From: Oscillospiraceae bacterium
Lineage (GTDB): Bacteria > Bacillota > Clostridia > Oscillospirales > SIG519
DNA: 64,000 nt
Direction: 5' to 3'
NCBI GenBank assembly: GCA_015067255.1
Contig: SVMS01000001.1
Span: forward strand, 1 to 64,000
In this document: in pieces, positions 1 through 64,000 of the stretch
How the letters are laid out: the number at the start of each line of letters is the position of its first letter
Position numbering within the stretch: the stretch's first letter is position 1
Program-made: the position numbers and the translations under genes
The notes under the pieces: model-generated
What the model was told of the DNA's origin: nothing
Seen by the model: only the letters and a program-made list of their open reading frames with translations
Database searches by the model: none

Positions 1-37
1 GACTTTTGGGGCGGGCAGAGTTACCATACAGACGACA

Positions 38-83
38 AAAAACACCTCGGATGCGGCGGAAAGCTGCATTCGGGGTGTTTTGC
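38..83. terminator. Hairpin terminator at window edge
   Basis: A 15-bp imperfect stem (AAACACCTCGGATGC against GCATTCGGGGTGTTT, with G-T wobbles) closes a loop of about 10 nt and ends in a T-rich tract. It probably ends a gene lying left of the window. No gene is seen between here and position 186. Confidence 0.7.
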
Positions 84-186
84 TTGACCACAGTTTATCC
101 CATTTACACGACCGGAGTACACGGAAACAGTGGAGGTAAGAGTGCCGGAAAGGATGTGTTTCTGAGCGGAAAGGGGCGGAAACGGC

Positions 187-264
187 TGGAAATAAGCGGA
201 GACCGGTACTCCCAAATTCTTTGGGAGCAAGATGCCGCAGGTCCGAATCCTGCCACTCCAACCA
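187..264 (+). pseudogene. Degenerate tRNA-Pro(TGG)
   Basis: The 3' half is that of a proline tRNA: anticodon loop TTTGGGA at 220-226, 3' anticodon strand GCAAG, T-arm stems GCAGG and CCTGC around a TCCGAAT loop, acceptor strand CACTCCA and an encoded CCA ending at 264. The 5' half does not fit it. The acceptor TGGAAAT pairs at only about four positions, position 8 is A, the 5' anticodon strand AATTC cannot pair with GCAAG, and T55 is C. Total length is 78 nt, so it is a full-length but decayed or chimeric tRNA. It is followed by its own terminator. It could also be a 3' fragment left by an integration or excision event. Confidence 0.6.
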
Positions 265-268
265 GTCG

Positions 269-310
269 AGAGCCTCGACACGCATTTTGCGTAGTTGAGG
301 CTCTTCTTTT
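269..310 (+). terminator. Terminator of the tRNA-Pro remnant
   Basis: AGAGCCTC at 269-276 pairs with GAGGCTCT at 297-304, and an inner GC-rich stem lies between them. A CTTTT tract follows. Confidence 0.75.
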
Positions 311-355
311 TACAATTACTATATTATCCTTGAGGATATTAAAAGCACTCGCAAC

Positions 356-388
356 AAAAATCCAAGAACTTCAGGTTCTTGGATTTTT
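356..388 (+). terminator. Rho-independent terminator
   Basis: AAAAATCCAAGAAC pairs perfectly with GTTCTTGGATTTTT around a five-base loop. It is A-rich on one side and T-rich on the other, so it could stop transcription in either direction. Confidence 0.75.
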
Positions 389-413
389 ATTTGATGATAT
401 AACTCACCAATAC

Positions 414-447
414 GCAGAAAACGGTTATGGAAACAATCCATAACCGT
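414..447 (-). terminator. Terminator of kdgK operon
   Basis: ACGGTTATGG at 421-430 pairs with CCATAACCGT at 438-447. On the minus strand the stem is followed by TTTTCTGC, directly after the kdgK stop. Confidence 0.75.
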
Positions 448-458
448 CTTAAACCTTC

Positions 459-1481
459 TTATCTTTGTACTCTTCCGCTACCGTCGCCGCCTGCAAGCTT
501 TTCAACCTCAGAAACGCTAACGCGGTTGTAGTCACCTTCTACAGAGTGTTTGAGTGCTGATGCCGCAACTGCAAATTCAATAGCAGACTGCGTATCTTTT
601 CCGTTAAGCAATGCATAAATAAGTCCGCCGCCGAAAGAGTCGCCTCCGCCTACACGGTCAACAATATGCAGATGATAAGATTTAGAGAAGCAATAATTTT
701 CTCCGTCATAAAGCATTCCCGCCCAATCGTTATCGCTGGCAGAAATTGAAGAACGAAGAGTAATAGCTACTTTTTCAAAACCAAATTTATCGGAAAGCTG
801 TTTTGCAACAGACTTATATCCGTCATGATTAAGTTTTCCGCCGTAAATATCTGTATTTTCTGCTTCAATTTCAAATACGTCTTTGGCATCTTCTTCATTG
901 GAAATACAAACATCTACATATTGGCACAAATCAGTCATAGCTTTTCTTGCTTCATCTCTTGTCCATAATTTCCCACGATAGTTAAGGTCGCAAGAAATTT
1001 TAACACCTTTTGACTTAGCAGCTTTACAAGCCTCACGACAGATTTCTACCATATTGCCTCCGAGCGCAGGAGTAATTCCTGTAAAATGGAACCAATCTGC
1101 GTCCTCAAAAATATTATCCCAATCAAAATCAGTAGAAACAGCCTCAGCAATTGCAGAATGTGCTCGGTCATAAATGCAAACAGATCCGCGCTGTGAGGCT
1201 CCTTTTTCAAGATAGTAAATACCTACTCGCTCACCGCCACGAACTATTTTTGATGTATCAACGCCGAAATGGCGAAGTGAATCAACTGCAGCCTGACCGA
1301 TAGCATGTTTGGGAAGCTTTGTAACATAAAGGCTATCCAAACCATAGTTAGCAAGTGAAACTGCTACATTGGCTTCTCCTCCGCCAAATGTTGCTTGCAT
1401 CTGATCATTTTGGAAAAATCTATAATATCCGTTAGGCGCAAGACGAAGCATAAGCTCGCCGAATGTAACTACTTTTTTCAT
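459..1481 (-). CDS. kdgK: 2-keto-3-deoxygluconate kinase (PfkB family)
   Basis: A 340-residue PfkB-type sugar kinase, predicted to phosphorylate 2-keto-3-deoxygluconate to KDPG with ATP in the cytosol. It has the N-terminal GGGEANVAVSLA motif of the sugar-binding lid and the C-terminal DRVGGGDSFGGG motif, the KDG-kinase form of the DTxGAGD signature, with the final Asp as catalytic base. Its ATG overlaps the stop of the upstream aldolase gene (TAATG), so the two are translationally coupled. Pairing with a KDPG aldolase points to uronate or pectin catabolism. Family is certain; substrate is inferred from the partner gene. Confidence 0.88.
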   Translation of the reverse strand: MKKVVTFGELMLRLAPNGYYRFFQNDQMQATFGGGEANVAVSLANYGLDSLYVTKLPKHAIGQAAVDSLRHFGVDTSKIVRGGERVGIYYLEKGASQRGSVCIYDRAHSAIAEAVSTDFDWDNIFEDADWFHFTGITPALGGNMVEICREACKAAKSKGVKISCDLNYRGKLWTRDEARKAMTDLCQYVDVCISNEEDAKDVFEIEAENTDIYGGKLNHDGYKSVAKQLSDKFGFEKVAITLRSSISASDNDWAGMLYDGENYCFSKSYHLHIVDRVGGGDSFGGGLIYALLNGKDTQSAIEFAVAASALKHSVEGDYNRVSVSEVEKLAGGDGSGRVQR

Positions 1482-2038
1482 TATTTTTCTGCCTCCATTT
1501 TTTCAAGCGCTTCTTTTACAAAGAAGCTACCACCTATAGCCACTATTTTATCAAATGCCAAAAATTCATCTATATTGCTTCTATCAACTCCGCCGGTGGG
1601 AATAAATTTAACCTGTGGGAATGGTGCTGAAAGCGCCTTTAGCGCTTTAAGACCGCCATAGACATTTGCCGGAAAGAATTTCACTGTTGTAATCCCAAAT
1701 TCGAGTGCCGCCATAATCTCGGTAGGAGTTACACATCCGGGATAATAAGGAACATTTTTCTCCTTACAAATAGTTGCAACAGCAGGGGAAAATCCGGGAG
1801 ATACGATAAAGGTTGCGCCTGCAGCAAGTGCCATCTCGCACTGTTCAGCATTGATAACAGTTCCTGCCCCAACCTCCATATCCGGATAATTTTTTACTGC
1901 ATAAGCGATAGCCTCTGCTGCACAAGCAGTACGGAATGTAATTTCCGCACAATTAATATTGTTATTTTTAAGTGCAGTCAAAATTTTATCAGTTTCAGAT
2001 AACTCCTTGATGACCACAACAGGAATATACTTTTCCAT
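1481..2038 (-). CDS. eda: KDPG/KHG aldolase
   Basis: A 185-residue class I aldolase of the Eda family that cleaves 2-keto-3-deoxy-6-phosphogluconate to pyruvate and glyceraldehyde-3-phosphate. The family's catalytic Glu lies in AEITFRT and the Schiff-base Lys in TVKFFPA near residue 133. The phosphate-binding PTGGV motif follows at about residue 160. At 185 residues it is shorter than the usual 200-215, losing length at both ends without losing motifs. It is first in an operon with kdgK, and together they convert KDG to glycolytic intermediates. The minus-strand promoter at 2092-2119 serves both genes. Confidence 0.9.
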   Translation of the reverse strand: MEKYIPVVVIKELSETDKILTALKNNNINCAEITFRTACAAEAIAYAVKNYPDMEVGAGTVINAEQCEMALAAGATFIVSPGFSPAVATICKEKNVPYYPGCVTPTEIMAALEFGITTVKFFPANVYGGLKALKALSAPFPQVKFIPTGGVDRSNIDEFLAFDKIVAIGGSFFVKEALEKMEAEK

Positions 2039-2054
2039 TTTTCAACCATCCTTT

Positions 2055-2073
2055 TTGCATTACATAACTGCAA
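2055..2073 (-). promoter_or_regulatory. Candidate operator of eda-kdgK
   Basis: TTGCA and TGCAA arms separated by 9 bp lie in the 5' untranslated region, between the -10 box and the eda start. The symmetry suits a dimeric repressor. No regulator gene is adjacent, so this is only a candidate. Confidence 0.4.
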
Positions 2074-2091
2074 TAATTGTCATTTATATTT

Positions 2092-2119
2092 ATTATATTA
2101 AAAAATAACACTATGTCAA
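2092..2119 (-). promoter_or_regulatory. Sigma-A promoter of eda-kdgK
   Basis: On the minus strand TTGACA (2114-2119) and TATAAT (2092-2097) are separated by 16 bp. Both hexamers match consensus exactly. Confidence 0.8.
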
Positions 2120-2197
2120 TAAACAACATTCATTTTTATTATCAAAAGCTGATTTTTAAAAAATATATAAGTTTCCTCTTTCTTTTATTTTTATTTA

Positions 2198-2226
2198 TTG
2201 ACATTTTTTTACGCTCTTAGTATAAT
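2198..2226 (+). promoter_or_regulatory. Sigma-A promoter of cysK
   Basis: TTGACA at 2198-2203 and TATAAT at 2221-2226 are both perfect, with a 17-bp spacer. Confidence 0.85.
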
Positions 2227-2260
2227 ATAATAGATTGTTTTAGAAAGGTTAAAGCTATTG

Positions 2261-3187
2261 ATGATATACAATAATATTTTAGAAGCTATGGGCAATACTC
2301 CCATAATTCGTTTGAATCATATGACGGGGCCTAATGACGCTGAAGTTCTTGTGAAATTTGAAGGACTCAATGTCGGCGGTTCAATAAAAACACGCACTGC
2401 TTATAATATGATTTGTGATGCAGAGCAAAAAGGTCTTATAAATAAAGATACTATTATTGTTGAGCCTACAAGCGGTAACCAAGGAATTGGCTTAGCTCTT
2501 GTCGGTGCAGTAAGGGGCTATAAGGTGAAAATAATTATGCCCGATTCTGTAAGTGAAGAAAGACGACTTCTTGTGCGTCAGTACGGTGCTGAGGTTATTC
2601 TTGTTCACGATGCGGGAAATATAGGTCTTTGCATCGAAGAATGTCTTGAGTTAGCTCTTAAAATGAAGGCTGAAAACAAAAATGTTTTTGTTCCTCAGCA
2701 GTTTGAAAATCCCGCTAATCCTGCTATACAGCGCAGCGCTACTGCAAAAGAAATACTTGAGCAGGTAAATGGTGAAATTCACGGTTTTTGTTCAGGAATA
2801 GGTACGGGCGGTACTATAACAGGTATAGGTGAAGTGCTTAAAGAAGCTAATCCCGATATTCTTATTTGGGCGGTAGAGCCTGAAAATGCTGCTATACTTT
2901 CCGGCGGTTCAATAGGTACACACGTTCAAATGGGAATTGGCGACGGTATTATTCCTGAGATACTTAACCAAAAAATATATAACGATGTCTGTATTGTAAA
3001 AGACGAAGAAGCATTGCAAGCATCTAAGGATTTAGCCGCTAAGGAAGGTATTCTTTGCGGAATTTCCAGCGGAACAAACGTTGCAGCAGCAATTCGTCTT
3101 GCTAAAAAGCTTGGAAAAGGCAGGCGTGTCGTAACTGTTTTACCTGATACTGCCGAAAGATATTTTTCGACTCCGTTATTTGAATAA
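2261..3187 (+). CDS. cysK: Cysteine synthase family PLP enzyme
   Basis: A 308-residue fold-type II PLP enzyme of the O-acetylserine sulfhydrylase group, expected to make cysteine from O-acetylserine and sulfide. The PLP lysine is in GGSIKTRTA near residue 42, the substrate loop is TSGNQGIG, the phosphate cup is GTGGTITGIG and SSGTNVA lies near the end. Two motif positions differ from the usual family pattern: GGSVKDR is GGSIKTR and TSGNTG is TSGNQG. ATG at 2261 is chosen with AGAAAGG at 2242-2248; a TTG three bases earlier is also possible. Another beta-substitution activity cannot be excluded. Confidence 0.82.
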   Translation: MIYNNILEAMGNTPIIRLNHMTGPNDAEVLVKFEGLNVGGSIKTRTAYNMICDAEQKGLINKDTIIVEPTSGNQGIGLALVGAVRGYKVKIIMPDSVSEERRLLVRQYGAEVILVHDAGNIGLCIEECLELALKMKAENKNVFVPQQFENPANPAIQRSATAKEILEQVNGEIHGFCSGIGTGGTITGIGEVLKEANPDILIWAVEPENAAILSGGSIGTHVQMGIGDGIIPEILNQKIYNDVCIVKDEEALQASKDLAAKEGILCGISSGTNVAAAIRLAKKLGKGRRVVTVLPDTAERYFSTPLFE

Positions 3188-3343
3188 GAATTTAGCACGT
3201 CTACGCATTGGAAATGCAGGTTAGTATTCAGTTTTCACAATAAGAAAATAAATCAAATTTTACGCAGTCCAAGTTACTATCAAAAATTTCACGTCAACAT
3301 ACAGGCGTGGAGTTTTAAAATATTACATAGGAGATGTATTAAA

Positions 3344-3580
3344 ATGGAAATGCTAAAAAAATTTTTCCCCAACGCTTTTAAAGCAACTGACCTCAAATCA
3401 TTTATAACGGCTCTCGTTATATATGTTTTGATCGATATTGTCTGCGGTTTTGTAATTGGCCTTCTGGCAAAGATTCCGCTTATAGGCATTATCTTTTCAA
3501 TTGTTGGCTCGTTAGTGGGACTTTATGCTCTTGTCGGCATCATACTTTCTGTTCTCGTTTTTGTTAAGGTTATAAAATAA
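3344..3580 (+). CDS. Small membrane protein, two helices
   Basis: A 78-residue protein with a strong ribosome site (AGGAGA at 3330) and an ATG at 3344. After an amphipathic, lysine-containing start it has two hydrophobic spans, about residues 20-42 and 46-74, separated by a short KIP turn. Glycines are spaced through both spans. A strong terminator follows, so it is a monocistronic gene. The function is not recognised. It is rich in Gly and Ile and lacks charged residues inside the spans. Confidence 0.7.
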   Translation: MEMLKKFFPNAFKATDLKSFITALVIYVLIDIVCGFVIGLLAKIPLIGIIFSIVGSLVGLYALVGIILSVLVFVKVIK

Positions 3581-3584
3581 TTCC

Positions 3585-3624
3585 AAAACCCCCTCTATCC
3601 AAATAATCGGATAGAGGGGGTTTT
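3585..3624. terminator. Bidirectional terminator
   Basis: AAAACCCCCTCTATCC pairs perfectly with GGATAGAGGGGGTTTT around an 8-base loop. It ends the small membrane gene and the convergent SDR gene. Confidence 0.9.
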
Positions 3625-3642
3625 CTCAGCTTTTGATATTTT

Positions 3643-4353
3643 TTATTTATTTAATATCCAGCCACAATCTCCGTGGTAAATCATTTGTTTTGTCATTCCG
3701 CCGTCAATGCAAATATTTTCACCTGTAATAAAGCCTGCCATATCAGAGCACAGATAAAGCACCATATTTGCAATATCCAAAGGATTTCCTACTCTTCCTG
3801 CGGGCTGTTGTACGGCATCAGCTCCTTCATAAGCTTTATAATCATTATCAATCCAGCCCGGTGATATAGAATTAACTCTCACTCTACCGGAAAAGCTTAC
3901 CGAAAGTGCATGAGTCAAGGCGCTGATAGCACCTTTAGCAGAGGTATAGCTCTCTGTCTGAGGCTGACTCATACGGTCACGGGAGGAGGAAATATTGACA
4001 ATGCTTGCCCCTTTTGAAAAATACGGTGCAAAGAGCTTAGAAAGATAAAACGGCGCTGTTACTCCTACCTTTAAGGCATATTCAAAATCCTCGTAGCTTC
4101 CCTCTTCTATGCCGCACATTTTAGGTGGAGCGTTGTTAATAAGGCAATCTACTCTGCCACAATCTGAAATTATCTTGCTTGCAAAGCTTTCCAAAATCTC
4201 CTTATCTGCAATATCACCAACAAAATAATCATTACTAAGAATATCAATTATACAGACCTTGGCACCCGCCTTTTCAAACTGTTCCTTGATGCATTTTCCT
4301 ATTCCTCTGGCACCGCCTGTTATTACAACTATTTTATCTTTAAAATTAAACAT
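3643..4353 (-). CDS. SDR family oxidoreductase
   Basis: A 236-residue classical short-chain dehydrogenase/reductase, cytosolic and NAD(P)-dependent. The cofactor loop TGGARGIG is at about residues 12-19. NNAP replaces the usual NNAG near residue 90. The catalytic Ser is in ISSSRDR, and the Tyr and Lys are in SYTSAKG near residues 152-156. SPGW follows and ICIDGG closes the chain. It is the right length for the family. The start has an AGAGGA ribosome site. The substrate cannot be read from the sequence; the gene stands alone between terminators. Confidence 0.85.
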   Translation of the reverse strand: MFNFKDKIVVITGGARGIGKCIKEQFEKAGAKVCIIDILSNDYFVGDIADKEILESFASKIISDCGRVDCLINNAPPKMCGIEEGSYEDFEYALKVGVTAPFYLSKLFAPYFSKGASIVNISSSRDRMSQPQTESYTSAKGAISALTHALSVSFSGRVRVNSISPGWIDNDYKAYEGADAVQQPAGRVGNPLDIANMVLYLCSDMAGFITGENICIDGGMTKQMIYHGDCGWILNK

Positions 4354-4373
4354 TTCAATTTCCTCTTTCTTGT

Positions 4374-4408
4374 ATAAAAACCTGCAGTTTTTACACCGCA
4401 GGTTTTTA
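4374..4408 (-). terminator. Terminator of desulfoferrodoxin gene
   Basis: AAAAACCTGC at 4376-4385 pairs with GCAGGTTTTT at 4397-4406 and is followed on the minus strand by a T tract. Confidence 0.8.
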
Positions 4409-4424
4409 ATTGAACAACTTAGTA

Positions 4425-5042
4425 TTACTTATTTGACATAGCTTCAGAAATAATAGCTATTACTTTATCATAACAGCCACCGCAGCCTGAAGAACAATGG
4501 GTTGTTTCTTTAACAGCATCAAATATTCCTAACAGATTATTTATATTGTTGTGCTTTTGTATTTCATTCAAAATGTCGAAATAGCTAACGCTGTTACATT
4601 TACATACCACATAATCTTCAACTGATGAAGTATTAAGAGGCTTCAATTCACAAGCTTTTATTTCAACATCTGCTTTCCAAAGTCCGTGCAAATTACAGTA
4701 AGCATATACCGCAACAGGCTTTTCATCGGCAAGAGCAAAGCTTACCTTAGGTGCTTTACCTATTTCAAGGCACTTACGCTGACCGCCCTTATCTGTTTGC
4801 AAATATACCCAAAGAATACTGTGTTCTTTGGTCATCGGATGTTCTATTTCACCTATCTCTACATTTACAGTATTTTCTGAAACACTTACAACAGGAATAT
4901 GCTTTTCACGGCTTGCTTCTGCTACGCCTGCTTCAAGTTTTGTCATTTTTTGGCCGCAGCACATCATAGGAACACCTGCATCGTGAATCATTCCTATTAA
5001 ATTCCCGCAATGCTCACAAATAAAAAATCTAATTTCACACAT
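4425..5042 (-). CDS. Desulfoferrodoxin with C-terminal BFD-like Cys domain
   Basis: A 205-residue superoxide reductase. Residues 1-37 form a desulforedoxin-like iron site (CEHC then MCCG). The catalytic domain follows, with EHPMTKEHSI supplying Glu and His ligands and CNLHGLW supplying the Cys-His pair of the Fe(Cys)(His)4 centre. It reduces superoxide to peroxide without making oxygen. From about residue 150 there is an extra domain with CKC and then CSSGCGGC, which resembles the [2Fe-2S] BFD-like domain. Ordinary desulfoferrodoxins stop near residue 125. The extension could hand electrons to the centre. A GGAG ribosome site precedes the ATG. Confidence 0.85.
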   Translation of the reverse strand: MCEIRFFICEHCGNLIGMIHDAGVPMMCCGQKMTKLEAGVAEASREKHIPVVSVSENTVNVEIGEIEHPMTKEHSILWVYLQTDKGGQRKCLEIGKAPKVSFALADEKPVAVYAYCNLHGLWKADVEIKACELKPLNTSSVEDYVVCKCNSVSYFDILNEIQKHNNINNLLGIFDAVKETTHCSSGCGGCYDKVIAIISEAMSNK

Positions 5043-5128
5043 ATTTTTCCACTCCTTTTGTTCTTGAGCCTATTATAATACAAAGCTTTTATTTTTTCAA
5101 TAATTATTTAATGAGATTTTTCGACGTA

Positions 5129-5470
5129 TCAATCAAAAATAACTGATTTTTTCTTACCGTTTTTATTTCTCGGATATTCTCTTATTCTAACAATAAAATC
5201 AAAATTTATCAATTCATCGGCGCCTGCTTTTTCCACAAGAATTCCGCCCTCGTTAACTTCTTTGATAATTCCTGTAAGCTGTGAATTAAAGGTATAAATA
5301 ATACATTCCTTCCCCAAAAATTTCTGAGCTAATTCATACATTTGAGTATCATCCTTTTTTCTTTTATTCAAAATATTTTTTATAACTGTTTTTTCGTTAC
5401 GCTGTGTTATGAAAATAATCAAAAACATCATAACTATCGGTATATACGCTATCATATACGAATATTCCAC
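5129..5470 (-). CDS. Membrane-anchored Sm-like small protein
   Basis: A 113-residue protein starting at GTG (5470) behind GGGAG. Residues 3-22 are one transmembrane helix and a basic linker follows. Residues about 45-95 show the alternating strands and LTGIIKEV turn of an Sm-like or small beta-barrel fold, ending in a basic tail. Similar small proteins are annotated as domains of unknown function in Clostridia (recalled, not checked). It is followed closely by no other gene on its strand. Function unknown. Confidence 0.65.
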   Translation of the reverse strand: MEYSYMIAYIPIVMMFLIIFITQRNEKTVIKNILNKRKKDDTQMYELAQKFLGKECIIYTFNSQLTGIIKEVNEGGILVEKAGADELINFDFIVRIREYPRNKNGKKKSVIFD

Positions 5471-5484
5471 GGTATTTCTCCCAA

Positions 5485-6042
5485 TTATTTTAATTTCTTT
5501 CCGTCAGAAAAAGCATTGCCGACCTTTTCGCCAAGCTTAATATATGTATGATGCACAGGGTCATATGTAATTGCTTCAAGCTTTACAGGGTCGATTTGTC
5601 CATCTGTTCCCAACACCGTTTCATCTGCGCTGACATTTACAATTTCACCAATACAGATACCATCCTCGTTGAATTTGAGCAGCTTACACTCAACAGTCAT
5701 CGGAAATTCGTTGATAACAGGCGCATTTACAAAGGCGGATTTCACAGTAGTAAAACCTGCTTTATCCATTTTATCAGAAACTTTATTTCCCGAAACAATA
5801 CCAACGTAATCAGCTTCTATAACGTGCTTTGCATCGGCAATACTTACCGTAAAAGCACCGCTTTCAATTATGTTTTTTGTAGTCTTATGGTCATCTGCAA
5901 GACATACCATTATCTGATTTGTATCATAAGTTCCGCCCCAAGCTGCGTTCATACAGCACGGCTTGCCGTTCTTATCATAAGCAGCAACAATAAATACGGG
6001 CATAGGATACATCCAGGTTTTTACTCCAAAATCTTTACGCAT
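5485..6042 (-). CDS. Flavin reductase-like (flavoredoxin) protein
   Basis: A 185-residue FMN-binding split-barrel protein of the flavoredoxin group. Features are the N-terminal MYPMPVFIVAAYD strand with AAWGG, the middle KTTKNI and GAFTVSIAD, and a C-terminal Y(IK)LGEKVGNAF tail typical of anaerobe flavoredoxins. It is expected to bind FMN and shuttle electrons in the cytosol. The gene follows the TipAS gene by 6 bp with an AGGAGGT site inside that gene's end, so they form one operon. Confidence 0.82.
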   Translation of the reverse strand: MRKDFGVKTWMYPMPVFIVAAYDKNGKPCCMNAAWGGTYDTNQIMVCLADDHKTTKNIIESGAFTVSIADAKHVIEADYVGIVSGNKVSDKMDKAGFTTVKSAFVNAPVINEFPMTVECKLLKFNEDGICIGEIVNVSADETVLGTDGQIDPVKLEAITYDPVHHTYIKLGEKVGNAFSDGKKLK

Positions 6043-6048
6043 ATAAAT

Positions 6049-6420
6049 TTACCTCCTATATATTTCTATTGCTTTGGAAATGAATTCTGCGGTGTCGGGG
6101 GCGTGTTTATCAATGTTATTTTTAAAGCGTTTGTCGGCGACATACATTTGACCGAGCCCTGCGAGAATTTCGCCAGTACAGTGGTAGTAATTATCGGTGA
6201 TATAGTTTTGCATTTCTTTTACAAGAGTCTGAGCTTCAATTGAGTCAGCAGTGTGTCCGCTTCTCTTGCACTCGGCAAATTTTGCAAGTATTTCATTAAG
6301 ACCATCGTTTGCCCGTTGCCATTTATCTGTAGTATAAGCTGCGGTTTTCTTTTCATATTCCTGATATGCGACGGTGTCGCCCCAGCGTTCTTTAACCTCT
6401 CTATCGTAATTATTCATCAT
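6049..6420 (-). CDS. Stand-alone TipAS-like domain protein
   Basis: A 123-residue all-helical protein matching the TipAS ligand-binding domain. It has the ERWGDTVAYQEYEKKT start, the DKW, the HCTGEILAGLGQMYV helix and a final helix. In TipA and Mta-type regulators this domain sits behind a MerR DNA-binding domain and traps thiopeptide-like or other ligands. Here no helix-turn-helix precedes it, since only about 130 bp of promoter lies upstream. It is cotranscribed with a flavoredoxin. It may bind a ligand without regulating DNA, or be a remnant of a MerR regulator. Confidence 0.75.
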   Translation of the reverse strand: MMNNYDREVKERWGDTVAYQEYEKKTAAYTTDKWQRANDGLNEILAKFAECKRSGHTADSIEAQTLVKEMQNYITDNYYHCTGEILAGLGQMYVADKRFKNNIDKHAPDTAEFISKAIEIYRR

Positions 6421-6501
6421 TTTTCCCCCTTATTTCATACGGCCAGTCTATTATATATATTATATCATTTATTTTTACTTTTCTCAATGCTATTTTTACA
6501 C

Positions 6502-6531
6502 TTGAAGTTTATATTAAAAATGCGGTATAAT
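6502..6531 (+). promoter_or_regulatory. Sigma-A promoter of aldo/keto reductase
   Basis: TTGAAG and TATAAT with an 18-bp spacer, 27 bp before the start codon. Confidence 0.65.
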
Positions 6532-6557
6532 ACATAGAAAGAAAGCGAGGGCTTTTT

Positions 6558-7541
6558 ATGAAAACTATTACTGTCCGTTCCTATCCTTCTCCCCTTTCCC
6601 GAGTTTGTCTCGGAACAGGCTCTATGGGAGAATTGGGATTAACAGGCAAGCCAAAAGAAGCTGCCTTTGATATTCTTGATGCTTATTATCAATTAGGCGG
6701 CCGTCTTCTTGACACTGCAAATATATATGGACGTTGGGGTGTTGACAAAACCAATGCTTCTGAAAAAATTATAGGTGCTTGGCTTAAAGAAAGAAAAATT
6801 ACCGATACTACTATTATAACAAAAGCCTGCCACTATGACTTAGAAACACCTTCTATCAGCCGAGTTGATAGTATTTCTCTAAAAAAAGACATAGAAGAAA
6901 GCAGAACAGCTTTAGGACTTGATAAGCTTCATATTATTCTTTTACACCGAGATAACGAGGCTTTGGACATTCGCAGTATTGTTGATTTTTGCGTGTCTTT
7001 AGTAAATGAGGGTAAAGCTTCACGTTTTGGTTTTTCCAACTTTAAAGCTCACCGTGTTAAAGAAGCGATTGAATATTTAGGCAAGGATTGGGACAAATAT
7101 TTTGTCGGGGTATCAAACGAATGGAGTCTTGCTATGGACGGAACAGAAAACTATTATCCGCCGACACAAATGATAGCAACTGATAATGCCTTGCGTGAAG
7201 TACAAGCTGAATATAAATTCTCCTTATTTCCCTATTCTTCTATTGCTCACGGCTTTTTCTCAAAGCTTCAACAATGTAACGCTGTCTATGACGGTTTTTG
7301 GCATAATACAGAAGATTTTTCTGGCAATAAGGAATGGCTTACCGACAAAAATGGGTCAATGTATAACCATTTGATTTGTCTTTGTCAAAAAAACAATATA
7401 TCAATAAGTATGCTTTCTCTTGCTTATTTACTTGCACAACCCGATACAATTCCTGTTATGAGTGTCAGCCGTATAGAGCAATTAAAAGAGCTTTCTTTAG
7501 TAACTGAAAAAGAATGGAATATATCTATTTTTAAAATATAA
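6558..7541 (+). CDS. Aldo/keto reductase family protein
   Basis: A 327-residue (beta/alpha)8 oxidoreductase. The catalytic tetrad of the family is readable: Asp and Tyr in LLDTANIYG (about residues 50-58), Lys in IITKACHY and His in ILLHRDN. The C-terminal VSRIEQL loop is where NADPH phosphate binds in relatives. It is cytosolic and reduces an unknown carbonyl. The ribosome site is GCGAGG. No partner gene indicates the substrate. Confidence 0.85.
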   Translation: MKTITVRSYPSPLSRVCLGTGSMGELGLTGKPKEAAFDILDAYYQLGGRLLDTANIYGRWGVDKTNASEKIIGAWLKERKITDTTIITKACHYDLETPSISRVDSISLKKDIEESRTALGLDKLHIILLHRDNEALDIRSIVDFCVSLVNEGKASRFGFSNFKAHRVKEAIEYLGKDWDKYFVGVSNEWSLAMDGTENYYPPTQMIATDNALREVQAEYKFSLFPYSSIAHGFFSKLQQCNAVYDGFWHNTEDFSGNKEWLTDKNGSMYNHLICLCQKNNISISMLSLAYLLAQPDTIPVMSVSRIEQLKELSLVTEKEWNISIFKI

Positions 7542-7631
7542 TGTTTATTTATGTTGCAAATAGTATTTTAAAGTGCTATAATGTAATAAGACAATCCTTT
7601 AAATCACAATATATTGGATATGAGAAAAATC

Positions 7632-8147
7632 ATGAGAAGTCAAAATTTCAATATTCCGAATTGCATTACATCTCTGCGAATTATCGGAACAATATTCCTG
7701 TTATTCGTTGCACCTTTAACAACACCTTTTTTTGTTATATATACGTTAACGGGTGTTACTGATGTTTTAGATGGATTTATTGCAAGAAAAACAAATACTG
7801 TAAGTAAATTCGGTACAAAGCTTGACAGTGTTGCAGATTTAATGTTTTATACTGTTATGCTGTTAAAAATATTCCCTATACTATGGGAAAAGCTTCCTAA
7901 ACAAATCTGGATAGTTGTTGCTTTAATCTTACTTATCAGAGTTTCTGCATATATCGTATCTGCAGTTAAATACAAGCAATTCGCTTCCCGTCATTCATAT
8001 TTAAATAAATTAACAGGTCTTGTTCTGTTTAGTGTGCCCTATTTTCTTTCCTTACCCTTTGGAACTCCTCTTTGTTGGACTGTATGTATAATAGCGGCAT
8101 TAGCTTCAAGCTATGATTTGTTCGTTTATCTTTTTAAAAAAATCTAA
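7632..8147 (+). CDS. CDP-alcohol phosphatidyltransferase
   Basis: A 171-residue integral membrane protein of the CDP-alcohol phosphatidyltransferase family, most like phosphatidylglycerophosphate synthase. The family motif DG(2)AR(8)G(3)D(3)D is complete, from DVLDGFIARK to GTKLDSVADL. The N-terminal NIPNCITSLRI matches the usual start, so ATG 7632 is preferred over TTG 7614 and ATG 7620, although the ribosome site is weak. About five hydrophobic spans follow. Which alcohol it uses (glycerol phosphate, inositol phosphate or other) cannot be told. Confidence 0.8.
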   Translation: MRSQNFNIPNCITSLRIIGTIFLLFVAPLTTPFFVIYTLTGVTDVLDGFIARKTNTVSKFGTKLDSVADLMFYTVMLLKIFPILWEKLPKQIWIVVALILLIRVSAYIVSAVKYKQFASRHSYLNKLTGLVLFSVPYFLSLPFGTPLCWTVCIIAALASSYDLFVYLFKKI

Positions 8148-8192
8148 AAAATGCACCGATTTATCTCTTATGTAAAATCGGTGCATCTTTTT
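8148..8192. terminator. Bidirectional terminator
   Basis: ATGCACCGATTT at 8151-8162 pairs with AAATCGGTGCAT at 8175-8186, A-rich before and T-rich after. It separates two convergent genes. Confidence 0.85.
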
Positions 8193-8682
8193 ATCTGGCT
8201 GTGGGTTTTATTACTCCGCAAGCAATTTTTTTACCGGCATTTCCGGAAGGCTGAGTTGCAAAATCATCTGTAGACGAATGAATTACTACGGCTTTCTCCA
8301 AAATCTCTTTAACTGTAAATCTATCAGTTAAAAAAGCCAAAACTGCTTTACCGTTTACGCTAAATAACGATGGCATATCCCCTGCATGATAGGGATGCGG
8401 ACAATCCTTTGGATTGTAATGTCCCTTTGTATCTGCAAAGAAATCGTTTTCATCACCTGTACACTGTGAGCCGCTGTGAATATGAAAAGCAAATATGGGT
8501 GTGTCACAAACCTCTGCTTCTTTAGGGAGTCCAAAAATTTCAGCACGCACCATTACGCCCTCTCGCATCTGATAAAAAAACACCAAGCCTTTTATATCGG
8601 GATATTCTTCACTGCCGTTTATAAACGCTACTGCGTTTGCAGGCCTTCTGAAAACAGAAAAAATGCTATTGAATTTTCTCAT
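8191..8682 (-). CDS. Cu/Zn superoxide dismutase-like protein
   Basis: A 163-residue protein with the whole metal-ligand pattern of Cu/Zn-SOD. FHIHSG gives two Cu His and GHYNP the bridging His. HPYHAGD gives the Zn His residues and Asp, and VVIHSSTDDF gives the last Cu His. A Cys in CTGD and one in IACGVI could form the usual disulfide. There is no signal peptide, so it would act in the cytosol, where Cu loading and disulfide formation are unexpected in an anaerobe. A GAGGTGAG ribosome site precedes the ATG. It could be a metal-binding relative without dismutase activity. Confidence 0.8.
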   Translation of the reverse strand: MRKFNSIFSVFRRPANAVAFINGSEEYPDIKGLVFFYQMREGVMVRAEIFGLPKEAEVCDTPIFAFHIHSGSQCTGDENDFFADTKGHYNPKDCPHPYHAGDMPSLFSVNGKAVLAFLTDRFTVKEILEKAVVIHSSTDDFATQPSGNAGKKIACGVIKPTAR

Positions 8683-8769
8683 AATCTCACCTCGTTTTAT
8701 TTACATATACATTATATGTATAAAACGAAAAAAAGTTATTTTAGAATTTCTGATTAATTAAAAAAACAA

Positions 8770-8798
8770 TTGAATAAAAGCTAAATATATGGTATAAT
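8770..8798 (+). promoter_or_regulatory. Sigma-A promoter of hpt
   Basis: TTGAAT and TATAAT with a 17-bp spacer. The predicted start of transcription, near 8805, falls at the left end of the foldback repeat. Confidence 0.75.
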
Positions 8799-8805
8799 AT
8801 GTCTA

Positions 8806-8865
8806 ATAATGGTTATAGTTAGTCGAAAAAGTAAATAAAAATACTTTTTGACGCCAAACCATTAC
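8806..8865 (+). repeat. Foldback repeat, short copy, in hpt leader
   Basis: A 60-bp nested inverted repeat. TAATGGTT pairs with AACCATTA at the ends, and GTCGAAAAAGTA pairs with TACTTTTT-GAC inside. Its first ~55 bp recur at 36912-36967 with one substitution and one indel. It makes up most of the hpt 5' untranslated region. Confidence 0.75.
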
Positions 8866-8889
8866 AATATAGAAGGCAGGAACGCAATT

Positions 8890-9444
8890 ATGAAAGATAT
8901 TAAAAGTGTTGAAGATTTTAACAGCAAAATTAAAAAGATTATTATAACAAAGGAAGAAATTGATGAGAAGATAAAGGAAGCCGGAAAAAAGATAGACAGT
9001 ATCTATGACGGCAACCCTATACTGTTAGTAAGTATATTAAAGGGCTCTTTTATTTTTATGGCTGACCTTTGCCGAGCTGTAAGTGTCCCCTGTGAAATCG
9101 GTTTTATGTGTGCAAAAAGTTATTACGAGGGCACCGTTTCCTCCGGTATTGTAAAAATAACTATGGACCTTGACCGAGATATCAGCAAATACCACGTTGT
9201 AATAGTAGAGGATATTATTGATACAGGCAGAACCTTAAAAGATGTCGTAAAGCTTTTAAAATCACGAAATCCGCTTTCTTTAAAAGTTCTTTCCCTGCTG
9301 GATAAGCCTTCAAGAAGAATTGTTGATTTTGAAGCTGATATTGTACTCTTCACCATTCCCGATTATTTCGTTATCGGCTACGGTCTTGACTGCGGTGAAT
9401 ATTACAGAAATTTACCCTACATAGCAGAATTTGCAGAAGAATAA
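8890..9444 (+). CDS. hpt: Hypoxanthine phosphoribosyltransferase
   Basis: A 184-residue purine salvage enzyme joining hypoxanthine or guanine to PRPP. The PRPP-binding motif VVIVEDIIDTGRTL is at about residues 98-111. The KGSFIFMADL loop lies near residue 52 and the C-terminal YFVIGYGLD motif binds the base and Mg. ATG 8890 is chosen because GGCAGGA lies just upstream and the family start (IKSVEDF) follows. An in-frame upstream ATG at 8848 lies inside the foldback repeat. The gene is monocistronic, ended by a strong terminator. Confidence 0.92.
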   Translation: MKDIKSVEDFNSKIKKIIITKEEIDEKIKEAGKKIDSIYDGNPILLVSILKGSFIFMADLCRAVSVPCEIGFMCAKSYYEGTVSSGIVKITMDLDRDISKYHVVIVEDIIDTGRTLKDVVKLLKSRNPLSLKVLSLLDKPSRRIVDFEADIVLFTIPDYFVIGYGLDCGEYYRNLPYIAEFAEE

Positions 9445-9449
9445 TTGAT

Positions 9450-9484
9450 AAAAAAGTCCGAACTTTTTCAGTTCGGACTTTTTT
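9450..9484. terminator. Bidirectional terminator
   Basis: AAAAAGTCCGAAC pairs with GTTCGGACTTTTTT around a 7-base loop. It overlaps the last bases of the convergent ZIP gene. Confidence 0.88.
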
Positions 9485-10235
9485 AACCTAATAAAACATC
9501 TGTTATCAGCATAACACAAAAGCCGACAAGCAGTGCGTAAGTAGCGCCTCTTTGGTTTCCGTGTGCGTGCGTTTCGGGAATCATTTCATCGCTGATAATA
9601 TAAAGCATTGTGCCTCCTGCAAAGGCAAGGGCAAAAGGAAGAATTATTGATGCGATATTTACTGCAAAATATCCTATCAAGGTTCCTGCTACCTCTACAA
9701 GTCCCGTAATCATAGCACATATAAAGGTTTTCTTAGTTGTTACTCCCGCCGCCAGCATAGGCCCGATAATTACCATACCTTCGGGAATATTTTGCAAAGC
9801 AATACCGCCTGCAATAATAAGTGCGTGAGAAGAATTTTCTGAGCCAAAGCCTACTCCTGCCGCAATTCCTTCGGGCAAGTTATGTATGGCAATAGCGGTT
9901 ACAAACAAAAGAACCTTACTTAAATTAGTATTGTTATGAGCTTCTGTATCGCTTCCCATAAGCTTATGAAGGTGAGGCACTAACTTATCTATAAGATTAA
10001 GGCAAACTGCACCCACAAAAATTCCGACAACTGTAATAAGTATTCCGTATTTTCCGCCGTATTCCAATGATGGTAAAATAAGTCCCAACACTGCTGCGGC
10101 AAGCATAACGCCTGCGGCAAAGGATAATACAATATCCGAAAATTTATGAGATACTTTTTTAAAAATAAATCCTATTAAAGCACCTATTATTGTTGCTCCG
10201 CCTACTCCGAAAGCAGTTAACAGCACTAAGCTCAT
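9483..10235 (-). CDS. ZIP family metal transporter
   Basis: A 250-residue, eight-helix ZIP transporter importing divalent metal such as zinc or iron. The metal-binding motifs are HNLPEGIAAG in helix 4 and QNIPEGMVI in helix 5. A histidine-containing loop (VPHLHKL, then TEAHNN) lies between helices 3 and 4. It resembles the GufA/ZupT branch. AAAGGATG precedes the ATG. It is a single-gene unit next to redox genes that need metals, but no link is shown. Confidence 0.88.
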   Translation of the reverse strand: MSLVLLTAFGVGGATIIGALIGFIFKKVSHKFSDIVLSFAAGVMLAAAVLGLILPSLEYGGKYGILITVVGIFVGAVCLNLIDKLVPHLHKLMGSDTEAHNNTNLSKVLLFVTAIAIHNLPEGIAAGVGFGSENSSHALIIAGGIALQNIPEGMVIIGPMLAAGVTTKKTFICAMITGLVEVAGTLIGYFAVNIASIILPFALAFAGGTMLYIISDEMIPETHAHGNQRGATYALLVGFCVMLITDVLLG

Positions 10236-10252
10236 ATAAAAAACATCCTTTC

Positions 10253-10550
10253 AAAAGGGGCTGTAAAAAAAGCGCAGAGCGCATAAAACAAGTAAATAAA
10301 GTAACCATATACCATCTTTTTATGAAAAAAAGAGCAAAAATTAATAGAAAAACATCTTTTTGATAATTCTTCTAATAAATATACGTTTTTTGCTATCTGC
10401 CAATTTCGCCCTCGGAGTACCTCTGTACGCCGTCGGGTAACCGCCGACAAGGCTTTGTCGGCGCAAAATTGACAGATTCTGCACATTTTTTCCTATCCCC
10501 TAAAAATGAGGCTGTAAAAAAACTTTTTCGTTTTTTTTACAGCCCCTTTT
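10253..10550. repeat. 298-bp foldback element with 19-bp inverted ends
   Basis: AAAAGGGGCTGTAAAAAAA at 10253-10271 is repeated inverted and perfect at 10532-10550. Inside there is a second nested foldback (TCTGCCAATTT near 10395 against AAATTGACAGA near 10480) enclosing the GC-rich hairpin CGCCGACAA/TTTGTCGGCG. The right end forms its own hairpin with GGCTGTAAAAAAAC at about 10511-10524, which can serve as the rubredoxin terminator. No target duplication and no credible gene are seen. It fills the whole gap between the ZIP and rubredoxin genes. Confidence 0.7.
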
Positions 10551-10558
10551 ACCATTTC

Positions 10559-10717
10559 TTATTGCTCGCTGAAGCTGTCTTTGCCTACTCCGCAAAGAGG
10601 ACATACAAAATCATCGGGAAGATCTTCAAATTTTGTGCCCGGTGCAATACCGTTATCGGGATCGCCTGCCGCTTCGTCATAAACCCAGCCGCATACATCG
10701 CATACATACTTTTTCAT
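10559..10717 (-). CDS. Rubredoxin
   Basis: A 52-residue rubredoxin, an Fe(Cys)4 one-electron carrier of the cytosol. Both ligand knuckles are intact: [11 protein letters not shown] near residues 4-14 and [11 protein letters not shown] near residues 36-46. The conserved [11 protein letters not shown] and FEDLPDD lie between. A perfect AGGAGG site precedes the ATG at 10717. It follows fprA by 25 bp on the same strand and is the natural electron donor to that flavodiiron protein. Confidence 0.95.
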
Positions 10718-10742
10718 TTTATTTTCCTCCTTTTAAAATATA

Positions 10743-11897
10743 TTACTTGCTAAGCTCTTGTGCAAGAGCGTCAAGCTGAGCAAGACTTTCTTCATTAAGA
10801 CTTGAAACAATTTTCACAGTTGTATCGGAAAAGGTTATATTTTTGCTTTTTTCAAGCATATCCTTCATCACCTTCGCCGCAATAGGCGCCCAACTTCCGT
10901 TTTCAATTAAAGCTACTGTACGGTTACTGAAATTACGTTCTGTTAAATGATTGATAAATTCACGCATAAAAGGGAAAATCTCTGCATTATAGGTAGTGGT
11001 TGCAAGAACTATTTTGCTGTATCTGAAAGCATCCTCTACAGCTTCTGCCATATCACAGCGTGCCAAATCATTTATTACTACCTTAGGACAGCCGTTTTCC
11101 TTTAATTTTTCTGCAAGATACATAACTGCCTTTTTAGTATTCCCATAAATTGAGGTATATGAAATTACAATTCCCTCTTCTTCGGGCTGATAGCTTGACC
11201 ATATATTATATAAATTAAAATAATATTCTAAATTCTCGCTGATTACAGGACCGTGCAAGGGGCAAATAATCTCGATATCCAAAGCCGCTGCTTTTTTTAA
11301 CAGGTTTTGCACCTGAACACCGTATTTACCTACTATTCCTATATAGTAACGCCTTGCTTCGCAAGCCCAATCCTCTTCAATATCCAAAGCTCCGAATTTT
11401 CCGAAAGCGTCAGCTGAAAACAAAACCTTATCGGTACTGTCATAGCTTACAATAACCTCGGGCCAATGCACCATAGGCGCTGTTACAAAGCTTATATTAT
11501 GCTTTCCTAAAGAAAGGGTATCTCCTTCACCTACAACTATTTTATTTTCTTCAAAATCTATCCCGAAAAAATTTTTCATCATTACAAAAGATTTAGAAGA
11601 TGCAACAACCTTCACATCGGGATAAGCGTTTATAAGGCTAATAATATTTGAAGAATGGTCAGGCTCCATATGCTGAATTATAAGATAATCGGGCTTTCTT
11701 TCCGAAAGCGCATTTTTAATATTATTGAGCCATTCATCAGTAAAGCCTGCGGAAACAGTATCTATAATTGCAATTTTTTCATCTATTATAGCATATGAAT
11801 TATACGCCATTCCGTTAGGCACTTCATACTGACCTTCAAACAAGTCAATTATATGGTCATTAACTCCGATATATTTAATGTCATTTGTAATTTTCAT
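10743..11897 (-). CDS. fprA: FprA family A-type flavodiiron protein
   Basis: A 384-residue flavoprotein. The N-terminal metallo-beta-lactamase domain carries the diiron ligands, with QHMEPDHSSN near residues 78-87 (HxExDH), APMVHWPE and CPLHGPV. From about residue 250 a flavodoxin domain begins with SYTSIYGNTKKA, the FMN phosphate loop. Such proteins reduce oxygen, and often nitric oxide, to protect anaerobes. The electrons come from rubredoxin, encoded next in the operon. AGAGGT precedes the ATG. Confidence 0.92.
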   Translation of the reverse strand: MKITNDIKYIGVNDHIIDLFEGQYEVPNGMAYNSYAIIDEKIAIIDTVSAGFTDEWLNNIKNALSERKPDYLIIQHMEPDHSSNIISLINAYPDVKVVASSKSFVMMKNFFGIDFEENKIVVGEGDTLSLGKHNISFVTAPMVHWPEVIVSYDSTDKVLFSADAFGKFGALDIEEDWACEARRYYIGIVGKYGVQVQNLLKKAAALDIEIICPLHGPVISENLEYYFNLYNIWSSYQPEEEGIVISYTSIYGNTKKAVMYLAEKLKENGCPKVVINDLARCDMAEAVEDAFRYSKIVLATTTYNAEIFPFMREFINHLTERNFSNRTVALIENGSWAPIAAKVMKDMLEKSKNITFSDTTVKIVSSLNEESLAQLDALAQELSK

Positions 11898-11971
11898 TTT
11901 TACCTCTGATTAATAATATTCTCAAATAATTATACCATATAATTTTTGAATTATCAACCAATTTATTATAT

Positions 11972-12009
11972 AAAAACGTCTGTCAATTTAAAAATCAACA
12001 GACGTTTTT
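11972..12009. terminator. Bidirectional terminator
   Basis: AAAAACGTCTGT pairs with ACAGACGTTTTT. It ends the isomerase/aldolase operon on the minus strand. Confidence 0.85.
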
Positions 12010-12015
12010 GTCATT

Positions 12016-13026
12016 TTATTTTATTGAATACCACATATCAAGATATGCTCTGACATCTTTTTTCATTTGCTCAAAAATTATGTTCTGACGATAAGCTGTT
12101 GTAAAATATCCAAGATTAGCAGGCTCGTCTGGATTTGCTTTTTCTGTAAGGTAGCCGTCAGCCACTAATTTATCAACAGTAGCTTTATTTGCAACCTTGC
12201 GTGCATTACGTACCATCTGGTCAAACAGATAAGGTGAGGAATCACGCTCCAAAGCTGTCCAAACATTAACCTTGCACACACCGTCATTATAAAGATTTGC
12301 CACCTGATCATTGGGAACAGAAGATGTTCCGTGAAGAACGATATGCTCGCCTATAACCTTTTTGATTTCTCGGCTTACTTCACCGTGATACTGCAAATCC
12401 TTACCGGAAGCACGATGCTCTGTACCAAGATTGCACACTACAAGGTCTACTCCTGTTTCGTCTATGAAACGGCGTGCATCTTCAGGTGTTGTCAGGTTAT
12501 TGCACGCTCCGCCTCCTGCATCTACTATTTCGTCACAAGCGCCTTCTATAACAATTTCGTGTCCGCGCTTTTTAACGAATTCAGCGGTCTTGCGGATATT
12601 TTCTTCTAAAGGAAGATTAGAAGCATCGTACATAATTGAAGCATAATCTGTAAGGTCGCTCTCTAATAAAACAGCGTCCAAATCGTGCTGTATATGGTCA
12701 AGATGAAGCATTACCTGTAAGTTCTCAAAAATACCGCCCTTATCAGCCAATACTTTCATTTCCTCAGTAAACAGCTTAAGACCTGTATCACAGCAACCTG
12801 TATTGGTATAGTTAGTAGCCTGGCTACGATGGTCATAGCGGCAGGTTATTGCCACAATAATAGGTAATTTATCTAAGCCGTGATCTTTTCTGAATTCTTC
12901 TGCGGCTGTAAGAATTGCTTCATTAGTAGTTAAATTTTCGGTGCAAACACAAGGAAGTACCCAGCCCTTTTCACCGGCAGCCTTATATATATCTAAAACT
13001 TCTTGTCTGTCACGAATGATACTCAT
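12016..13026 (-). CDS. Class II ketose-bisphosphate aldolase-like protein
   Basis: A 336-residue zinc-dependent class II aldolase relative. The zinc site HLDHIQHDLD (HxxH type) is near residue 108. EGACDE, TEHRASG and VLHGTSS supply further ligands and the phosphate loop, and NVNVWT-like KVNVWTALERD follows. It is more divergent than glycolytic fructose-bisphosphate aldolase and is cotranscribed, 10 bp apart, with a fucose/arabinose isomerase-type enzyme. A dedicated sugar pathway is likelier than central glycolysis. The sugar is unknown, and no kinase is encoded in the pair. Confidence 0.8.
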   Translation of the reverse strand: MSIIRDRQEVLDIYKAAGEKGWVLPCVCTENLTTNEAILTAAEEFRKDHGLDKLPIIVAITCRYDHRSQATNYTNTGCCDTGLKLFTEEMKVLADKGGIFENLQVMLHLDHIQHDLDAVLLESDLTDYASIMYDASNLPLEENIRKTAEFVKKRGHEIVIEGACDEIVDAGGGACNNLTTPEDARRFIDETGVDLVVCNLGTEHRASGKDLQYHGEVSREIKKVIGEHIVLHGTSSVPNDQVANLYNDGVCKVNVWTALERDSSPYLFDQMVRNARKVANKATVDKLVADGYLTEKANPDEPANLGYFTTAYRQNIIFEQMKKDVRAYLDMWYSIK

Positions 13027-13036
13027 TTTTTTCTCC

Positions 13037-14437
13037 TTAAATCTTCACTACGTTATATTTAAGATATGTGCCAAATGCTTCTTCCAAAACTTCCTGCATA
13101 TGACCTACACCAACAGTAGTATGATGCTTAAAGCCGCCACGAGCAAGCTTTATAAGCTTATTCTGTAAATCATCAATCTCAGCTACGCCGCCGCAACCAA
13201 AGAAAGCAGCTTCTATTTCATCATCTGTAAACTTACCTTCGCTTGCATATATTGTAAGCTTGCCGTCCTCTGTCAGACAGTTAGAGTAAGTCATATCGAA
13301 AGCACGGATTCTGCCTTCGTTTGTACCCCAACCGCTGCCGGGATCGCCTTTAGCAAACATCTTATGCTCTGTAACTGTTCCCTTTCCTTTCATAAGACCC
13401 TGAGCAACAGGACCGCAATGGAAGAGGATAACTTTATTTTCGTCTTCACCGTAGTTGTTATTCCAGTCAAGACAAGTTGTGGGCTCACCGGAAGCCAATG
13501 CCATAGCACGCATAGAGATAGCTGAGCAAAGGTCAATTTCACAGGAGCAAACTATACCGCGGTCATTGAGCTCTGAAATGAGCACGCAAGGACATACACG
13601 CAAAATAGTTTCCATCTCGTTCCAGCAACGTAATGTGATAGCATCAAGATGATATTCTTCTATGTATTCATCAATAACTACGCTGATTTTAGCAAGTGTA
13701 AGCTTGTTTGACATAGGTACACGTGAAAAATCGGTATAATTTTCAAGATGCTTAATACGTGCTAAAACTGCTGCATCGTCATCAGCCTTCTGCTGTACCT
13801 TGAATACTAATTCAGAAAGGTCAAAGGACTCTACATTTATGCCGTAACGCTGAAGAGTAACCTCGTCAAATCTAACTGTTTTGAAAGCAGTTGTACGGGC
13901 ACCGATACAGCCAAGATTAAAGCGCTTCATACCGCCTACTACACGGCAGATAGCCGCAAAATCGTCTAAATTCTGACGGAAAGCATCTGTCAAGGGATGT
14001 ACTACGTGGGGCTTCAGAACGGTAAAGGGAATCTTATACTGATAGAAAACATCAGTAACAGAGAACTTACCGCAGTAAGCATCACGGCGATGCTTAAAGT
14101 CCATCTTGCCGATTTCATCGGGATAAGCTTGCATCAAAATCGGAACGCCTGCATCCTGCAAAGCTGTAACAGCTCCGTTTTCATCTACGAAAATAGGCAT
14201 ACAGAGAATAACTCCGTCATATTCGCCCTCATGAGATTTCAGCCAATCGTGATAAAGAAGGCCTTCATCTCTTGTTTCTACTGCTCCGTAACGAGTAGCA
14301 TCTTCGTCCATAGCTATATAGTCATAGCCTGCATCTGTAACCGCTTTTATCATATCCTTACGAGCGCCTAAAATAAGCTCTCCGGGCATAAATCCACGGT
14401 TACCGAAAAATAGTGCAAAAGTAGTTTTCTTTTTCAT
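13037..14437 (-). CDS. L-fucose/L-arabinose isomerase family protein
   Basis: A 466-residue sugar isomerase relative, expected to interconvert an aldose and a ketose using Mn. The C-terminal half has the family landmarks LASGEPTTCLDWNNNYG and VILFHCGP (about residues 325-350), and the middle has ITLRCWNEME. The start is ATG 14437, where AGGAGGA lies seven bases upstream; the longer frame runs through that ribosome site. It leads a two-gene operon with a class II aldolase and is driven by a promoter that carries a palindrome over its -10 box. The true substrate is unknown. Confidence 0.78.
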   Translation of the reverse strand: MKKKTTFALFFGNRGFMPGELILGARKDMIKAVTDAGYDYIAMDEDATRYGAVETRDEGLLYHDWLKSHEGEYDGVILCMPIFVDENGAVTALQDAGVPILMQAYPDEIGKMDFKHRRDAYCGKFSVTDVFYQYKIPFTVLKPHVVHPLTDAFRQNLDDFAAICRVVGGMKRFNLGCIGARTTAFKTVRFDEVTLQRYGINVESFDLSELVFKVQQKADDDAAVLARIKHLENYTDFSRVPMSNKLTLAKISVVIDEYIEEYHLDAITLRCWNEMETILRVCPCVLISELNDRGIVCSCEIDLCSAISMRAMALASGEPTTCLDWNNNYGEDENKVILFHCGPVAQGLMKGKGTVTEHKMFAKGDPGSGWGTNEGRIRAFDMTYSNCLTEDGKLTIYASEGKFTDDEIEAAFFGCGGVAEIDDLQNKLIKLARGGFKHHTTVGVGHMQEVLEEAFGTYLKYNVVKI

Positions 14438-14505
14438 AAAAATCCTCCTAAACATTAGCTTTTTGCTAATTATTAATTACTAAAAATACGTATATGTACA
14501 TCATT

Positions 14506-14546
14506 ATATACTACGTTTAGTATATCATATTATTTTTTTTAGTCAA
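14506..14546 (-). promoter_or_regulatory. Promoter with palindromic operator, isomerase operon
   Basis: On the minus strand TTGACT (14541-14546) and TATACT (14519-14524) are 16 bp apart. A perfect inverted repeat, ATATACTA then four bases then TAGTATAT (14506-14525), covers the -10 box and the likely start of transcription. That is where a repressor of the GntR or LacI type would block polymerase. No regulator gene is adjacent. Confidence 0.7.
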
Positions 14547-14646
14547 TAATTTGTATACAAAAAATCATTATTTTTTAATAGAATTTACACTTTTTTAGCT
14601 TTAGTTGTATATTTTTCAGCTAAACCTTGCTTTTTCTCATATAATT

Positions 14647-16080
14647 TTATTTTCTTGTCCAGGTAGCAGGCATAAACAGAATAAGCAAAGGATAAATTTC
14701 AAGACGGCCAAGCATCATAGCAAAGGTCATACACAGCTTAGAAAAGCCCGAATACGCATTGTAATTAACAGCCGCTTTTCCAAGGGCAGGACCTATATTG
14801 TTAAATGTAGATACCGCCGCTGAAAGATTAGTTTCTATATCAAAAGGTTCAAGACATAAAATCAGAAACAGCGCAACTATACATAAGCAATATATTGCAA
14901 AATATGACCAGACACCTGTCATCATCTCTTCGTCTACTATCTTACCCTCAAAGCGAATTGATTTTACTGTTCTGGGATGCAATATATGTTTAATTCTATT
15001 GTTTATACCCTTACACAATACAACAAAACGGGAAACCTTAAGTCCTCCTGCCGTAGAGCCTGCACAACCGCCCAAAAACATAAGCATAAGCAGTATTGCT
15101 TTAGAGAAAACAGGCCAAGCGTTAAAATCAGCTGTTGTATATCCTGTTGTACTTATAATCGCCGCAACCTGAAAGGCTGAGTCACGTACAGCGTGACTGC
15201 CTGACTGATACTGAGGCAAAATATTAAAGAATATAATTATGACTGAGGTTGTAATTATTCCTAAATATATCCAAAGTTCTCTGCTCTTTAAAGCAGTTAA
15301 GACCTTGCCTGCAATTATAAAATAAAAAAGGTTAAAGTTTATTCCGAAAATTGCCATAAATACAGTGATTACCCACTGAATATACGGACTGTATGAAGCT
15401 ATACTGTCTGCCTTTATACCAAAGCCGCCTGTACCCGCAGTAGCAAGGGCGTGTACTATACTTTCATAAACAGACATTCCTCCGCATAAAAGCAAAACCG
15501 CCAATGACAAAGTAAGTACTATATAGATTATATATAAAATTCTCGCTGTAGACTTTGCTCTGGGCACAAGCTTATCTATAACAGGTCCGGGCATTTCGGC
15601 ACGAAGCATATGAATAGAACGTCCTGAAGCTGATGGTGCAATAGCCATAACAAGCACCAGCACTCCCATACCGCCTATCCAATGAGTAAAGCTTCTCCAA
15701 AACAAAATGCCTTTACTTAAAATTTCAACATTTTCAACAATAGTTGCTCCCGTAGTTGTAAGTCCGCTTGCCGTTTCAAAAAAACAGTTTATAAAGCCGG
15801 GGATTTCTCCGCTGAAATAAAAGGGCAATGCACCTAAAAATGATAAAACTACCCAGGAAAGAGCAACAGTAATCAGTCCTTCCTTGGCAAAAAATACCTC
15901 ATCCTTAGGTTTAAAAAGAAGAGAAGCAAAAAATACAAATGCACAAATAACCGCAGATACCAAAAGCCATATTCCGCTGCCTTCCATATAAATAAGGGAC
16001 ACAAGTGCAGATAACAGTAAGCATACTGCCTCTATACCGACAATTTTACCTGTGGTATGTATTATCATTTTATAATTCAT
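14647..16080 (-). CDS. trkH: Trk potassium uptake channel subunit TrkH
   Basis: A 477-residue membrane protein with about ten helices, the K+-conducting subunit of a Trk/Ktr system. The four pore-loop repeats are visible as ASGLTTTGATI, ATAGTGGFGI, STTGYTTADF and STFNNIGPALG, each with the filter glycine. It also has FWRSFTHWIGGMG. It lies 6 bp after trkA on the same strand, so channel and regulatory subunit are made together. Length fits the family. Confidence 0.93.
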   Translation of the reverse strand: MNYKMIIHTTGKIVGIEAVCLLLSALVSLIYMEGSGIWLLVSAVICAFVFFASLLFKPKDEVFFAKEGLITVALSWVVLSFLGALPFYFSGEIPGFINCFFETASGLTTTGATIVENVEILSKGILFWRSFTHWIGGMGVLVLVMAIAPSASGRSIHMLRAEMPGPVIDKLVPRAKSTARILYIIYIVLTLSLAVLLLCGGMSVYESIVHALATAGTGGFGIKADSIASYSPYIQWVITVFMAIFGINFNLFYFIIAGKVLTALKSRELWIYLGIITTSVIIIFFNILPQYQSGSHAVRDSAFQVAAIISTTGYTTADFNAWPVFSKAILLMLMFLGGCAGSTAGGLKVSRFVVLCKGINNRIKHILHPRTVKSIRFEGKIVDEEMMTGVWSYFAIYCLCIVALFLILCLEPFDIETNLSAAVSTFNNIGPALGKAAVNYNAYSGFSKLCMTFAMMLGRLEIYPLLILFMPATWTRK

Positions 16081-16086
16081 TTAAAT

Positions 16087-17454
16087 TTATCCTTTTTTAA
16101 TAATTTCAGAAAGCTCCTGCAAGCGTCTGCCCGCTGCTATAACAATAACTCTGTCATTTGCCATAATAACATCGTCACCTATTGGTATTATAGGCTTGCG
16201 CTCTCTGATAATTCCCGCAATAATTATATTGTCTTTTAATCCTAAATCCTTGATGGGAATATTAAGATGCTCAAATTCAGCAGATACTCTGAATTCAATA
16301 GCCTCTGTTGTTTCGTCCATAAGATGATATAATGTTTCAATGTTACTACTGTCAAAGGAGTTATTAAGAGCTCTGACATATCTGACAAGGACATCCGATA
16401 TAATTTTCTTTGGAGAAATAACCGTATCAAGACCGAGATTTTCAGCAAGGTCGTAAAGCTCGTCTCTATTGACCTTAGATATAACCTTCGGCACATCTAA
16501 AGAAGAAGCAAAAACTGACATAAGAATATTTTCCTCGTCTATTCCTGTCAAAGAAACAAAAGCTTCTGTTTCCTTTATTCCCTCTTCAATCAGCAATTCC
16601 TGATGCGCACCGTCGCCTACAATAACAGTAGCCTTTGGAATATCCTCTGAAAAGCGCTGACATATTTCGGGGTCACGGTCAATTATCTTTACATCGTTAC
16701 CGCCGTTTGCAAGCATTTTTGCAAGATAGTATGCAGTACGGCTGCCCCCTAAAATCATTACATCCTTGGCCTCTCTCTGATAAACGTTAAGCGCCTTGAA
16801 AAATTTAACAAACTCTGCCTGTGTAGCTGTTATTCCTAATTTATCTCCGCCCTTAAGCACAAAATTACCGTTGGGGATAAATACCTCGTCATCTCTTTGA
16901 ACTGCGCATACAAGCACCTTTGCTTTATATTTTTCACGCATAGTTATAAGATTCATTCCGTCAAGCAAAGAATCCTGCTTAAGACGGATTTCTATCATTT
17001 CAAAATCACGTCTTGAAAATGATTCTATTTTTACCGCAGAGGGAAATTTTAATATATTATAAATTTCCTGTGCCGCAAGCAATTCGGGATTTATCGCCAT
17101 AGAAAGATCAAGCTGCTGGCGTAAGAAAACAAGACTGCTGTAATTGTATTCGGGGTTTCTTATTCTTGCTATTGTATGCTTTGCGCCCATACGCTTTGAC
17201 AAAAAGCAAGCAAGCATATTGATTTCGTCAGAGCCTGTTACAGCAACAAAAAGGTCAGCTGTATCAATGCGTGCTTCTTTGAGAGTTTCGCAGTCGGTAC
17301 AGTTTCCGCATACTCCCATTACATCATATATATTCGTTATTTCATCAATAACTGCATCGTCTATATCAAGAGCTGTTATATCGTGTCCCTCTTCCACAAG
17401 ACTTTGCAGTATTGTCATTCCTATTTTTCCGCAGCCTGAAATTATAATTTTCAT
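16087..17454 (-). CDS. trkA: Trk potassium uptake regulatory subunit TrkA
   Basis: A 455-residue cytosolic protein with two RCK units, each an NAD-binding Rossmann domain and a TrkA-C domain. The first begins KIIISGCGKIGMT and the second, near residue 225, VMILGGSRTAYYLAKM. TrkA-C regions near residues 140-215 and 365-445 bind ligands such as ATP, ADP or c-di-AMP in relatives. ATG 17454 is chosen with AAGGG upstream; the longer frame to 17493 crosses that site. It gates TrkH, encoded next. Confidence 0.92.
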   Translation of the reverse strand: MKIIISGCGKIGMTILQSLVEEGHDITALDIDDAVIDEITNIYDVMGVCGNCTDCETLKEARIDTADLFVAVTGSDEINMLACFLSKRMGAKHTIARIRNPEYNYSSLVFLRQQLDLSMAINPELLAAQEIYNILKFPSAVKIESFSRRDFEMIEIRLKQDSLLDGMNLITMREKYKAKVLVCAVQRDDEVFIPNGNFVLKGGDKLGITATQAEFVKFFKALNVYQREAKDVMILGGSRTAYYLAKMLANGGNDVKIIDRDPEICQRFSEDIPKATVIVGDGAHQELLIEEGIKETEAFVSLTGIDEENILMSVFASSLDVPKVISKVNRDELYDLAENLGLDTVISPKKIISDVLVRYVRALNNSFDSSNIETLYHLMDETTEAIEFRVSAEFEHLNIPIKDLGLKDNIIIAGIIRERKPIIPIGDDVIMANDRVIVIAAGRRLQELSEIIKKG

Positions 17455-17513
17455 TTTATTTTTCCCTTCAAGATGTTTTTCTAAGTATATCACTATTCTA
17501 AAAAAAGTGCAAC

Positions 17514-17565
17514 AAAAAAAGTAAGCCTTAAGATACTTTTTTAAAAATCCTGAAGCTTACTTTTA
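17514..17565. terminator. Terminator of TPR/LRR gene
   Basis: AAAAAGTAAGC at 17516-17526 pairs with GCTTACTTTT at 17555-17564, with a partial inner stem. It lies just beyond the stop of the LRR gene on the minus strand. Confidence 0.7.
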
Positions 17566-17569
17566 TATT

Positions 17570-19393
17570 TTATTTATATATGTTTATATGGTTTTTATCC
17601 CTAAAGTCCTCGTCGTTTACCTTACTGCACTTTATCAAGTACAGATTTTTAAGAGATGTACACTTGGTCAAAGCAGAAATATCCACAAGATTCTGGTTCA
17701 TATTGAGCATAAGTACCTGAAGATTTTTAAGCTTTGAAAGAGGTGTTATGTCAACTATATTGTTTATATAAGGGATAATGTTTGTATCGGTAGTAGTATT
17801 TTTCAAATCAAGATATTCAAGCTTGGTAAGATATCCTAAAGAGCTTATATTGGTTATATTACAGTTAGTGAGAATAAGCTTTTTAAGCTGTAAGCCTTCC
17901 AATGAGGAAAGGTCTGAAATATTATTTTTTGCCAACTCAAGCTGTTCCAAGGTGTTAAAATCCTCTAAAGGCGAAAGATTTTCCAAGGGATTAGCGGACA
18001 AAACAAGCTTTTTAAGGCCCTTCATTGATTTTATTCCGGAAATGTCGGATATCTGATTTTCGGAAGCATCAAGCTCTTTTAAATTTACAAGCTCAAAAAC
18101 AGGTGAAATATCTGTCAGCTCATTCGATGCTAAATTCAAGGTGCTCAAAGCTGAAAAACCGCTTAAAGCCTCAATATTATTTATCTTATTTGATGACAAA
18201 TTCAAGGTTTTAATGCTTGTTATAACCTCTAAAGGAGATAAGTCGCTTATCTGATTTGAAGAAAGGCTCAGATGCTGAAGATTATCAAGAGATACAAGCG
18301 AAGATATATCAGTAATCTGATTATTGTCAAGCTTTATTATCTCCAAAGATTTAGCCTGTGTTATCTGTTGGAAATCGTTATTGTCTATTGCGCAGTTAGT
18401 AAGAGTAAGAGAGCGCAAGGACTGCAAGGATTCAAAAACATTGAAATTAGCAAGTGCCGCTTCATTTACAAAATTTATGCTTGAAAGCGAGCTCATAACC
18501 TCAAGGTCTGAAAGGTTTCTTATATAGCCTTCAATAGCGTTTCCGTCCTCATCAATATTGCTAAGCTCAACTATTGACGCTATTTCTTTATAGGTTATCT
18601 GGTCTGTAGGCTTTTTGAGAGTTGCTCTTACAATCTGTTCAATTTTGCTGTCCATAAAAGTATAGGTCTGTGCATCGTTATAAATATTATAAACAGCGGT
18701 TATAGGTGCGCTTATAAGGTTTGTTGTAGTGTTAATTCCTATAAGCTTAATTGTCATTTTTTCAGTATCTACGGTAATTGGCTTTTCATATACGTTTGAG
18801 CTTGCATTCGGGGTTGTGCCGTCAGTAGTATAATAAACCTTTGTATCAGAATCAGAAAAAACACTAACCGTAACAAAGTTATTATATGAGCCTGCCTGCG
18901 GGTCAAGAGATATATTGCCGGGACGTGATTGATTTAGCTTTAAAAGAACGGGAGGGTGCTTTATTGTATCTATAAAATTCAAAGCCTTTTCAAAATCGCC
19001 CGAGCGTACATAAAACTGAATTGCATATTCATAATATGCATAGCTTCCCGGTGCATCCTCAACGCTTTTTAAAATCAGTTCAATTGCAGCATCGGATTGA
19101 GAATTAAGCTCGTAGGTATGCGCAAGCTTTATTCTTGCATCAATGTTCTTTTTATCGGCGTTCATAGCCTTTGTATAATATTCAATGGCTGCTTCATAGT
19201 CTGCCTCGTCATAATATGTGTCGCCCTGTTTGATAAGCTCAAGCGCCTTTGTAGTGTTTGCACTTGAGAAAAACTGAACAACGAGAATTATAACAAAAAC
19301 AACTATCAATACAGCTATTGAAATAAGAAAAGACATAAGATAGTTCTTTTTTTGCTGACTTGTAAATCTGATTTTTTTGTTTTGAGTTTCCAT
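17570..19393 (-). CDS. TPR, chitobiase-like and LRR membrane protein
   Basis: A 607-residue protein. After a basic start, residues 15-42 are one transmembrane helix. Tetratricopeptide repeats follow (about 45-140; the ALELIKQGDTYYDEADYEAAIEYY unit is typical, here abridged to its consensus W/Y-G-A-Y pattern). Next is a CHB_HEX-like beta domain (about 155-235, with VYYTTDGTTP). Ten or so 22-residue internalin-type leucine-rich repeats (LxxLxLxxNxIxDISxL) run to the end. It is probably anchored with the rest outside the cell, binding protein or sugar. A GGAG site fits ATG 19393. Confidence 0.8.
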   Translation of the reverse strand: METQNKKIRFTSQQKKNYLMSFLISIAVLIVVFVIILVVQFFSSANTTKALELIKQGDTYYDEADYEAAIEYYTKAMNADKKNIDARIKLAHTYELNSQSDAAIELILKSVEDAPGSYAYYEYAIQFYVRSGDFEKALNFIDTIKHPPVLLKLNQSRPGNISLDPQAGSYNNFVTVSVFSDSDTKVYYTTDGTTPNASSNVYEKPITVDTEKMTIKLIGINTTTNLISAPITAVYNIYNDAQTYTFMDSKIEQIVRATLKKPTDQITYKEIASIVELSNIDEDGNAIEGYIRNLSDLEVMSSLSSINFVNEAALANFNVFESLQSLRSLTLTNCAIDNNDFQQITQAKSLEIIKLDNNQITDISSLVSLDNLQHLSLSSNQISDLSPLEVITSIKTLNLSSNKINNIEALSGFSALSTLNLASNELTDISPVFELVNLKELDASENQISDISGIKSMKGLKKLVLSANPLENLSPLEDFNTLEQLELAKNNISDLSSLEGLQLKKLILTNCNITNISSLGYLTKLEYLDLKNTTTDTNIIPYINNIVDITPLSKLKNLQVLMLNMNQNLVDISALTKCTSLKNLYLIKCSKVNDEDFRDKNHINIYK

Positions 19394-19456
19394 AATAAGC
19401 GCTCCGACAGAAAATTATTTTTCTGCCGTCCCCTTTCTTTTGTTTTCCCTGAAAAC

Positions 19457-20719
19457 CTATAAGATTTTTAGAAGCTCTTGCTTCATCTCTCCGGCTATAT
19501 AAAGAGAGCCGCATACTATAATAACATCGTTATTTTTTAATTCTTCAACAGCTTGCTTTGCCGCTTGCTCAGCTGTTTTTGCATCTATAGTTTTTTTGCA
19601 AAGTCCCTGTGCCGTTTCAACAAGCAAAGACGAATCTGCCGCACGGGGATTTTTAGGAGTAATTGCTATAAAGGTGTTGCTCAAGGGCGCTATTTTTTTA
19701 ACTGCATTTTCGTAGCCCTTATCAAGAAGCATACCCATAATTACAGTTATTTTTTTACCCTTTAGCAAGCTTAGAATATTATTTCTTAAGTTTTCTATTC
19801 CGTCTGCATTGTGAGCCCCATCAATAATTATAAGAGGCTCTTTTTTTATTATTTCCAGACGGGCGGGGAATTTTGTATTTTTTATTCCCTTTATTATTGT
19901 TTCTGGAGAAATATTTTCAAATACTCTCATAACTGCTTCAATAGCCGTTATACAGTTATAAATCTGATGCTTACCCGCTAAAGGAATATGAATTGACATT
20001 CCCTTATATACAATATCATTACCCTCAATTGACGAGCTTATAATTTCAAGCTCTTCAATGTCGGGAATAAAAAGCTTACTTTTTTTGTTTTCTGCCTGTT
20101 GCTTTATAACCTGTAATGCTTCTTCATCTTGTAAAGGATAACATACTGCAGGCGCATTTTCTTTAATAATACCGCACTTTTCAAAGGCTATTTTAGAAAG
20201 CGTATCCCCTAAATACTGCATATGGTCAAAGGAGATAGAGGCTATAACGCTCATAAGAGGCTTTTCAATTACATTGGTTGCATCAAAGCGACCGCCTAAG
20301 CCTGTTTCCAGAACAACAACATCGCAGCCCTTATTTTTAAAATATAAAAAAGCAATAGCAGTAATAAGCTCAAACTCTGTGGGACTTTCTGCAAGTTCCT
20401 CGCAAAAAGGTTTTACATACTCAGTAACCTGCTTTAAATCCTCATATGAAATAAACTGTCCGTCGATACTTATACGCTCTTCAAAGCGATTGACATAAGG
20501 AGAAATATAAAGTCCTGTTTTAAGACCCTGCTCCTTTAAAATTTCTGCAATATAGCTGGCAGTTGAGCCTTTTCCGTTAGTACCAGCAATATGTATAAAC
20601 TTCAAGTCTTTCTGCGGATTTCCCAATCTTTCCAAAAGACAGGTTATGCGTTCAAGTCCCGGCTTAGAGCCAAAAACCAATTTAGAATTTATATAATCAA
20701 CAGGATTAAAACAAGCCAT
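19457..20719 (-). CDS. folC: Folylpolyglutamate/dihydrofolate synthase
   Basis: A 420-residue ATP-dependent ligase of the Mur-ligase type that adds glutamate to dihydropteroate and folates. The P-loop GTNGKGSTAS is near residue 45, the ISFDHMQYLGD loop near residue 175 and the hinge motif IIDGAHNADG near residue 305. ATG 20719 is chosen; a TTG 18 bases upstream extends the frame but neither has a strong ribosome site. It follows the ribU operon on the same strand by about 50 bp. Confidence 0.92.
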   Translation of the reverse strand: MACFNPVDYINSKLVFGSKPGLERITCLLERLGNPQKDLKFIHIAGTNGKGSTASYIAEILKEQGLKTGLYISPYVNRFEERISIDGQFISYEDLKQVTEYVKPFCEELAESPTEFELITAIAFLYFKNKGCDVVVLETGLGGRFDATNVIEKPLMSVIASISFDHMQYLGDTLSKIAFEKCGIIKENAPAVCYPLQDEEALQVIKQQAENKKSKLFIPDIEELEIISSSIEGNDIVYKGMSIHIPLAGKHQIYNCITAIEAVMRVFENISPETIIKGIKNTKFPARLEIIKKEPLIIIDGAHNADGIENLRNNILSLLKGKKITVIMGMLLDKGYENAVKKIAPLSNTFIAITPKNPRAADSSLLVETAQGLCKKTIDAKTAEQAAKQAVEELKNNDVIIVCGSLYIAGEMKQELLKIL

Positions 20720-20767
20720 AAATCTTAAGAAAAACAAAGCTGTATAAAGCTTTGCCCTTTCATATAA

Positions 20768-21265
20768 TTATACTAAAAATGACAGTGCTGTAACGCCGCC
20801 GTAAACAATAATTGTAACTATTATATCAGCAAAAAGAATTCCTAAAGCAACTGCTGTAACAGCTTTCCAAAATGGAATTTTCAAAAATGAAGCTGCCATA
20901 GCACCCGTCCAACCACCTGTGCCCGGCAAAGGAATTGCAACAAAAAAAACAAGACCCCAAAAGGTAATATTCTCTCTATCCTTAGTTGCTTTCTCAACTT
21001 TTCTTTCCAGAAAATTAACTATTCCGCCACAGAATTTGAATTTCTTCAAAAACTTAAGAAAAGCAGTAAAAAACAACAATATAAAGGGAATAGGAAGAAG
21101 GTTTCCAAAAAAGCTTACGATAAATGCTTCAAGCCACTGTAAATCAAAAACTCTCGCCAAGGGTATAGCGCCTCTAAGCTCCACTACGGGCAGCATAGCG
21201 CATATAAAAACAGATACGTGCTTTCCTAAAATTTCAGAGAAAAACCTTCCTATTGCCTGTGCCAT
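20768..21265 (-). CDS. Small multi-drug export family membrane protein
   Basis: A 165-residue membrane protein of the COG2426 (Sm_multidrug_ex) family. Landmarks are MLPVVELRGAIPLA near residue 25 and the AIPLPGTGGWTGA loop near residue 110. About four helices surround them. Despite the family name, transport has not been shown generally. It starts 14 bp after ribU behind AAGGAG, so it is likely under the same FMN riboswitch. Confidence 0.82.
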   Translation of the reverse strand: MAQAIGRFFSEILGKHVSVFICAMLPVVELRGAIPLARVFDLQWLEAFIVSFFGNLLPIPFILLFFTAFLKFLKKFKFCGGIVNFLERKVEKATKDRENITFWGLVFFVAIPLPGTGGWTGAMAASFLKIPFWKAVTAVALGILFADIIVTIIVYGGVTALSFLV

Positions 21266-21279
21266 ATATTAAAAACTCC

Positions 21280-21837
21280 TTATGATATAGCTTTTATAAT
21301 GTTAACCCTTTTTATAATCTTAATTACCGAGAAATAAACAACTGAAATAATAACGCCTTTCAGGAAATTAAAAGGAATCAAACCGCCCAAAGCATACGCT
21401 TTAAAGGCTGCTGCTTCAGTCATTGCAGGCATATATACAGGCAAAAGAATAAATTTGTTAGCAAAAAGCGCTGTGGGAATTAAAAGTACAATTCCTATTG
21501 CTAAGCCTATTATAGTCCAAAGCTGTGTTTTTTTCTTCAGATATATTATGCACATGGGAAGAATAAAAAATAAGCCCGTTATAAAATCTGCAAGCTCGCC
21601 TATCGGACCACTTTTACCTAAAGGAATATGCAAAAGACATTTTCCTATGAGAATTATAATTGCATAAACAGGTCCTAAAATATATCCGCCTACCATAACT
21701 GCAACATTTGAAAAGTCAAATTTCAAAAAATTATACGATGGCAATATGAAAAATTCAAAGAGCATAAGAATTTCCGCAATTGCAATTAGGATAGCCGCAT
21801 AAACGATTTTTTTGATACTGATTTTTTTAGATGACAT
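21280..21837 (-). CDS. ribU: Riboflavin ECF transporter S component RibU
   Basis: A 185-residue, six-helix substrate-binding S component of an energy-coupling-factor transporter, which captures riboflavin for the shared EcfA/EcfA'/EcfT module encoded elsewhere. The KFDFSNVAVMVGGYILGP segment (RibU and ThiT/BioY-like helix 2-3, abridged here) and the GPIGELADFITG loop are typical. Its leader carries an FMN riboswitch, which settles riboflavin as the substrate. The ribosome site AGGAGGG lies at 21845-21851. Confidence 0.9.
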   Translation of the reverse strand: MSSKKISIKKIVYAAILIAIAEILMLFEFFILPSYNFLKFDFSNVAVMVGGYILGPVYAIIILIGKCLLHIPLGKSGPIGELADFITGLFFILPMCIIYLKKKTQLWTIIGLAIGIVLLIPTALFANKFILLPVYMPAMTEAAAFKAYALGGLIPFNFLKGVIISVVYFSVIKIIKRVNIIKAIS

Positions 21838-21844
21838 TTAATGT

Positions 21845-21914
21845 CCCTCCTGAAATAAATTTTTCCTCGACAGCAAAAGCTTAGTCTTGAGGGATATTTC
21901 AGGAATTTCTCCTG
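21845..21914 (-). promoter_or_regulatory. Expression platform of FMN riboswitch
   Basis: The ribU ribosome site lies within a stretch, 21848-21857, that is exactly complementary over 10 bases to 21895-21904. The same 21900-21904 arm can instead pair with 21910-21914 as a CAGGA-ATTTC-TCCTG hairpin that abuts the aptamer P1 stem. The pairings exclude each other, so the switch probably controls translation start rather than termination. Confidence 0.7.
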
Positions 21915-22065
21915 ACTTCTTCATCCGGACTTGTTCACATTATGTAAACTTACCGTCGGTATTGGAATTTCACCAATTCAAAGCAAAACGCTCTCTCGGA
22001 CTTATCGTCATACAACCTTGCAGACGCTTCACCGCCGGTGGAGATTTTCACTCCGCCCTAAAGTC
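21914..22065 (-). ncRNA. FMN riboswitch (RFN element)
   Basis: On the minus strand the conserved RFN blocks appear in order: AGGGCGGAGTGAAAATCTCC, ACCGGCGGT, GGTGAAATTCC, ACCGACGGTAAG and GTCCGGATGAAGAAG. P1 is formed by GACTT (22061-22065) and AAGTC (21914-21918). It lies between a perfect promoter and ribU and represses riboflavin uptake when FMN is plentiful. Confidence 0.95.
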
Positions 22066-22104
22066 TTATGTTGTCGATCAGGGTTAATGTTTACCCCGGA
22101 AAGC

Positions 22105-22133
22105 ATTATACCAAAGCCCGCTCTTTTTGTCAA
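22105..22133 (-). promoter_or_regulatory. Sigma-A promoter of ribU operon
   Basis: On the minus strand TTGACA (22128-22133) and TATAAT (22105-22110) are perfect, with a 17-bp spacer. Confidence 0.9.
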
Positions 22134-22209
22134 TCCCTATGCCTATACACTAAGTATATGAAAACAAATACCGATTTAAGCCATGGGGATTACAACAAAA
22201 GCTATAATT

Positions 22210-22455
22210 TTATTTTGAAAAATCAAGTAAATCGTTTGGTGTTACTGATAAACATTTACATATGCAGGCTAACTCATAATCAGTAACCTGACGATTGTTT
22301 TTTTCGATTTTACTAATCATTTGCTGGTCAATATTAACGTTCATTGTTTGTAATTTAGCAGCTAAATTACTTTGCGATAAACCTTTTTCTTCTCTTAATA
22401 TTTTAAGTTTTTCCGAAATAATATTTTTATTATTGTAATAACAAATCTTTTTCAT
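22210..22455 (-). CDS. XRE family transcriptional regulator
   Basis: An 81-residue Cro/C1-type helix-turn-helix protein. The DNA-binding region is residues 13-70, with LREEKGLSQSNLAAKL as the first helices and QQMISKIEKNNRQVTDYELA through the recognition helix (abridged to the consensus). It has no effector domain. Two matching palindromes flank the divergent promoter just upstream, so it probably represses the membrane protein at 22609 and itself. Confidence 0.88.
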   Translation of the reverse strand: MKKICYYNNKNIISEKLKILREEKGLSQSNLAAKLQTMNVNIDQQMISKIEKNNRQVTDYELACICKCLSVTPNDLLDFSK

Positions 22456-22472
22456 AACTTTAGTATCTCTCC

Positions 22473-22539
22473 AATACGTCGTATTAACGTATTGACAATA
22501 TCATAATTTTATGATATTATTACGTCACATTAACGTAAT
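22473..22539 (+). promoter_or_regulatory. Promoter framed by twin XRE operators
   Basis: AATACGT-N7-ACGTATT at 22473-22493 and ATTACGT-N7-ACGTAAT at 22519-22539 share arm length and spacing. Their centres are 46 bp apart. Between them TTGACA (22492-22497) and TATTAT (22515-22520) form a promoter with a 17-bp spacer. One operator touches the -35 box and the other the -10 box and start. The left one also lies in the leader of the divergent XRE gene. Confidence 0.75.
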
Positions 22540-22583
22540 GTGCAAAACAAAGTTACGCATTTTTTGTATAACTTTGTTTGCAC
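22539..22583 (+). promoter_or_regulatory. Long leader hairpin
   Basis: GTGCAAAACAAAGTTA pairs with TAACTTTGTTTGCAC, 15 pairs with one bulged A, and AAATTTTT follows. In the 5' leader of the small membrane gene it could act as an attenuator or protect the transcript. Confidence 0.55.
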
Positions 22584-22608
22584 AAATTTTTATTTAAGGA
22601 GTTTTTTT

Positions 22609-22950
22609 ATGTTTAAAAATATTGGAAGCAAAATAATGACTTTAGCAAAAGTTATATGTGTGGCTGGTATAGTTTTATCAGTTTTAATCGGACTAATTTA
22701 TATACTTGTTGCATTCATTTCCGAAGAGGTATCTCCTCTTCTTGCTGTTTATGGTATATTGCTATCAGTGTTTGGTTCTTTGCTCTCATGGTTAAATTCG
22801 TTCTTCCTATATGGCTTTGGTCGTCTGATAGAAAATTCTGATATTATTGCAGGCAGAAAAAGCTTAAAACAGCCACAGAAACCGATACAGCCGCAAATGC
22901 AAAAACCGTCACAAGCACAGACACAAGAACCAACACAAATACAGAAATAG
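22609..22950 (+). CDS. Small membrane protein with Gln/Pro-rich tail
   Basis: A 113-residue protein starting at ATG 22609 behind AAGGAG. Two transmembrane helices (about residues 12-34 and 43-68) are followed by a cytosolic or external tail of about 25 residues made of Gln, Pro, Lys and Thr in irregular repeats. It lies divergent from an XRE gene and its promoter is framed by two operators. A longer frame beginning at 22540 would cross the leader hairpin and is rejected. Function unknown. Confidence 0.7.
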   Translation: MFKNIGSKIMTLAKVICVAGIVLSVLIGLIYILVAFISEEVSPLLAVYGILLSVFGSLLSWLNSFFLYGFGRLIENSDIIAGRKSLKQPQKPIQPQMQKPSQAQTQEPTQIQK

Positions 22951-22992
22951 ATACATAATTGTACCATACTTCTTTACTCTTACTTATTACCT

Positions 22993-23024
22993 CAAAAAGA
23001 CGGCCACTCGCCGTCTTTTTTTGT
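22993..23024 (+). terminator. Rho-independent terminator
   Basis: AAAAAGACGGC and GCCGTCTTTTTTT form a strong hairpin. The upstream flank TATTACCTCAAAAAGACGGC recurs at 24489-24508. Confidence 0.88.
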
Positions 23025-23183
23025 TTTAAAGAATAAATAATAAAGATTAATGAATAAAGAAGAAATGCGGTGTTCAAGGCAAGCACAAATTTTTGTATAA
23101 GTTTTTGAACAACTTTACTTTTAAGATAATCTATGATATAATAAAAATATCATACAAATACTGTTTAAGGAGGTATTTGAAAA

Positions 23184-24425
23184 ATGAAAAAAAATATTTC
23201 TGTTATTATGGTTATTGCAATTCTGCTCTGTTTTTCCTGTTGCAATTCTTTGAAGGATACAACCGTTAGCTCTGACATAACCTCAGATATATCTATTATA
23301 TCTTCAGAAGGAACCATAATAACATCTTCTGAATCTATTTCATCTGATGTAGCTACAGAAGCTTCGAATAACATGAGTAGTACTGTTTCTAATATCGACA
23401 GTTCTTCAAAACAGCCTTCTTCTTCGGTTCAGCAATCTTCAAGCAATACTCAACCAACAGTAACAGAAAAAACCAAGCCGAATTTTGGCAACGGACTTAC
23501 AAATTCTATTTTAGATTTAAAAAATCAAGTACCTTATTACTCGTTTGATTTACCCGGAGTAATGGTGGACTATATGGCTGACGAAGATTTAATTTATATA
23601 ATTTGTAGAAATAAAAATCAGATAAATTTATATGACGGAAATACAGGAAAAGTTGTTTATTCTCATTCTTTACCGGGAAGACCCGCTGAGCTTCATATGT
23701 ACGGCGACGAATTATGGATTTCTTTTCCCGAACTAAATTGCATAAATGTTTATAGCAAGGCTGATTTTAAAGCTTTAAGAAGTATCGAAGAACTGTTTAA
23801 TGTTTTTTCCTTTGATGTTTATAAAAATATTATTTTTTATGCGGGAGAAGAGAGAGAACAGCTTATATGGAGATACGATATCACAACTAAAAGCAAAGAA
23901 TATGTTCTCGGAAAAATCGGTAGCATAGGTAATTGGGATGAGATGCTTGGATTTTATGAGCCTGCAGTTTTAGTAGATGAAGATAACGCTACGTTATATA
24001 TTGCAGAAACGAACTTAACAGGCTGTAAATTATTTTACTATAATATTGAAACATTAGAGCAAATAGATGTTTTTGATACCGTTCCTTTTGGTGTTCCAAA
24101 CTACGGATTTCTGAATTATAATTCACGTAAAATGATTTTGCTCGATGGATATGTTTACTGGAACAGTTTCAAATTCAATCCTAAATCATGTAATGCAGAA
24201 CAGTTTTATACCAACGATGAACGCGGCGGCAATGGAATTTTGTATGCAGATAAAGACTATGTTGCAACATATGAGGGTGTATTTGAAAACAAAACCGGCA
24301 ACCGTATTATTACCTTTGAATCAAGATGGAATCCAAATATTAACAGAAATACCAAATTTGCAATAACAAAATCTAAAAATATGATGTTTTCAAGTAGCAA
24401 CACGTTATATGTTTTTTGCGGCTGA
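23184..24425 (+). CDS. Secreted propeller-like lipoprotein
   Basis: A 413-residue exported protein. Residues 1-20 form a hydrophobic signal ending in a Cys-Cys pair (CFSCC) that resembles a lipobox without matching it exactly. A Ser/Thr-rich linker runs to about residue 100. The rest has repeated strands with INLYDGNTGKVVY and similar units, like a beta-propeller of the PQQ or YVTN type. AGGAGG precedes the ATG. It may sense or bind something at the surface, but no enzyme residues are seen and the function is unknown. Confidence 0.7.
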   Translation: MKKNISVIMVIAILLCFSCCNSLKDTTVSSDITSDISIISSEGTIITSSESISSDVATEASNNMSSTVSNIDSSSKQPSSSVQQSSSNTQPTVTEKTKPNFGNGLTNSILDLKNQVPYYSFDLPGVMVDYMADEDLIYIICRNKNQINLYDGNTGKVVYSHSLPGRPAELHMYGDELWISFPELNCINVYSKADFKALRSIEELFNVFSFDVYKNIIFYAGEEREQLIWRYDITTKSKEYVLGKIGSIGNWDEMLGFYEPAVLVDEDNATLYIAETNLTGCKLFYYNIETLEQIDVFDTVPFGVPNYGFLNYNSRKMILLDGYVYWNSFKFNPKSCNAEQFYTNDERGGNGILYADKDYVATYEGVFENKTGNRIITFESRWNPNINRNTKFAITKSKNMMFSSSNTLYVFCG

Positions 24426-24497
24426 TAAAAATATAAATAGACAGTTCTATTGCCTGTTTATCTTCGTACCGAAGGCGCTTATATCACCTATTACCTC

Positions 24498-24525
24498 AAA
24501 AAGACGGCTGATGCCGTCTTTTTTT
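24498..24525 (+). terminator. Rho-independent terminator
   Basis: AAAAAGACGGC and GCCGTCTTTTTTT around a 4-base loop. It is the same stem as the terminator at 22993. Confidence 0.88.
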
Positions 24526-24725
24526 GCGATATATTGCTACGCAATGTGATATTTTTGATTTTCAAAAGCGATATATTTACCTTGCGGTAAATGCGATATG
24601 ATATAAATCCCTTTTCACGCCCGTAGGGCATATCGCGTGTTTACACATATCGCACACCAAAGGTGTATATCGCAAATCCCGTAAGGGATTTATATCGTTG
24701 CAAAATATCGTTACGATATTTTGCA
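24526..24725. repeat. Mirror-symmetric array of short palindromes
   Basis: Short perfect palindromes of differing sequence are separated by a 7-bp spacer. Four spacers GYGATAT stand at 24526, 24546, 24568 and 24593. Four inverted ones, ATATCG(C), stand at 24630, 24647, 24667 and 24692. The palindromes include ATTGC/GCAAT, TTTTGA/TCAAAA, ATTTACC/GGTAAAT, GCCC/GGGC, ACACC/GGTGT and AAATCCC/GGGATTT. GATATAAATCCC (24600-24611) also pairs with GGGATTTATATC (24685-24696). A last 12-bp hairpin, 24699-24725, holds the pdaB stop codon in its loop. Confidence 0.85.
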
Positions 24726-25478
24726 CTGCGTTCCGTCGTGGATTATTTCATAATTATCTTTATAGATAATCTCCGAAACTTTTATTAAGCTATAGCCGTC
24801 ACTTTGAAGCTTTTCTATTATTCTCGGCAAGGCTTCGGGGGTATTTTTTGCGGCATTGTGAAAAAGAACTATTGAGCCGTTTTTTACTTTTGTCGTAACT
24901 CTGTTAACTATGTAATCTGCTGTTTTATCCATCCAGTCAAGACTGTCAACATCCCATTGAATTGTATACATTTTCATATCTCTCAGAGTTGTTATAACTC
25001 TGTCGCTGTAATCGCCGTAAGGCGGTCTGAAAAGAATGGGCGTTACACCTGTAACCTTTTGTATTTTACTGTTACATTCGTCTATGTCTTTTTTTATTTC
25101 CTCTGCCGAAAGCTGTGGCATATGCTTGTGATTGTTGCTGTGGTTCATAATTTCGTGGCCCGCATCGTGCAAAGCCTTTACTGATTCAGGAAATTTATCT
25201 ACCCATTCACCCACTACAAAAAATGTTGCTTTTACATTGTATTTGCCTAAAATATCAATAAGCTGCTGAGTATCTTCGTTTCCCCAGGCGGCATCGAAGG
25301 TAAGTGATGCTTTTTTCTCCTCTGTCTGAACGCAGTATATGGGCAGTTCTTTTTTAGGCGCTAATACTGCTTTAAAATTCGAAAAGCCTCCGAAAGCAGT
25401 GAGCATAACAGTACAGTAAGCTATAACTATTCCGAACATTAACAGCATCCTGTTTTTTTTAAATAATACGATTTTCAT
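24711..25478 (-). CDS. pdaB: PdaB-like sporulation polysaccharide deacetylase
   Basis: A 255-residue protein with an N-terminal transmembrane helix (about residues 10-32) and a NodB deacetylase domain. The metal site is SLTFDAAWG and NHSNNHKHM, the active-site groove RPPYGDYS, then WDVDSLDW and VLFHN. The domain order and membrane anchor match PdaB, which keeps spore peptidoglycan stable. It is last in a cluster with sigK, yqfD and yqfC. ATG 25478 follows AAGGAGGG; the longer TTG frame runs through that site. Its last codons and stop lie inside the palindrome array. Confidence 0.85.
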   Translation of the reverse strand: MKIVLFKKNRMLLMFGIVIAYCTVMLTAFGGFSNFKAVLAPKKELPIYCVQTEEKKASLTFDAAWGNEDTQQLIDILGKYNVKATFFVVGEWVDKFPESVKALHDAGHEIMNHSNNHKHMPQLSAEEIKKDIDECNSKIQKVTGVTPILFRPPYGDYSDRVITTLRDMKMYTIQWDVDSLDWMDKTADYIVNRVTTKVKNGSIVLFHNAAKNTPEALPRIIEKLQSDGYSLIKVSEIIYKDNYEIIHDGTQCKIS

Positions 25479-25491
25479 AAAAAAACCCTCC

Positions 25492-26193
25492 TTAATCAAC
25501 TGCGTTATTTATTGCATTATGCAATTTCTTTAACGCTGCTTTTTCTATTCTTGAAACATAGGAACGGGAAATTCCTATTTTAACAGCAGTTTCTCTTTGG
25601 GTGAGAGGTCGCATAAAGCATAGTCCGTAGCGTAAAATTATTATAGTTTTTTCCCGCTGAGTTAAGGTTTTATCAAGAATTTTTGAAAGACGCTCTAACT
25701 TTATTTTAGTATCTATACTGTCAATTATATTATCTTCCTCGGCAATTATATCTATAAGAGTAAGAGTGTTTCCGTTTTTATCAGTATCTATCGGGTCGTT
25801 TATAGAAATTTCGGAAGATGTCTTTTTCAGGTTGCGAAAATGCATAAGTATTTCGTTTTCAATACATTTCGCCGCATAGGTTGCAAGCCTTGCACCTTTA
25901 TCGCAATCAAAGGAGTCTATTGCTTTTATAAGTCCTATAGTACCTATGGAAATAAGGTCCTCCTGTTCGTGCTCGGGACAGGAGCCGTGATACTTTTTTA
26001 TAACGTGCGCCACAAGCCTTAAATTTCTTTCAATAAGCACATTTCTTGCCTGCTCATCCTTGTTTTTCAAAAGCTGAATATAGTGCTTTTCCTCTGCACT
26101 TGTCAAAGGCTTAGGAAAAGAAGCAGGAGAGCTTATATATAAAATAAACTGAAAAAAAGTTGAAATATCCAATCCAAAAAACATTAAAGACAT
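25492..26193 (-). CDS. sigK: Sporulation sigma factor SigK
   Basis: A 233-residue sigma-70 family protein for late mother-cell gene expression. Residues 1-20 are a hydrophobic pro-sequence of the type removed by SpoIVFB. Region 2 has NLRLVAHVIKKYHG and DLISIGTIGLIKAI, and region 4 ends with GISRSYVSRIEKAAL. The gene is continuous and carries no skin-type insertion. It begins 11 bp after yqfD, whose stop overlaps its ribosome site. Confidence 0.95.
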   Translation of the reverse strand: MSLMFFGLDISTFFQFILYISSPASFPKPLTSAEEKHYIQLLKNKDEQARNVLIERNLRLVAHVIKKYHGSCPEHEQEDLISIGTIGLIKAIDSFDCDKGARLATYAAKCIENEILMHFRNLKKTSSEISINDPIDTDKNGNTLTLIDIIAEEDNIIDSIDTKIKLERLSKILDKTLTQREKTIIILRYGLCFMRPLTQRETAVKIGISRSYVSRIEKAALKKLHNAINNAVD

Positions 26194-26204
26194 AATAAAA
26201 ACCC

Positions 26205-27362
26205 CTATTCAATAATAACCTTTAAGCCTATTTGCTCGCTGCAAAGATATGTTCCTGTTGCAACAACAGCATTATCTTTAATTACAACCTCTATTTGTCT
26301 GTCTTTAATTTCAACTCCGTTTAAGGCAAGCTTTTCTTTTTGAAAAAGCATTTCGAGAGCTGCTTTTTCTGCCTGTTCATTTGTAAAAGAAATTTCTTGC
26401 TTTTGTGTTTCAAAAATTTGCTGTTTTTTTATTCCTAACGGGAAATAAAAATTATCAAAAAAAGAAAGAAACCTATCGTCTTCAAAGCTGTCGTAGGATA
26501 AATATTTAATTTTATCCTTTATATAAAGCGGTAAATTTTTATCGAGAAAAAGCAAGCTGTAACGGTTATATTTATTTCCCGTAGCTATTTGCGTAGTATA
26601 GCTTAAAGGCATTTGAGCGCTTATTACCGTAAGCGTATCAGCCTTAATTTGTGCAAGGGAATGAACGTATTTAACTCCGTCATTTTTAGCATCTACTATA
26701 CCGCTTACCAAAAGCTCCCCTTTTAAAACTGTATCCCCTTTTTTAACTATTTTCGTACCTTCCAATACGTCTATTGATGTTATAAGTCCGTCCTTCAATG
26801 CCACTATGTTACAGGCCTTATCTTTATCAATCATAGGCGGCTGCTGTGTCGCCGTTGCCGTTGCCACTGTTACACGGCTTCCGTTTATTGATATTTTTGT
26901 CCAGACAATATCTTTATGCTCCTTTAATATATGTAATTGAGCTGTGCGTCTGTCAAGAGAAAAGGTGGGAGCACCTATCTTTATTCCGTCATCATATATT
27001 GTCTGTTCTATCATTTGAGCTGTCGTTGCATCTACTCCCGTAACCTCGATATCCCAAACAAAAAATGTGGGCAAAAAAAGAAGGATTAAAAACAAAACTG
27101 CGCCAACCACAATGCCGTATCTTTTACGGTATCTGTAAATCAAAAAAGGAAATCCGCATTTCTTTACAATTTTCACTTTAACCTTTGTAACAAATGCAAA
27201 ATGGCGTATCTTCTTAAGATGTGAGCAACGTATACGAAGCCGTATTTTTTTGTCTTTTGTACGGGCAATTCCCCAAGTGTTTATATTTGAGCTTGAAAGC
27301 AGATTTACAAACCTTTCGGGGAAGCCGTCAAAAACATCTATTATTACATATCCGAAAAGCAT
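26205..27362 (-). CDS. yqfD: Sporulation protein YqfD
   Basis: A 385-residue membrane protein of the YqfD family, made in the mother cell and needed for forespore development. A cytosolic start with CSHLKKIRHFAF is followed by one transmembrane helix near residues 90-110. Behind it is a large extracytoplasmic region with ITSIDVLEGTKIVKKGDTVLKGELLVSG (a lipoyl/biotinyl-like hairpin turn, abridged). ATG 27362 is chosen over TTG 27386, but neither has a clear ribosome site. It lies between yqfC and sigK. Confidence 0.88.
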   Translation of the reverse strand: MLFGYVIIDVFDGFPERFVNLLSSSNINTWGIARTKDKKIRLRIRCSHLKKIRHFAFVTKVKVKIVKKCGFPFLIYRYRKRYGIVVGAVLFLILLFLPTFFVWDIEVTGVDATTAQMIEQTIYDDGIKIGAPTFSLDRRTAQLHILKEHKDIVWTKISINGSRVTVATATATQQPPMIDKDKACNIVALKDGLITSIDVLEGTKIVKKGDTVLKGELLVSGIVDAKNDGVKYVHSLAQIKADTLTVISAQMPLSYTTQIATGNKYNRYSLLFLDKNLPLYIKDKIKYLSYDSFEDDRFLSFFDNFYFPLGIKKQQIFETQKQEISFTNEQAEKAALEMLFQKEKLALNGVEIKDRQIEVVIKDNAVVATGTYLCSEQIGLKVIIE

Positions 27363-27431
27363 ATTTATAAATTTTATAAAAAGCAATTTAAAACAGCAAA
27401 AGGCAGTATAATACCTATGCCCTGTCCCCCT

Positions 27432-27731
27432 TTAAATAAATTCAAGATGGGTAACTGTCCCCGAAATCAAAACGGCATCGACAGTAAAATTCCTTATAAA
27501 AAGATTATAACCGCTTATCTTTAAGGAATATTTACCTGCGCTTAAGGTTATTTGCTCAGTATCAAAGGAAAGTATTCCTAAATACCCTTGGGCAAGTATT
27601 TCATTATTTCCCGAAATTTCTATATGCGGTGTTGTTTTCAACACGTCGGCAGGCAGGTCCATAGCTCTGGCTATTTTACTGATTTTTGAGTTTTCTTTCA
27701 TTTTTTTCACCACCGTTTTTATTTTATTCAT
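27432..27731 (-). CDS. yqfC: Sporulation protein YqfC
   Basis: A 99-residue YabP/YqfC-family protein. The core reads PHIEISGNNEILAQGYLGIL, then YSLKISGYNLFI and the final ISGTVTHLEF, the pattern for this small beta-rich spore protein family. It opens the yqfC-yqfD-sigK-pdaB cluster. ATG 27731 is preferred over the in-frame TTG three codons upstream. In Bacillus yqfC is SigE-dependent; no clear SigE promoter was recognised here. Confidence 0.88.
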   Translation of the reverse strand: MNKIKTVVKKMKENSKISKIARAMDLPADVLKTTPHIEISGNNEILAQGYLGILSFDTEQITLSAGKYSLKISGYNLFIRNFTVDAVLISGTVTHLEFI

Positions 27732-27782
27732 AAAGGTCAATTAAAATAACCTATGGGAATATACTTTTACAGGGTGAGAAAT

Positions 27783-28919
27783 ATGAAAAATTATTCAAGA
27801 CGTTTATTTTCTCTTTTAGTTTTGTTTACAGCTATGGGTATACTTATTTTTCCATCTCAAAGTGCAGATAGTGCAAGAACAGGAATTGAGCTTTCCTTAA
27901 ATGCCGTTATTCCTTCTATTTTTCCTTTTATGGTAATATCCTGCGTTATGATAAACAGCGGTATTCTCAATAGCTTTTCAAAGGCTTTACAGCCTTTAAT
28001 GAAGCTTTTTAATCTCAACAAAAGCTGTGCCGGCACCGTCGTTTTAGGCTTGATTTCCGGATATCCTATGGGTACAAAATCTGCTGTTTCCCTATATCAG
28101 AATAAGCTTTGCTCAAAGACAGAGGGAGAAAGACTTTTAACCTTTTGCAACAACACAAGTCCTGCTTTTATTCTGATAACGGTAGGCGTAGGTATATACA
28201 AAAGCTTAACTATCGGTATTATGCTTCTTTCAGCTCAAATTCTTTCCTCTATGCTTACAGGAATTGTCTTCGGCAGATTTTGGAAGCCAAAGGAAAAGCT
28301 CTTAAATAAAAGCTATACTCAAACAGCTTTTCAAAATATACCTCTTTCTTTTATTGATGCAATTAAAGCCTCTTCCCTTTCTATTATTTATATTTGCGCT
28401 TTTGTTGTTTTCTTTTGTGTTTTTATAAATTTACTTGAATGCTGTTATATAATAAATTTTTTAAGTGAGCTTTTACATTTTGCGGGGCTTGGTATTTTTT
28501 TAGAAAAAGAAAATATTTCTCAGCTAATTATCGGCTTTTTTGAAATTACTGCAGGGGTTAAAAAAAGCAGTGCAGGCGCTATCCCCCTTGCCGTCACAGG
28601 AAGCATTTTGGGCTGGGCGGGAATATCGGTGCACTGTCAGATAATTACTTTTTTAAAAGAAAGTCCGTTTTCAGCAAAGCCTTATATATTAGGAAAGCTT
28701 TTTCAAAGCATTAGTTCTTTTTTTATAACTTATATTTTAGCCTTATTATTTCCCATTGAAAAACAGGTTTTCCTTAACTTTAAAAATGAAAATTTCTTTT
28801 ATTCAACAACAAAAATTTTAAATATATTTTTTGTTATATGCTTGTTTTTTGTACTTTTTTATAAAATTATTATTTTTATTAAAAAAAGATATTTGCTTTA
28901 TAAAAAAAATGATGTATAA
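27783..28919 (+). CDS. ylbJ: Sporulation integral membrane protein YlbJ
   Basis: A 378-residue membrane protein with about eight helices and the nucleoside-recognition/Gate fold. The conserved loop GLISGYPMGTKSAVSL lies near residue 90 and FCNNTSPAFIL near residue 120. A second Gate half with AGVKKSSAG is near residue 265. In spore formers YlbJ is a mother-cell protein needed for spore maturation. ATG 27783 follows AGGGTGAG. It is divergent from yqfC, which supports the sporulation role. Confidence 0.9.
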   Translation: MKNYSRRLFSLLVLFTAMGILIFPSQSADSARTGIELSLNAVIPSIFPFMVISCVMINSGILNSFSKALQPLMKLFNLNKSCAGTVVLGLISGYPMGTKSAVSLYQNKLCSKTEGERLLTFCNNTSPAFILITVGVGIYKSLTIGIMLLSAQILSSMLTGIVFGRFWKPKEKLLNKSYTQTAFQNIPLSFIDAIKASSLSIIYICAFVVFFCVFINLLECCYIINFLSELLHFAGLGIFLEKENISQLIIGFFEITAGVKKSSAGAIPLAVTGSILGWAGISVHCQIITFLKESPFSAKPYILGKLFQSISSFFITYILALLFPIEKQVFLNFKNENFFYSTTKILNIFFVICLFFVLFYKIIIFIKKRYLLYKKNDV

Positions 28920-28956
28920 TAATGAAAAGAGAACACAAAGAAGGAGTATGCGAATT

Positions 28957-29169
28957 ATGCTTTTTAATAAAAACATTGAAAAATGCTGTGCAGTTTGTCA
29001 ACGTGCTACTTTACTTATAAATTCAGAAAAAATAATGTGCAAGAAAAAGGGTGTCGTAGAAGCTGATTACAAATGCCGCAAATTCAAATATGACCCTTTC
29101 AAAAGAGAGCCTAAAAAGCAAAATGCTCAAATGCTTGAAGGATATACCAAAGAAGATTTTGAAATATGA
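28957..29169 (+). CDS. Conserved small cysteine-rich protein
   Basis: A 70-residue protein with CCAVC near residue 7, C near residue 25 and YKC near residue 36, a spacing that could bind zinc. The tail DPFKREPKK is basic. AAGGAG at 28941 suits ATG 28957 better than ATG 28948, which it nearly touches. It follows ylbJ by 37 bp and precedes a terminator. Similar short proteins occur in related Clostridia (recalled, not checked). Function unknown. Confidence 0.7.
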   Translation: MLFNKNIEKCCAVCQRATLLINSEKIMCKKKGVVEADYKCRKFKYDPFKREPKKQNAQMLEGYTKEDFEI

Positions 29170-29200
29170 GACCCAGAACCTTGTTGTTTCACAATAGTTA

Positions 29201-29233
29201 AAAGCCGATAGGTCAAATTGACCTATCGGCTTT
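29201..29233. terminator. Bidirectional terminator
   Basis: A perfect palindrome, AAAGCCGATAGGTCAA to TTGACCTATCGGCTTT, lies between convergent genes. Confidence 0.85.
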
Positions 29234-29236
29234 CAA

Positions 29237-30472
29237 TTACTTAATTTTTCTGCACTCTAAATAAAATCTCTTATCGTAGCTGTGTCCCATTGAAAAGGTT
29301 TTTCTCGGCAGCGCGCCGTTTGAAATAACCTTATCAAAAAGCTCGTTTTTATCAAGGCAGGGAAGCAAAATTCCTATTGAATTTTCCTGCTGACAAAGCT
29401 TTTCGACGGTGTCCTCTCCGTGAATATAGTCCACCTCTCCGCCATTATTTTCAATATATTTATCAATAAACTGCTGTACTGTTCCTGCGGCAAGGTCGCA
29501 AGGAGGATTTTTTATAAAGATTTTTTCAAGCTTATTTTTATACAATATTTCAAAGCTTTGAGTTGCTTCATTCTGAGCGCATATTTCAAATTCATTTTTC
29601 ATTTCTTTTAAGAAATTATCACCGTCCACCTTGAAAATCACACGGTGGATAGGCTCAAACTCCAAAGCTTCACTATGTAGATTTACAAGCTCACAAAGAG
29701 CAAAGCGTGCAGGGTGATTTAAGTAATATTCGGGCTCAGTTGTCTTTTTAAGAGCTTCATAGCAAGCCTTTGCGGTTGCAAGGGAATGGTTTCCGTCACC
29801 CACTGCAATCAAAAGCGGATTTTCATTTTTTTCAAAGGCTTTCTCTGCCAATAAATCCAAAGCCTTGGAAACCTTTTCACATTCCTCTTTATTTAAAGCA
29901 TAGCCCTTTATTTTTCCGCCCTTTTCCATAAGCTCAAAATCATATACAGTATCTGAGCTTGGAGCTATACTCTCTATAACACTTTTTTCTCTGTCATCTA
30001 TAAGAAGCATAATATGAGGTGCTTCCAAGGAAGCATTTTTTCTTACAGCAACTCTCGGCGGTATTCTCTCAAGAACAGTGCCCTCTGTTGCCCTTATCTG
30101 ACTTTGAGAGCCTTTTTCATAAGAATATTGCTCCAAATCAACGGCACCTATAAGTCCTTTTCTGACTTTGCCGTCATTCTGAGTTCTTTCTATATAGAAA
30201 AAGCTGTTTTTATACTCTTCAAAAGCATTCTCTTCAAGAAGCTTATCCATATTTTTATTTATATTTTCAATACGGTCCTGTACATTTTTATCATTGAGAT
30301 AAATTTCAGGTAAGGTTATTTTCAGACAAGAGGGATAATCTCCAACGATTTTCTCTACTCTTTGCCAGTATTCAGGCTCGCTTGTATACTGGTCGCAAGC
30401 TACAACGCTCCATTTTTCAAAGGGCGCATTTTTGATAAGCAATATATCAGCAGGATAAAAAGGCATTTTCAT
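29237..30472 (-). CDS. DUF1015 family protein
   Basis: A 411-residue cytosolic protein of the DUF1015/COG4198 family. Typical segments are VVACDQYTSEPEYW near residue 25, LIDDREKSVIE near residue 165, VGDGNHSLATAK near residue 230 and the final LPRKTFSMGH. The invariant GDGNHS looks like an active or metal site, but the reaction of the family is not known to me. ATG 30472 is chosen, with AAAGGA upstream; an in-frame TTG seven codons earlier overlaps that site. Confidence 0.85.
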   Translation of the reverse strand: MKMPFYPADILLIKNAPFEKWSVVACDQYTSEPEYWQRVEKIVGDYPSCLKITLPEIYLNDKNVQDRIENINKNMDKLLEENAFEEYKNSFFYIERTQNDGKVRKGLIGAVDLEQYSYEKGSQSQIRATEGTVLERIPPRVAVRKNASLEAPHIMLLIDDREKSVIESIAPSSDTVYDFELMEKGGKIKGYALNKEECEKVSKALDLLAEKAFEKNENPLLIAVGDGNHSLATAKACYEALKKTTEPEYYLNHPARFALCELVNLHSEALEFEPIHRVIFKVDGDNFLKEMKNEFEICAQNEATQSFEILYKNKLEKIFIKNPPCDLAAGTVQQFIDKYIENNGGEVDYIHGEDTVEKLCQQENSIGILLPCLDKNELFDKVISNGALPRKTFSMGHSYDKRFYLECRKIK

Positions 30473-30560
30473 TTTTCGGGTATTTCCTTTCAAATTTTAT
30501 CATATATAAATAATATCACATAAACACTTTTTTGTCTACAAAAAATAAGGAGATATTTTT

Positions 30561-31460
30561 ATGTTTGATATAAAACCCGATTATAAAAATGTCAAAGAAA
30601 TTTTATCTGATTTTGAAAAGCAATATGATTTTATAGAAATTTTTCCTATCGGCAAATCCTTTATGCAAAGAAATATATACTGTGCAAAAATTGGAGTGGG
30701 AGAGAAAAAACTGCTTTATGTCGGCGGTCATCACGCTCTTGAATGGGGCTGTACTCAGATTTTACTGCAATTTTTTAACGATTACTGCAGAGCAGTATCA
30801 CAAAAAAAGACAGTTTACGGCTATAAAAGCACCCTTGCCTATAACAACTGTACTCTTTATATCGTTTTTTGTCTTAATGTAGACGGCACAGAGCTGCATC
30901 TTAACGGAATAAGCCTTGACAATCCTATGTACCAAAGAATTGTTTCGATGAATAACGGCTCAGAAAATTTTGAAAATTGGCAAGCAAACGCAAGAGGTGT
31001 TGACCTCAATCACAATTACAATGCCAAATGGTCAAAGGGAAAGCTTCTTGAACAAAAAAATAATATATTTTTTGGCTGTGCTACCCGTTACGGCGGAGAA
31101 TTTCCCGAAAGTGAAGCAGAAAGCTCTGCCCTGTGCGCCCTTACAAGAAAATTAAATTTTGACAGCGTTGTGGCTTTTCATTCACAGGGCGAAGAAATAT
31201 ACTACGATTTTAACGGTTATACTCCCCCTAATGCCTTAGAGATTGCCAAAATAATTAAAAAGCTGACAGGCTATACTCTCTCTGTTCCCGAGCCTATTGC
31301 AAGCTACGGAGGCTTCAAGGATTGGTTTATCGAAGAATTTAACAGACCGGGCTTTACCATTGAATGTGGCTTAGGTAAAAATCCTCTAACTAAAGAGCAA
31401 ACTAAAAACGCCTTTTTCAGATTAAAGGAAATGATGATTTTTTTACCCATTTTTATTTGA
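30561..31460 (+). CDS. M14 family zinc carboxypeptidase
   Basis: A 299-residue metallopeptidase. Zinc ligands are His and Glu in GGHHALEWG (about residues 56-64) and a later His in VAFHSQGEE. NARGVDLNHNYN is the substrate-binding motif of the family, and the catalytic Glu is in FTIECGLG. There is no signal peptide. Relatives in spore formers act on muropeptides as gamma-D-glutamyl-meso-diaminopimelate peptidases, which is plausible next to spoIIR but inferred. Confidence 0.87.
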   Translation: MFDIKPDYKNVKEILSDFEKQYDFIEIFPIGKSFMQRNIYCAKIGVGEKKLLYVGGHHALEWGCTQILLQFFNDYCRAVSQKKTVYGYKSTLAYNNCTLYIVFCLNVDGTELHLNGISLDNPMYQRIVSMNNGSENFENWQANARGVDLNHNYNAKWSKGKLLEQKNNIFFGCATRYGGEFPESEAESSALCALTRKLNFDSVVAFHSQGEEIYYDFNGYTPPNALEIAKIIKKLTGYTLSVPEPIASYGGFKDWFIEEFNRPGFTIECGLGKNPLTKEQTKNAFFRLKEMMIFLPIFI

Positions 31461-31519
31461 ATAAAAATTTTTCAGTTGTCAATAATTTCCGTATAAAAAT
31501 TCGGGAAGGTAATTGACAT

Positions 31520-32122
31520 ATGAAAAAAATCAAGGTTTTCTTTTTATCACTTCTTTTAATTTTTGCTGTACTTTTCTCCTGCAGTGCTATTACTGTCCTT
31601 GCCACAGCTAAGAGCGTTTCTCAAAAGGTATTCCGTTTACACATTGTAGCAAACTCAAATTCTGCTGAGGACCAGATAGAAAAATATGCTTTAAGAGATG
31701 AAATACTAAGCAAATGCTCATATATTTTTCAAAATGCAAAAGATGCAAATGAAGCTATGTATCTGTCAGAGCAAAACAAAGAAAAAATACTCAATATTGC
31801 AAAAGAATTTTCAGACAGAGACATTGAGATAAGTATTGAAAACAAGTTTTTCCCCACTAAAGAATATGAAAACGATATTCTTTTACCTGCGGGAAATTAT
31901 AACGCATTAGTAATAAAAATAGGACAAGGCAAGGGTGAAAACTGGTGGTGCGTACTTTTTCCGCAAATCTGCTTAAGCGGAAGCGTTAAAAATGATATGG
32001 AAGACATTTTAAATGAAAAAGAGCTTGAGATAACAAAGAAGCCTTCCAGCAAGAAGGCTTCTGTAAGATTTAAGTTTATTGAAATTTTCAACAAAATAGT
32101 CGAAGATATAAAAAGCATTTAA
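31520..32122 (+). CDS. spoIIR: Stage II sporulation protein R
   Basis: A 200-residue exported signalling protein, made in the forespore, that triggers SpoIIGA to process pro-SigE in the mother cell. A signal helix covers residues 6-28. The conserved block FRLHIVANSNSAEDQ is followed by ALRDEIL, and LPAGNYNALVIKIG runs into NWWCVLFPQIC. The stop codon interlocks with that of the convergent trmD fusion gene. Confidence 0.93.
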   Translation: MKKIKVFFLSLLLIFAVLFSCSAITVLATAKSVSQKVFRLHIVANSNSAEDQIEKYALRDEILSKCSYIFQNAKDANEAMYLSEQNKEKILNIAKEFSDRDIEISIENKFFPTKEYENDILLPAGNYNALVIKIGQGKGENWWCVLFPQICLSGSVKNDMEDILNEKELEITKKPSSKKASVRFKFIEIFNKIVEDIKSI

Positions 32123-34338
32123 AAAGCTATATACTCTGAAAGCTTATTCTTTATTTTTTCAACAGTTCCTGCTGTACGGGCCTCTATATTAAGCACCATT
32201 AGAGGATCGTGGAGAGAAAGGCGAAGCAAAAACCAGCCCTTTTCATTCTCGCACTTAAAGTCTGCCCGAATGCCCTCGAAATTTTCCTTAAGCATTGTAA
32301 ATTCGTCAGAAGCTTCTACAAACTCCTGTACTTTTTCGAGCATTTCAATACCCTGTTTTTTAAAATCGCTGTCTGTAAGCTTAATTCTTATTTCTGTGCT
32401 TTCAACGGGATATTCAAGCTTTGAAATATTATCAAAAAGATTTTTATTATCCTTTGAAAGTAATGACATTTCAATTAACAGCTTACAGATAATATATGCG
32501 CCGTCATCAAGAAAATAGTTTTCAGAGAATGCGCCGTGTCCCGAGGTTTCCACCGCCAAGGGACAGTAAATATTTTCTTTGTTTAAGCGTTTGCACTCGT
32601 TTATTACGTTTTTATAGCCTCTTTTAAAGCGACGGTGTGTAACGCCTATATCCTCTAAAAATTCCGCAAGCTCACTTGACGTAACAGAGTCGGTGACTAT
32701 GACGGGATTTTTTTTGTCGCAATCTCTCATAATTACAGTTGCAAGCAAGGCAATCAAAGCGTTTTTGTTTATCTCTTTTCCGTCACCCGAAACAGCTGCC
32801 GCACGGTCAACGTCGGTGTCAAAAATAACACCCATATCGGCTTTATTATCTAAGACTGCCTTTGTTATTGACTCCATAGCTTCTTTATCTTCAGGATTGG
32901 GAATATGGTTGGGAAAGCTTCCGTCAGGCTCAAGATAAAGGCTTCCTTTTGTATCTGCGCCCAAAGGCTTCAAAACCTTTTCCACAAAGAAGCCGCCCGC
33001 ACCGTTTCCTGCATCAACTACTATTTTTTTATTTAAAAGAGGCTTTTGCAAGCCTGTTTTAAGGCGGATTTTTTCAACTAAGGAGTCTGCATATGCGCTT
33101 ATTATATCTGCCTTTAAAATTTTTCCCTCGCCTTGAGAAAATTCGCCCTTAACTGCTATCTCAATAAGCTTTTTTATTTCAAAGCTTTCCAGTCCCCCAT
33201 CCTCACAGAAGAATTTCATTCCGTTGCGATTAAAGGGTAAATGGCTTGCAGTTATCATAATTGAGCCGTCATACTTAAAGCCGTCAAGCACAGTAGACAT
33301 AAACATACTCGGGGTTGTGGCAAGAGAGCAGTCATAAACTGTTGCTGAGCTTTTTTTAAGTCCCTTTGCCGCCGCATTTAATAAATCGGGGCCCGAAAGC
33401 CTTGAATCCCGTCCTATTCCGATTTTAAGCTCATTTACAGCCTTGCCTGTTTTTACCGATAAAAACTCGGCAAAGGCTCTTGCTAAAAGCTCTGCAACTG
33501 CGGGGGTTAAATTTACATTTTCCCCCTCTGTTCCTTCAAGAGCTATTCCTCTTATATCGCTTCCGTTCTGAAGCTTAGATAATTCATTAAGCATTTTATT
33601 TTTCCTTGTATTATTTCTTTTTATTTTTGCAGCAAATTTCTTTTCTTTTTCTGTCAAATCTGCATTCAAAAGCATTTCGGGACGTTTAGCCGCTGTTGTT
33701 TCGATAGATTTTTCACGTCTAAACTCGCATATTTTTTTGTGGTGTCCGTTCAATAGCACCTCAGGCACTCTTTTTCCCATAAAAATTTCAGGTCTTGTAT
33801 AATGGGGGTATTCCAAAAGGGAATTAAAATGGCTTTCATCAGTAAAGCAGTCTTCTTCGGGCAAAACACCCTCAACCATTCTTGCAACGGTATCTATAAG
33901 CACCATAGCAGGAAGCTCTCCGCCTGTAAGCACATAGTCGCCCACTGAGATTTCCTCGTCTACTATCATATCAAGAATACGTTGGTCAACGCCCTCATAA
34001 TGACCGCAGAGAATTACAATATTATCATATTTCAAAAGCTCCGCTGCCTTTTTCTGAGTCAGCGTTTTTCCCTTTGGGGACATATACACGGTATGTACAT
34101 TTTTCAAATCCTTTGTAACGGCTTTAAAGCAGTTGTATATAGGCTCTGCTTTCATAACCATTCCCCGTGAGCCGCCGTAAGGAGAGTCGTCCGTTTTTCT
34201 GTGCTTGTCGGTTGTGTATTCCCTTATATCGTGTGCATTTATCTGCAAAATGTTATTTTTCTGAGCTCTGCCTATTATACTTGAATCCATAACCGCCCGA
34301 ATTTGCTCGGGGAAAATCGTAAGAACATCAAATCGCAT
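32119..34338 (-). CDS. trmD: TrmD tRNA methyltransferase fused in frame to phosphohexomutase
   Basis: One 739-codon frame holds two complete enzymes. Residues 1-248 are TrmD, which methylates G37 of tRNA. DDSPYGGSRGM, ILCGHYEGVDQR and the trefoil-knot loop SVGDYVLTGGELP are intact. Residues 249-739 are a phosphomannomutase/phosphoglucomutase with the phosphoserine loop TASHLPFNRNG, the Mg site DTDVDRAA and the sugar loop VETSGHGAF. No stop divides them. ATG 33594 (codon 249) has its own AAGGA eight bases upstream, so the mutase may also start there. TrmD overlaps rimM (TGATG). Confidence 0.85.
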   Translation of the reverse strand: MRFDVLTIFPEQIRAVMDSSIIGRAQKNNILQINAHDIREYTTDKHRKTDDSPYGGSRGMVMKAEPIYNCFKAVTKDLKNVHTVYMSPKGKTLTQKKAAELLKYDNIVILCGHYEGVDQRILDMIVDEEISVGDYVLTGGELPAMVLIDTVARMVEGVLPEEDCFTDESHFNSLLEYPHYTRPEIFMGKRVPEVLLNGHHKKICEFRREKSIETTAAKRPEMLLNADLTEKEKKFAAKIKRNNTRKNKMLNELSKLQNGSDIRGIALEGTEGENVNLTPAVAELLARAFAEFLSVKTGKAVNELKIGIGRDSRLSGPDLLNAAAKGLKKSSATVYDCSLATTPSMFMSTVLDGFKYDGSIMITASHLPFNRNGMKFFCEDGGLESFEIKKLIEIAVKGEFSQGEGKILKADIISAYADSLVEKIRLKTGLQKPLLNKKIVVDAGNGAGGFFVEKVLKPLGADTKGSLYLEPDGSFPNHIPNPEDKEAMESITKAVLDNKADMGVIFDTDVDRAAAVSGDGKEINKNALIALLATVIMRDCDKKNPVIVTDSVTSSELAEFLEDIGVTHRRFKRGYKNVINECKRLNKENIYCPLAVETSGHGAFSENYFLDDGAYIICKLLIEMSLLSKDNKNLFDNISKLEYPVESTEIRIKLTDSDFKKQGIEMLEKVQEFVEASDEFTMLKENFEGIRADFKCENEKGWFLLRLSLHDPLMVLNIEARTAGTVEKIKNKLSEYIAF

Positions 34339-34826
34339 CAGTCAAAAAGCCCTTTCAACGGTCTTATTTTCATTATTTTTTCATTTATATCGGTTTCTAT
34401 TATACACTCTTCAACAGCAGGAACAAGATATTCCCTGCTTTCACCCTTTATAACATAGACGTCCTTTGAGCTGTTTTGTAAAACCTCGGTTATTTTTCCA
34501 TATCTTTCGTTTGTATCGGCATCAAAAACCTCTACTCCGATTATATCCTTGATAAAATATACGTCTTCCTCAAGCTCGAAATCGTTCTCATCGGCATAAA
34601 GGATTTTATTTTTAAGCTTTTCGGCATTTTCTATGTTATCTATACCCTCAAGGTGAACAAGCAAATGGTTTTTATGAAGCTTTGCATCTTCTATATTATA
34701 CTCTGTGCCGTCCTTTAAAAACACGGTGTCCAGCTCAAAAAAGACCTCTGCGCTGTCGCACCAGTATTCTACCTTAAGGTCCCCTCTTATGCCGTGGGTA
34801 TTAACTATTTTTCCGACCTCTATCAT
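34338..34826 (-). CDS. rimM: Ribosome maturation factor RimM
   Basis: A 162-residue 16S-processing protein with the N-terminal RimM barrel (GKIVNTHGIRGDLKV, near residue 5) and a C-terminal PRC barrel (YFIKDIIGVEVFD, then REYLVPAVEECI). It helps assemble the 30S head around S19. It sits directly upstream of trmD and overlaps its start, the usual rimM-trmD order. Confidence 0.93.
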   Translation of the reverse strand: MIEVGKIVNTHGIRGDLKVEYWCDSAEVFFELDTVFLKDGTEYNIEDAKLHKNHLLVHLEGIDNIENAEKLKNKILYADENDFELEEDVYFIKDIIGVEVFDADTNERYGKITEVLQNSSKDVYVIKGESREYLVPAVEECIIETDINEKIMKIRPLKGLFD

Positions 34827-34843
34827 ATTTTTACGACCTTTCG

Positions 34844-36055
34844 CTATTTGTTCAAAAACTTATTCATAAGCTCCTGTCCCTGTGCTACATAAATTCCCGT
34901 TGAAGCCGCATTTTTTTCGGTATAGGTAAGTCCGCTTGCCTTAATATCGGCTCTTTGTTTATTTGTCCATATAATATAGGGTACAGGCTCTCTTGAATGA
35001 GTTTTAGTGATGAGAGGTGTGGGGTGGTCAGGCATAACAAGAACTGAAATTTCTTCATTTTCAAATTCTTTTAAAATATATCCCACTACTTTTTCATCTA
35101 TAAGCTCAATAGCTTTAACCTTGTTTTCCACCTCGTGTCTGTGTCCTGCTTCGTCGGGCGCTTCCATATGGATATATACAAAATCTTTTCCGTCCTTCAA
35201 AGCCTGTACCGCTGCTTTTGCTTTTCCTTCAAAGTTTGTAGTTACAGTACCTGTAGCACCTTCTACCTCGATAACCTGCATATCGGCGCAGATACCTATT
35301 CCTTTTATAAGGTCAACAGCGGAGATAACACAGCCCGAAAGACCTGTCTTTTCCTTAAAGTTTGAAAGCATCGGCTTCTTGCCCTGTCCCCAAAGCCAGA
35401 TAGAGTTTGCAGGACGTAGTCCTCTTTCGATTCTTTTAAGATTTACAGGGTGATTTTTAAGAAGCTCATAGCTCTTTTTCATAAACTCAGTTATAAGCTC
35501 TGCGTCCTCGCCCTTGGGCATATATTCCTTTATGCATTTATCGGAAATGTCGTGAGGCGGTGTTAAATCATAATCAGTATGTGTTCCGTCAAATACCATA
35601 CAGTGACGGTAGCTGATACCGGGATAAAAGGTTATTTTATCGGTGTGTAAATTTTCATTTATATAGTTTATAAGCTGAGTAGACTCCTCTGTTGTAATCT
35701 CGTCAGCGCTGTAATCAACCATTGTTTTATCTTCGTAATTTTCTTCGTCAGAAAGCGTTACTGTATTACAGCGGAATGTAACGTCACTGTCCTTAAGCTT
35801 TATTCCTATGGAAACAGCCTCAAGGGGAGAACGGCCCGTATAATATTTTTCGGGAGCATATCCCATAGCGCTTAAATTTGCAACATCGCTTCCTGGCGCA
35901 AAGCCGTCGGGTACTGTTTTAACCATTCCCAGCTCTCCCTGCTGACACAGCTTATCTATATTGGGCTTTTTTGCACATTCAAGAGGTGTTCTTCCGTTTA
36001 ATTCGGGTACTGCCTGGTCTGCCATACCGTCGCCTAAAATAACAATATATTTCAT
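34844..36055 (-). CDS. apgM: Cofactor-independent phosphoglycerate mutase
   Basis: A 403-residue metalloenzyme of the archaeal-type ApgM family in the alkaline phosphatase superfamily. ILGDGMADQ at the start binds metal and the catalytic Ser is in APGSDVANLSAMGY near residue 55. HMEAPDEAGHRHE and VMPDHPTPL carry the later metal ligands. It interconverts 3- and 2-phosphoglycerate. Some relatives in Firmicutes and Chloroflexi are proposed to phosphorylate homoserine, but no threonine genes lie here. Its start overlaps the birA stop by 4 bp. Confidence 0.87.
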   Translation of the reverse strand: MKYIVILGDGMADQAVPELNGRTPLECAKKPNIDKLCQQGELGMVKTVPDGFAPGSDVANLSAMGYAPEKYYTGRSPLEAVSIGIKLKDSDVTFRCNTVTLSDEENYEDKTMVDYSADEITTEESTQLINYINENLHTDKITFYPGISYRHCMVFDGTHTDYDLTPPHDISDKCIKEYMPKGEDAELITEFMKKSYELLKNHPVNLKRIERGLRPANSIWLWGQGKKPMLSNFKEKTGLSGCVISAVDLIKGIGICADMQVIEVEGATGTVTTNFEGKAKAAVQALKDGKDFVYIHMEAPDEAGHRHEVENKVKAIELIDEKVVGYILKEFENEEISVLVMPDHPTPLITKTHSREPVPYIIWTNKQRADIKASGLTYTEKNAASTGIYVAQGQELMNKFLNK

Positions 36056-36855
36056 AATTTTTCCTTCCTTATACTTATTTGTCCGCTTGTTAATGTTTTT
36101 ATTTGTCCGTTTTTAAGTTTTACAACAAGTCCGCAGTTTTCATCAATATCCAAAGCTAAAGCCCGACTTGTCTTTTCTTGTTCAGTAAAAGTTATCTCTT
36201 TCCCTATAACAAGACTTTTTTCTTTGTACTGTCTGCAGATTTCCTTTTTAGAAAATTCGTGATATTTTTCAAAAAATAAATTCAATATTTCAGCAACTAA
36301 TTTATTTTTAGTATCGGGGGTTTCTCTTTCAAAAACTGCTCCTGCAATATCCTTTAGCTCGTCGGGAAAGCTGTCCTTGGGGGAATATACATTTATACCG
36401 ATGCCAAGCACTGCATAAGCAAAGGTGTTATCCTTTGAGTAAACGCCTTCGGTAAGTATTCCGCAAACCTTTTTATTATCTATAAAAATATCGTTTACCC
36501 ATTTTATTTTTGCATTTTTATCAGATAGCTTCTTAGTAGCTTCACATACGCAAACTCCTGCAAGAGAGGTTATAAGCCCCACCTTTTCCGACAAATCCGG
36601 CTTGAGCAAAATACTCATATAAATACCGCTGTAAGCAGGTGAAAAAAAGCTTCTGCCCTTACTTCCCCGCCCGTCAGTCTGATGTAAAGCAATTACCGTA
36701 AGCCCTTCTTCAGCGCCCTGCAACGCTTCTTGCTTTACAATATCGTTTGTAGAACCGACAGTATCATATATCTGCAAAGAAACTTTTTTTGCCTTACCCT
36801 TTAAATATTTTTCTATCTGTGTTTTTGAAAGAAAATCACATTTTTCAAAACTCAT
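36052..36855 (-). CDS. birA: Biotin-[acetyl-CoA-carboxylase] ligase
   Basis: A 267-residue biotin protein ligase joining biotin to the carrier domain of acetyl-CoA or other carboxylases. The biotin/ATP site reads HQTDGRGSKGRSF near residue 80, then KWVNDIFIDNKKVCGIL near residue 140, and GIGINV. The C-terminal SH3-like domain ends the chain. No N-terminal winged helix is present, so it does not repress genes. ATG 36855 follows AAGGTG. It opens the birA-apgM-rimM-trmD operon. Confidence 0.9.
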   Translation of the reverse strand: MSFEKCDFLSKTQIEKYLKGKAKKVSLQIYDTVGSTNDIVKQEALQGAEEGLTVIALHQTDGRGSKGRSFFSPAYSGIYMSILLKPDLSEKVGLITSLAGVCVCEATKKLSDKNAKIKWVNDIFIDNKKVCGILTEGVYSKDNTFAYAVLGIGINVYSPKDSFPDELKDIAGAVFERETPDTKNKLVAEILNLFFEKYHEFSKKEICRQYKEKSLVIGKEITFTEQEKTSRALALDIDENCGLVVKLKNGQIKTLTSGQISIRKEKL

Positions 36856-36911
36856 TATTATTGTCACCTTATCTTTAATTTTAACATAAACAATAATATC
36901 CGTCAATCATT

Positions 36912-37120
36912 ATAATGGTTATAGATAGTCGAAAAAGTAAATAAAAATACTTTTTCGACGCCAAACCTATGATTTGGAAGCAAATTTTCGAAGAAAATTT
37001 GACAATAACCATTGCAATGAGTGTCGTGTGCAATTAAATCTTAAAAAATTTAATTGCACAAAGCCGATAAAATCGGCTTGCAAAACGCTTTTAAGCGTTT
37101 CGACAAACTACAATCATTAT
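36912..37120. repeat. Element of tandem hairpins with 23-bp terminal repeats
   Basis: The left end (36912-36934) and the inverted right end (37098-37120) match at 19 of 23 positions. Between them are at least six unlike hairpins: GTCGAAAAAGTA/TACTTTTTCGAC, CCAAA/TTTGG, CAAATTTTC/GAAAATTTG, GTGCAATTAAA/TTTAATTGCAC, AAGCCGAT/ATCGGCTT and AAACGCTT/AAGCGTTT. The first ~55 bp equal the repeat in the hpt leader. No coding frame is present. It lies between birA and tRNA-Pro. Confidence 0.8.
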
Positions 37121-37254
37121 CACTTTCAATTAAGATGATATTTTTACATTTTCAGACGGTAAAATCAGTAAAAATAATTTTTTTAAAAAATTTTAAAAAA
37201 ACATCTTGATTTTTCTTTTAAAGTATGGTATTATCTTATGGCTGTATTAAATGT

Positions 37255-37330
37255 CTGGGTGTGGCGCAGCTGGTAGCGTGCTACCTTGGGGTGGTAGAGG
37301 CCGTGGGTTCAAGTCCCGCCACTCAGACCA
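37255..37330 (+). tRNA. tRNA-Pro (anticodon GGG)
   Basis: A 76-nt cloverleaf. The acceptor CTGGGTG pairs with CACTCAG, and the D stem is GCGC/GCGT. The anticodon stem CTACC/GGTAG encloses the loop TTGGGGT with anticodon GGG. The T arm is GTGGG-TTCAAGT-CCCGC, and CCA is encoded. A UUCG-loop terminator follows directly. Confidence 0.95.
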
Positions 37331-37367
37331 AAAAACAAAGCACTTCTTCGGAAGTGCTTTGTTTTTT
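37331..37367 (+). terminator. Terminator of tRNA-Pro
   Basis: AAAAACAAAGCACTTC and GAAGTGCTTTGTTTTTT around a TTCG tetraloop. Confidence 0.92.
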
Positions 37368-37497
37368 ATCCAATCCGAAGGATTGGATTGGTATGTAATC
37401 TCGCGTTAGCGAGCATGTAATCAGTTCGCTTTTGCGAACTGTATGGCATCAAGGTATCAGCCTTGCATTTTTACCTTCGGATTGATTACAAACATCC
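37368..37497. repeat. Palindrome array after tRNA-Pro
   Basis: Perfect hairpins ATCCAATCC/GGATTGGAT (37368-37388), CTCGC/GCGAG (37400-37413), CAGTTCGC/GCGAACTG (about 37422-37441) and CAAGG/CCTTG are separated by the spacer TATGTAAT or a variant. An outer pair, CAATCCGAAGG (37371-37381) and CCTTCGGATTG (37474-37484), folds the whole array. The plan resembles the array at 24526 but with different sequences. Confidence 0.78.
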
Positions 37498-37502
37498 ACA
37501 CA

Positions 37503-37540
37503 AAAATCGACAAGGCTCTATTAAGCCTTGTCGATTTCAC
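37503..37540 (-). terminator. Terminator of the RyR-like gene
   Basis: AAATCGACAAGGC and GCCTTGTCGATTTTT form a strong stem just beyond the stop on the minus strand. Confidence 0.85.
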
Positions 37541-37544
37541 TTTT

Positions 37545-39578
37545 TTATTTTTCTATTATTGAATATCCAAGAGAACTCAATAGCTCATCCGCAGAGGTAA
37601 TAAGCATTTCGTCATAAATGTAATAGTCATAATCTGCGGCAGAACATCCGTTACCTGCTTTTTGAGCAAGGTAGGAGGAAAGGTCATTAAGTCCTTTAAA
37701 TGTGGTAAGACAAGCATGCTTTTTAGCTTCTGTATTCTTCACGTTAAAGCGCACTTTTTTGCCGTCATCCGATTTAACATTGATGCTATTTTTGCTGAGG
37801 GGCAGATATTCATAAAGCAGATGATAAGCATTCCATCTTGCATGTTCCTGAGCAATCAGCGCATTACGAACAGAGAGATTAAAATATTCGTTATAAGCGT
37901 ATTCTTCCTTATGTCTGTGACGCTCATTGATAAGCTCAATATTTGCACTTTTTCCGTCTTTTGTGTAATCGAGGCCAAGCAAATTGAGCTTTACACGCAA
38001 ATTCATTGCCGAATAGATATTGGAATATAAGGTGAAATAATCAAGTTTTTCCCAATCTTTTTCTGCTTTTTTCTGTATGTACTCTTTAAAGTCGGAACGA
38101 TTTCTTTCTTCTTCGCCTGCATACTGCGCAGTATAAACCTCGTTAAGCTTCTTTGCCATTGTGGATAAACTGTCGTTTACAATAACATCGTGATTAAATA
38201 CGCTGTTGCTTTTGCCAAAGTAGGAAACGATTTCATCACTTTGAATGTAAGCAGCTTCGCTTCGTACAAAAATATGATAGTTATTTTGCTCAATAAGAGC
38301 TGTTTTCAATCTTGCGCCGATTTCAATATTATGACAATCTTCCTCGGTATCAACAATAACAAGTGTATAGCTATTTTCCTTTTGCACCTGAGCTTTAATA
38401 GCTGTCAGCACCTTATAGGAAGCAGGAGCCTTATCAATGACAGTTGTTTTAAAAGGTATCTCAGGCAACGGGAAATATTCTGTCGCATTTAATTCGCTAA
38501 GAGCTTCAGACAAGCCGCCGATATTCCATTCTGTAGCATCTATATTGGTATCGCACAAATAGTAATTGACAGGTAATTCTTTATATTCACCATCAAAAGT
38601 AACAAGCTGATTATTCAGCACTGATTGACGATACAGCTCTTGACCGAGTTTTCCAAATCCAAGTATAAATACATTGATTTGTGTTCCTTGTTTAATAGCA
38701 GCATCTTCAATATATATATCAGGCAAATACTTGGTAACGGGATTTTCCTCAGTAAAGGTTCGAGCTACTAATTCATTTATACTAAAAGTATCAATATAGG
38801 CTTCCATACCGCTTTTTTCGATGATTTCACGGCGAATAGTTTCTGCTCTGTCCCCTTCCATTTCTACATATAAGTATATGTTTTTAGCTTTTTCTTCAAC
38901 CTTTTTATATGCAATAAATGTATCGATATAATTCAAAGCTTTTTCGGAATCGGGACAAACAATATTATAACGGGTTGATGTATTTAAATACCAGCTTTTC
39001 AGCAAACGCACAGTAAAATCCTTACGCATAACTGCATAGCCGTCTTCAATAAGCTCTTTTACAGAGGCCTTGCCCACACTATCGTCAAGCAACAATACCG
39101 CATTACAATTTTTGACATAATGAAGTGCCTTGGAGCTATTGCCGACAACAATATCACAAGTGTCTTTTTTCAAAGCCTTTGCAAGACGAAAAGCACTGAC
39201 AATAGAATTGCTGAAAGCCTCTACTGTTGCGGTAATGGTAGTTAGCATTGCAACAATAACGCCTATCATAAAAGTAAAGGGAAAGAGTACAAATTCCTTC
39301 GCAAAGCTTGTTACCATTTCCACTTTAGCTTCACCGACAAATAGTTTGATTGACGGTCCTATACAACCAATAAAGCCTAAAATATAATTGGACTCTTCTC
39401 CAAGCTCTATTACTTTATACAGAAACGGAACAAAGTATAACGACATATTGAGTGCAAAAACAACGCCGACAAATACCGCAGTTTCATTTAACCTTCTTTT
39501 TTGAAACCTGCCAACGATAAAACGCAGCAGCATCAATACCTCGATAATTAAAATTAAGATAATAATTATGTTCCACAT
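37545..39578 (-). CDS. Membrane protein with Rossmann and RyR-like domains
   Basis: A 677-residue protein of unknown function. Residues 1-20, about 32-55 and 100-125 are transmembrane helices, with no potassium filter sequence. Two Rossmann-like units follow: one near residues 140-170 and one near 290-320 with VFILGFGKLGQELYR, a TrkA-N type nucleotide loop. The C-terminal 110 residues resemble a ryanodine-receptor (RyR) repeat: AQEHARWNAYHLLYEYLP, then KKHACLTTFKGL and YDYYIYDEML. This suggests a ligand-sensing membrane protein. It is a single gene with its own promoter (TTGTAA-17-TATAAT) and AAGGAG site. Confidence 0.6.
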   Translation of the reverse strand: MWNIIIILILIIEVLMLLRFIVGRFQKRRLNETAVFVGVVFALNMSLYFVPFLYKVIELGEESNYILGFIGCIGPSIKLFVGEAKVEMVTSFAKEFVLFPFTFMIGVIVAMLTTITATVEAFSNSIVSAFRLAKALKKDTCDIVVGNSSKALHYVKNCNAVLLLDDSVGKASVKELIEDGYAVMRKDFTVRLLKSWYLNTSTRYNIVCPDSEKALNYIDTFIAYKKVEEKAKNIYLYVEMEGDRAETIRREIIEKSGMEAYIDTFSINELVARTFTEENPVTKYLPDIYIEDAAIKQGTQINVFILGFGKLGQELYRQSVLNNQLVTFDGEYKELPVNYYLCDTNIDATEWNIGGLSEALSELNATEYFPLPEIPFKTTVIDKAPASYKVLTAIKAQVQKENSYTLVIVDTEEDCHNIEIGARLKTALIEQNNYHIFVRSEAAYIQSDEIVSYFGKSNSVFNHDVIVNDSLSTMAKKLNEVYTAQYAGEEERNRSDFKEYIQKKAEKDWEKLDYFTLYSNIYSAMNLRVKLNLLGLDYTKDGKSANIELINERHRHKEEYAYNEYFNLSVRNALIAQEHARWNAYHLLYEYLPLSKNSINVKSDDGKKVRFNVKNTEAKKHACLTTFKGLNDLSSYLAQKAGNGCSAADYDYYIYDEMLITSADELLSSLGYSIIEK

Positions 39579-39701
39579 ACGAACATCTCCTTTTCAATGT
39601 TGCCTATTATATCACAATTTAATCAGCATTACAAGAAATTAAATGAATAACAAATATCTTTTTGAGATATACTAAACAAAAATATTCAGGAGATGTTTGA
39701 T

Positions 39702-40136
39702 ATGATAGAAAAAGACACTATAAAATTGCTTCGTGAGTGTGATGCGGGAATTAAAATGGGCGTAAAATCTATTGACGATGTTGTAGACTATGTACAACAA
39801 AAAGAATTTCGTGAAAAGCTTATTGATTGCAAAAAAGAGCACGAAAAATTAGACCGTGAATTACAGGCGGCATTAGAAAGATTTCACGATGAGGGAAAAG
39901 AGCCAAATCCCATAGCTAAGGGTATGTCTAAAATGAAAACGGAAATGAAAATTGCTATGGAAACGTCTGATAATGTTATTGCCGATTTAATGACTGACGG
40001 CTGTAATATGGGGGTAAAGTCGCTCAATAAATATCTTAACCAATACAAAGCCGCAGACGAGGCGTCCAAAGATATTACAAAGCGTCTTATAAATTTAGAA
40101 GAACAGCTTGCCATCGATATAAGACAATATTTGTAA
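39702..40136 (+). CDS. DUF2383-like four-helix protein
   Basis: A 144-residue, wholly helical protein, probably a ferritin-like four-helix bundle of the DUF2383 type. Two related halves each carry a conserved run, MGVKSIDDVVDYV near residue 17 and MGVKSLNKYLNQY near residue 107. No complete set of iron-binding Glu/His residues is seen. AGGAG lies nine bases before ATG 39702; the upstream ATG 39693 touches that site. It is a single gene between terminators. Confidence 0.65.
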   Translation: MIEKDTIKLLRECDAGIKMGVKSIDDVVDYVQQKEFREKLIDCKKEHEKLDRELQAALERFHDEGKEPNPIAKGMSKMKTEMKIAMETSDNVIADLMTDGCNMGVKSLNKYLNQYKAADEASKDITKRLINLEEQLAIDIRQYL

Positions 40137-40138
40137 AA

Positions 40139-40180
40139 AAGCATCCGAGATTCACGATAAAATGTGAACCTCGGATTTTT
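40139..40180. terminator. Bidirectional terminator
   Basis: ATCCGAGATTCAC at 40143-40155 pairs with GTGAACCTCGGAT at 40164-40176, with A and T tracts outside. Confidence 0.82.
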
Positions 40181-40189
40181 TGGCAATTT

Positions 40190-40372
40190 TTATTTGTTCA
40201 ATATCTCTATTACTGTTTCTAATTCCTGCTGTTTTATGATATCCGGCCAAAGATTTTTTTCAACACAGTCTGTAAAATATTTTATTTCGTCATCATATGC
40301 AGTACAAGGCTTTATGTTTATGCCTGTTTCACCCTGCTCTTGCTGTTGGCTGTTAAGGATTTTTTTGCTTAT
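40190..40372 (-). pseudogene. 3' fragment of a Gfo/Idh/MocA-type oxidoreductase
   Basis: A minus-strand frame of about 60 codons reads PCTAYDDEIKYFTDCVEKN and then LETVIEILNK before a stop at 40190. The pattern YxxEixyFxxCvexN fits the C-terminus of Gfo/Idh/MocA dehydrogenases. There is no start codon or ribosome site. The frame is closed upstream by a stop inside the end of the adjacent glycosidase gene. It is probably the remnant of a sugar oxidoreductase deleted next to that gene. Confidence 0.55.
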
Positions 40373-42329
40373 GTTTTAAATATATGTATACAGGGATTGC
40401 AGACCAACCGTGGCAAAGACTTCCCGCATTATCAAAATCAGCTGCGCCCTTCTGAGTTTCCCAGAAGCTTGTTGCTCCCTTCTTTATCATATCGCCCCAT
40501 ATTTTATTTATTTGCTCAAAAACGTATCTCTTGTTTTCTTGATTATAAAGCAACGCATCGTATTTGAATATGGTATGGCTCAATGTACACTTAGGCATAA
40601 AGCTATCCTTCATAACCTTTTGTGCAAGCGATTTTTTATTGCTTACAATATCACAGCACAGCGCCAAAACCTGAATAAGCTCAGGCGTTTCCTCTTTTTC
40701 GAGGCTGAATATATAGCCGCCCTTTTCCTTTTTATAAAAGGTACTGTTTATTGCCCTTGCAAGATTTTTCTTCTCTTTCTCATAAAAGCTGTTGTCCTCA
40801 CCTAAAAGCTTTAAAAGCTCAACAAAATTTTTAAGGGAGAACAAATAGAATAAGTTAAGACCGCTGTCAAGCCTATAGCTGAATTTTTCTCCGTCTAAGC
40901 CTTCGTTCCATTCATAGAAATTCCAATACTGTTTTCCTACGGGATTAAGGAAAAGACCGTTTTCCTTTTTAAAGTTTGCAAAAACCTTTTTGGCAACAGG
41001 AAGCATTTTTTTGACAAAGGCTGTGTCCCCGCTGTATATGTAATATTCATAAAGAGCTGTTATCCACATAAGAGAGAATACGGGAATTGTTATAGGCACC
41101 TCTGCCGGTGCGCAAAGCTCCATAAGACCGTCATCTCTTTGTGAAAGAGCCAAAAGCCTTAATGACTCTTTTGCAAAGGTATATTCACCGAAGGCATAAT
41201 ATCCGCAAAGCATCTGATTTCTTGCGTCCATAGCATACAGCGCCTGCTCACGCCAAGGACAGTCCTCATAATGCTCGTGCATACACAGTCTTAAAGTATC
41301 TATTGATATATTATAAATTTCTTCCTGTAATTTATCCTCGCTTTTAAAGCTTACAATGCTTTTAAGAGGGTACTCTGCTTTATTAACTCCGCAATAATTA
41401 ACCTTTGAATTATGGGAATAAATATGAAGCTGAATATATCTTCCTGCTACTCTTGTAAAGGGATAAACAAACTTATTTACACCCTTTTTACCATGCAGCA
41501 AAAATGCAAAATTACGGTTTCCCACAAAGCTACGCACCCTCAAATCTTCAAGATGCTCTCCGTAGCCTGCTATTATATCGCAGTTTTTATCAAGCTCTAT
41601 TTCCAAATTTAGATAGCCCGCTGTTTCTCTTTTTATATCAAAGATATAACAGCTTCCGTCCCCTATATTTTCTACCGTACTTAAAAATGCTCTGTGCATT
41701 TTCATAGCGGGACTTTCACCCTGTGTATCCGCAAAAGAGCCTTTAAAAACACATTCAGTAGGTACTTTTTCAGTAATTTCAAGCTTTTTGACAGGCCTTT
41801 TAAAATATTTTTTATTGTCCTGCAAAACAATCGGTTTTTTATAAAGCTTGTCTTCATTTTCAAGAAAATCTATTTTGCAGTCAAATTCAAAGGTAAAGGC
41901 AAGCTGTAGGGTTATTTTTTCGATTTCGCCGCTTTTGTAGCCTGTATTATCCGAATAAAGTGTATTTTCCGAGCTTACGCACACAGGCTCTTTGCCCTGC
42001 AGAATTTCAAAAATCAAAGAGGGCTCTGCCACTCTGTAGGTGCTTGTGCTTTCCCCTTGATAATAGGCTAAAATATCAACGGTGTTTTCTTTTTTCAAAA
42101 TATCGACAGGAATTTTACAGCTGTCATAAACCTTATAAAAGCTGTAATCCTGATATTGCCCAAAGCTTACGGGAATTTTATTTATATAGATAATATAATT
42201 GCTGTGCGCTCTTATGTTTAAGCTAAGCTCTGTAATTTCTTCAAGACAAAAGCTTTGCCTGAAGCAGACATATTGATTGACGCACTTTTTTTGACTCCAA
42301 ACAGGAACTGATTTTTCAAATACTTTCAT
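40353..42329 (-). CDS. GH78-like alpha-L-rhamnosidase family protein
   Basis: A 658-residue glycoside hydrolase relative. N-terminal beta domains (about residues 1-330) end in the RVAGRYIQLHI strand, and the (alpha/alpha)6 barrel follows. The active-site block EDCPWREQALYAMDARNQ near residue 365 matches the family, with the acidic residues after DCP. SFWET near residue 620 and LCHGWSAIP near the end are also family landmarks. No signal peptide is present, so it acts in the cytosol on imported oligosaccharides. The sugar specificity is inferred. Confidence 0.78.
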   Translation of the reverse strand: MKVFEKSVPVWSQKKCVNQYVCFRQSFCLEEITELSLNIRAHSNYIIYINKIPVSFGQYQDYSFYKVYDSCKIPVDILKKENTVDILAYYQGESTSTYRVAEPSLIFEILQGKEPVCVSSENTLYSDNTGYKSGEIEKITLQLAFTFEFDCKIDFLENEDKLYKKPIVLQDNKKYFKRPVKKLEITEKVPTECVFKGSFADTQGESPAMKMHRAFLSTVENIGDGSCYIFDIKRETAGYLNLEIELDKNCDIIAGYGEHLEDLRVRSFVGNRNFAFLLHGKKGVNKFVYPFTRVAGRYIQLHIYSHNSKVNYCGVNKAEYPLKSIVSFKSEDKLQEEIYNISIDTLRLCMHEHYEDCPWREQALYAMDARNQMLCGYYAFGEYTFAKESLRLLALSQRDDGLMELCAPAEVPITIPVFSLMWITALYEYYIYSGDTAFVKKMLPVAKKVFANFKKENGLFLNPVGKQYWNFYEWNEGLDGEKFSYRLDSGLNLFYLFSLKNFVELLKLLGEDNSFYEKEKKNLARAINSTFYKKEKGGYIFSLEKEETPELIQVLALCCDIVSNKKSLAQKVMKDSFMPKCTLSHTIFKYDALLYNQENKRYVFEQINKIWGDMIKKGATSFWETQKGAADFDNAGSLCHGWSAIPVYIYLKHKQKNP

Positions 42330-42429
42330 TTTTTCTTCCTTTGTTTGACATTTTTATTATCATTATAATTTTACTTTACAGGCAATTATTTATCAACCTA
42401 TATTCTAATAAATTCAACCTATATGCTTT

Positions 42430-43227
42430 TTAATTTACCTCTTTATAAAGATATACTATTCCGTAGCTTGCATTTTTTCTCAATCCGCCGTAGCTGTAAT
42501 CGGTGCATTTTTCCAAAACCTTTATTCCGTTTGAATTGCAAAGCGCCTCAATTTCTTCAATAGAAAGCTCTGACATAAGCAAGGGAATATCGTTGTCGCA
42601 TAAAAAGGCTATATCCTTATGTCCTATAAGCTTTTTACCCGTTTCATAGTCTATTTTAATTACGTATTTAAAGGTATCATTATCGTCTATTCGATAAATA
42701 TTTTTAATGGAAAAAGGAAGCAGTGAAAATTGCTCGTTAGAGCTTGCGCTGTTATCACTGTCACCTACAATGGCAGTGCTTTGATTACTGCTTGTATCTT
42801 CCGCTTTTTTCTCTGTTTCCTCATCGGTAACATAGTAGCTGTTTGAATTACTGCTTGAAGCTTGCGGAGCTTCATCTTTCATCTCTGAATCCATATTGTT
42901 TTTAATTCCGCCGAATTTAAAGAAATCGTTTGAACCGATAAAGCAAATCACAAAAATTGCAGCAACGGTGCCGACTCCTGCAAATATTCTTTTCAAAACA
43001 GTTTTTTTACGCATTTTTTCTTTTCTTATTTCTCTCATAACATTCCTTGAAAAATCTTCATTTAAATCCTGTCCTATTGATGAGGAGGCTTCAAAAATAC
43101 TCTTTACAAGCTCATATTCAGCTCTGCATTCTTCACAGGCTTGCATATGCTCTTCAAAGGCTTGTCTGTCTATGTTTTCGCCGTCTATATACGGCATTAT
43201 TAGCTCTTTAAAGCTTTTACAATCCAT
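42430..43227 (-). CDS. Anti-sigma factor with zinc-finger domain
   Basis: A 265-residue membrane protein. The N-terminus is a zf-HC2 domain with Cys3 and then HMQACEEC (HxxxCxxC, residues 27-34), which holds an ECF sigma factor. One transmembrane helix lies near residues 82-102. A Ser/Asn-rich linker leads to a C-terminal external domain of about 90 residues. Its start coincides with the stop of the sigma gene, so the two are made in balance. Confidence 0.85.
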   Translation of the reverse strand: MDCKSFKELIMPYIDGENIDRQAFEEHMQACEECRAEYELVKSIFEASSSIGQDLNEDFSRNVMREIRKEKMRKKTVLKRIFAGVGTVAAIFVICFIGSNDFFKFGGIKNNMDSEMKDEAPQASSSNSNSYYVTDEETEKKAEDTSSNQSTAIVGDSDNSASSNEQFSLLPFSIKNIYRIDDNDTFKYVIKIDYETGKKLIGHKDIAFLCDNDIPLLMSELSIEEIEALCNSNGIKVLEKCTDYSYGGLRKNASYGIVYLYKEVN

Positions 43228-43823
43228 TACTCCTCATCTCCCTTCGATATATTAGACGGTTGCACTTTATTTTTGTTCCCGTCTTTTTTGATTATTTCAA
43301 TAACCTTATTTCTTGCCCTATGTATTCTTGTTTTAACCGTTTCTTCGCCAATTCCCGTAATTTTTGAAATTTCTTTATAAGAATAGCCGTTTATGTTTCT
43401 TAAAATAAAACATTCTCTTTGCTCTTTTGAAAGACTTTCCAGAGCGTTTATAACCTCTGACATCATTTCTTTTTTCTCGTAATCCTTTTCCACATCAACG
43501 CTGTCTTTGATATCTGTAATTTTTCCGTCCTCATTATAAAGAGAGGAGGTCTGATTTGATAAGCGTTTCTTTAAAAAATCAGCCGTAGCGGTGAAAATAA
43601 TTTTATATAAAAAAGTGTCAAAGGAACATTCTTCTCTAAAGCTTTTTATGCTTTTATAAAGCTTCATAAAAATATTTTGGGATAAATCAAGAGCATCGTC
43701 GGAGTTCTTTGTTTTGGCAAGAGCGTATCCGTAAACCTTTTTTTGATACTCTTTAACTATGCACTCAAAGCTGTATTCGTCCCCAAGCTTTGCTTTTTGA
43801 ATAATTTTTCTGTCAACAGGCAT
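43227..43823 (-). CDS. ECF RNA polymerase sigma factor
   Basis: A 198-residue sigma-70 family factor of the extracytoplasmic type. Region 2 includes ALDLSQNIFMKLYKSI near residue 45 and region 4 the helix-turn-helix NGYSYKEISKITGIGEETVK near residue 145, followed by RIHRARNKV. Its cognate anti-sigma factor is encoded directly downstream. The lysine-rich tail is unusual but short. The signal and regulon are unknown. Confidence 0.9.
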   Translation of the reverse strand: MPVDRKIIQKAKLGDEYSFECIVKEYQKKVYGYALAKTKNSDDALDLSQNIFMKLYKSIKSFREECSFDTFLYKIIFTATADFLKKRLSNQTSSLYNEDGKITDIKDSVDVEKDYEKKEMMSEVINALESLSKEQRECFILRNINGYSYKEISKITGIGEETVKTRIHRARNKVIEIIKKDGNKNKVQPSNISKGDEE

Positions 43824-43827
43824 TTTC

Positions 43828-44763
43828 TCAGTCCTTTCCGATACTTTGAAGTATATCCTCTATCTCCTTTGCATTCTGAGTTTCAAAAATTTTGCATTTG
43901 ACAATGTGGGAGTTTTTAATTCCTTTTAAATATGCCGCTATATGAGGTCTTATTTCTTTTACTGCAATATTTTCACCTTTAAATTCACAAAGTAATTTAA
44001 AATGTCTTAGTGCCATATCAAGCTTATCCTGAACAGTAGGCTCAAAGCCGTCCTTAACTGTTTTAAAAACAAATGGGTTTCCTATTGCGGCTCTTCCTAT
44101 CATCAAGCCTGCACAGCCTGTTCTTCTCATTTTTTCAGCACTTTCGACATCACAGATATTTCCGTTGCCGAATACGGAAATTTTTACTGCTTCTACAACT
44201 TTTGAAATTGTTTCATAATCAATGGGCGCAGAGTACATTCCCTCTCTTGTTCTTCCGTGTACCGATATAAACGAAGCACCGTTTTGCTCACAGATACGGG
44301 CAAGCTCTATACAGTTTTTGTTTTTCTCATCCCAGCCAAGACGCATTTTTACGCTTATGGGTATTTTAACTTCCTTTACAGCCGCTTCAACCAATTTTCC
44401 TGCAAGCAAAGGATTTTTCATAAGAGCGCTGCCGTCCCCGTTATTTACGATTTTAGGCATAGGACAGCCCATATTTATATCAATCATATCAACGCCAAGC
44501 TGTTCGCAAAATGCCGCCGCATACGCCATTATATGAGGCTCATTACAAAAAAGCTGAACAGAAAACGGACGCTCATATTCACAAAATTCCATAAGCAGTT
44601 TTGTTTTTTTATCGTTATAGTAAATGCCTCTTGCACTTACCATTTCAGATACAAGAAGTCCCGCACCGTTTTCCTTACAGAGTATGCGCATAGCTTTATC
44701 TGTAAAGCCTGCCATAGGTGCAAGAGCATATTCATTTTTCAAATTAATATTTTTTATTTTCAT
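43828..44763 (-). CDS. dusB: tRNA-dihydrouridine synthase
   Basis: A 311-residue FMN flavoenzyme reducing uridine to dihydrouridine in the tRNA D-loop. It has APMAGFTDKAMR at residue 13, DINMGCPMPKIVNNGDGSAL with the catalytic Cys near residue 92, VKMRLGW, and SVHGRTREGMY. FGNGNI and GLMIGRAA bind phosphate. ATG 44763 follows AAGGTG; the longer frame is dropped because the family start is here. It lies 4 bp before the ECF sigma gene. Confidence 0.9.
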   Translation of the reverse strand: MKIKNINLKNEYALAPMAGFTDKAMRILCKENGAGLLVSEMVSARGIYYNDKKTKLLMEFCEYERPFSVQLFCNEPHIMAYAAAFCEQLGVDMIDINMGCPMPKIVNNGDGSALMKNPLLAGKLVEAAVKEVKIPISVKMRLGWDEKNKNCIELARICEQNGASFISVHGRTREGMYSAPIDYETISKVVEAVKISVFGNGNICDVESAEKMRRTGCAGLMIGRAAIGNPFVFKTVKDGFEPTVQDKLDMALRHFKLLCEFKGENIAVKEIRPHIAAYLKGIKNSHIVKCKIFETQNAKEIEDILQSIGKD

Positions 44764-44874
44764 ATCAAACACCTTAAGCTCAGTATAGCACATACAATGT
44801 CTTTTTTCAATGTGAATTATCGGTATTTTTCTGCGCAAAATATTTTTATCCTATTTTGAGAAAGGATAAAAATA

Positions 44875-45975
44875 TTGAAAAAATTTTTATGTTTTATTAT
44901 TGTCTTTGTTCTTGTTTCGAGCTTAAATGTCTATGCGCAAGAGGAAAATGAATTAACTATTCACGCAGACAGCTCACAGGAATTTATCTCACGGGCAAAG
45001 AATTTTATATATTCACAAATGGACAACCTTTGCACAAAAACAACTGTTATATTTACAGGTAAAGGACTTGAAGAATTTACTTATGATCAGCTTTTAAAGG
45101 GACAGACGGGACTTGAATCAGAAATTATAACAGAGTATATGCAAACCGAAGGAAAGGACTACAACGCTTTGATTTTAAGGCAGTATTCCATTTCAAAAAC
45201 GGTATGGAAAAATTCTTCATCAAACGGGAAACCGTCAAAGCTTCGTATTATTTATTCTTTTCGTTGGGACGAGGAAATGAGCGATATACAAAAGCTTGAA
45301 AGCTTTTCAAAAAGCGTCATAGAAAAGCTTTCTCAGAAAAACAAAACACAGTATGAAATGGTTAAGGCAATTCACGACTTTGTTGTTTCTGAATATTCCT
45401 ATGATACCTCTTCAGAAAATGAAATTCACAACCCTTCGGATTTGATTGAACAAAGCAAGGGAGTTTGCAGTGCATACACGGGTCTTATATATAAATTGCT
45501 TCAAGAGGCAGGAATAGAAAGCCGAATAATTCTTTTAGATGCAAAAGGCTTAAACGGAGCTCAAAACGAAGCGCACACCTGGAATCTTATAAAGCTTGAT
45601 AATCTATGGTATCATATGGACGCTACCTGGGACGACCCAATAACAATTTTGGACAGCGGAAAAATCCGTTATGATTATTTTTTGAAAAGCGATGAAACTA
45701 TTTTAAAGGACCATAGCTTTAACAAAAAGCCATATCCCTCTGCCCTTGAAGATTACAAGGAAAAGACTCAGTCCTTACCTATAATAAATATCGTTCCTCA
45801 AAAAATTGATACCTCAAAAACAATTCCTTTAAATGAGCTGAAATTAAAAACGCAGACAAGCTTACTCAACAGTTTTTTACTGTTTTTCCCGCCGTCTGCG
45901 TTTATAGGTTTCTTTTGTGTTATTTTTCTGATTGCTATGGCTTTGTTTTTACTGAAATTATTTGAGCAAAGATAG
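44875..45975 (+). CDS. Exported transglutaminase-like protein
   Basis: A 366-residue protein starting at TTG (44875) behind GAGAAAGGAT. Residues 1-21 are a signal peptide. A transglutaminase-like cysteine peptidase fold spans about 155-265. The catalytic Cys is in GVCSAYTGLI, the His in EAHTWNLI and the Asp in HMDATWDDP. A C-terminal transmembrane helix (about 340-362) anchors it. The start overlaps no gene, but its last 18 bases overlap the convergent hslO. Confidence 0.82.
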   Translation: MKKFLCFIIVFVLVSSLNVYAQEENELTIHADSSQEFISRAKNFIYSQMDNLCTKTTVIFTGKGLEEFTYDQLLKGQTGLESEIITEYMQTEGKDYNALILRQYSISKTVWKNSSSNGKPSKLRIIYSFRWDEEMSDIQKLESFSKSVIEKLSQKNKTQYEMVKAIHDFVVSEYSYDTSSENEIHNPSDLIEQSKGVCSAYTGLIYKLLQEAGIESRIILLDAKGLNGAQNEAHTWNLIKLDNLWYHMDATWDDPITILDSGKIRYDYFLKSDETILKDHSFNKKPYPSALEDYKEKTQSLPIINIVPQKIDTSKTIPLNELKLKTQTSLLNSFLLFFPPSAFIGFFCVIFLIAMALFLLKLFEQR

Positions 45976-46827
45976 TACTTCTTTTGGGTCAAAGCTATAT
46001 TTTTTATTGCAGAAATGGCAGGTGGTTTCGATTTTTTCGTCATCTGCCATTTTTTCGAGCTCCTCTTTTCCCAAGGAAAGAATGGCACGCAATGTACGCT
46101 CCTGAGAACAGGTACATTTATACTCGGGATTTGTAGTGCTTAAAATACTGTAATCTATTCCCTCAAAAATAAGATTTAAAATATCTCTGTTGGTTAAATC
46201 CCCTTCAAAAAGAGCATTTACCGATTTTATTTTATTTATGTTTTTTTCAAGAATATCAACAGTTTCGTCCTGTGCGTTTGGCATAAGCTGAACAAGAAAA
46301 CCGCCTGCAGATTTAACGCTCCAGTCCTTTTCAACGCTGACACCCAAAGCACATACGGTAGGTATCTGCTCGCTTTTTGTATAGTAATCGGTTATATCCT
46401 GAGCAATTTCTCCGTATTCGATAGGCACAGTTCCGTTATAATTTTTACCGTTACCCAAATCTCTTATAATAGACATACTTCCCCATACCCCAACAGCCGC
46501 TTTTACATTAAGCTGTCCCTTACTGTTTAAGGGTAAATCAACTACGGGATTTACAGCATAGCCTCTTACGTTTCCTTGATTATCCGATACAGCTACAAGA
46601 TTTCCCGCTGCACCGCCGCCGCAGAAATTAAGAGTCAAGGCGGAATTTTCTTCCTTTTGCATAGCGCCCATAATAGATGCTACGGTAAGCACTCTTCCCA
46701 ACGCAACAGTTACTACGGGAGAGGTTTTATGAATATCAAAAGCCTTACTCACTATATTTTTGCTGTTAATAACAAACGCTCTTACAGAGCCGTCCTTTGT
46801 CAATGCTCTTGTCAAAATATCCTTCAT
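45958..46827 (-). CDS. hslO: Hsp33 redox-regulated chaperone
   Basis: A 289-residue chaperone activated by oxidation and unfolding. The N-terminal domain has LNFCGGGAAGNLVAVSD. The C-terminal redox switch has the zinc-binding KCTCSQERT and CHFCNKKY, the CxC and CxxC pairs. It follows the methyltransferase gene by 12 bp, behind AGGAT. It adds to the oxidative-stress genes in this window. Confidence 0.93.
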   Translation of the reverse strand: MKDILTRALTKDGSVRAFVINSKNIVSKAFDIHKTSPVVTVALGRVLTVASIMGAMQKEENSALTLNFCGGGAAGNLVAVSDNQGNVRGYAVNPVVDLPLNSKGQLNVKAAVGVWGSMSIIRDLGNGKNYNGTVPIEYGEIAQDITDYYTKSEQIPTVCALGVSVEKDWSVKSAGGFLVQLMPNAQDETVDILEKNINKIKSVNALFEGDLTNRDILNLIFEGIDYSILSTTNPEYKCTCSQERTLRAILSLGKEELEKMADDEKIETTCHFCNKKYSFDPKEVLSLLK

Positions 46828-46839
46828 AGTTATCCTCGC

Positions 46840-47580
46840 TTATTTTTCATTCAATGCTACTATTATTGCCCGTGTATCCTTTTCCTTAAGGGACTTCAGG
46901 GACTCATTATATACTTTTAAAAGCCTCATATTTGCACGTTGCAAAGCTTTTTCAATTTCCGAAATTGTATACATTCTTTCGCTGCAGCTATCTGTAAATT
47001 TTTCGTACAGAGCTTCTTGCTTTTCAAAAAAGGTTAAATAAAAATCGCAAATTCCACAGCTTTTATCAAAATCATTTTGCCATATGCAAGTGGCATTTTC
47101 ATTTTCAAATACATACGTTTTATCGGCATATTCATTTTCAAATTTATAGGGTGTATTTATATCAAAAATAAAAATACCCTTGGGAACAAGAAACATACTG
47201 ACACCTTTAAAACAGCTTACAAGCTCATTCTTCGTCAGCAAATGATTGACAACGTCCAGTGAAGAAACAACGGCATCAACAGTGCCGTATAAATCAAGCT
47301 CGGTTATATCCTGATTTATAAAAAGGGTTTTACTGTCCCCTGCGCTCTGAGCTTTTTTTATAGCAGCATCGAGCATTTCGGCAGATATATCAACCCCTGT
47401 CATATCATAACCACGCTGCGCCATTTCCAAGGTAAGACTTCCCGTACCGCAGCCCATATCAAGAATTTCCAAGGGCTTATATTTTAAGCTTGCAAATATT
47501 TTTTCGTATCTGTCGGCAATTTTTAAATAATCAACGTCATCTGTAAAGCTGTCATAAAACTTTGAAAAAGTGCCATACAT
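46840..47580 (-). CDS. Class I SAM-dependent methyltransferase
   Basis: A 246-residue methyltransferase. Motif I is LDMGCGTGSLTLEMA near residue 40, motif II VDISAEM and motif IV AVVSSLDVVNHL. It carries an additional C-terminal beta region (ATCIWQNDFD onward). ATG 47580 is chosen with AAAGGA upstream; the longer TTG frame crosses that site. It lies between yerC and hslO on one strand. The substrate is unknown. Confidence 0.82.
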   Translation of the reverse strand: MYGTFSKFYDSFTDDVDYLKIADRYEKIFASLKYKPLEILDMGCGTGSLTLEMAQRGYDMTGVDISAEMLDAAIKKAQSAGDSKTLFINQDITELDLYGTVDAVVSSLDVVNHLLTKNELVSCFKGVSMFLVPKGIFIFDINTPYKFENEYADKTYVFENENATCIWQNDFDKSCGICDFYLTFFEKQEALYEKFTDSCSERMYTISEIEKALQRANMRLLKVYNESLKSLKEKDTRAIIVALNEK

Positions 47581-47607
47581 TAAAAAATCTTTCCTTTTCA
47601 AAAATGA

Positions 47608-47943
47608 TTATTCAGCATCCTCAAGTGCTTTTTTATAGCCGTCACTACCGTAATTAAGACAGCGGTTTACACGGCTTATCGTAGCTGTGCTTGCGCCTGT
47701 TTTTTCTACGATTTCCGAATATGAACGCTTTTCCTTTAACATTCCTGCAACCTCAAAGCGCTGTACCATTGCTTTAATTTCAGAAACAGTACATAAATCG
47801 TCAAAAAGATTATAGCAATCCTCAATAGTCTCAAGCTTGATAATTGCAGAAAATAATTTATCGGTGCTTTCGTTTTTAAGCTTTTTATTCATTTCTTCAG
47901 CAAACGCCCATATAAAGCTATTTGCCTTCCCCACCTTTTTCAT
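47608..47943 (-). CDS. yerC: YerC/YecD family TrpR-like regulator
   Basis: A 111-residue helix-turn-helix protein of the TrpR-related YerC family. LFDDLCTVSEIKAMVQRF precedes the DNA-binding EKRSYSEIVEKTGASTATIS (abridged), and RCLNYGSDGY closes it, near residue 100. ATG 47943 is chosen since the in-frame ATG 47958 overlaps the -10 box of the gene's own promoter. The leader is then only about seven bases. It opens the yerC-methyltransferase-hslO unit. Confidence 0.83.
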   Translation of the reverse strand: MKKVGKANSFIWAFAEEMNKKLKNESTDKLFSAIIKLETIEDCYNLFDDLCTVSEIKAMVQRFEVAGMLKEKRSYSEIVEKTGASTATISRVNRCLNYGSDGYKKALEDAE

Positions 47944-47956
47944 ATTACTGTGTATC

Positions 47957-47985
47957 ATTTTAGCACATTAAAGTAAAAAAGTCAA
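47957..47985 (-). promoter_or_regulatory. Promoter of yerC with nearly leaderless start
   Basis: On the minus strand TTGACT (47980-47985) and TAAAAT (47957-47962) are 17 bp apart. AAAGTA and TACTTT arms around the -35 box could be an operator. Confidence 0.65.
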
Positions 47986-48049
47986 TTGTACTTTATTTTT
48001 TTATTTTTTATGATATAATATCTATAGTTTTTTAAATGGAGTTGGTAAT

Positions 48050-48919
48050 TTGAAAATCAAATCTGTAATTTGTATTGTTGCTTCGGCGCTGTTATGGGGT
48101 ACTATGGGCATTTTTGTAAATACGCTCTCTCAGTTCGGGCTTTCCAATTTTGACATAGTTTTTTACAGGGTGTTTTTTACCTCTTTAATTTTGCTTGTTT
48201 ATATGCTTATTAAGGACAAAGCTATGCTGAAAATCCGCTTTAAAGACATATGGATTTTTATAGGTATGGGTGTTTTCAGCTTCTTTTTCTTTAATTTATG
48301 CTATTTTTATACGATAAAAAATATTTCTATGTCTGTAGCCGCTGCTCTTCTTTATACTGCCCCCGTTTTTGTTATGATTTTTTCAGCTCTTATTTTCAAA
48401 GAAAAGCTGTCATTATTTAAAATAATTTCTATAGCTGTCACGGTGTGCGGCTGCTTTGCTGTAACGGGAATTTTTTCTCAAAATCACAGCGTAATATGGT
48501 ACAATATCGTAGTAGGTATTCTCTCAGGCTTAGGCTATGGACTTTACAGTATTTTCGGACGTTTCGGAGTTAAAAAATACGGCACTGTCACAGTAACCTT
48601 TTACACTTTTTTATGCGCTCTTTTAGCCTGTATCCCCTTTATTCGCTTTAATAATATTATTTCTCAGATGTCAGATATAAAGCTTTTGTCAATATGTGTT
48701 GCTGCAGGAGTTTTAACCTGTGCCCTTCCTTATATTCTTTATACATACGGACTCAGAAGCATACCCTCGGGACAAGCTTCTGTTATTGCCACTGTCGAGC
48801 CTGCCTTTGCCTGTGTATTAGGTGTTTTATTTTTTAATGACAAGCTTGACTTCTTTATATGTCTTGGGATTGTTTTAATTTTATCCGCTGTTATTATCTG
48901 TTCACTTGACAAAGATTAG
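48050..48919 (+). CDS. DMT superfamily (EamA) transporter
   Basis: A 289-residue, ten-helix transporter made of two EamA repeats. The first repeat includes SALLWGTMGIFVN and ALLYTAPVFVMIFSALIFKE (abridged), the second ALPYILYTYGLRSIPSGQAS and VEPAFACVLG. The start is TTG 48050 behind GGAG. EamA proteins export metabolites or amino acids; the substrate here is unknown. An extended -10 (TGATATAAT) lies at 48011-48019. Confidence 0.88.
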   Translation: MKIKSVICIVASALLWGTMGIFVNTLSQFGLSNFDIVFYRVFFTSLILLVYMLIKDKAMLKIRFKDIWIFIGMGVFSFFFFNLCYFYTIKNISMSVAAALLYTAPVFVMIFSALIFKEKLSLFKIISIAVTVCGCFAVTGIFSQNHSVIWYNIVVGILSGLGYGLYSIFGRFGVKKYGTVTVTFYTFLCALLACIPFIRFNNIISQMSDIKLLSICVAAGVLTCALPYILYTYGLRSIPSGQASVIATVEPAFACVLGVLFFNDKLDFFICLGIVLILSAVIICSLDKD

Positions 48920-48981
48920 TTATTTTTCAAAAATTGTGTGCATATATTTCATCATATACTGTTAAGAAATATGGTGATTGT

Positions 48982-49842
48982 ATGCTTGCACTTGTCTATG
49001 TTAAATACGACAGACAAAGAGGCGCTTTTGCAAAGCTTTTGCGCTTTTTATTTCCTTGCGTTTTAAAAAGTATTAAGGAAAATATGGCAATTTACGAAGC
49101 CTATATGCCTCTACCAAACGGTACTCTTACCAAAAGATGCGAGAAAAAGCTTATTGCAGAAATGAAGAGAGATAAAATAAGCAAATTTTTATGCACCGGC
49201 GGTTGCCGTAAGCTTTTGGAGGACAACGGCTTCACATATGCCTATTCCGAAAACTATTTAAAGAAAAACCTTTTTAAAGCTATAAAATCCCTATCCTGTG
49301 AGCTTGGTGAAAATGCAAAAAAATTAAAAATCTGTATTTGCGAAAAAGATAAAAGCATTACGGCATCAGACCTTTTGACAAACTGTGCCAAAAGCTTTGA
49401 AAATGTAACTCTCATAACTCAGGATGTGGACGGATATTCCGACATTCAGGATGAAATAGCTTTGCAATACGGGGCGGCAACAATAGTAACTCAAAGCTAT
49501 CAGCCGGCAGAAAATGCCGATATACTGATATGTCTTTCATTGACAGACGAAATCTTTAAAAATGCCCGTATCAGCAATCATACCGTTATTATAACCGTTG
49601 ACAAGGATTTTTTGCCCAAAGCTTACTTACAATCCTCTGTAATAACTGCATTTTCAAAGCCTCTTTCAAGTGCTCAGGCAGAGCTTTGCAAAGGCAGTAT
49701 AACTCCTTGGGAAATCTCCTGCGTTCTTGATGAGCAAAATAGCGATACACAAGAAAATTCATTTACAAATTTTTACTCCTTTGGGCGTATGGTTACACCT
49801 AAAACACTCTTAAAGAAAAACTATTCCGATTTTGTTATATAG
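48982..49842 (+). CDS. Conserved hypothetical protein
   Basis: A 286-residue soluble protein not recognised. It has a basic N-terminal half with three helices and CTGGCRKLL near residue 72. A Rossmann-like alternation follows around residues 120-215 (LKICICEKD, NVTLITQD, ADILICLS and HTVIITVD as successive strands). The tail, from about 245, is Gln/Asn/Ser-rich. No catalytic motif is clear. ATG 48982 follows GGTGATT, and the frame could extend to 48934. It lies 62 bp after the DMT gene on the same strand. Confidence 0.6.
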   Translation: MLALVYVKYDRQRGAFAKLLRFLFPCVLKSIKENMAIYEAYMPLPNGTLTKRCEKKLIAEMKRDKISKFLCTGGCRKLLEDNGFTYAYSENYLKKNLFKAIKSLSCELGENAKKLKICICEKDKSITASDLLTNCAKSFENVTLITQDVDGYSDIQDEIALQYGAATIVTQSYQPAENADILICLSLTDEIFKNARISNHTVIITVDKDFLPKAYLQSSVITAFSKPLSSAQAELCKGSITPWEISCVLDEQNSDTQENSFTNFYSFGRMVTPKTLLKKNYSDFVI

Positions 49843-49904
49843 CTACATAAATCTGCTATATTTTTGTACTAAATTACAATTTTTATCGGGCTTTTGTTAA
49901 ACAC

Positions 49905-49933
49905 TTGACAATCGTTAAGAAAAAAAGTATAAT
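49905..49933 (+). promoter_or_regulatory. Sigma-A promoter of greA
   Basis: TTGACA and TATAAT, both perfect, with a 17-bp spacer. The 5' leader is about 105 nt. Confidence 0.88.
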
Positions 49934-50043
49934 GTTAAAATGTATTTTTAGACTGTTTGTTGATATAATCTTTTTTGTGAAACAATCAGTCTGATATATT
50001 TTAAAAAATTTAATGGGTTTTAAATATGAATGGAGAGAATTTG

Positions 50044-50511
50044 ATGAGTCAAAGCAAAATTTCGGCAAGCACAAAGAAAAAGCTTGAAGAAGAGCTTGAA
50101 TATCTTATTTCCGTAGGGCGTGAAGAAATAGCGCAAAAAATTAAAGAAGCCCGTTCTTTTGGAGATCTTTCGGAAAACAGCGAATATGATGAAGCTAAAA
50201 ACGAGCAGGCTAAGCTTGAAGCTAAAATCAGCAAATTGGAAGATATGATTAACAATTCAATCGTTATTGCTGATGATGAGCTTTCAAGTGAAGAGGTAGG
50301 CTTAGGCTGTATTGTAAAGCTTAAGGATTTAAACAAGAATGTTGAACTGCAATATAGTATAGTAAGCTCTTTTGAGGCTAATCCCAGCGAAGGTAAAATA
50401 TCTGACCAAAGTCCTTTAGGAAAGCTTATGTTAGGTAAAAAAGTTGGCGCCGTTGTAGAGCTTGCGGCAGTTAACAGAAAATTTGAAATTCTTGAAATAA
50501 GCTTACAGTAA
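50044..50511 (+). CDS. greA: Transcription elongation factor GreA
   Basis: A 155-residue factor that rescues backtracked RNA polymerase by stimulating transcript cleavage. The N-terminal coiled coil has RSFGDLSENSEYDEAK near residue 37, whose acidic tip (Asp, Glu) reaches the active site. The C-terminal globular domain ends with SPLGKLMLGKKVGAVVEL. ATG 50044 follows GGAGAG; an ATG six codons earlier overlaps that site. lysS follows on the same strand. Confidence 0.95.
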   Translation: MSQSKISASTKKKLEEELEYLISVGREEIAQKIKEARSFGDLSENSEYDEAKNEQAKLEAKISKLEDMINNSIVIADDELSSEEVGLGCIVKLKDLNKNVELQYSIVSSFEANPSEGKISDQSPLGKLMLGKKVGAVVELAAVNRKFEILEISLQ

Positions 50512-50516
50512 TTTTT

Positions 50517-50549
50517 GTGTCGCTGAGAGGGTTTCCTTCATAGCGACAC
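50517..50549 (+). other. Hairpin between greA and lysS
   Basis: GTGTCGCT at 50517-50524 pairs with AGCGACAC at 50542-50549. It is followed by TTTAAAT, a weak tract, so it may only partly stop transcription into lysS. No T-box motif was seen. Confidence 0.5.
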
Positions 50550-50594
50550 TTTAAATATCTTTTTATAGACGTAAAATGGAAAGGAAAACTGAAA

Positions 50595-52088
50595 ATGTCT
50601 GAAGAAATGGAAGTAATGCAAAGCACCGAAGAGCTTAACGAGCAAATGCAAATAAGAAGAGAAAAACTTAAAGAGCTTCAGGAAATGGGTAAAAACCCTT
50701 TTGCAGAGGTTAAATATCCTGTAGATGCTTATGCAAACAACATAAAAACTAATTTGAGTGATTATGACGGCAAGGAGGTTTGTCTTGCCGGCAGACTTAT
50801 GAGCAAGCGTATGATGGGTAAGGCTTCCTTTGCCGATATTATGGATAATACCGGCAGAATACAGATATATGTCCGCCGTGACAATATCGGTGAAGAAGAA
50901 TACGCACAGTACAAAAAGCTCGACATAGGCGATATTATCGGAATAAAGGGTACTGTTTTTGTAACTCATATGGGAGAAACCTCTATAAACGTTACAGAAT
51001 ATACTCTTTTATCAAAATCTCTTATTCCACTGCCTGAAAAATGGCACGGCCTTAAGGATACAGAAACTCGCTACCGTCGCAGATATGTTGACCTTATTGT
51101 TAATCCCGAGGTTAAAAACACCTTTGTTTTGCGCAGTAAAATTACAAATGAGGTAAGAAATTATCTTGATAATTTAGGCTTCCTTGAGGTTGACACTCCT
51201 GTTTTACACAGCCTTGAAATAGGAGCTTCCGCCCGTCCCTTTATCACACATCACAACACTCTTGATATAGATATGTATCTGAGAATTGAAACAGAGCTTT
51301 ATCTTAAGAGACTTATCGTAGGCGGCTTTGATAAGGTTTACGAGGTTGGCAGAATTTTTAGAAACGAGGGTATGTCAGTTAAGCATAACCCCGAATTTAC
51401 TTCAATAGAGCTTTATCAGGCATATACCGACTATATCGGTATGATGGACCTTATTGAAGACATGTTTAAGGTTATCACAAAGAAAATAACAGGAAAAGAA
51501 ACTATTACTTATCAGGGCACAGAAATCAATATGTGTGCTCCCTGGGAACGTCTTACTATGGTTGAAGCCGTTAAAAAGTATGCTGATGTTGATTACAACG
51601 ACTGGGCAGATGACGAGCAGGCAAGACAGGCTGCTAAGGCAAAACACGTAGAGGTTGAAGCAACCGCAACAAAGGGCGACGTATTGGCAGCTTTCTTTGA
51701 GGAGTATGTTGAAGAAAAGCTTATTCAGCCCACAATAATTTACGATTATCCCGTTGAAATTTCACCTCTTGCAAAGAGAAAGGCAAGCGACCCTCTCTTT
51801 ACAGAGCGTTTTGAATTTTTCATTTATACAAGAGAAATGGGAAATGCCTTCTCCGAGCTTAACGACCCCATTGACCAGCGTCAAAGATTTGTTAAGCAGG
51901 TTGAAGCAAAAAGAGCGCAGGGCGCTAACGCTGAGGTTGATGAAGACTTCCTAATGGCTATGGAATACGGTCTTCCCCCAACAGGCGGCTTAGGCTTCGG
52001 TCTTGACAGATTTGTTATGCTCCTCACCGACAGCGCTTCAATCAGAGACGTTTTACTCTTCCCCACAATGAAAACATTGGAGAAGTAA
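50595..52088 (+). CDS. lysS: Lysyl-tRNA synthetase (class II)
   Basis: A 497-residue class II aminoacyl-tRNA synthetase charging tRNA-Lys. The N-terminal OB fold binds the anticodon (about residues 55-160, with LAGRLMSKRMMGK). Motif 2 is FRNEGMSVKHNPEF and motif 3 is GLGFGLDRFVML near the end. GGAAAGG precedes the ATG. The length and motifs are ordinary. Confidence 0.96.
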   Translation: MSEEMEVMQSTEELNEQMQIRREKLKELQEMGKNPFAEVKYPVDAYANNIKTNLSDYDGKEVCLAGRLMSKRMMGKASFADIMDNTGRIQIYVRRDNIGEEEYAQYKKLDIGDIIGIKGTVFVTHMGETSINVTEYTLLSKSLIPLPEKWHGLKDTETRYRRRYVDLIVNPEVKNTFVLRSKITNEVRNYLDNLGFLEVDTPVLHSLEIGASARPFITHHNTLDIDMYLRIETELYLKRLIVGGFDKVYEVGRIFRNEGMSVKHNPEFTSIELYQAYTDYIGMMDLIEDMFKVITKKITGKETITYQGTEINMCAPWERLTMVEAVKKYADVDYNDWADDEQARQAAKAKHVEVEATATKGDVLAAFFEEYVEEKLIQPTIIYDYPVEISPLAKRKASDPLFTERFEFFIYTREMGNAFSELNDPIDQRQRFVKQVEAKRAQGANAEVDEDFLMAMEYGLPPTGGLGFGLDRFVMLLTDSASIRDVLLFPTMKTLEK

Positions 52089-52211
52089 ACCACTATATAC
52101 AGCTTTGAGAGGATTGTTTGTAACGACATCTTGTGTTTTAGGAGTAACAGCAATATAAATTTACCAAATTGTTTACCAAAAAATTTATTCAAAAGCACAC
52201 GATATAGTAAC

Positions 52212-52245
52212 AAAAAGGCACTATCTTTTACTGATAGTGCTTTTT
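52212..52245. terminator. Bidirectional terminator after lysS
   Basis: AAAAAGGCACTATC and GATAGTGCTTTTT form the stem. The rest of 52089-52490 shows only this hairpin, a second one at 52430 and no credible gene. Confidence 0.82.
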
Positions 52246-52429
52246 CAATGTCCTGTTTTATTAACTTGTTTTGATGTGCGCTTTTCAAAAATCGGGAATA
52301 ACCTTTAATCAATAATTGAAGTATCCGTATAATGTTTTTGAAGTGTGCAAGTAGAGTTAATTGTGTTACACTATATTTAGGGAAACGCAACCGCTACTTT
52401 AATTCTTTTATAAAACAACCACACGAAGC

Positions 52430-52452
52430 AAGGAGCGGAAACCGCTCTTTCT
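52430..52452 (+). terminator. Small terminator-like hairpin
   Basis: GAGCGG-AAA-CCGCTC followed by TTTCTTTG. It may mark the edge of the accessory segment. Confidence 0.6.
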
Positions 52453-52493
52453 TTGTATCTAAAACCATAGTATAAACATCATACTGCAATGTA

Positions 52494-52522
52494 TTGACTT
52501 TGTAATAATTATAAGATATAAT
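52494..52522 (+). promoter_or_regulatory. Sigma-A promoter of zinc-ribbon gene
   Basis: TTGACT and TATAAT with a 17-bp spacer. Confidence 0.8.
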
Positions 52523-52595
52523 GATGTCAATGCTAAAGAGTGTAAAGAGCTACAAGAAACTTACCAATGATAATTAAATTTTGCGAGGTGGAATT

Positions 52596-52925
52596 ATGGC
52601 ATTGATAAATTGTCCTAAATGCAACAAAGAAATAAGCGACAGGGGGCAAATATGTCCATACTGTAGGCATTGGTTAGATGATAAATTTTTGGCACAGAAA
52701 CAGCAGGAATTGATTGATGAGGGAGAAAGGCAATATAAACTTACAAAAGCATATAAAGAGGAAGTAAAAAAGTCCCTCTTGCCTGAATGTCCTATCTGTA
52801 AAAATAAAGACAATGTAAAGAGAATATCAAACTTAAATCGTTCTTTTTCTATCTTTTTAAATGGTCTTGCTTCTTCCAAGATTGGAAAACAATACGAATG
52901 TACCCATTGCAAACATAAATGGTAA
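52596..52925 (+). CDS. Double zinc-ribbon protein
   Basis: A 109-residue soluble protein with two zinc knuckle pairs. CPKC and CPYC (residues about 6-24) form one ribbon. CPIC and CTHC (about residues 65 and 103) form a second with a longer loop. A lysine-rich helical stretch lies between. GAGGTGG precedes ATG 52596. It is the first gene of the accessory segment and has its own promoter. Function unknown; proteins like this are common in mobile DNA of Firmicutes. Confidence 0.72.
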   Translation: MALINCPKCNKEISDRGQICPYCRHWLDDKFLAQKQQELIDEGERQYKLTKAYKEEVKKSLLPECPICKNKDNVKRISNLNRSFSIFLNGLASSKIGKQYECTHCKHKW

Positions 52926-52959
52926 TATAGAATGAAGCGGGGTTTATGCCCCGCTATTT

Positions 52960-53298
52960 CTATCTTATAATCAATGTATAAGCCTTTGTCTTTTCGTCTG
53001 CGTTACAGTACAATGTAACAACATCACCAAGCAGACAACAGCTTGTATCAACACTTACCCCGTGTATATGGTTAAATCTCATTTTACCGCTTTTGGATTG
53101 AAGCTGTACAATGTTTGGGTTAGTTGCTATAAGTATATCATTAAAAGTTAAGCACATATGCAAGGGCTGTGCGATTGAATAACACCGCCGTTCTGTGCCT
53201 TGCATATAGTCGCCGTTGTTTTCGTCATTGTAGATTATTTCTTTCGGTCTTTTCTCTGTTATATAGTCCTTAAATTCAGTTATATTCAGCATATCCAT
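52960..53298 (-). CDS. Hypothetical protein of accessory region
   Basis: A 112-residue protein with no recognised domain. The N-terminal third is charged and the rest is mainly beta strand, with the MRFNHIHGV and CCLLGDVVTLYC segments. Three cysteines lie close together but make no clear metal site. AGAGGT precedes the ATG, which is 5 bp past the stop of the recombinase fragment, so they are co-oriented. It is probably cargo or structural DNA of an integrated element. Confidence 0.6.
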   Translation of the reverse strand: MDMLNITEFKDYITEKRPKEIIYNDENNGDYMQGTERRCYSIAQPLHMCLTFNDILIATNPNIVQLQSKSGKMRFNHIHGVSVDTSCCLLGDVVTLYCNADEKTKAYTLIIR

Positions 53299-53303
53299 TT
53301 TGA

Positions 53304-53610
53304 TTACCTCTTTTCCTCAAATTCTTTTATAAGTTTGTCAAGTGTCGGTCTGCTTATGCCAAGCTCACAGGCAAGAGCCGATTTTGTGATTTCCCTTGAT
53401 ATATAGCGGGCGTAACATTCGGCAAAGTTGCCGACAGTTTTACACTTACCACCTTTGTATTTTCCGCTCCGCTTTGCTATTGCAATACCCTCTCTTTGTC
53501 GCTCCAATAGGTTTACACGCTCAAATTCGTTTATTGCTCCTATCATAGTCAACATCAATTTCCCTGTTGGTGTTAATGTATCTATGTTTTCCTTGTTGCT
53601 TTTTTGCTAT
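53304..53610 (-). pseudogene. Truncated serine recombinase (resolvase/invertase)
   Basis: The C-terminal ~100 residues of a serine recombinase. DTLTPTGKLMLTMIGA leads into the long E helix with NEFERVNLLERQREGI, then the KRSGKYKGGK linker and a helix-turn-helix (ALACELGISRPTLDKLI). The catalytic N-terminal domain with its Ser is missing, and the frame is closed by a stop just upstream. Its 5' end has been replaced by a methyltransferase gene. An internal ATG could still make an 84-residue DNA-binding fragment. Confidence 0.75.
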
Positions 53611-54207
53611 TACTAAATAACTCGAGTTGTTCACTTTCTGATACTCTATATTTTGAAAACCACTATATGACAAAAAGCTTATAATTTCTTTTTTAGAATA
53701 AACTTTAACATCCCCCTCATTACTGAATGGAATAAAAATGTTCATCAACTGGCGAACAGGGAAAGGCTTCCAAAAATCAGCCAATAGTATATGACCGTCA
53801 GTTTTCAGTACTCTATGGAATTCCTCCATCGCTTTCTGCGGATTAGGATAGTGATGAAAACTATCAGTACACATCAGCAAATCAAATTTACCATGTTCAT
53901 ATGGTAAATGCTCGGCATCCCCAAGAGATAATTCTGCAGTATTCAACAATTTCTCTTTTGACTTTTTTAACATTTCTTCTGAGATATCAATTCCGTATAG
54001 CGAAACAGCAGGGTATATGTTTTTAATAGTATTTAAGATTTCACCTGTACCACAGCCCACATCAAGCACATTATCAAACGATATATCTGATAATTTATCT
54101 ATAATGTGCGGATATAGTGTTCTTGCGTGTGCTCCGTTTTTATCTATATCATATGTTGTTGCCTGCAGATTAAAAGTATCTTTTGACAACTTTTTATTAT
54201 CGTTCAT
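53521..54207 (-). CDS. SAM methyltransferase with frame-shifted tail
   Basis: A 228-residue UbiE/COQ5-type methyltransferase. Motif I is VLDVGCGTGEIL near residue 46, then GIDISEEML, GDAEHLPYE and HILLADFWKP. The family part ends at about SYLVIAKK. The last ~25 residues are an out-of-frame reading of the adjacent recombinase gene, so the natural end has been lost at a junction near 53610. GAGG precedes the ATG. Its promoter (TTGAAA-17-TATAAT) forms the left edge of the direct repeat at 54252. Confidence 0.75.
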   Translation of the reverse strand: MNDNKKLSKDTFNLQATTYDIDKNGAHARTLYPHIIDKLSDISFDNVLDVGCGTGEILNTIKNIYPAVSLYGIDISEEMLKKSKEKLLNTAELSLGDAEHLPYEHGKFDLLMCTDSFHHYPNPQKAMEEFHRVLKTDGHILLADFWKPFPVRQLMNIFIPFSNEGDVKVYSKKEIISFLSYSGFQNIEYQKVNNSSYLVIAKKQQGKHRYINTNREIDVDYDRSNKRI

Positions 54208-54251
54208 CTATATAATACCTCTTTCAAATTCAAGTTTATCGAATTGATTGC

Positions 54252-54593
54252 ATTATACCATAAATTATTCAAAATTTCAATATTTCCTGCAATCTTCATG
54301 AGTTATAACGATTCTTATAGAATCTTTATGACTCTTTTTCTTTTATATAAGACTCTTTATTAATCATGATTATTATATAAGTATCATGAGTCTTTATCTT
54401 AAACATAGAGTTATTAAGATTTAGTTTTAGACCATTTTATAGGTATGATATATTCTGAAAAGATAATTTGAGGTAAGATATTTTACCTTGTGTTTTATAA
54501 TCCTTTCATACTCCCACGATGAAGCCCCTTGATTAAGAAAATGCCGTAAAATAGCGGTATTACAGGGTTTTTGAAACTCTATCAAAACCGATT
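54252..54593 (-). repeat. 342-bp direct repeat, copy 1, with promoter
   Basis: Nearly the same sequence as 56275-56615. It begins exactly at a minus-strand -10 box (TATAAT, 54252-54257) with TTGAAA at 54275-54280. It also holds the palindrome GATTCT-TAT-AGAATC and ends near AAACCGATT. It stands just upstream of the methyltransferase gene. Beyond it, at 54590-54612, are two direct TTTACGACA motifs that copy 2 lacks. Confidence 0.85.
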
Positions 54594-54626
54594 TACGACA
54601 CATTTACGACAAATGAAAAAATGAAG

Positions 54627-54661
54627 ACACCCTATGACCGTAAAAAGTCATAGGGTGTTTT
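54627..54661. terminator. Bidirectional terminator
   Basis: ACACCCTATGAC pairs with GTCATAGGGTGTTTT. It ends the leftward GIY-YIG cassette. Confidence 0.85.
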
Positions 54662-54679
54662 GCTGTAGAGTGTATTTTC

Positions 54680-55351
54680 TTAAACTCCCAATCTGTCACG
54701 AATATCGTTTAACCATTCGCCGTTATACTTGAAATAGCAAGGACCGTGAACGGCATATGTAACATTTGAGAGTTTGGCTGCCAAAGCAGAAAGCGAGTAA
54801 GCAGTACCTTCATATTCAACTCTTTTGTTATCAATGACGGTACATTCAATGTCGGTTTCTTGTGTTGCGGTTTTCCAAAATCGCAAAGTTGCCCCAATGG
54901 GAATGTTACAAAGTGAGAACGAAAAAGGAACGGCTCGTGCCTTTCTCTCTTCAACTATTTCTTTTGCAACCCCTTCTGCATCTATATCTTCATCGCTAGG
55001 CGGAATCAACTTCAATTTGTCGGCACATCCATGAATCTCTGCAATGGCTTCTAAAATAGAATAAGCATCTTCGGGCTTCATAGCATAAAATTCACGGACT
55101 CTCTTTTGTCCTTTAAAGTTATCTATGGACCGCAAATTTGGATTTAGTTTATCTATTATGGTGTGAATCTTTAAGTCTGATAATCGGGAATTAACTTCAT
55201 AGGTTGCATAAACACGAAAAGCAAACGGAATGCATTCACTTCGGTTTAACTGTTGTAATCTATTGTCAATATCGTCTGCATATCCTATCTTCACATAATC
55301 GGGAAATGAGGGGTTGGTTAAGATATATATTACACCCTTACTTGATTCCAT
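54680..55351 (-). CDS. GIY-YIG-like (MUG113/T5orf172) protein with DUF4357-like end
   Basis: A 223-residue protein. Residues 5-95 look like the MUG113/T5orf172 branch of the GIY-YIG nuclease fold, with GVIYILTNPSFPDYVKIGYA, R near residue 30 (DDIDNRLQQL) and a later KGQKRVREFY. A linker with Glu/Arg follows. From about 150 a small beta domain (GATLRFWK, then YEGTAYSLSALAAKL and NGEWLNDI) resembles DUF4357 or RAMA domains found with restriction systems. It lies 9 bp after the membrane-protein gene. A defence or DNA-repair role is possible but inferred. Confidence 0.68.
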   Translation of the reverse strand: MESSKGVIYILTNPSFPDYVKIGYADDIDNRLQQLNRSECIPFAFRVYATYEVNSRLSDLKIHTIIDKLNPNLRSIDNFKGQKRVREFYAMKPEDAYSILEAIAEIHGCADKLKLIPPSDEDIDAEGVAKEIVEERKARAVPFSFSLCNIPIGATLRFWKTATQETDIECTVIDNKRVEYEGTAYSLSALAAKLSNVTYAVHGPCYFKYNGEWLNDIRDRLGV

Positions 55352-55360
55352 ACTATACTC

Positions 55361-56245
55361 CTATTCGTCTTGATATTCAAGAACAATGTGAACTTTTACA
55401 TTCAATTTCTCGTCTGCCTGTATTATTTCGGCAATATGTCCGCCCGTTATTTCATAACCCTCATTTGCAAGAGAATCAATTTTGTCCACTATCCGCTTAT
55501 GAAGATATCCTATATCATATGCATTTTGAGTTGATACAAGATAACTGTCGTTTTCGTCTTGGTCAAATGTCAATGTGTCTCCGATTGAGCATTGCTTGAT
55601 TTCAAACTGCATTTTCGGTGTTCCATTATAGACTAACATCGTATCAAATGATAAGGGTGGGAAATTGCTAGTTGTGACCTTTTTGGGTTGCTCTGTTGGG
55701 GCAAAGAAGTTTTGGGTGGTTTGTGCAGTTTCTTGTTTGGGTGATGTTTCTACAATATCGGGTGCAGTAACACCGCTTTTGATTTTTGCCACCTTTTTAT
55801 AGGTTTTACCGACTGAACCGAACAAAATAGCAAGACCAATAAAAATCAAACCTATCGGCAATGTAAACACTCCTGCAATACCCATTATCCAAGCGACTAT
55901 AATTAGAAATGTGCCTGTGCCTTTATATGTACTTGCAGAAGAACGATACTTGCTAATGTCAATTGCAGGAGATTTCTGTTGAGTTGGTTGTTGTTGGCTT
56001 TGATAATTGACAGTTGAATTATTAGACGATGTTTTATGTGGTGTGGAATTAATTACATCATTAAAGCCAACGGTTGTCTTGTTGTAAACTTTGTTGTAGA
56101 GTGCTTTTTTGGGGTTGTTGATATAACCCATACCTTTTTGGCCATATAAAGGATTTACCGCCTTGTTTACTGTTCTTTTGAGTTTTCCTGTTGTATGAGC
56201 ACTAATAGACCTTTTTATGCTCGGCTTCCGCATACCAATTTTCAT
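55361..56245 (-). CDS. Membrane protein with HIRAN-like C-terminal domain
   Basis: A 294-residue protein. The first 70 residues are basic (KRSISAHTTGKLKR, YGQKGMGYINNPKKA), a type seen in mobile-element proteins of Firmicutes. A Gln/Ser-rich stretch follows. Two close transmembrane helices lie at about residues 108-150. The last 90 residues (GDTLTFDQDEND, then NAYDIGYLHKRI and GHIAEI) resemble a HIRAN DNA-binding fold. AGGAAT precedes the ATG. It heads the cassette with the GIY-YIG gene and is driven from repeat copy 2. Confidence 0.6.
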   Translation of the reverse strand: MKIGMRKPSIKRSISAHTTGKLKRTVNKAVNPLYGQKGMGYINNPKKALYNKVYNKTTVGFNDVINSTPHKTSSNNSTVNYQSQQQPTQQKSPAIDISKYRSSASTYKGTGTFLIIVAWIMGIAGVFTLPIGLIFIGLAILFGSVGKTYKKVAKIKSGVTAPDIVETSPKQETAQTTQNFFAPTEQPKKVTTSNFPPLSFDTMLVYNGTPKMQFEIKQCSIGDTLTFDQDENDSYLVSTQNAYDIGYLHKRIVDKIDSLANEGYEITGGHIAEIIQADEKLNVKVHIVLEYQDE

Positions 56246-56274
56246 AACATTCCTCGCAATTTTTACTTTTCTTT

Positions 56275-56615
56275 ATTATACCATAAATCAATCATAATTT
56301 CAATGTCTCTTACAATCTTCATAAGTTATAACGATTCTTATAGAATCTTTATGACTCTTTTTCTTTTATATAAGATTCTTTATAAATCTTCATGATTATA
56401 TAAGCATTATGAGTCTTTATCTTAAACATAGAGTTATTAAGATTTAGTTTTAGACCATTTTATAGGTATGATATATTCTGAAAAGATAATTTGAGGTAAG
56501 ATATTTTATCTTGCGTTTTATAATCCTTTCATACTTTTCACGATGAAGCCCCTTGATTAGAAAATGCCGTAAAATAGCGGTATTACAGGGCTTTGGAAGA
56601 AACCAAAAACCGATT
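56275..56615 (-). repeat. 341-bp direct repeat, copy 2, with promoter
   Basis: Copy of 54252-54593, offset by 2,023 bp. It begins at the -10 box TATAAT (56275-56280), with TTGAAA at 56298-56303, a 17-bp spacer. Sequence identity falls off exactly at the -10 box on one side and after AAACCGATT on the other. Confidence 0.85.
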
Positions 56616-56664
56616 CGCTACAGCTGATACAAACAGAAACTATGATTTTTTTCGTGTTTTTATC

Positions 56665-56693
56665 TTGCAAAAAAAAACAGAATGTGATATGAT
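56665..56693 (+). promoter_or_regulatory. Sigma-A promoter of lipoprotein gene
   Basis: TTGCAA and TATGAT with a 17-bp spacer. Confidence 0.7.
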
Positions 56694-56734
56694 TTCAAAA
56701 GCAAATAAAAAATAAATTGAAAGAGATGAAAACA

Positions 56735-57250
56735 ATGAAAAAAATCTTAAGCGTATTGTTGATAGTTATGATGCTTCTATCCGTAATTGGCATTATGACC
56801 GGTTGTGGCGACGAAACAGCTGCTGATACAAGTTCTGTTGGAGGCACAAGCTCTACTGACACAAATTCTAAAAACGATGTAACTCTTCCTGCAGCATTAG
56901 CCAATATTACAAAAATCAATGTACCCAACATTGCTGATACCGGTTGGACTCTTTCCGGAGGTATGATTGACGGAGTTGAAATGGAACAAGAAGACCTTGA
57001 TAATGTTCGCAATAATTTCGGCGGAACTATGAACTTCTATTTCGTTGACAACACAAAGGTTATGCTATCAAACGGCGATAATGCATTGGAAAGTACATAT
57101 AAAATCACAGACGAAGTGCTTTATATGGACTTCAATGAATACAAATATCACGCTGTGTTTACTGACATTCAGGGAACTACAGTAATGATTGTTGCAAATG
57201 ACACAGATCCCAACAGCGCACTATATTTTGTATTAGTTGATGAACACTAA
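56735..57250 (+). CDS. Small lipoprotein
   Basis: A 171-residue exported lipoprotein. A signal helix ends in the lipobox MTGC near residue 23. A Ser/Thr/Ala-rich linker leads to a compact domain of about 120 residues, mostly beta strand (MNFYFVDNTKVML, YKITDEVLYMDF, HAVFTDIQGTTVMIV). ATG 56735 is chosen with AAAGAG upstream; the longer TTG frame lacks a site. A terminator separates it from the polysaccharide operon. Function unknown. Confidence 0.75.
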   Translation: MKKILSVLLIVMMLLSVIGIMTGCGDETAADTSSVGGTSSTDTNSKNDVTLPAALANITKINVPNIADTGWTLSGGMIDGVEMEQEDLDNVRNNFGGTMNFYFVDNTKVMLSNGDNALESTYKITDEVLYMDFNEYKYHAVFTDIQGTTVMIVANDTDPNSALYFVLVDEH

Positions 57251-57267
57251 TTCATAAACTAAAAAGC

Positions 57268-57312
57268 AAAAGTGCTGTCTCACTAAAAAAGTGAGGCAGC
57301 GCTTATTTTTTT
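57268..57312 (+). terminator. Terminator of lipoprotein gene
   Basis: AGTGCTGTCTCAC pairs with GTGAGGCAGCGCT and is followed by TATTTTTTTT. Confidence 0.88.
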
Positions 57313-57347
57313 TGTTGCTTATTTTTTTAAAACTTATGTAATATTGC

Positions 57348-57376
57348 TTGCAAAATCAAAAAAAATATGATATTAT
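57348..57376 (+). promoter_or_regulatory. Promoter of polysaccharide operon
   Basis: TTGCAA and TATTAT with a 17-bp spacer. It is about 125 nt before the first start codon, leaving a long leader in which no known riboswitch was recognised. Confidence 0.7.
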
Positions 57377-57501
57377 AGACTAAACAATAGGGTTATTGCG
57401 CCTAAAGTCAGATAATATAATTGGTAATTGGGTACAAAAACCTTTCAATAAATTTTTCGGTCAAGCTTTGATTGATGTCATTTAAGGAGCGAAGTAAATT
57501 A

Positions 57502-58266
57502 ATGGAAAGACAAGAAAATAACAACAGGGAATATTATACGATTGACGTATTACATATTATCAAGTCGCTATGGAGAAGAGCTTGGGTTGTTGTTTTGTGT
57601 AGCTTTTTGGCAGGTATCATAGGATTTTTGGTGTCTTCATTCGGTATTGCGCCTACCTATTCCTCCTACGTTAAATTATACGTTAACAACAGTTCTTTTT
57701 CTCTTGGTAATACCAGCTTTAGCATCAGCTCTTCTGAGCTTATGGCTGCACAGAGCCTTGTAAGGACTTACGGTGAAATTTTGGACAGCCGAAGCACATT
57801 TGAGCTTGTTATAAAAGAAGCCGGCGTTGACTATACCTGGAAAGAGCTTGCTGATATGGTTAAATACACACCTTCCAACGATACGGAAATTATGCTGGTA
57901 ACAGTTACCTGTAATGACCCGTATGAAGCGTGCAAGATTGCTGAAACCATTTCAAAGGTTTTGCCTATCCGAATTTCCGAAATTATAGACGGAGCTTCTA
58001 TGGAAATTGTTGATTCTGCTTTTGCGGATACCGAAAAGATTGCTCCAAGCATCACTAAGTTTACAGCGGTAGGACTTATACTTGGTTTTCTTATTTCTGT
58101 TATTGTGTTGATTATTATAGCTCTTATGGACGATACAATTCACGATGAAGAATATATTCTCAGAACTTACGATTATCCTATACTCGGTAAGGTTCCTGAC
58201 CTTGTAAATGTTAACGGAAAGTCTTACAGATATTATTCTCAAAGACATCGGAAAACCGAAAATTAA
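57502..58266 (+). CDS. Wzz/YveK-type polysaccharide co-polymerase
   Basis: A 254-residue membrane protein that sets polysaccharide chain length and activates the paired tyrosine kinase. The first transmembrane helix is near residues 28-48 (AWVVVLCSFLAGIIGF, abridged) and the second near 195-215. The external loop between has SSSELMAAQSLVRTYGEIL and PSNDTEIMLVTV. A short C-terminal tail (YRYYSQRHRK) faces the cytosol. AAGGAG lies before ATG 57502. The kinase gene follows 16 bp later. Confidence 0.88.
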   Translation: MERQENNNREYYTIDVLHIIKSLWRRAWVVVLCSFLAGIIGFLVSSFGIAPTYSSYVKLYVNNSSFSLGNTSFSISSSELMAAQSLVRTYGEILDSRSTFELVIKEAGVDYTWKELADMVKYTPSNDTEIMLVTVTCNDPYEACKIAETISKVLPIRISEIIDGASMEIVDSAFADTEKIAPSITKFTAVGLILGFLISVIVLIIIALMDDTIHDEEYILRTYDYPILGKVPDLVNVNGKSYRYYSQRHRKTEN

Positions 58267-58282
58267 GGAAGGGGGCATTAAA

Positions 58283-59053
58283 ATGGATTTATTTAAAAAA
58301 AGACGTAAACATAGAAGCTTTATGTCTGTCAACAACGACATTAAAAAGACGCTTCATAAAAATCTTGCATTTACAGCAACTGAACAGTATAAGCTAATTC
58401 GTGCAAATCTTGATTTCACGCTTCCTGAGGATGAAAAATGTCCCGTAATCGGTGTTACAAGCTCAATGAGAGGCGAAGGAAAAAGCACAACTGCAGTAAA
58501 CCTTGCTTACGTATTTGCAGAAAAAGGCAGTAAAGTACTTCTGATTGACGCCGACCTTCGAATTCCTTCAATTGCAAAAAAGCTTGAAATTGAAAGCACT
58601 CCCGGACTTACGGACCTTCTGAGAGGTAAGGGCGCACAAATGTCCGAATTTCAAACACACTTGCTCAGCAACTGGTTTGTTCTTCCGTCGGGTGATATTC
58701 CTCCCAATCCTTCCGAGCTTTTGGGTTCAAGCAGAATGGAAAACGTATTAAACCAGCTAAAAGAGGCTTTTGACTATATCATTATTGACCTTCCGCCGGT
58801 CAATATCGTATCCGATGCAGTTTCTATTTCAAGTCTTATTTCCGGTATGATTGTCGTTATCCGTGAAGAATACACTGAGAAGAAGGAGCTTGAGCGTTGC
58901 TTCAGACAGTTAAAGCTTTCCAATGTGCATGTTCTTGGCTGTGTTATGAACGAAGCTAAGGAAGGCAGCGGTACTTACGGCAGATACAAGAAATACAGAT
59001 ATTACAAAAACTATCGCTACTATCAAAGTGAATCAAAAGGGTCTAAAAATTGA
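58283..59053 (+). CDS. CpsD/CapB-type bacterial tyrosine kinase
   Basis: A 256-residue cytosolic BY-kinase. Walker A is SSMRGEGKSTTAVN near residue 58, Walker A' VLLIDADLR near residue 85 and Walker B YIIIDLPP near residue 165. The C-terminus is a tyrosine cluster, YGRYKKYRYYKNYRYYQ, the site of autophosphorylation. It works with the Wzz-type protein upstream and is dephosphorylated by the PHP phosphatase encoded next, whose start overlaps its stop. GGAAGGGGG precedes the ATG. Confidence 0.93.
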   Translation: MDLFKKRRKHRSFMSVNNDIKKTLHKNLAFTATEQYKLIRANLDFTLPEDEKCPVIGVTSSMRGEGKSTTAVNLAYVFAEKGSKVLLIDADLRIPSIAKKLEIESTPGLTDLLRGKGAQMSEFQTHLLSNWFVLPSGDIPPNPSELLGSSRMENVLNQLKEAFDYIIIDLPPVNIVSDAVSISSLISGMIVVIREEYTEKKELERCFRQLKLSNVHVLGCVMNEAKEGSGTYGRYKKYRYYKNYRYYQSESKGSKN

Positions 59054-59745
59054 TAGATTGGCATAGCCATATTTTACCGGGAATAGATGACGGAAGTCGA
59101 AACACATCAGAAAGCGAAGAGCTGATAAATGCGCTTGCGCTGCAAGGGGTATCAACTATAATAGCTACTCCTCACTTTTACGCAAACGATGAAACGGTGG
59201 AAGCATTTCTTGAAAGAAGAAACAAGGCTTTTGAAATTTTAAAGGGTGAATTATCCGAAGAAGCTCCCGAGATACTTTTAGGGGCAGAGGTAAGATATTA
59301 CCGTGGAATAAGCCGCTTGGAAAATCTTAAGGCGCTCAGAATTGAAGGAACTAAGCTTCTTCTTTTAGAGATGCCGATGTCAAGTTGGTCGGAATATATG
59401 ATTAGAGAGCTTATTGAGTTATCCTCAAAAAGCAGTATTAAAATTATTCTTGCCCACGTTGAAAGATATTTGCATCTTCAAAAGCAAGCCGTATGGGAAA
59501 GACTTTTTGAAAACGGTATTTTAATGCAGGTAAACGCAAGCTTTTTTATAACCCTTGCATCAAGGCGAAAAGCAATAGCACTTCTCAATGAAGGAAGCAT
59601 TCACATTGTGGGCTCTGATTGTCATAATATGAAATCGAGACCGCCTATGATTGACAAAGCCTTTGAAATAATCAAAAGAAAGCTTGGCGGAGATTATATA
59701 AAGCAAATTAACGAGTATGGATATTCCCTGCTCGCTATAAAATAA
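59050..59745 (+). CDS. CpsB/CapC-type PHP tyrosine phosphatase
   Basis: A 231-residue manganese-dependent protein-tyrosine phosphatase of the PHP fold. Metal ligands are in DWHSHILPGIDDGS at the start, ATPHFY near residue 40, LLGAEVRYY near residue 75, ILAHVERY near residue 135 and VGSDCHN near residue 195. The start codon is TTG, overlapping the kinase stop (TTGA), so translation is coupled. It resets the tyrosine kinase during polymer assembly. Confidence 0.92.
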   Translation: MIDWHSHILPGIDDGSRNTSESEELINALALQGVSTIIATPHFYANDETVEAFLERRNKAFEILKGELSEEAPEILLGAEVRYYRGISRLENLKALRIEGTKLLLLEMPMSSWSEYMIRELIELSSKSSIKIILAHVERYLHLQKQAVWERLFENGILMQVNASFFITLASRRKAIALLNEGSIHIVGSDCHNMKSRPPMIDKAFEIIKRKLGGDYIKQINEYGYSLLAIK

Positions 59746-59776
59746 TTAATTATTTATCGAAAGGATGAATTTAAAA

Positions 59777-60454
59777 ATGAAAAAAGTATTGGCAAGTTGT
59801 TTGATTATCGTAATGTTGGTGAGTATGTGTGTAAGCGTATTCGCTGCACCAAACGGATTTGTTTCCAGCCCTTCCGGAAACGATGCTCCTATTGTTGTGG
59901 AATTTAATCCTGCTGATGAAGATTGTACTGCAAGGCTGGTTATTACTCCTTATGCAGATCGTCACGAGTTGACAGGTGCACTTCTTGCAATGTTTGAAAA
60001 AGCGTATAACTCAATTGTAAATTCAGAAGATATTTCACTTCTCAACAATGACCTTTTGAAGCTTATTACTGACAAGAAAATTAACGGCAAGAATCTTGCA
60101 GTAAGCGATTTGTTTGATATCCATGTTACAGGCTGTGATTATCACGATGAGCATATGGATTTTGACGTTATACTTGATGCTGATACATTAAGTCATTTTG
60201 TTGCATTACTCCATATGAACAAAAACAGTGAATGGGAGCTTGTTAAGGATGCAAAAGTAGTAAACAACGGCGAACATTTACAATTTTCCGTTGATTCTTT
60301 CTCTCCCTTTGCTGTAGTTGTTGATACAAGTGCAGGCGGTCAGGTATCTCCTCCCACAGGCAGCAACAGCAATATCTATATTTGCGCTGTTGTTATGGCT
60401 GTTTGTGCTTTAGCTCTTGTTTTTGTTTTTGTTATAAACAAGAAGAAGGCTTAA
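59777..60454 (+). CDS. Exported protein with sortase-type C-terminal anchor
   Basis: A 225-residue secreted protein. Residues 1-24 are a signal peptide ending VFA. The C-terminus is a cell-wall sorting signal, SPPTG followed by a hydrophobic span and KKK. The main part is about 165 residues of mixed fold with DVILDADTLSHFVALLHM and FSVDSFSPFAVVVD, the latter a common ending in Clostridial surface proteins. ATG 59777 is chosen with GAAAGGA upstream. It lies inside the polysaccharide operon. Function unknown. Confidence 0.75.
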   Translation: MKKVLASCLIIVMLVSMCVSVFAAPNGFVSSPSGNDAPIVVEFNPADEDCTARLVITPYADRHELTGALLAMFEKAYNSIVNSEDISLLNNDLLKLITDKKINGKNLAVSDLFDIHVTGCDYHDEHMDFDVILDADTLSHFVALLHMNKNSEWELVKDAKVVNNGEHLQFSVDSFSPFAVVVDTSAGGQVSPPTGSNSNIYICAVVMAVCALALVFVFVINKKKA

Positions 60455-60472
60455 GTTTCGGGTATTGGAAAG

Positions 60473-61462
60473 ATGAGCATTAAGAAGAATTATCTTAAAT
60501 ATACAGCCATTGCGCTTGTGATTATTTTTCTTATAGCCGCTGCGTTTTTACTTCTTGAGGTGTGGGAAAAAAATCGAAATAAATTTCCTGTAACAAGCAC
60601 AGAAGATGGCGTAATTACCTACGACAACGATGACTATATTAAAAAGTCAAATATTGAAACCTTTTTAGTAATTGGCTTGGACAGATATAAGGATGCTACC
60701 TCTGCCGAATCTCACGACAACAGTGTTCAAGCAGACTTTCTGATGCTTATAGTCTTTGATAATGACTCTAAGCAAAGCACTGCAATTCACATCAACCGTG
60801 ATACTATGACAAGGGTAAACAAGCTTTCTGTCGGCGGCGCCTCGGTTGTTGAAACGACTACAAAGCAAATAGCTCTTGCCTACAACAATGTCAACGACAA
60901 TAACGATAAAATCAGATGCAGAAATACAAAAGATGCGGTTGAATATCTGCTTAAGGATATAAAAATCGACCACTATTTAGCCTTAACTATGGATTCAATT
61001 TCTGCAGGCTGTAATCTTGTTGGCGGTGTTGAGGTTACCGTGCTTGACGATTTCAAAGGAATTGATGACACTCTTATTAAGGGTGAAAAGGTTACCCTGA
61101 CAGGTGAACAGGCACTTACGTACGTGCGTACCCGTTACGGTCTTGAGGACAGCAGTAACAGTACAAGAATGGCACGTCAGCAGCAGTTTATAAATGCGCT
61201 GTATAATAAGCTTATTTCTTGTATAAATGCCGATGAAGGCTTTGTTTTAAAACTAATTAACACAATGGACGATTATGCAGTATACGATTCCTCTGACCAA
61301 AAAATGATTAAATTTGGCGAGAAATTCAAAGACTACGAATTTCTCGGAATAAGAGAAATTGAAGGCGAATCGAAGCTTGGCGAAGAGTTCATTGAATTTT
61401 ATCCCAATGATGATTCTTTGTGGGAAATCGTATTAGATTTGTTTTACACAAAGAAACAATAA
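60473..61462 (+). CDS. LytR-CpsA-Psr family cell-wall polymer ligase
   Basis: A 329-residue protein with one N-terminal transmembrane helix (about residues 10-30) and an external LCP domain. Family landmarks are FLVIGLDRYKD near residue 63, ADFLMLIVFD, IHINRDTM near residue 105 and ALTYVRTRYGLEDSSNSTR near residue 215, whose Arg residues bind the lipid pyrophosphate. LCP enzymes attach polymers from a lipid carrier to peptidoglycan. It lies 18 bp after the anchored protein. Confidence 0.92.
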   Translation: MSIKKNYLKYTAIALVIIFLIAAAFLLLEVWEKNRNKFPVTSTEDGVITYDNDDYIKKSNIETFLVIGLDRYKDATSAESHDNSVQADFLMLIVFDNDSKQSTAIHINRDTMTRVNKLSVGGASVVETTTKQIALAYNNVNDNNDKIRCRNTKDAVEYLLKDIKIDHYLALTMDSISAGCNLVGGVEVTVLDDFKGIDDTLIKGEKVTLTGEQALTYVRTRYGLEDSSNSTRMARQQQFINALYNKLISCINADEGFVLKLINTMDDYAVYDSSDQKMIKFGEKFKDYEFLGIREIEGESKLGEEFIEFYPNDDSLWEIVLDLFYTKKQ

Positions 61463-61493
61463 AAATCTTTAAACGAAGGGAGCTGTTATATAA

Positions 61494-62174
61494 ATGAATG
61501 TAAAAGAAGAAAATTTAATAGCGGTTCCCTCTTTAGAGGAAAACCCGAAGCTACATATAGAGAAAAAACCGATATATTCTTTTTTGAAAAGGACCTTTGA
61601 TATTATCTTTTCTTTGTTTGGACTTCTTTTGCTTATAGTACCGCTTTTGATTGTGGCATTGATTGTAGTTATTGACAGTCCAGGCGCATCTCCGATTTAT
61701 GCTCAGGAGAGAATCGGAAAGAACGGCCGCAAATTTAAGTTTTATAAATTTCGTTCTATGGTTCCCAATGCAGACAAGATGTTAGAACAGCTTCTTGATA
61801 AAAACGAGATGGAAGGTCCTGTTTTTAAAATAAAGGATGACCCGAGAATTACACGCTTCGGTCATTTTATACGTATTACAAGTATAGATGAGCTTCCTCA
61901 GCTTTGGAACGTGTTTAAAGGAGATATGAGCCTTGTGGGACCCCGTCCCCCGCTTCCTCGAGAGGTTAAGCAATACACAGAGCATCAGTTCCAAAGATTA
62001 TCCGTTATCCCCGGTATTACAGGCTATTGGCAAATTCAGCCTAAAAGAAACAGCCTTTCCTTTGATGAATGGCTGGCATTAGATTTGAAATACATATCCG
62101 AAAGAAGCCTTTGGACAGACTTAAAGATACTTTTTGGAACTGTTAGGGCTGTACTCGGATTGGAGGGAGAATAG
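61494..62174 (+). CDS. Priming sugar-phosphate transferase
   Basis: A 226-residue polyprenyl-phosphate sugar transferase that starts the repeat unit on undecaprenyl phosphate. One membrane helix lies near residues 35-60 (KRTFDIIFSLFGLLLL before it). The catalytic part follows, with KFRSMVPNAD, SIDELPQLWNVFKGDMSLVG (abridged) and GPRPPLPREV, then PGITGYWQI. The sugar added cannot be read from the sequence. The next gene overlaps its stop by one base. Confidence 0.92.
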   Translation: MNVKEENLIAVPSLEENPKLHIEKKPIYSFLKRTFDIIFSLFGLLLLIVPLLIVALIVVIDSPGASPIYAQERIGKNGRKFKFYKFRSMVPNADKMLEQLLDKNEMEGPVFKIKDDPRITRFGHFIRITSIDELPQLWNVFKGDMSLVGPRPPLPREVKQYTEHQFQRLSVIPGITGYWQIQPKRNSLSFDEWLALDLKYISERSLWTDLKILFGTVRAVLGLEGE

Positions 62175-63367
62175 TGCCCCAAAAAAAAGACAAAAAAATC
62201 AAAATTGCAATGCTTGGGCACAAAAGAATCCCTTCCCGTGAGGGCGGTGTTGAAATCGTTGTGAGTGAGCTTGCAACGAGAATGGTAAAATCAGATTTTG
62301 ATGTAACCTGTTTTAACAGAAAAGGGCACCACGTCAGCGGTGCAGACTTTGATAAAACACAAACAGATGAATATTGCGGTGTAAAGCTCAAGAGTGTATG
62401 GACTCTTGATAAAAAAGGTTTGGCAGCGATGACTGCCTCTTTTTCAGGTGCTATACGTGCTGCCTTCGGAAAATATGATGTTGTTCATTTTCACGCAGAA
62501 GGGCCTTGCGCTATGCTATGGCTTCCCAAACTGTTTGGAAAAAAATGTATAGCAACTGTCCACGGGCTTGACCACCAGAGAGCTAAGTGGGGAAAATTTG
62601 CCTCGTGGTATATACTCACAGGAGAAAAATGCGCTGTTCGTTTTGCTGATGATATTATAGTCCTCAGTGAAAACGTAAAGAATTATTTTAAAGAAAACTA
62701 TAACCGTGAAACAGTTTTTATTCCCAACGGAGTGCTTCCTGCAGAGCCGAAAGAGGCGCAGGAAATTACAAAGCTGTACGGAATTGATAAAGATGAATAC
62801 ATTCTCTTTTTGGGAAGACTTGTTCCTGAAAAGGGTGTTAAATATTTAATAGAAGCATATAAAAAGCTTGATACAGACAAAAAGCTTGTTATTGCCGGCG
62901 GAACATCTGACAGCGGAGAATATCCGGAAGAGTTAGTCAAGCTTGCCGACGGTGATTCAAGAATAATTTTTACAGGCTTTATTCAGGGCAGAGTTCTTGA
63001 AGAACTTTACAGTAATGCCTACATATATGTATTACCTTCCGATTTGGAGGGTATGCCGCTTAGCTTGCTTGAAGCGATGAGCTACGGAAATTGCTGTCTT
63101 ACGTCAGATATTCCCGAATGTGCAAGCGTTATGGGCGAATATGGAATTACCTTTAAAAAGTCAGACGTGCAGGAGCTTAAAGAAAAGCTTCAATATCTCT
63201 GCGACAATCCGCAAGCTGTTGCTCTGTTCAAGGAGCAAGCTTCTGACTATATTTGTAACAGATATAATTGGGACGACGTAACCAAAGAGACTTTGAAGCT
63301 ATACGGAGCAGACGAAGCTGTTGCTCCCATAGAGGAGAAAGAATATGAAGGTATTGCTGATAAATAA
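62174..63367 (+). CDS. Glycosyltransferase family 4 protein
   Basis: A 397-residue GT-B glycosyltransferase of the polysaccharide operon. The N-terminal domain begins IAMLGHKRIPSREGGVE, the acceptor-side glycine motif. The donor domain has LFLGRLVPEKGVKYLIEAY near residue 220 and the EX7E-type segment PSDLEGMPLSLLEAMSYG near residue 290. It starts with GTG at 62174 behind GGAGGGAG. Its last 23 bases overlap the next glycosyltransferase gene. Confidence 0.9.
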   Translation: MPQKKDKKIKIAMLGHKRIPSREGGVEIVVSELATRMVKSDFDVTCFNRKGHHVSGADFDKTQTDEYCGVKLKSVWTLDKKGLAAMTASFSGAIRAAFGKYDVVHFHAEGPCAMLWLPKLFGKKCIATVHGLDHQRAKWGKFASWYILTGEKCAVRFADDIIVLSENVKNYFKENYNRETVFIPNGVLPAEPKEAQEITKLYGIDKDEYILFLGRLVPEKGVKYLIEAYKKLDTDKKLVIAGGTSDSGEYPEELVKLADGDSRIIFTGFIQGRVLEELYSNAYIYVLPSDLEGMPLSLLEAMSYGNCCLTSDIPECASVMGEYGITFKKSDVQELKEKLQYLCDNPQAVALFKEQASDYICNRYNWDDVTKETLKLYGADEAVAPIEEKEYEGIADK

Positions 63368-64000
63368 GTTTTTGCACCCAAACGGCGGTTCTGAAACATA
63401 TATATTTAAGCTTGGAGATTATTTGCTTTCTCAAGGACATGAGGTTCAATACTTTGGTATGGAACACGAGGGCAGAATAGTCGGAAACCACGTTGAAGCC
63501 TACACTTCCGATATGGATTTTCACAATGGCTCCAAGCTTTCAAAGCTTACTTATCCGATAAAAACAATATATTCATCGCAAGCACGCAAAAAAATCCGTT
63601 TAGTGCTTGATGATTTTCAACCGGACGTTTGTCATCTCAACAATTTCAATTATCAGCTTACACCCAGTATAATTCTTGAAATTCGAAAATGGGAAAAACA
63701 AACCGGGCATAAATGTAAGATTTTATATACGGCACATGATTATCAGCTTGTATGTCCCAATCATATGTGCCACAATCCACAGACCCACGAGAACTGCGAA
63801 AAATGTTTGCAGGGAAGCTTTTTAAGCTGTACCAAGGGCAAGTGTATTCATAATTCCTTTGCTAAAAGCCTGATAGGAACCGCAGAAGCGACCTTTTGGA
63901 AGGCGCTTGGAGTGTATAAAAAGCTGGATACCGTTATTTGCTGTTCTGATTTTATGAAAACTAAAATTGACACAAATCCTGTTTTTGCAAACAAAAGCGT
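63345..64000 (+). CDS. Glycosyltransferase (partial, runs off the window)
   Basis: The first 218 codons of a GT-B, family-4-like glycosyltransferase. The start reads KVLLINKFLHPNGGSETYIF, with the glycine-rich acceptor loop. HDYQLVCPNHMCHNPQTHE near residue 130 contains a Cys cluster, continued by NCEKCLQGSFLSC and GKCIHNS, typical of some capsule glycosyltransferases. ATG 63345 follows GAGGAG inside the end of the previous gene. The donor-binding half lies beyond the window. Confidence 0.85.
   Translation, partial: MKVLLINKFLHPNGGSETYIFKLGDYLLSQGHEVQYFGMEHEGRIVGNHVEAYTSDMDFHNGSKLSKLTYPIKTIYSSQARKKIRLVLDDFQPDVCHLNNFNYQLTPSIILEIRKWEKQTGHKCKILYTAHDYQLVCPNHMCHNPQTHENCEKCLQGSFLSCTKGKCIHNSFAKSLIGTAEATFWKALGVYKKLDTVICCSDFMKTKIDTNPVFANKS

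Follow-up and report, generated by a model that had tools for sequence, protein, structure and literature searches.

We found that a single stop-free frame of 739 codons in a draft genome of an Oscillospiraceae bacterium encodes a complete TrmD protein (amino acids 1 to about 245) and, directly behind it, a complete alpha-phosphohexomutase (amino acids 249-739). The frame lies on the minus strand of the window, by which we mean the whole 64,000-nucleotide stretch of DNA that was analyzed (Table 1). We consider it likely that trmD abutted the mutase gene and then lost only its stop codon, which would yield both a full-length protein and a mutase that starts internally. The join between TrmD and the mutase is real in the sequence given, and is probably real in the cell.

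Table 1. Positions of the fused frame, of its parts and neighbors in the window, and of other TrmD fusions
Feature	Position	Strand	Remarks
trmD-mutase frame	34338 (ATG) to 32119 (TAA)	minus	739 aa, stop-free
TrmD half, tRNA (guanosine-37-N1)-methyltransferase	33595..34338	minus	aa 1-248; Pfam, NCBIfam above cut-off
A-rich, stop-free TrmD tail	33595..33640	minus	both alternative frames have stops nearby
AAGGA, Shine-Dalgarno-like	33603..33607	minus	8 nt before ATG 249, within the trmD coding tail
ATG codon 249	33592..33594	minus	probable ancestral, possibly still used, mutase start; from alignment with orthologue starts
Alpha-phosphohexomutase half	32119..33594	minus	aa 249-739, stop 32119-32121; PGM_PMM I-III
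rimM	34338..34826	minus	directly upstream of trmD, stop overlaps trmD start (TGATG); Pfam RimM
2,3-bisphosphoglycerate-independent phosphoglycerate mutase gene	34844..36055	minus	upstream, same run; Pfam PhosphMutase
SpoIIR gene	31520..32122	plus	convergent, its end overlapping that of the fused gene; Pfam Spore_II_R
DUF1015 gene	29237-30493		1.6 kb from the mutase; M14 peptidase and SpoIIR genes between
TrmD-aldose 1-epimerase loci	L029, L030, L154, L155		genomes G003, G046, G027, G064
TrmD-GNAT acetyltransferase	L137:1102-2232, L138:244-1374, L139:1004-2134		377 aa, three species of genus g18
TrmD running into a fumarate-hydratase-alpha-like protein	L060:6368-7966		533 aa, one Anaerolineales genome

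The frame is not a random ORF, because each of its halves is a complete conserved enzyme. Pfam finds tRNA_m1G_MT at amino acids 23-220 (200.5 bits), followed by PGM_PMM_I (256-397), PGM_PMM_II (415-520) and PGM_PMM_III (525-634). The first-pass annotation had described one 739-codon frame holding a full TrmD and a full phosphohexomutase with intact motifs, and Pfam, NCBIfam and the motif positions all agree with this description.

The TrmD half scores above the cut-offs of two NCBIfam models: the TrmD equivalog NF000648 (amino acids 1-223, 297 bits against a cut-off of 220) and TIGR00088 (290 bits against 195). It contains the motifs GHYEGVD (112-118), VGDYVLTGGELPAM (132-145) and NGHH (197-200). 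The predicted model has the TrmD-type SPOUT fold with a C-terminal helical domain, and it resembles the solved TrmD structures 4YVI and 8BYH, among others, with a TM-score to the target of about 0.9. Going by its full-length match over a curated cut-off, this half is predicted to be a tRNA m1G37 methyltransferase. TrmD works as a dimer, using its C-terminal helical domain (PMC1829167). The genome has one copy of trmD, the one inside the 739-codon frame, which rules out a second trmD elsewhere that would free the fused copy; the essential TrmD function must therefore come from the fused frame.

The mutase half has all of the elements expected, namely domains I-III, the phosphoserine loop, the DxDxDR metal loop, the sugar loop and the phosphate loop. 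Its motifs are TASHLPFNRNG (363-373), FDTDVDR (506-512), ETSGH (597-601) and RLSLHDP (706-712), whose key residues are invariant across 15 orthologues. The fold is predicted with a pLDDT of 90 and is closest to the PMM/PGM structure 1PCJ (TM-score 0.77-0.83). These features place it as a putative member of the alpha-D-phosphohexomutase superfamily. It falls below every GlmM or PMM/PGM equivalog cut-off in NCBIfam (about 221-223 bits of the required 439 for TIGR03990, the best match; 198 of 600 for NF046027; 129 of 447.55 for TIGR01455), and we therefore name no substrate for it. An example of the unexpected reactions found among such mutases is Slr1334, a Glc-1,6-bisphosphate synthase (PMC9426568). 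The orthologues of the mutase half are stand-alone proteins of about 490 amino acids that are 44-59% identical to it. These Clostridia alpha-phosphohexomutases share its domains, active-site motif and start region, but are unfused. The same holds for a plant protein that is named “phosphoglucosamine mutase family protein” and contains the peptide GSIMITASHLPFNR (PMC9344878).

Stand-alone TrmD proteins allow the join to be located closely. The tail of the TrmD half, RPEMLLNADLTEKEKKFAAKIKRNNTRKNK, aligns in frame with RPDLLKKAPLSEDDKKILAKLKRKKRP followed by a stop in L022, and with RPDLLKKAEMTADEKKKVTAFKRRLSRKSK followed by a stop at residue 248 in L021. The aligned proteins end in LAKLKRKKRP at residue 245 (L022) and FKRRLSRKSK at residue 248 (L021), and the corresponding residues in the window, up to 248, are AAKIKRNNTRKNK. 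Most of the unfused TrmDs that we collected are 222-264 amino acids long, and the TrmD part of the frame is of normal length. No added or deleted sequence at the join is visible in comparison with the stand-alone TrmDs. As judged from these alignments, the join has no linker: an ordinary TrmD runs into an ordinary mutase, and only the intervening stop is missing. A helix across the join (230-255) in the first AlphaFold model of the fusion was set aside as unreliable; the alignment behind that model had placed mutase rows on TrmD, which left amino acids 256-409 with low confidence.

The beginning of the mutase half argues for a formerly separate gene. As the first-pass annotation had pointed out, an AAGGA sequence lies eight bases upstream of ATG codon 249, and this spacing holds. 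The mutase half begins MLNELSKLQNGSDIRG, and in the alignment ATG 249 falls where stand-alone orthologues start, for example with MLNDFYKQFKSGTDIRG or MDYKKLQNGSDIRG. Among 1985 internal ATGs in 460 kb of the source genome, 27 (1.4%) have a core Shine-Dalgarno sequence 4-11 nucleotides upstream, as against 95 (47%) of 203 gene starts; the latter figure is inflated because the best among several candidate ATGs was counted for each gene start. ATG 249 is probably the former start of a separate mutase gene, and it may still act as a start codon. The AAGGA sequence also forms part of the codons for the residues TRK, so that it could have persisted by chance, and this counts against stop loss with two products. 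Nonetheless, where the first-pass annotation left a choice between a true fusion and stop loss with two products, the latter is better supported by the Shine-Dalgarno sequence, by the position of ATG 249 at stand-alone starts and by the otherwise unaltered join.

The sequence of events that we propose would begin when two complete, separately evolved genes, trmD and then the mutase gene, came to adjoin, with the ribosome-binding site of the mutase located in or at the trmD tail. The stop codon of trmD alone would then have disappeared. Ribosomes that initiate at the trmD start would make a 739-amino-acid protein that performs m1G37 methylation and carries the mutase on the C-terminal end of TrmD, and those that initiate at ATG 249 would make an additional, free mutase of 491 amino acids. 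Provided that the sequence is correct, the lack of another trmD means that every TrmD in the cell carries the mutase. By analogy with a published fusion, TrmD would be expected to tolerate a domain added after residue 240. Runs of five A look too short for transcriptional slippage to free TrmD. The join need not couple the activities of TrmD and the mutase.

We searched for the same architecture in samples of the order (394 genomes), class (391) and phylum (399), which partly overlap. Apart from the source genome, no sampled genome has a TrmD-phosphohexomutase fusion, although a fusion that is divided between contigs, or whose mutase is far more divergent, would have escaped the search. In the order sample, 77 of the 394 genomes have a match at a stringent cut-off, and all of these except the source genome have the mutase alone or, once, TrmD alone. 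TrmD genes are present in the 80 loci kept from a scan of named genomes, none of them joined to a mutase, and no relative was found in viral contigs. Some candidates were rejected on inspection. The match in G962 (query 209-731, one stop) proved to be a mutase alone, with unrelated sequence in front of it, and L043, listed as matching TrmD over 1-335, is a stand-alone TrmD of 245 amino acids. In several relatives, TrmD frames of 300-450 amino acids owe their extra length to an open frame upstream of the gene. For the searched samples, a fusion that is widespread in relatives is ruled out. In a conserved fusion family the architecture would recur in at least two genomes, and the order, class and phylum samples contain no such case. 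The join is probably young or local to its own lineage. The first-pass annotation knew of no described fusion of these two enzymes, and we also found none in the literature (open-licence papers).

Given that the join is present in only one draft genome, of 54 contigs, it could be an error of sequencing, assembly or consensus, in which case trmD would have a normal stop in the cell, and TrmD and the mutase would be produced separately. The missing stop is seen in one assembly, that of the only genome of the family in the comparison. Short runs of A occur in the A-rich tail, and the other frames have stops beside the join, at codon positions 239, 242 and 247; one small length error or substitution could therefore hide an ordinary gene pair. 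The well-spaced Shine-Dalgarno sequence would also suit such a pair. Closely abutting genes are common in the source genome (141 of 266 same-strand neighbors lie within -60 to +25 nucleotides). However, A+T-rich DNA is expected to have nearby stops in its other frames, so that these stops say little, and the frame is homologous to stand-alone TrmDs almost up to the join (to about amino acids 242-248). Moreover, the neighboring genes scanned, at 24.7-47.6 kb, mostly match whole family profiles, and none looks broken. We regard an error as rather unlikely.

Stop loss that leads to two products also has to be distinguished from a fixed bifunctional enzyme, in which selection would favor one chain through co-localization, dosage or regulation of both activities. 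All catalytic motifs are kept in both halves. In addition, four species that belong to another genus of the order retain a fusion of TrmD with an aldose epimerase, and TrmD can therefore be fused lastingly to a carbohydrate enzyme. By contrast, the join studied here is conserved in no second genome of the order, class and phylum samples, and it retains an internal Shine-Dalgarno sequence and start, unlike most conserved fusions. To our knowledge, no biochemical link exists between m1G37 and this mutase, which also counts against such an enzyme, and we consider it improbable. Still less probable is a nearly neutral, strain-level stop-loss mutation that is being lost again and is functionally meaningless even in its own species. 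Its singleton status and the lack of any other visible change at the join would fit, as would a comparable singleton, TrmD with a fumarase-alpha-like protein, among 114 collected TrmD genes; however, a tail of 491 amino acids on an essential enzyme is expected to have some cost, and only population data could separate this scenario from the one that we prefer. The first-pass annotation also raised a true fusion that would tie m1G37 methylation of tRNA to hexose-phosphate metabolism, but none of the relatives searched has the architecture. A lineage-fixed bifunctional TrmD-phosphohexomutase that connects the hexose-phosphate state with m1G37 methylation and is accompanied by a free, internally started mutase is very improbable. 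Nothing supports a regulatory connection of hexose phosphates with m1G37, and so far the join gives no sign that sugar metabolism and tRNA modification are linked.

The first-pass annotation placed trmD after rimM, and the rimM gene indeed directly precedes it. Along the minus strand, the genes for biotin ligase and phosphoglycerate mutase come first, followed by rimM and trmD-mutase, with overlaps or gaps of a few bases. The usual neighbors of trmD are rpsP and rplS. In the source genome, these lie on other contigs than the fused gene (rpsP at G000:C21:5292-5468, rplS at G000:C10:36371-36697), which means that the classical rpsP-rimM-trmD-rplS operon has been split. A DUF1015 gene precedes the mutase gene by about 40 nucleotides in genus g8, which belongs to the same order (L184, L185). 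Because a DUF1015 gene is near the mutase both there and in the window, the mutase may be in its old neighborhood, with rimM-trmD having come in; this idea is drawn from two genomes. Three further genomes (L195, L201, L202) have a DUF1015 gene at a distance of about 8-9 kb from trmD, and a functional link is possible. Elsewhere in the window, a 677-amino-acid protein (37545-39578) has a hydrophobic N-terminal region and no Pfam match.

The view of the first-pass annotation that trmD normally stands alone is mostly right, but fusions at the C-terminus of TrmD have been published, and we found more in the same order. The published case is TrmD-Tm1570 (PF01746-PF09936), first noted in PMC1829167 and exemplified by Calditerrivibrio nitroreducens E4THH1 (PDB 8B1N; PMC11187310), in which TrmD is active and dimeric (PMC11187310). 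Separate, adjacent, overlapping and fused states of the TrmD and Tm1570 genes are all known (PMC11187310, PMC1829167). The structure 8B1N is the best fold match to our predicted fusion model. As in the window, a second complete protein follows a complete TrmD after about residue 240. However, the partner in TrmD-Tm1570 is a second SPOUT methyltransferase, and 66 proteins have this fusion, whereas the partner in the window is a sugar-phosphate enzyme, and its fusion with TrmD occurs in one genome.

The TrmD-aldose 1-epimerase proteins (PF01263; 547-548 amino acids) occur in four species of one genus (g4) in the same order, and look like a conserved fusion. Like the window frame, they place a carbohydrate enzyme C-terminal to TrmD in a single frame; unlike it, they are common to four species and have a join without a strong Shine-Dalgarno-backed start. 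The TrmD-GNAT fusions (L137-L142) are also C-terminal and in the same order. In addition to those in g18, GNAT-like tails occur in two genera of family f13. The extensions in L140, L141, L142 and L148 are about 120-185 amino acids long, with a GNAT domain in L142, and the tails of L140 and L148 match nothing in Pfam; one genome of the order has a 120-amino-acid tail without a Pfam match. These fusions differ from the window in having a short GNAT or GNAT-like domain, in occurring in several species and in mostly lacking a Shine-Dalgarno-backed internal start. No start codon with a 5-nucleotide Shine-Dalgarno match was found near the join in the epimerase or GNAT fusions, except in the GNAT-like protein of g66 (GGAGG before ATG 269, AAAGG before ATG 225). 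The fumarase-like fusion, whose partner was tentatively identified by eye from the sequence, resembles the window in that a Shine-Dalgarno-backed start is kept exactly at the start of the partner (GTG 253 with GGAGG).

Together, the window and the other TrmD fusions suggest a route from a neighboring gene, through stop loss with the internal start kept, to loss of the internal start. We hypothesize from this small sample that stop loss comes first, with the window at an early stage, and that the internal start is lost later. The route is testable, because its stages may coexist within one bacterial order. As TrmD is essential and an antibacterial target, its C-terminal tolerance of added domains is of practical interest. 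The C-terminus of TrmD is a recurrent fusion site, and the window fusion is a new partner at this known site, and of limited novelty.

Follow-up and report, generated by a model that had tools for sequence, protein, structure and literature searches.

Why does the same non-coding block occur twice in an Oscillospiraceae genome, each time in front of different genes? For the window, i.e. the 64,000-nucleotide stretch of DNA analysed here, the initial annotation had described two direct repeats with a spacing of 2,023 bp, each with a leftward TTGAAA-17-TATAAT promoter, and had proposed a modular cassette site in which the block is either a recombination target or a control region. BLAST and sequence comparison confirmed the repeats: The two non-coding copies start 2,023 bp apart, they are 92% identical across 341 bp (E=1.7e-135), and the 1.84-Mb assembly contains no further copy. 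The promoter is present in both of them on the minus strand (54280..54252 and 56303..56275), and the surrounding genes agree with the annotation: One copy is next to a methyltransferase gene and the remnant of a serine recombinase, the other next to a membrane-protein/GIY-YIG pair. Our work makes it likely that the locus consists of a few CIME-like cassettes in tandem behind lysS which lack an integrase and are moved by integrases supplied in trans.

The repeated block and the two units behind lysS

The block is more than a promoter, it comprises the right end of a cassette and the attachment core (Table 1). The far end of each copy is a copy of the lysS 3' end, CCCACGATGAAGCCCCTTGATTAAGA, followed by AAATGCCGTAAAATAGCGGTATTACAGGG, and the rightmost ~80 bp of each block consist of this lysS-tail attachment sequence and left-end sequence. 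Both proposed roles of the block appear to be present in separate parts of it: The promoter and a conserved hairpin are located at one end and the attachment site at the other, and the recombination site is the lysS-tail end rather than the promoter. The identity of the two copies had been reported to begin exactly at the -10 box. This holds for copy 2; five genomes (G403, G404, G395, G401 and G398) resemble copy 1 over a further ~25 bp, up to position 54225, and the -10 box is thus no general module boundary. Searches of phage, plasmid and IMG/VR sequences with the block or the left end gave no match, indicating that the block is not a known phage or plasmid sequence, and Rfam contained no RNA family matching the region.

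Table 1. Features of the lysS locus in the window
Feature	Position	Strand	Remarks
lysS (lysyl-tRNA synthetase)	50595..52088	+	intact; target gene
lysS 3' end TTCCCCACAATGAA	52059-52072	+	attachment region; lysS also holds the attachment site in other genomes
Putative arm-like direct repeat TTTACCAAATTGTTTACCAAA of unit 1	52160..52181	+	eroded; assigned from sequence
Terminator-like hairpin of unit 1	52218-52240		after the arm-like repeat
Serine recombinase C-terminal remnant	53304..53558	-	Resolvase, profile positions 112-145 of 145 only
Methyltransferase (Methyltransf_11)	53521..54207	-	unit 1 cargo
Block copy 1	54252..54593	-	unit 1 right end (promoter, hairpin, AT-rich right end), attachment sequence and unit 2 start
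Promoter TTGAAA-17-TATAAT	54252..54280	-	leftward cargo transcription
35-bp dyad GAGTTATAACGATTCTTATAGAATCTTTATGACTC then TTTTTCTTTT (+ strand)	54300..54344	+	most conserved part of the block
Duplicated lysS 3' end CTCCCACGATGAAGCCCCTTGATTAAGA	54511..54538	+	attachment core
Unit 2	54539..56561		complete 2,023-bp cassette between two attachment cores
Conserved unit 2 left end AAATGCCGTAAAATAGCGGTATTACAGGG...	54539..54611	+	
Arm repeat TTTACGACACATTTACGACA	54592-54611		in unit 2 left end
Left-end terminator hairpin ACACCCTATGAC...GTCATAGGGTGT	54627..54658	-	conserved in lysS cassettes
GIY-YIG/T5orf172 nuclease	54680..55351	-	unit 2 cargo; PF10544, E=3.4e-12
Putative membrane protein, 294 aa	55361..56245	-	unit 2 cargo
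Block copy 2	56275..56615	-	unit 2 right end
Second lysS-tail copy	56535-56561		inside block copy 2
Truncated left-end stub	56562-56590		inside block copy 2

Both units are located directly behind lysS. Unit 1 lies between lysS and position 54511, and its order of core, arm and hairpin is that of the cassettes. The methyltransferase and recombinase genes had been regarded as a cassette of their own; the genes are indeed present, and the unit is a partly eroded composite that has been fused with the recombinase remnant rather than an intact cassette. We rejected this remnant as the driver of the system, since a C-terminal piece cannot fulfil this role.

Unit 2 is flanked by lysS-tail copies and contains only the gene for the GIY-YIG nuclease and that for the 294-aa protein; there are no genes for an integrase, a relaxase, a coupling protein or a mating pore. 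The nuclease matches the PADLOC candidate defence family PDC-S57 (E=8.2e-97), and the 294-aa protein had no match in Pfam or PADLOC. The arm at the right end of unit 2 differs from the one at the left end, suggesting that the copy in the window may not be functional. The left-end stub behind unit 2 suggests that a third unit was formerly present. Soon past the array, an exopolysaccharide-type gene cluster begins (57472-62174), in which genes for Wzz-like, CpsD-like kinase, CpsB-like phosphatase, LytR-like and sugar transferase proteins were recognized by eye from the ORF translations.

The same frame carries different cargo in other gut Clostridia

A 29-mer of the left end was scanned across 84,980 species genomes and was found at 13 loci, all of them in MAGs of Clostridia/Oscillospiraceae, most of which carry a ruminant gut label. 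At 7 of the 13 loci, the 29-mer comes immediately after the lysS stop codon, and at most of the others it is preceded by another element that likewise ends in this lysS-tail copy. Behind lysS, the frame was present with different cargo each time in more than 12 MAGs of gut Clostridia that represent at least two orders (G194 and G396, which have an identical contig, are apparently one genome in two collections and were counted once). The common plan begins with the lysS-tail core, the left end AAATGCCG, the arm repeats TTTACGACA (TTTACGACACATTTACGACA in unit 2) and a terminator hairpin; then follow one or two cargo genes directed toward lysS, the promoter, the 35-bp dyad with its T run, an AT-rich right end, and the next lysS-tail core. 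None of the mapped cassettes encodes a recombinase.

The search for the block and its downstream genes identified 15 different cargoes in 14 genomes, and one genome with the block, G509, belongs to a different order of the class Clostridia. The cargo ranges from Toastrack DUF4097, DMP19, transglutaminase-like, AMP-ligase and zinc-ribbon proteins to a lipoprotein and small membrane proteins; one further lysS cassette, which has no dyad, carries a hexapeptide acyltransferase. Thus, the block is neither confined to this genome nor always found in front of the same gene pair, and the idea of a modular cassette site is supported. The presence of just two copies in this genome might also result from a segmental duplication of the right-end/intergenic region that involves no mobility. 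This is highly improbable, as these sequences accompany different cargo in more than one family and also in a second order of the class, and we rejected simple duplication as a full explanation.

At the loci L091 and L097, lysS-tail copies flank the cassette on both sides. Several other cassettes end just past the hairpin without a right-hand core and are therefore immobile now. In these truncated right ends, the promoter and the dyad are mostly kept and the DNA beyond them is lost. In L089, L090, L092, L096 and L099, the right end breaks off at most a few tens of bases from the hairpin T run. A deletion that extended as far as the required promoter and hairpin would be a simpler, if unproven, explanation for right ends at this position than a retro-insertion after the terminator.

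The junctions map to the 3' end of lysS

In G396 and G405, the lysS genes are ~53-82% identical in their aligned part; from the stop codon on, the identity rises to 97-100%, and it continues through the common gene for a 377-aa cargo protein. We regard this jump in identity as the mark of a horizontal insertion at the lysS 3' end. When 9 lysS junctions were compared, the mean identity rose from 60% in the part of lysS that lies 30-59 bases ahead of the left end to 83% in the tail of the gene and 86% in the left end itself. As judged from the ICE in G107, the crossover may occur at CCCGACGATGAAGCC; the pair G396/G405 suggests a point nearer to the stop codon. These positions are not exact since no genome of a very close relative with an unoccupied site is available, and a family search for relatives returned this genome alone. 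It had also been suggested that homologous exchange between the promoter blocks would delete or swap the middle cassette. This mechanism found no support as the driver of the system: The junctions in other genomes coincide with the 3' end of lysS, and this position suggests a site-specific recombination.

Integrases of ICE-like elements at the same site

Which recombinase could act on these junctions? In the same taxonomic order, the lysS 3' end is also occupied by ICE-like elements that carry ParA/ParB genes and that have the same core as well as TTTACGACAAATTTACGACA arms, and the ends of the cassettes resemble the ends of these ICEs. The complete genome G107 contains a core copy at a distance of ~31 kb that carries the displaced lysS end MKPEVK* and marks the other end of the element. 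Integrases of 406-433 aa that combine the Tn916 arm-binding domain (PF02920) with the catalytic domain PF00589 are encoded in L149 (one) and L102 (two). In both loci, one integrase directly adjoins the right core, and TTACGAC arms are also present at the integrase/right-core end in L149. The two integrases of L102 (5186-9069 in G402; 406 and 416 aa) differ from each other and lie in tandem with a Fic-family protein; this group is located between lysS and the left end of the cassette.

Relatives of these integrases (E<=1e-30) were detected in 6 of the 21 cassette genomes; there was none in the whole assembly of the genome studied here nor in 14 of the 20 others, and these genomes are MAGs in which contig breaks could hide an integrase. 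Our genome encodes three tyrosine recombinases, and the two that were compared are both only distantly related to the lysS-site integrases.

Since the core and the arm sequences are shared, we infer that the integrases act in trans, with circular intermediates and current mobility of the cassettes. According to this model, a lysS-specific Tn916-type tyrosine integrase from ICEs or IMEs that share the lysS site and the arm repeats with the cassettes would excise and insert the latter, and each insertion would restore the lysS reading frame. The own promoter and the flanking hairpins would make the expression of a cassette independent of its position.

Promoter and dyad

Most lysS cassettes have retained the -10 and -35 hexamers of the promoter, and the spacer is less conserved. 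In the dyad, 90% of the cells pair as compared to at most 52% in slid controls; the covariation is weak, with a score that was also reached by 18 of 500 shuffles. A T run comes after the dyad, and the loop varies in length. The dyad is probably a terminator hairpin or an operator, and its sequence would fit a terminator that shields the cassette at least as well.

One might assume that the block is a shared regulated promoter of a regulon with the dyad as the binding site, and that the repeat and the tandem arrangement arose by homologous recombination or duplication. Indeed, the promoter hexamers and the dyad are the most conserved parts, and most truncated cassettes have retained both, so both seem to matter for expression. 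We consider this idea unlikely: It leaves unexplained the lysS-tail copies, the exact junction at the stop codon across species, the arm repeats and the parallels to the ICEs, and the T run and the variable loops of the dyad fit a terminator at least equally well.

A second target gene, rpsI

The same chassis was found behind rpsI in G251, G178, G154, G102 and G021 and at a secondary site in G331. The hairpins of these cassettes are like those at lysS; the core (TTCTCCAAGAGATAATC) and the arm repeat (TTGGTGCAAACTTGGTGCAA) are different. The promoter-side dyad is present in G251, G178 and G331, and the other rpsI-type cassettes were recognized by their left end and arm. A 118-aa cargo protein is common to G331 and G154. 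Moreover, G244 contains an additional frame of hairpin, cargo, promoter and dyad that is located at neither lysS nor rpsI (L139:2900-4020). Taken together, rpsI and the other sites suggest that the expression frame has been combined with different attachment modules.

Relation to known elements

A CIME is the product of the decay of an individual ICE or IME by deletion, and it is mobilised in cis after accretion with an ICE or IME. CIMEs, as known from ICESt1-related elements and the composite islands of S. salivarius with their CIME-ICE/IME accretion, are the nearest described class. They have attachment-site flanks and no recombinase or transfer genes, they are 1.2-13 kb in size, and housekeeping genes carry them as tandem arrays at their 3' ends (PMC7563491, PMC5704250). 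Our cassettes have the flanks, the lack of recombinase and transfer genes and the tandem position behind a housekeeping gene in common with CIMEs; they differ by one conserved frame of terminator, cargo, promoter and hairpin that is combined with many cargoes in two orders and that exists in lysS and rpsI versions. In streptococci, ICEs at the lysS 3' end are bordered by direct repeats of 13-17 bp (PMC4701971). The cassettes share the lysS target end, the attachment core and the arm type TTTACGACA with the lysS ICEs, which are elements with tyrosine integrases; unlike lysS ICEs or IMEs, they are ~1-2 kb in size and have neither conjugation genes nor a tyrosine integrase of their own.

The cassettes might thus be ordinary CIMEs, i.e. 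decayed ICEs or IMEs that have lost the integrase and transfer genes, kept their ends, and accumulated in tandem at lysS as in streptococci. We take this as a serious possibility, although we would give it somewhat less than even weight. CIMEs in tandem have been described at rpsI, rpmG, fda and rplL (PMC7563491, PMC5704250), ICEs at lysS are known (PMC4701971), and arms and core are common to the cassettes and the lysS ICEs. However, independent decay would not result in the same, near-identical frame of hairpin, cargo, promoter and hairpin behind two targets and with 15 cargoes, and this promoter/hairpin block is absent from every ICE or IME seen here. The near-identical expression frame with its many cargoes and two attachment versions rather argues for a lineage of its own. 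Such a dedicated lineage of non-autonomous, promoter-bearing cassettes in Clostridia, to which we assign very nearly an even chance, would use the integrases of ICEs and IMEs, and its constant frame would swap both the cargo and the lysS- or rpsI-type attachment modules, resulting in an integron-like capture without an integron.

Integron cassettes have an attC site that is recognized by the integrase IntI, and their promoterless cargo is expressed from a common promoter. Our cassettes resemble them in several respects: They are small, their one or two cargo genes share one orientation, they are stacked at a fixed site, the tyrosine recombinase is encoded elsewhere (as we infer here), and the cargo includes small membrane proteins, a nuclease and a methyltransferase. 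In contrast to integrons, there was no IntI or attC, as judged from the shared ends and the integrases: The shared ends are the lysS tail and direct arm repeats, and the integrases at the lysS site are of the PF02920 Tn916 arm-binding type. Moreover, each cassette has its own conserved TTGAAA-17-TATAAT-like promoter, the cargo faces the anchor gene, and the site is the 3' end of a housekeeping gene.

Finally, the ssrA-specific islands of Dehalococcoides are arranged in tandem and bounded by copies of the target-gene end, and some of them have no recombinase genes (PMC3146451). Here as there, tandem units without a recombinase lie between copies of the target end; the Dehalococcoides islands differ in that they use a serine recombinase system, are larger, and have no described common promoter frame (PMC3146451). 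CIMEs and lysS ICEs are known, and what sets the present cassettes apart is that one expression frame is combined with many cargoes and exists in two attachment versions; we found no description of this frame in the open-access literature.

If the cassettes form their own lineage, they would represent a system of gut Clostridia that spreads single genes between distant hosts at fixed, harmless sites. Each cassette would bring its own promoter and borrow the integrases of other elements, in the present case for a candidate anti-phage nuclease. The question of trans-mobilisation can be tested with one integrase and two short sites. The conserved ends provide a sequence handle to list the cassette cargo in gut genomes, much of which has no known function. 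In the lysS array of G086, another unit (L096:4755-5390, minus strand) codes for a protein of 212 aa that matches the ADP-ribosyltransferase exoenzyme domain PF03496 (E=4.4e-10).
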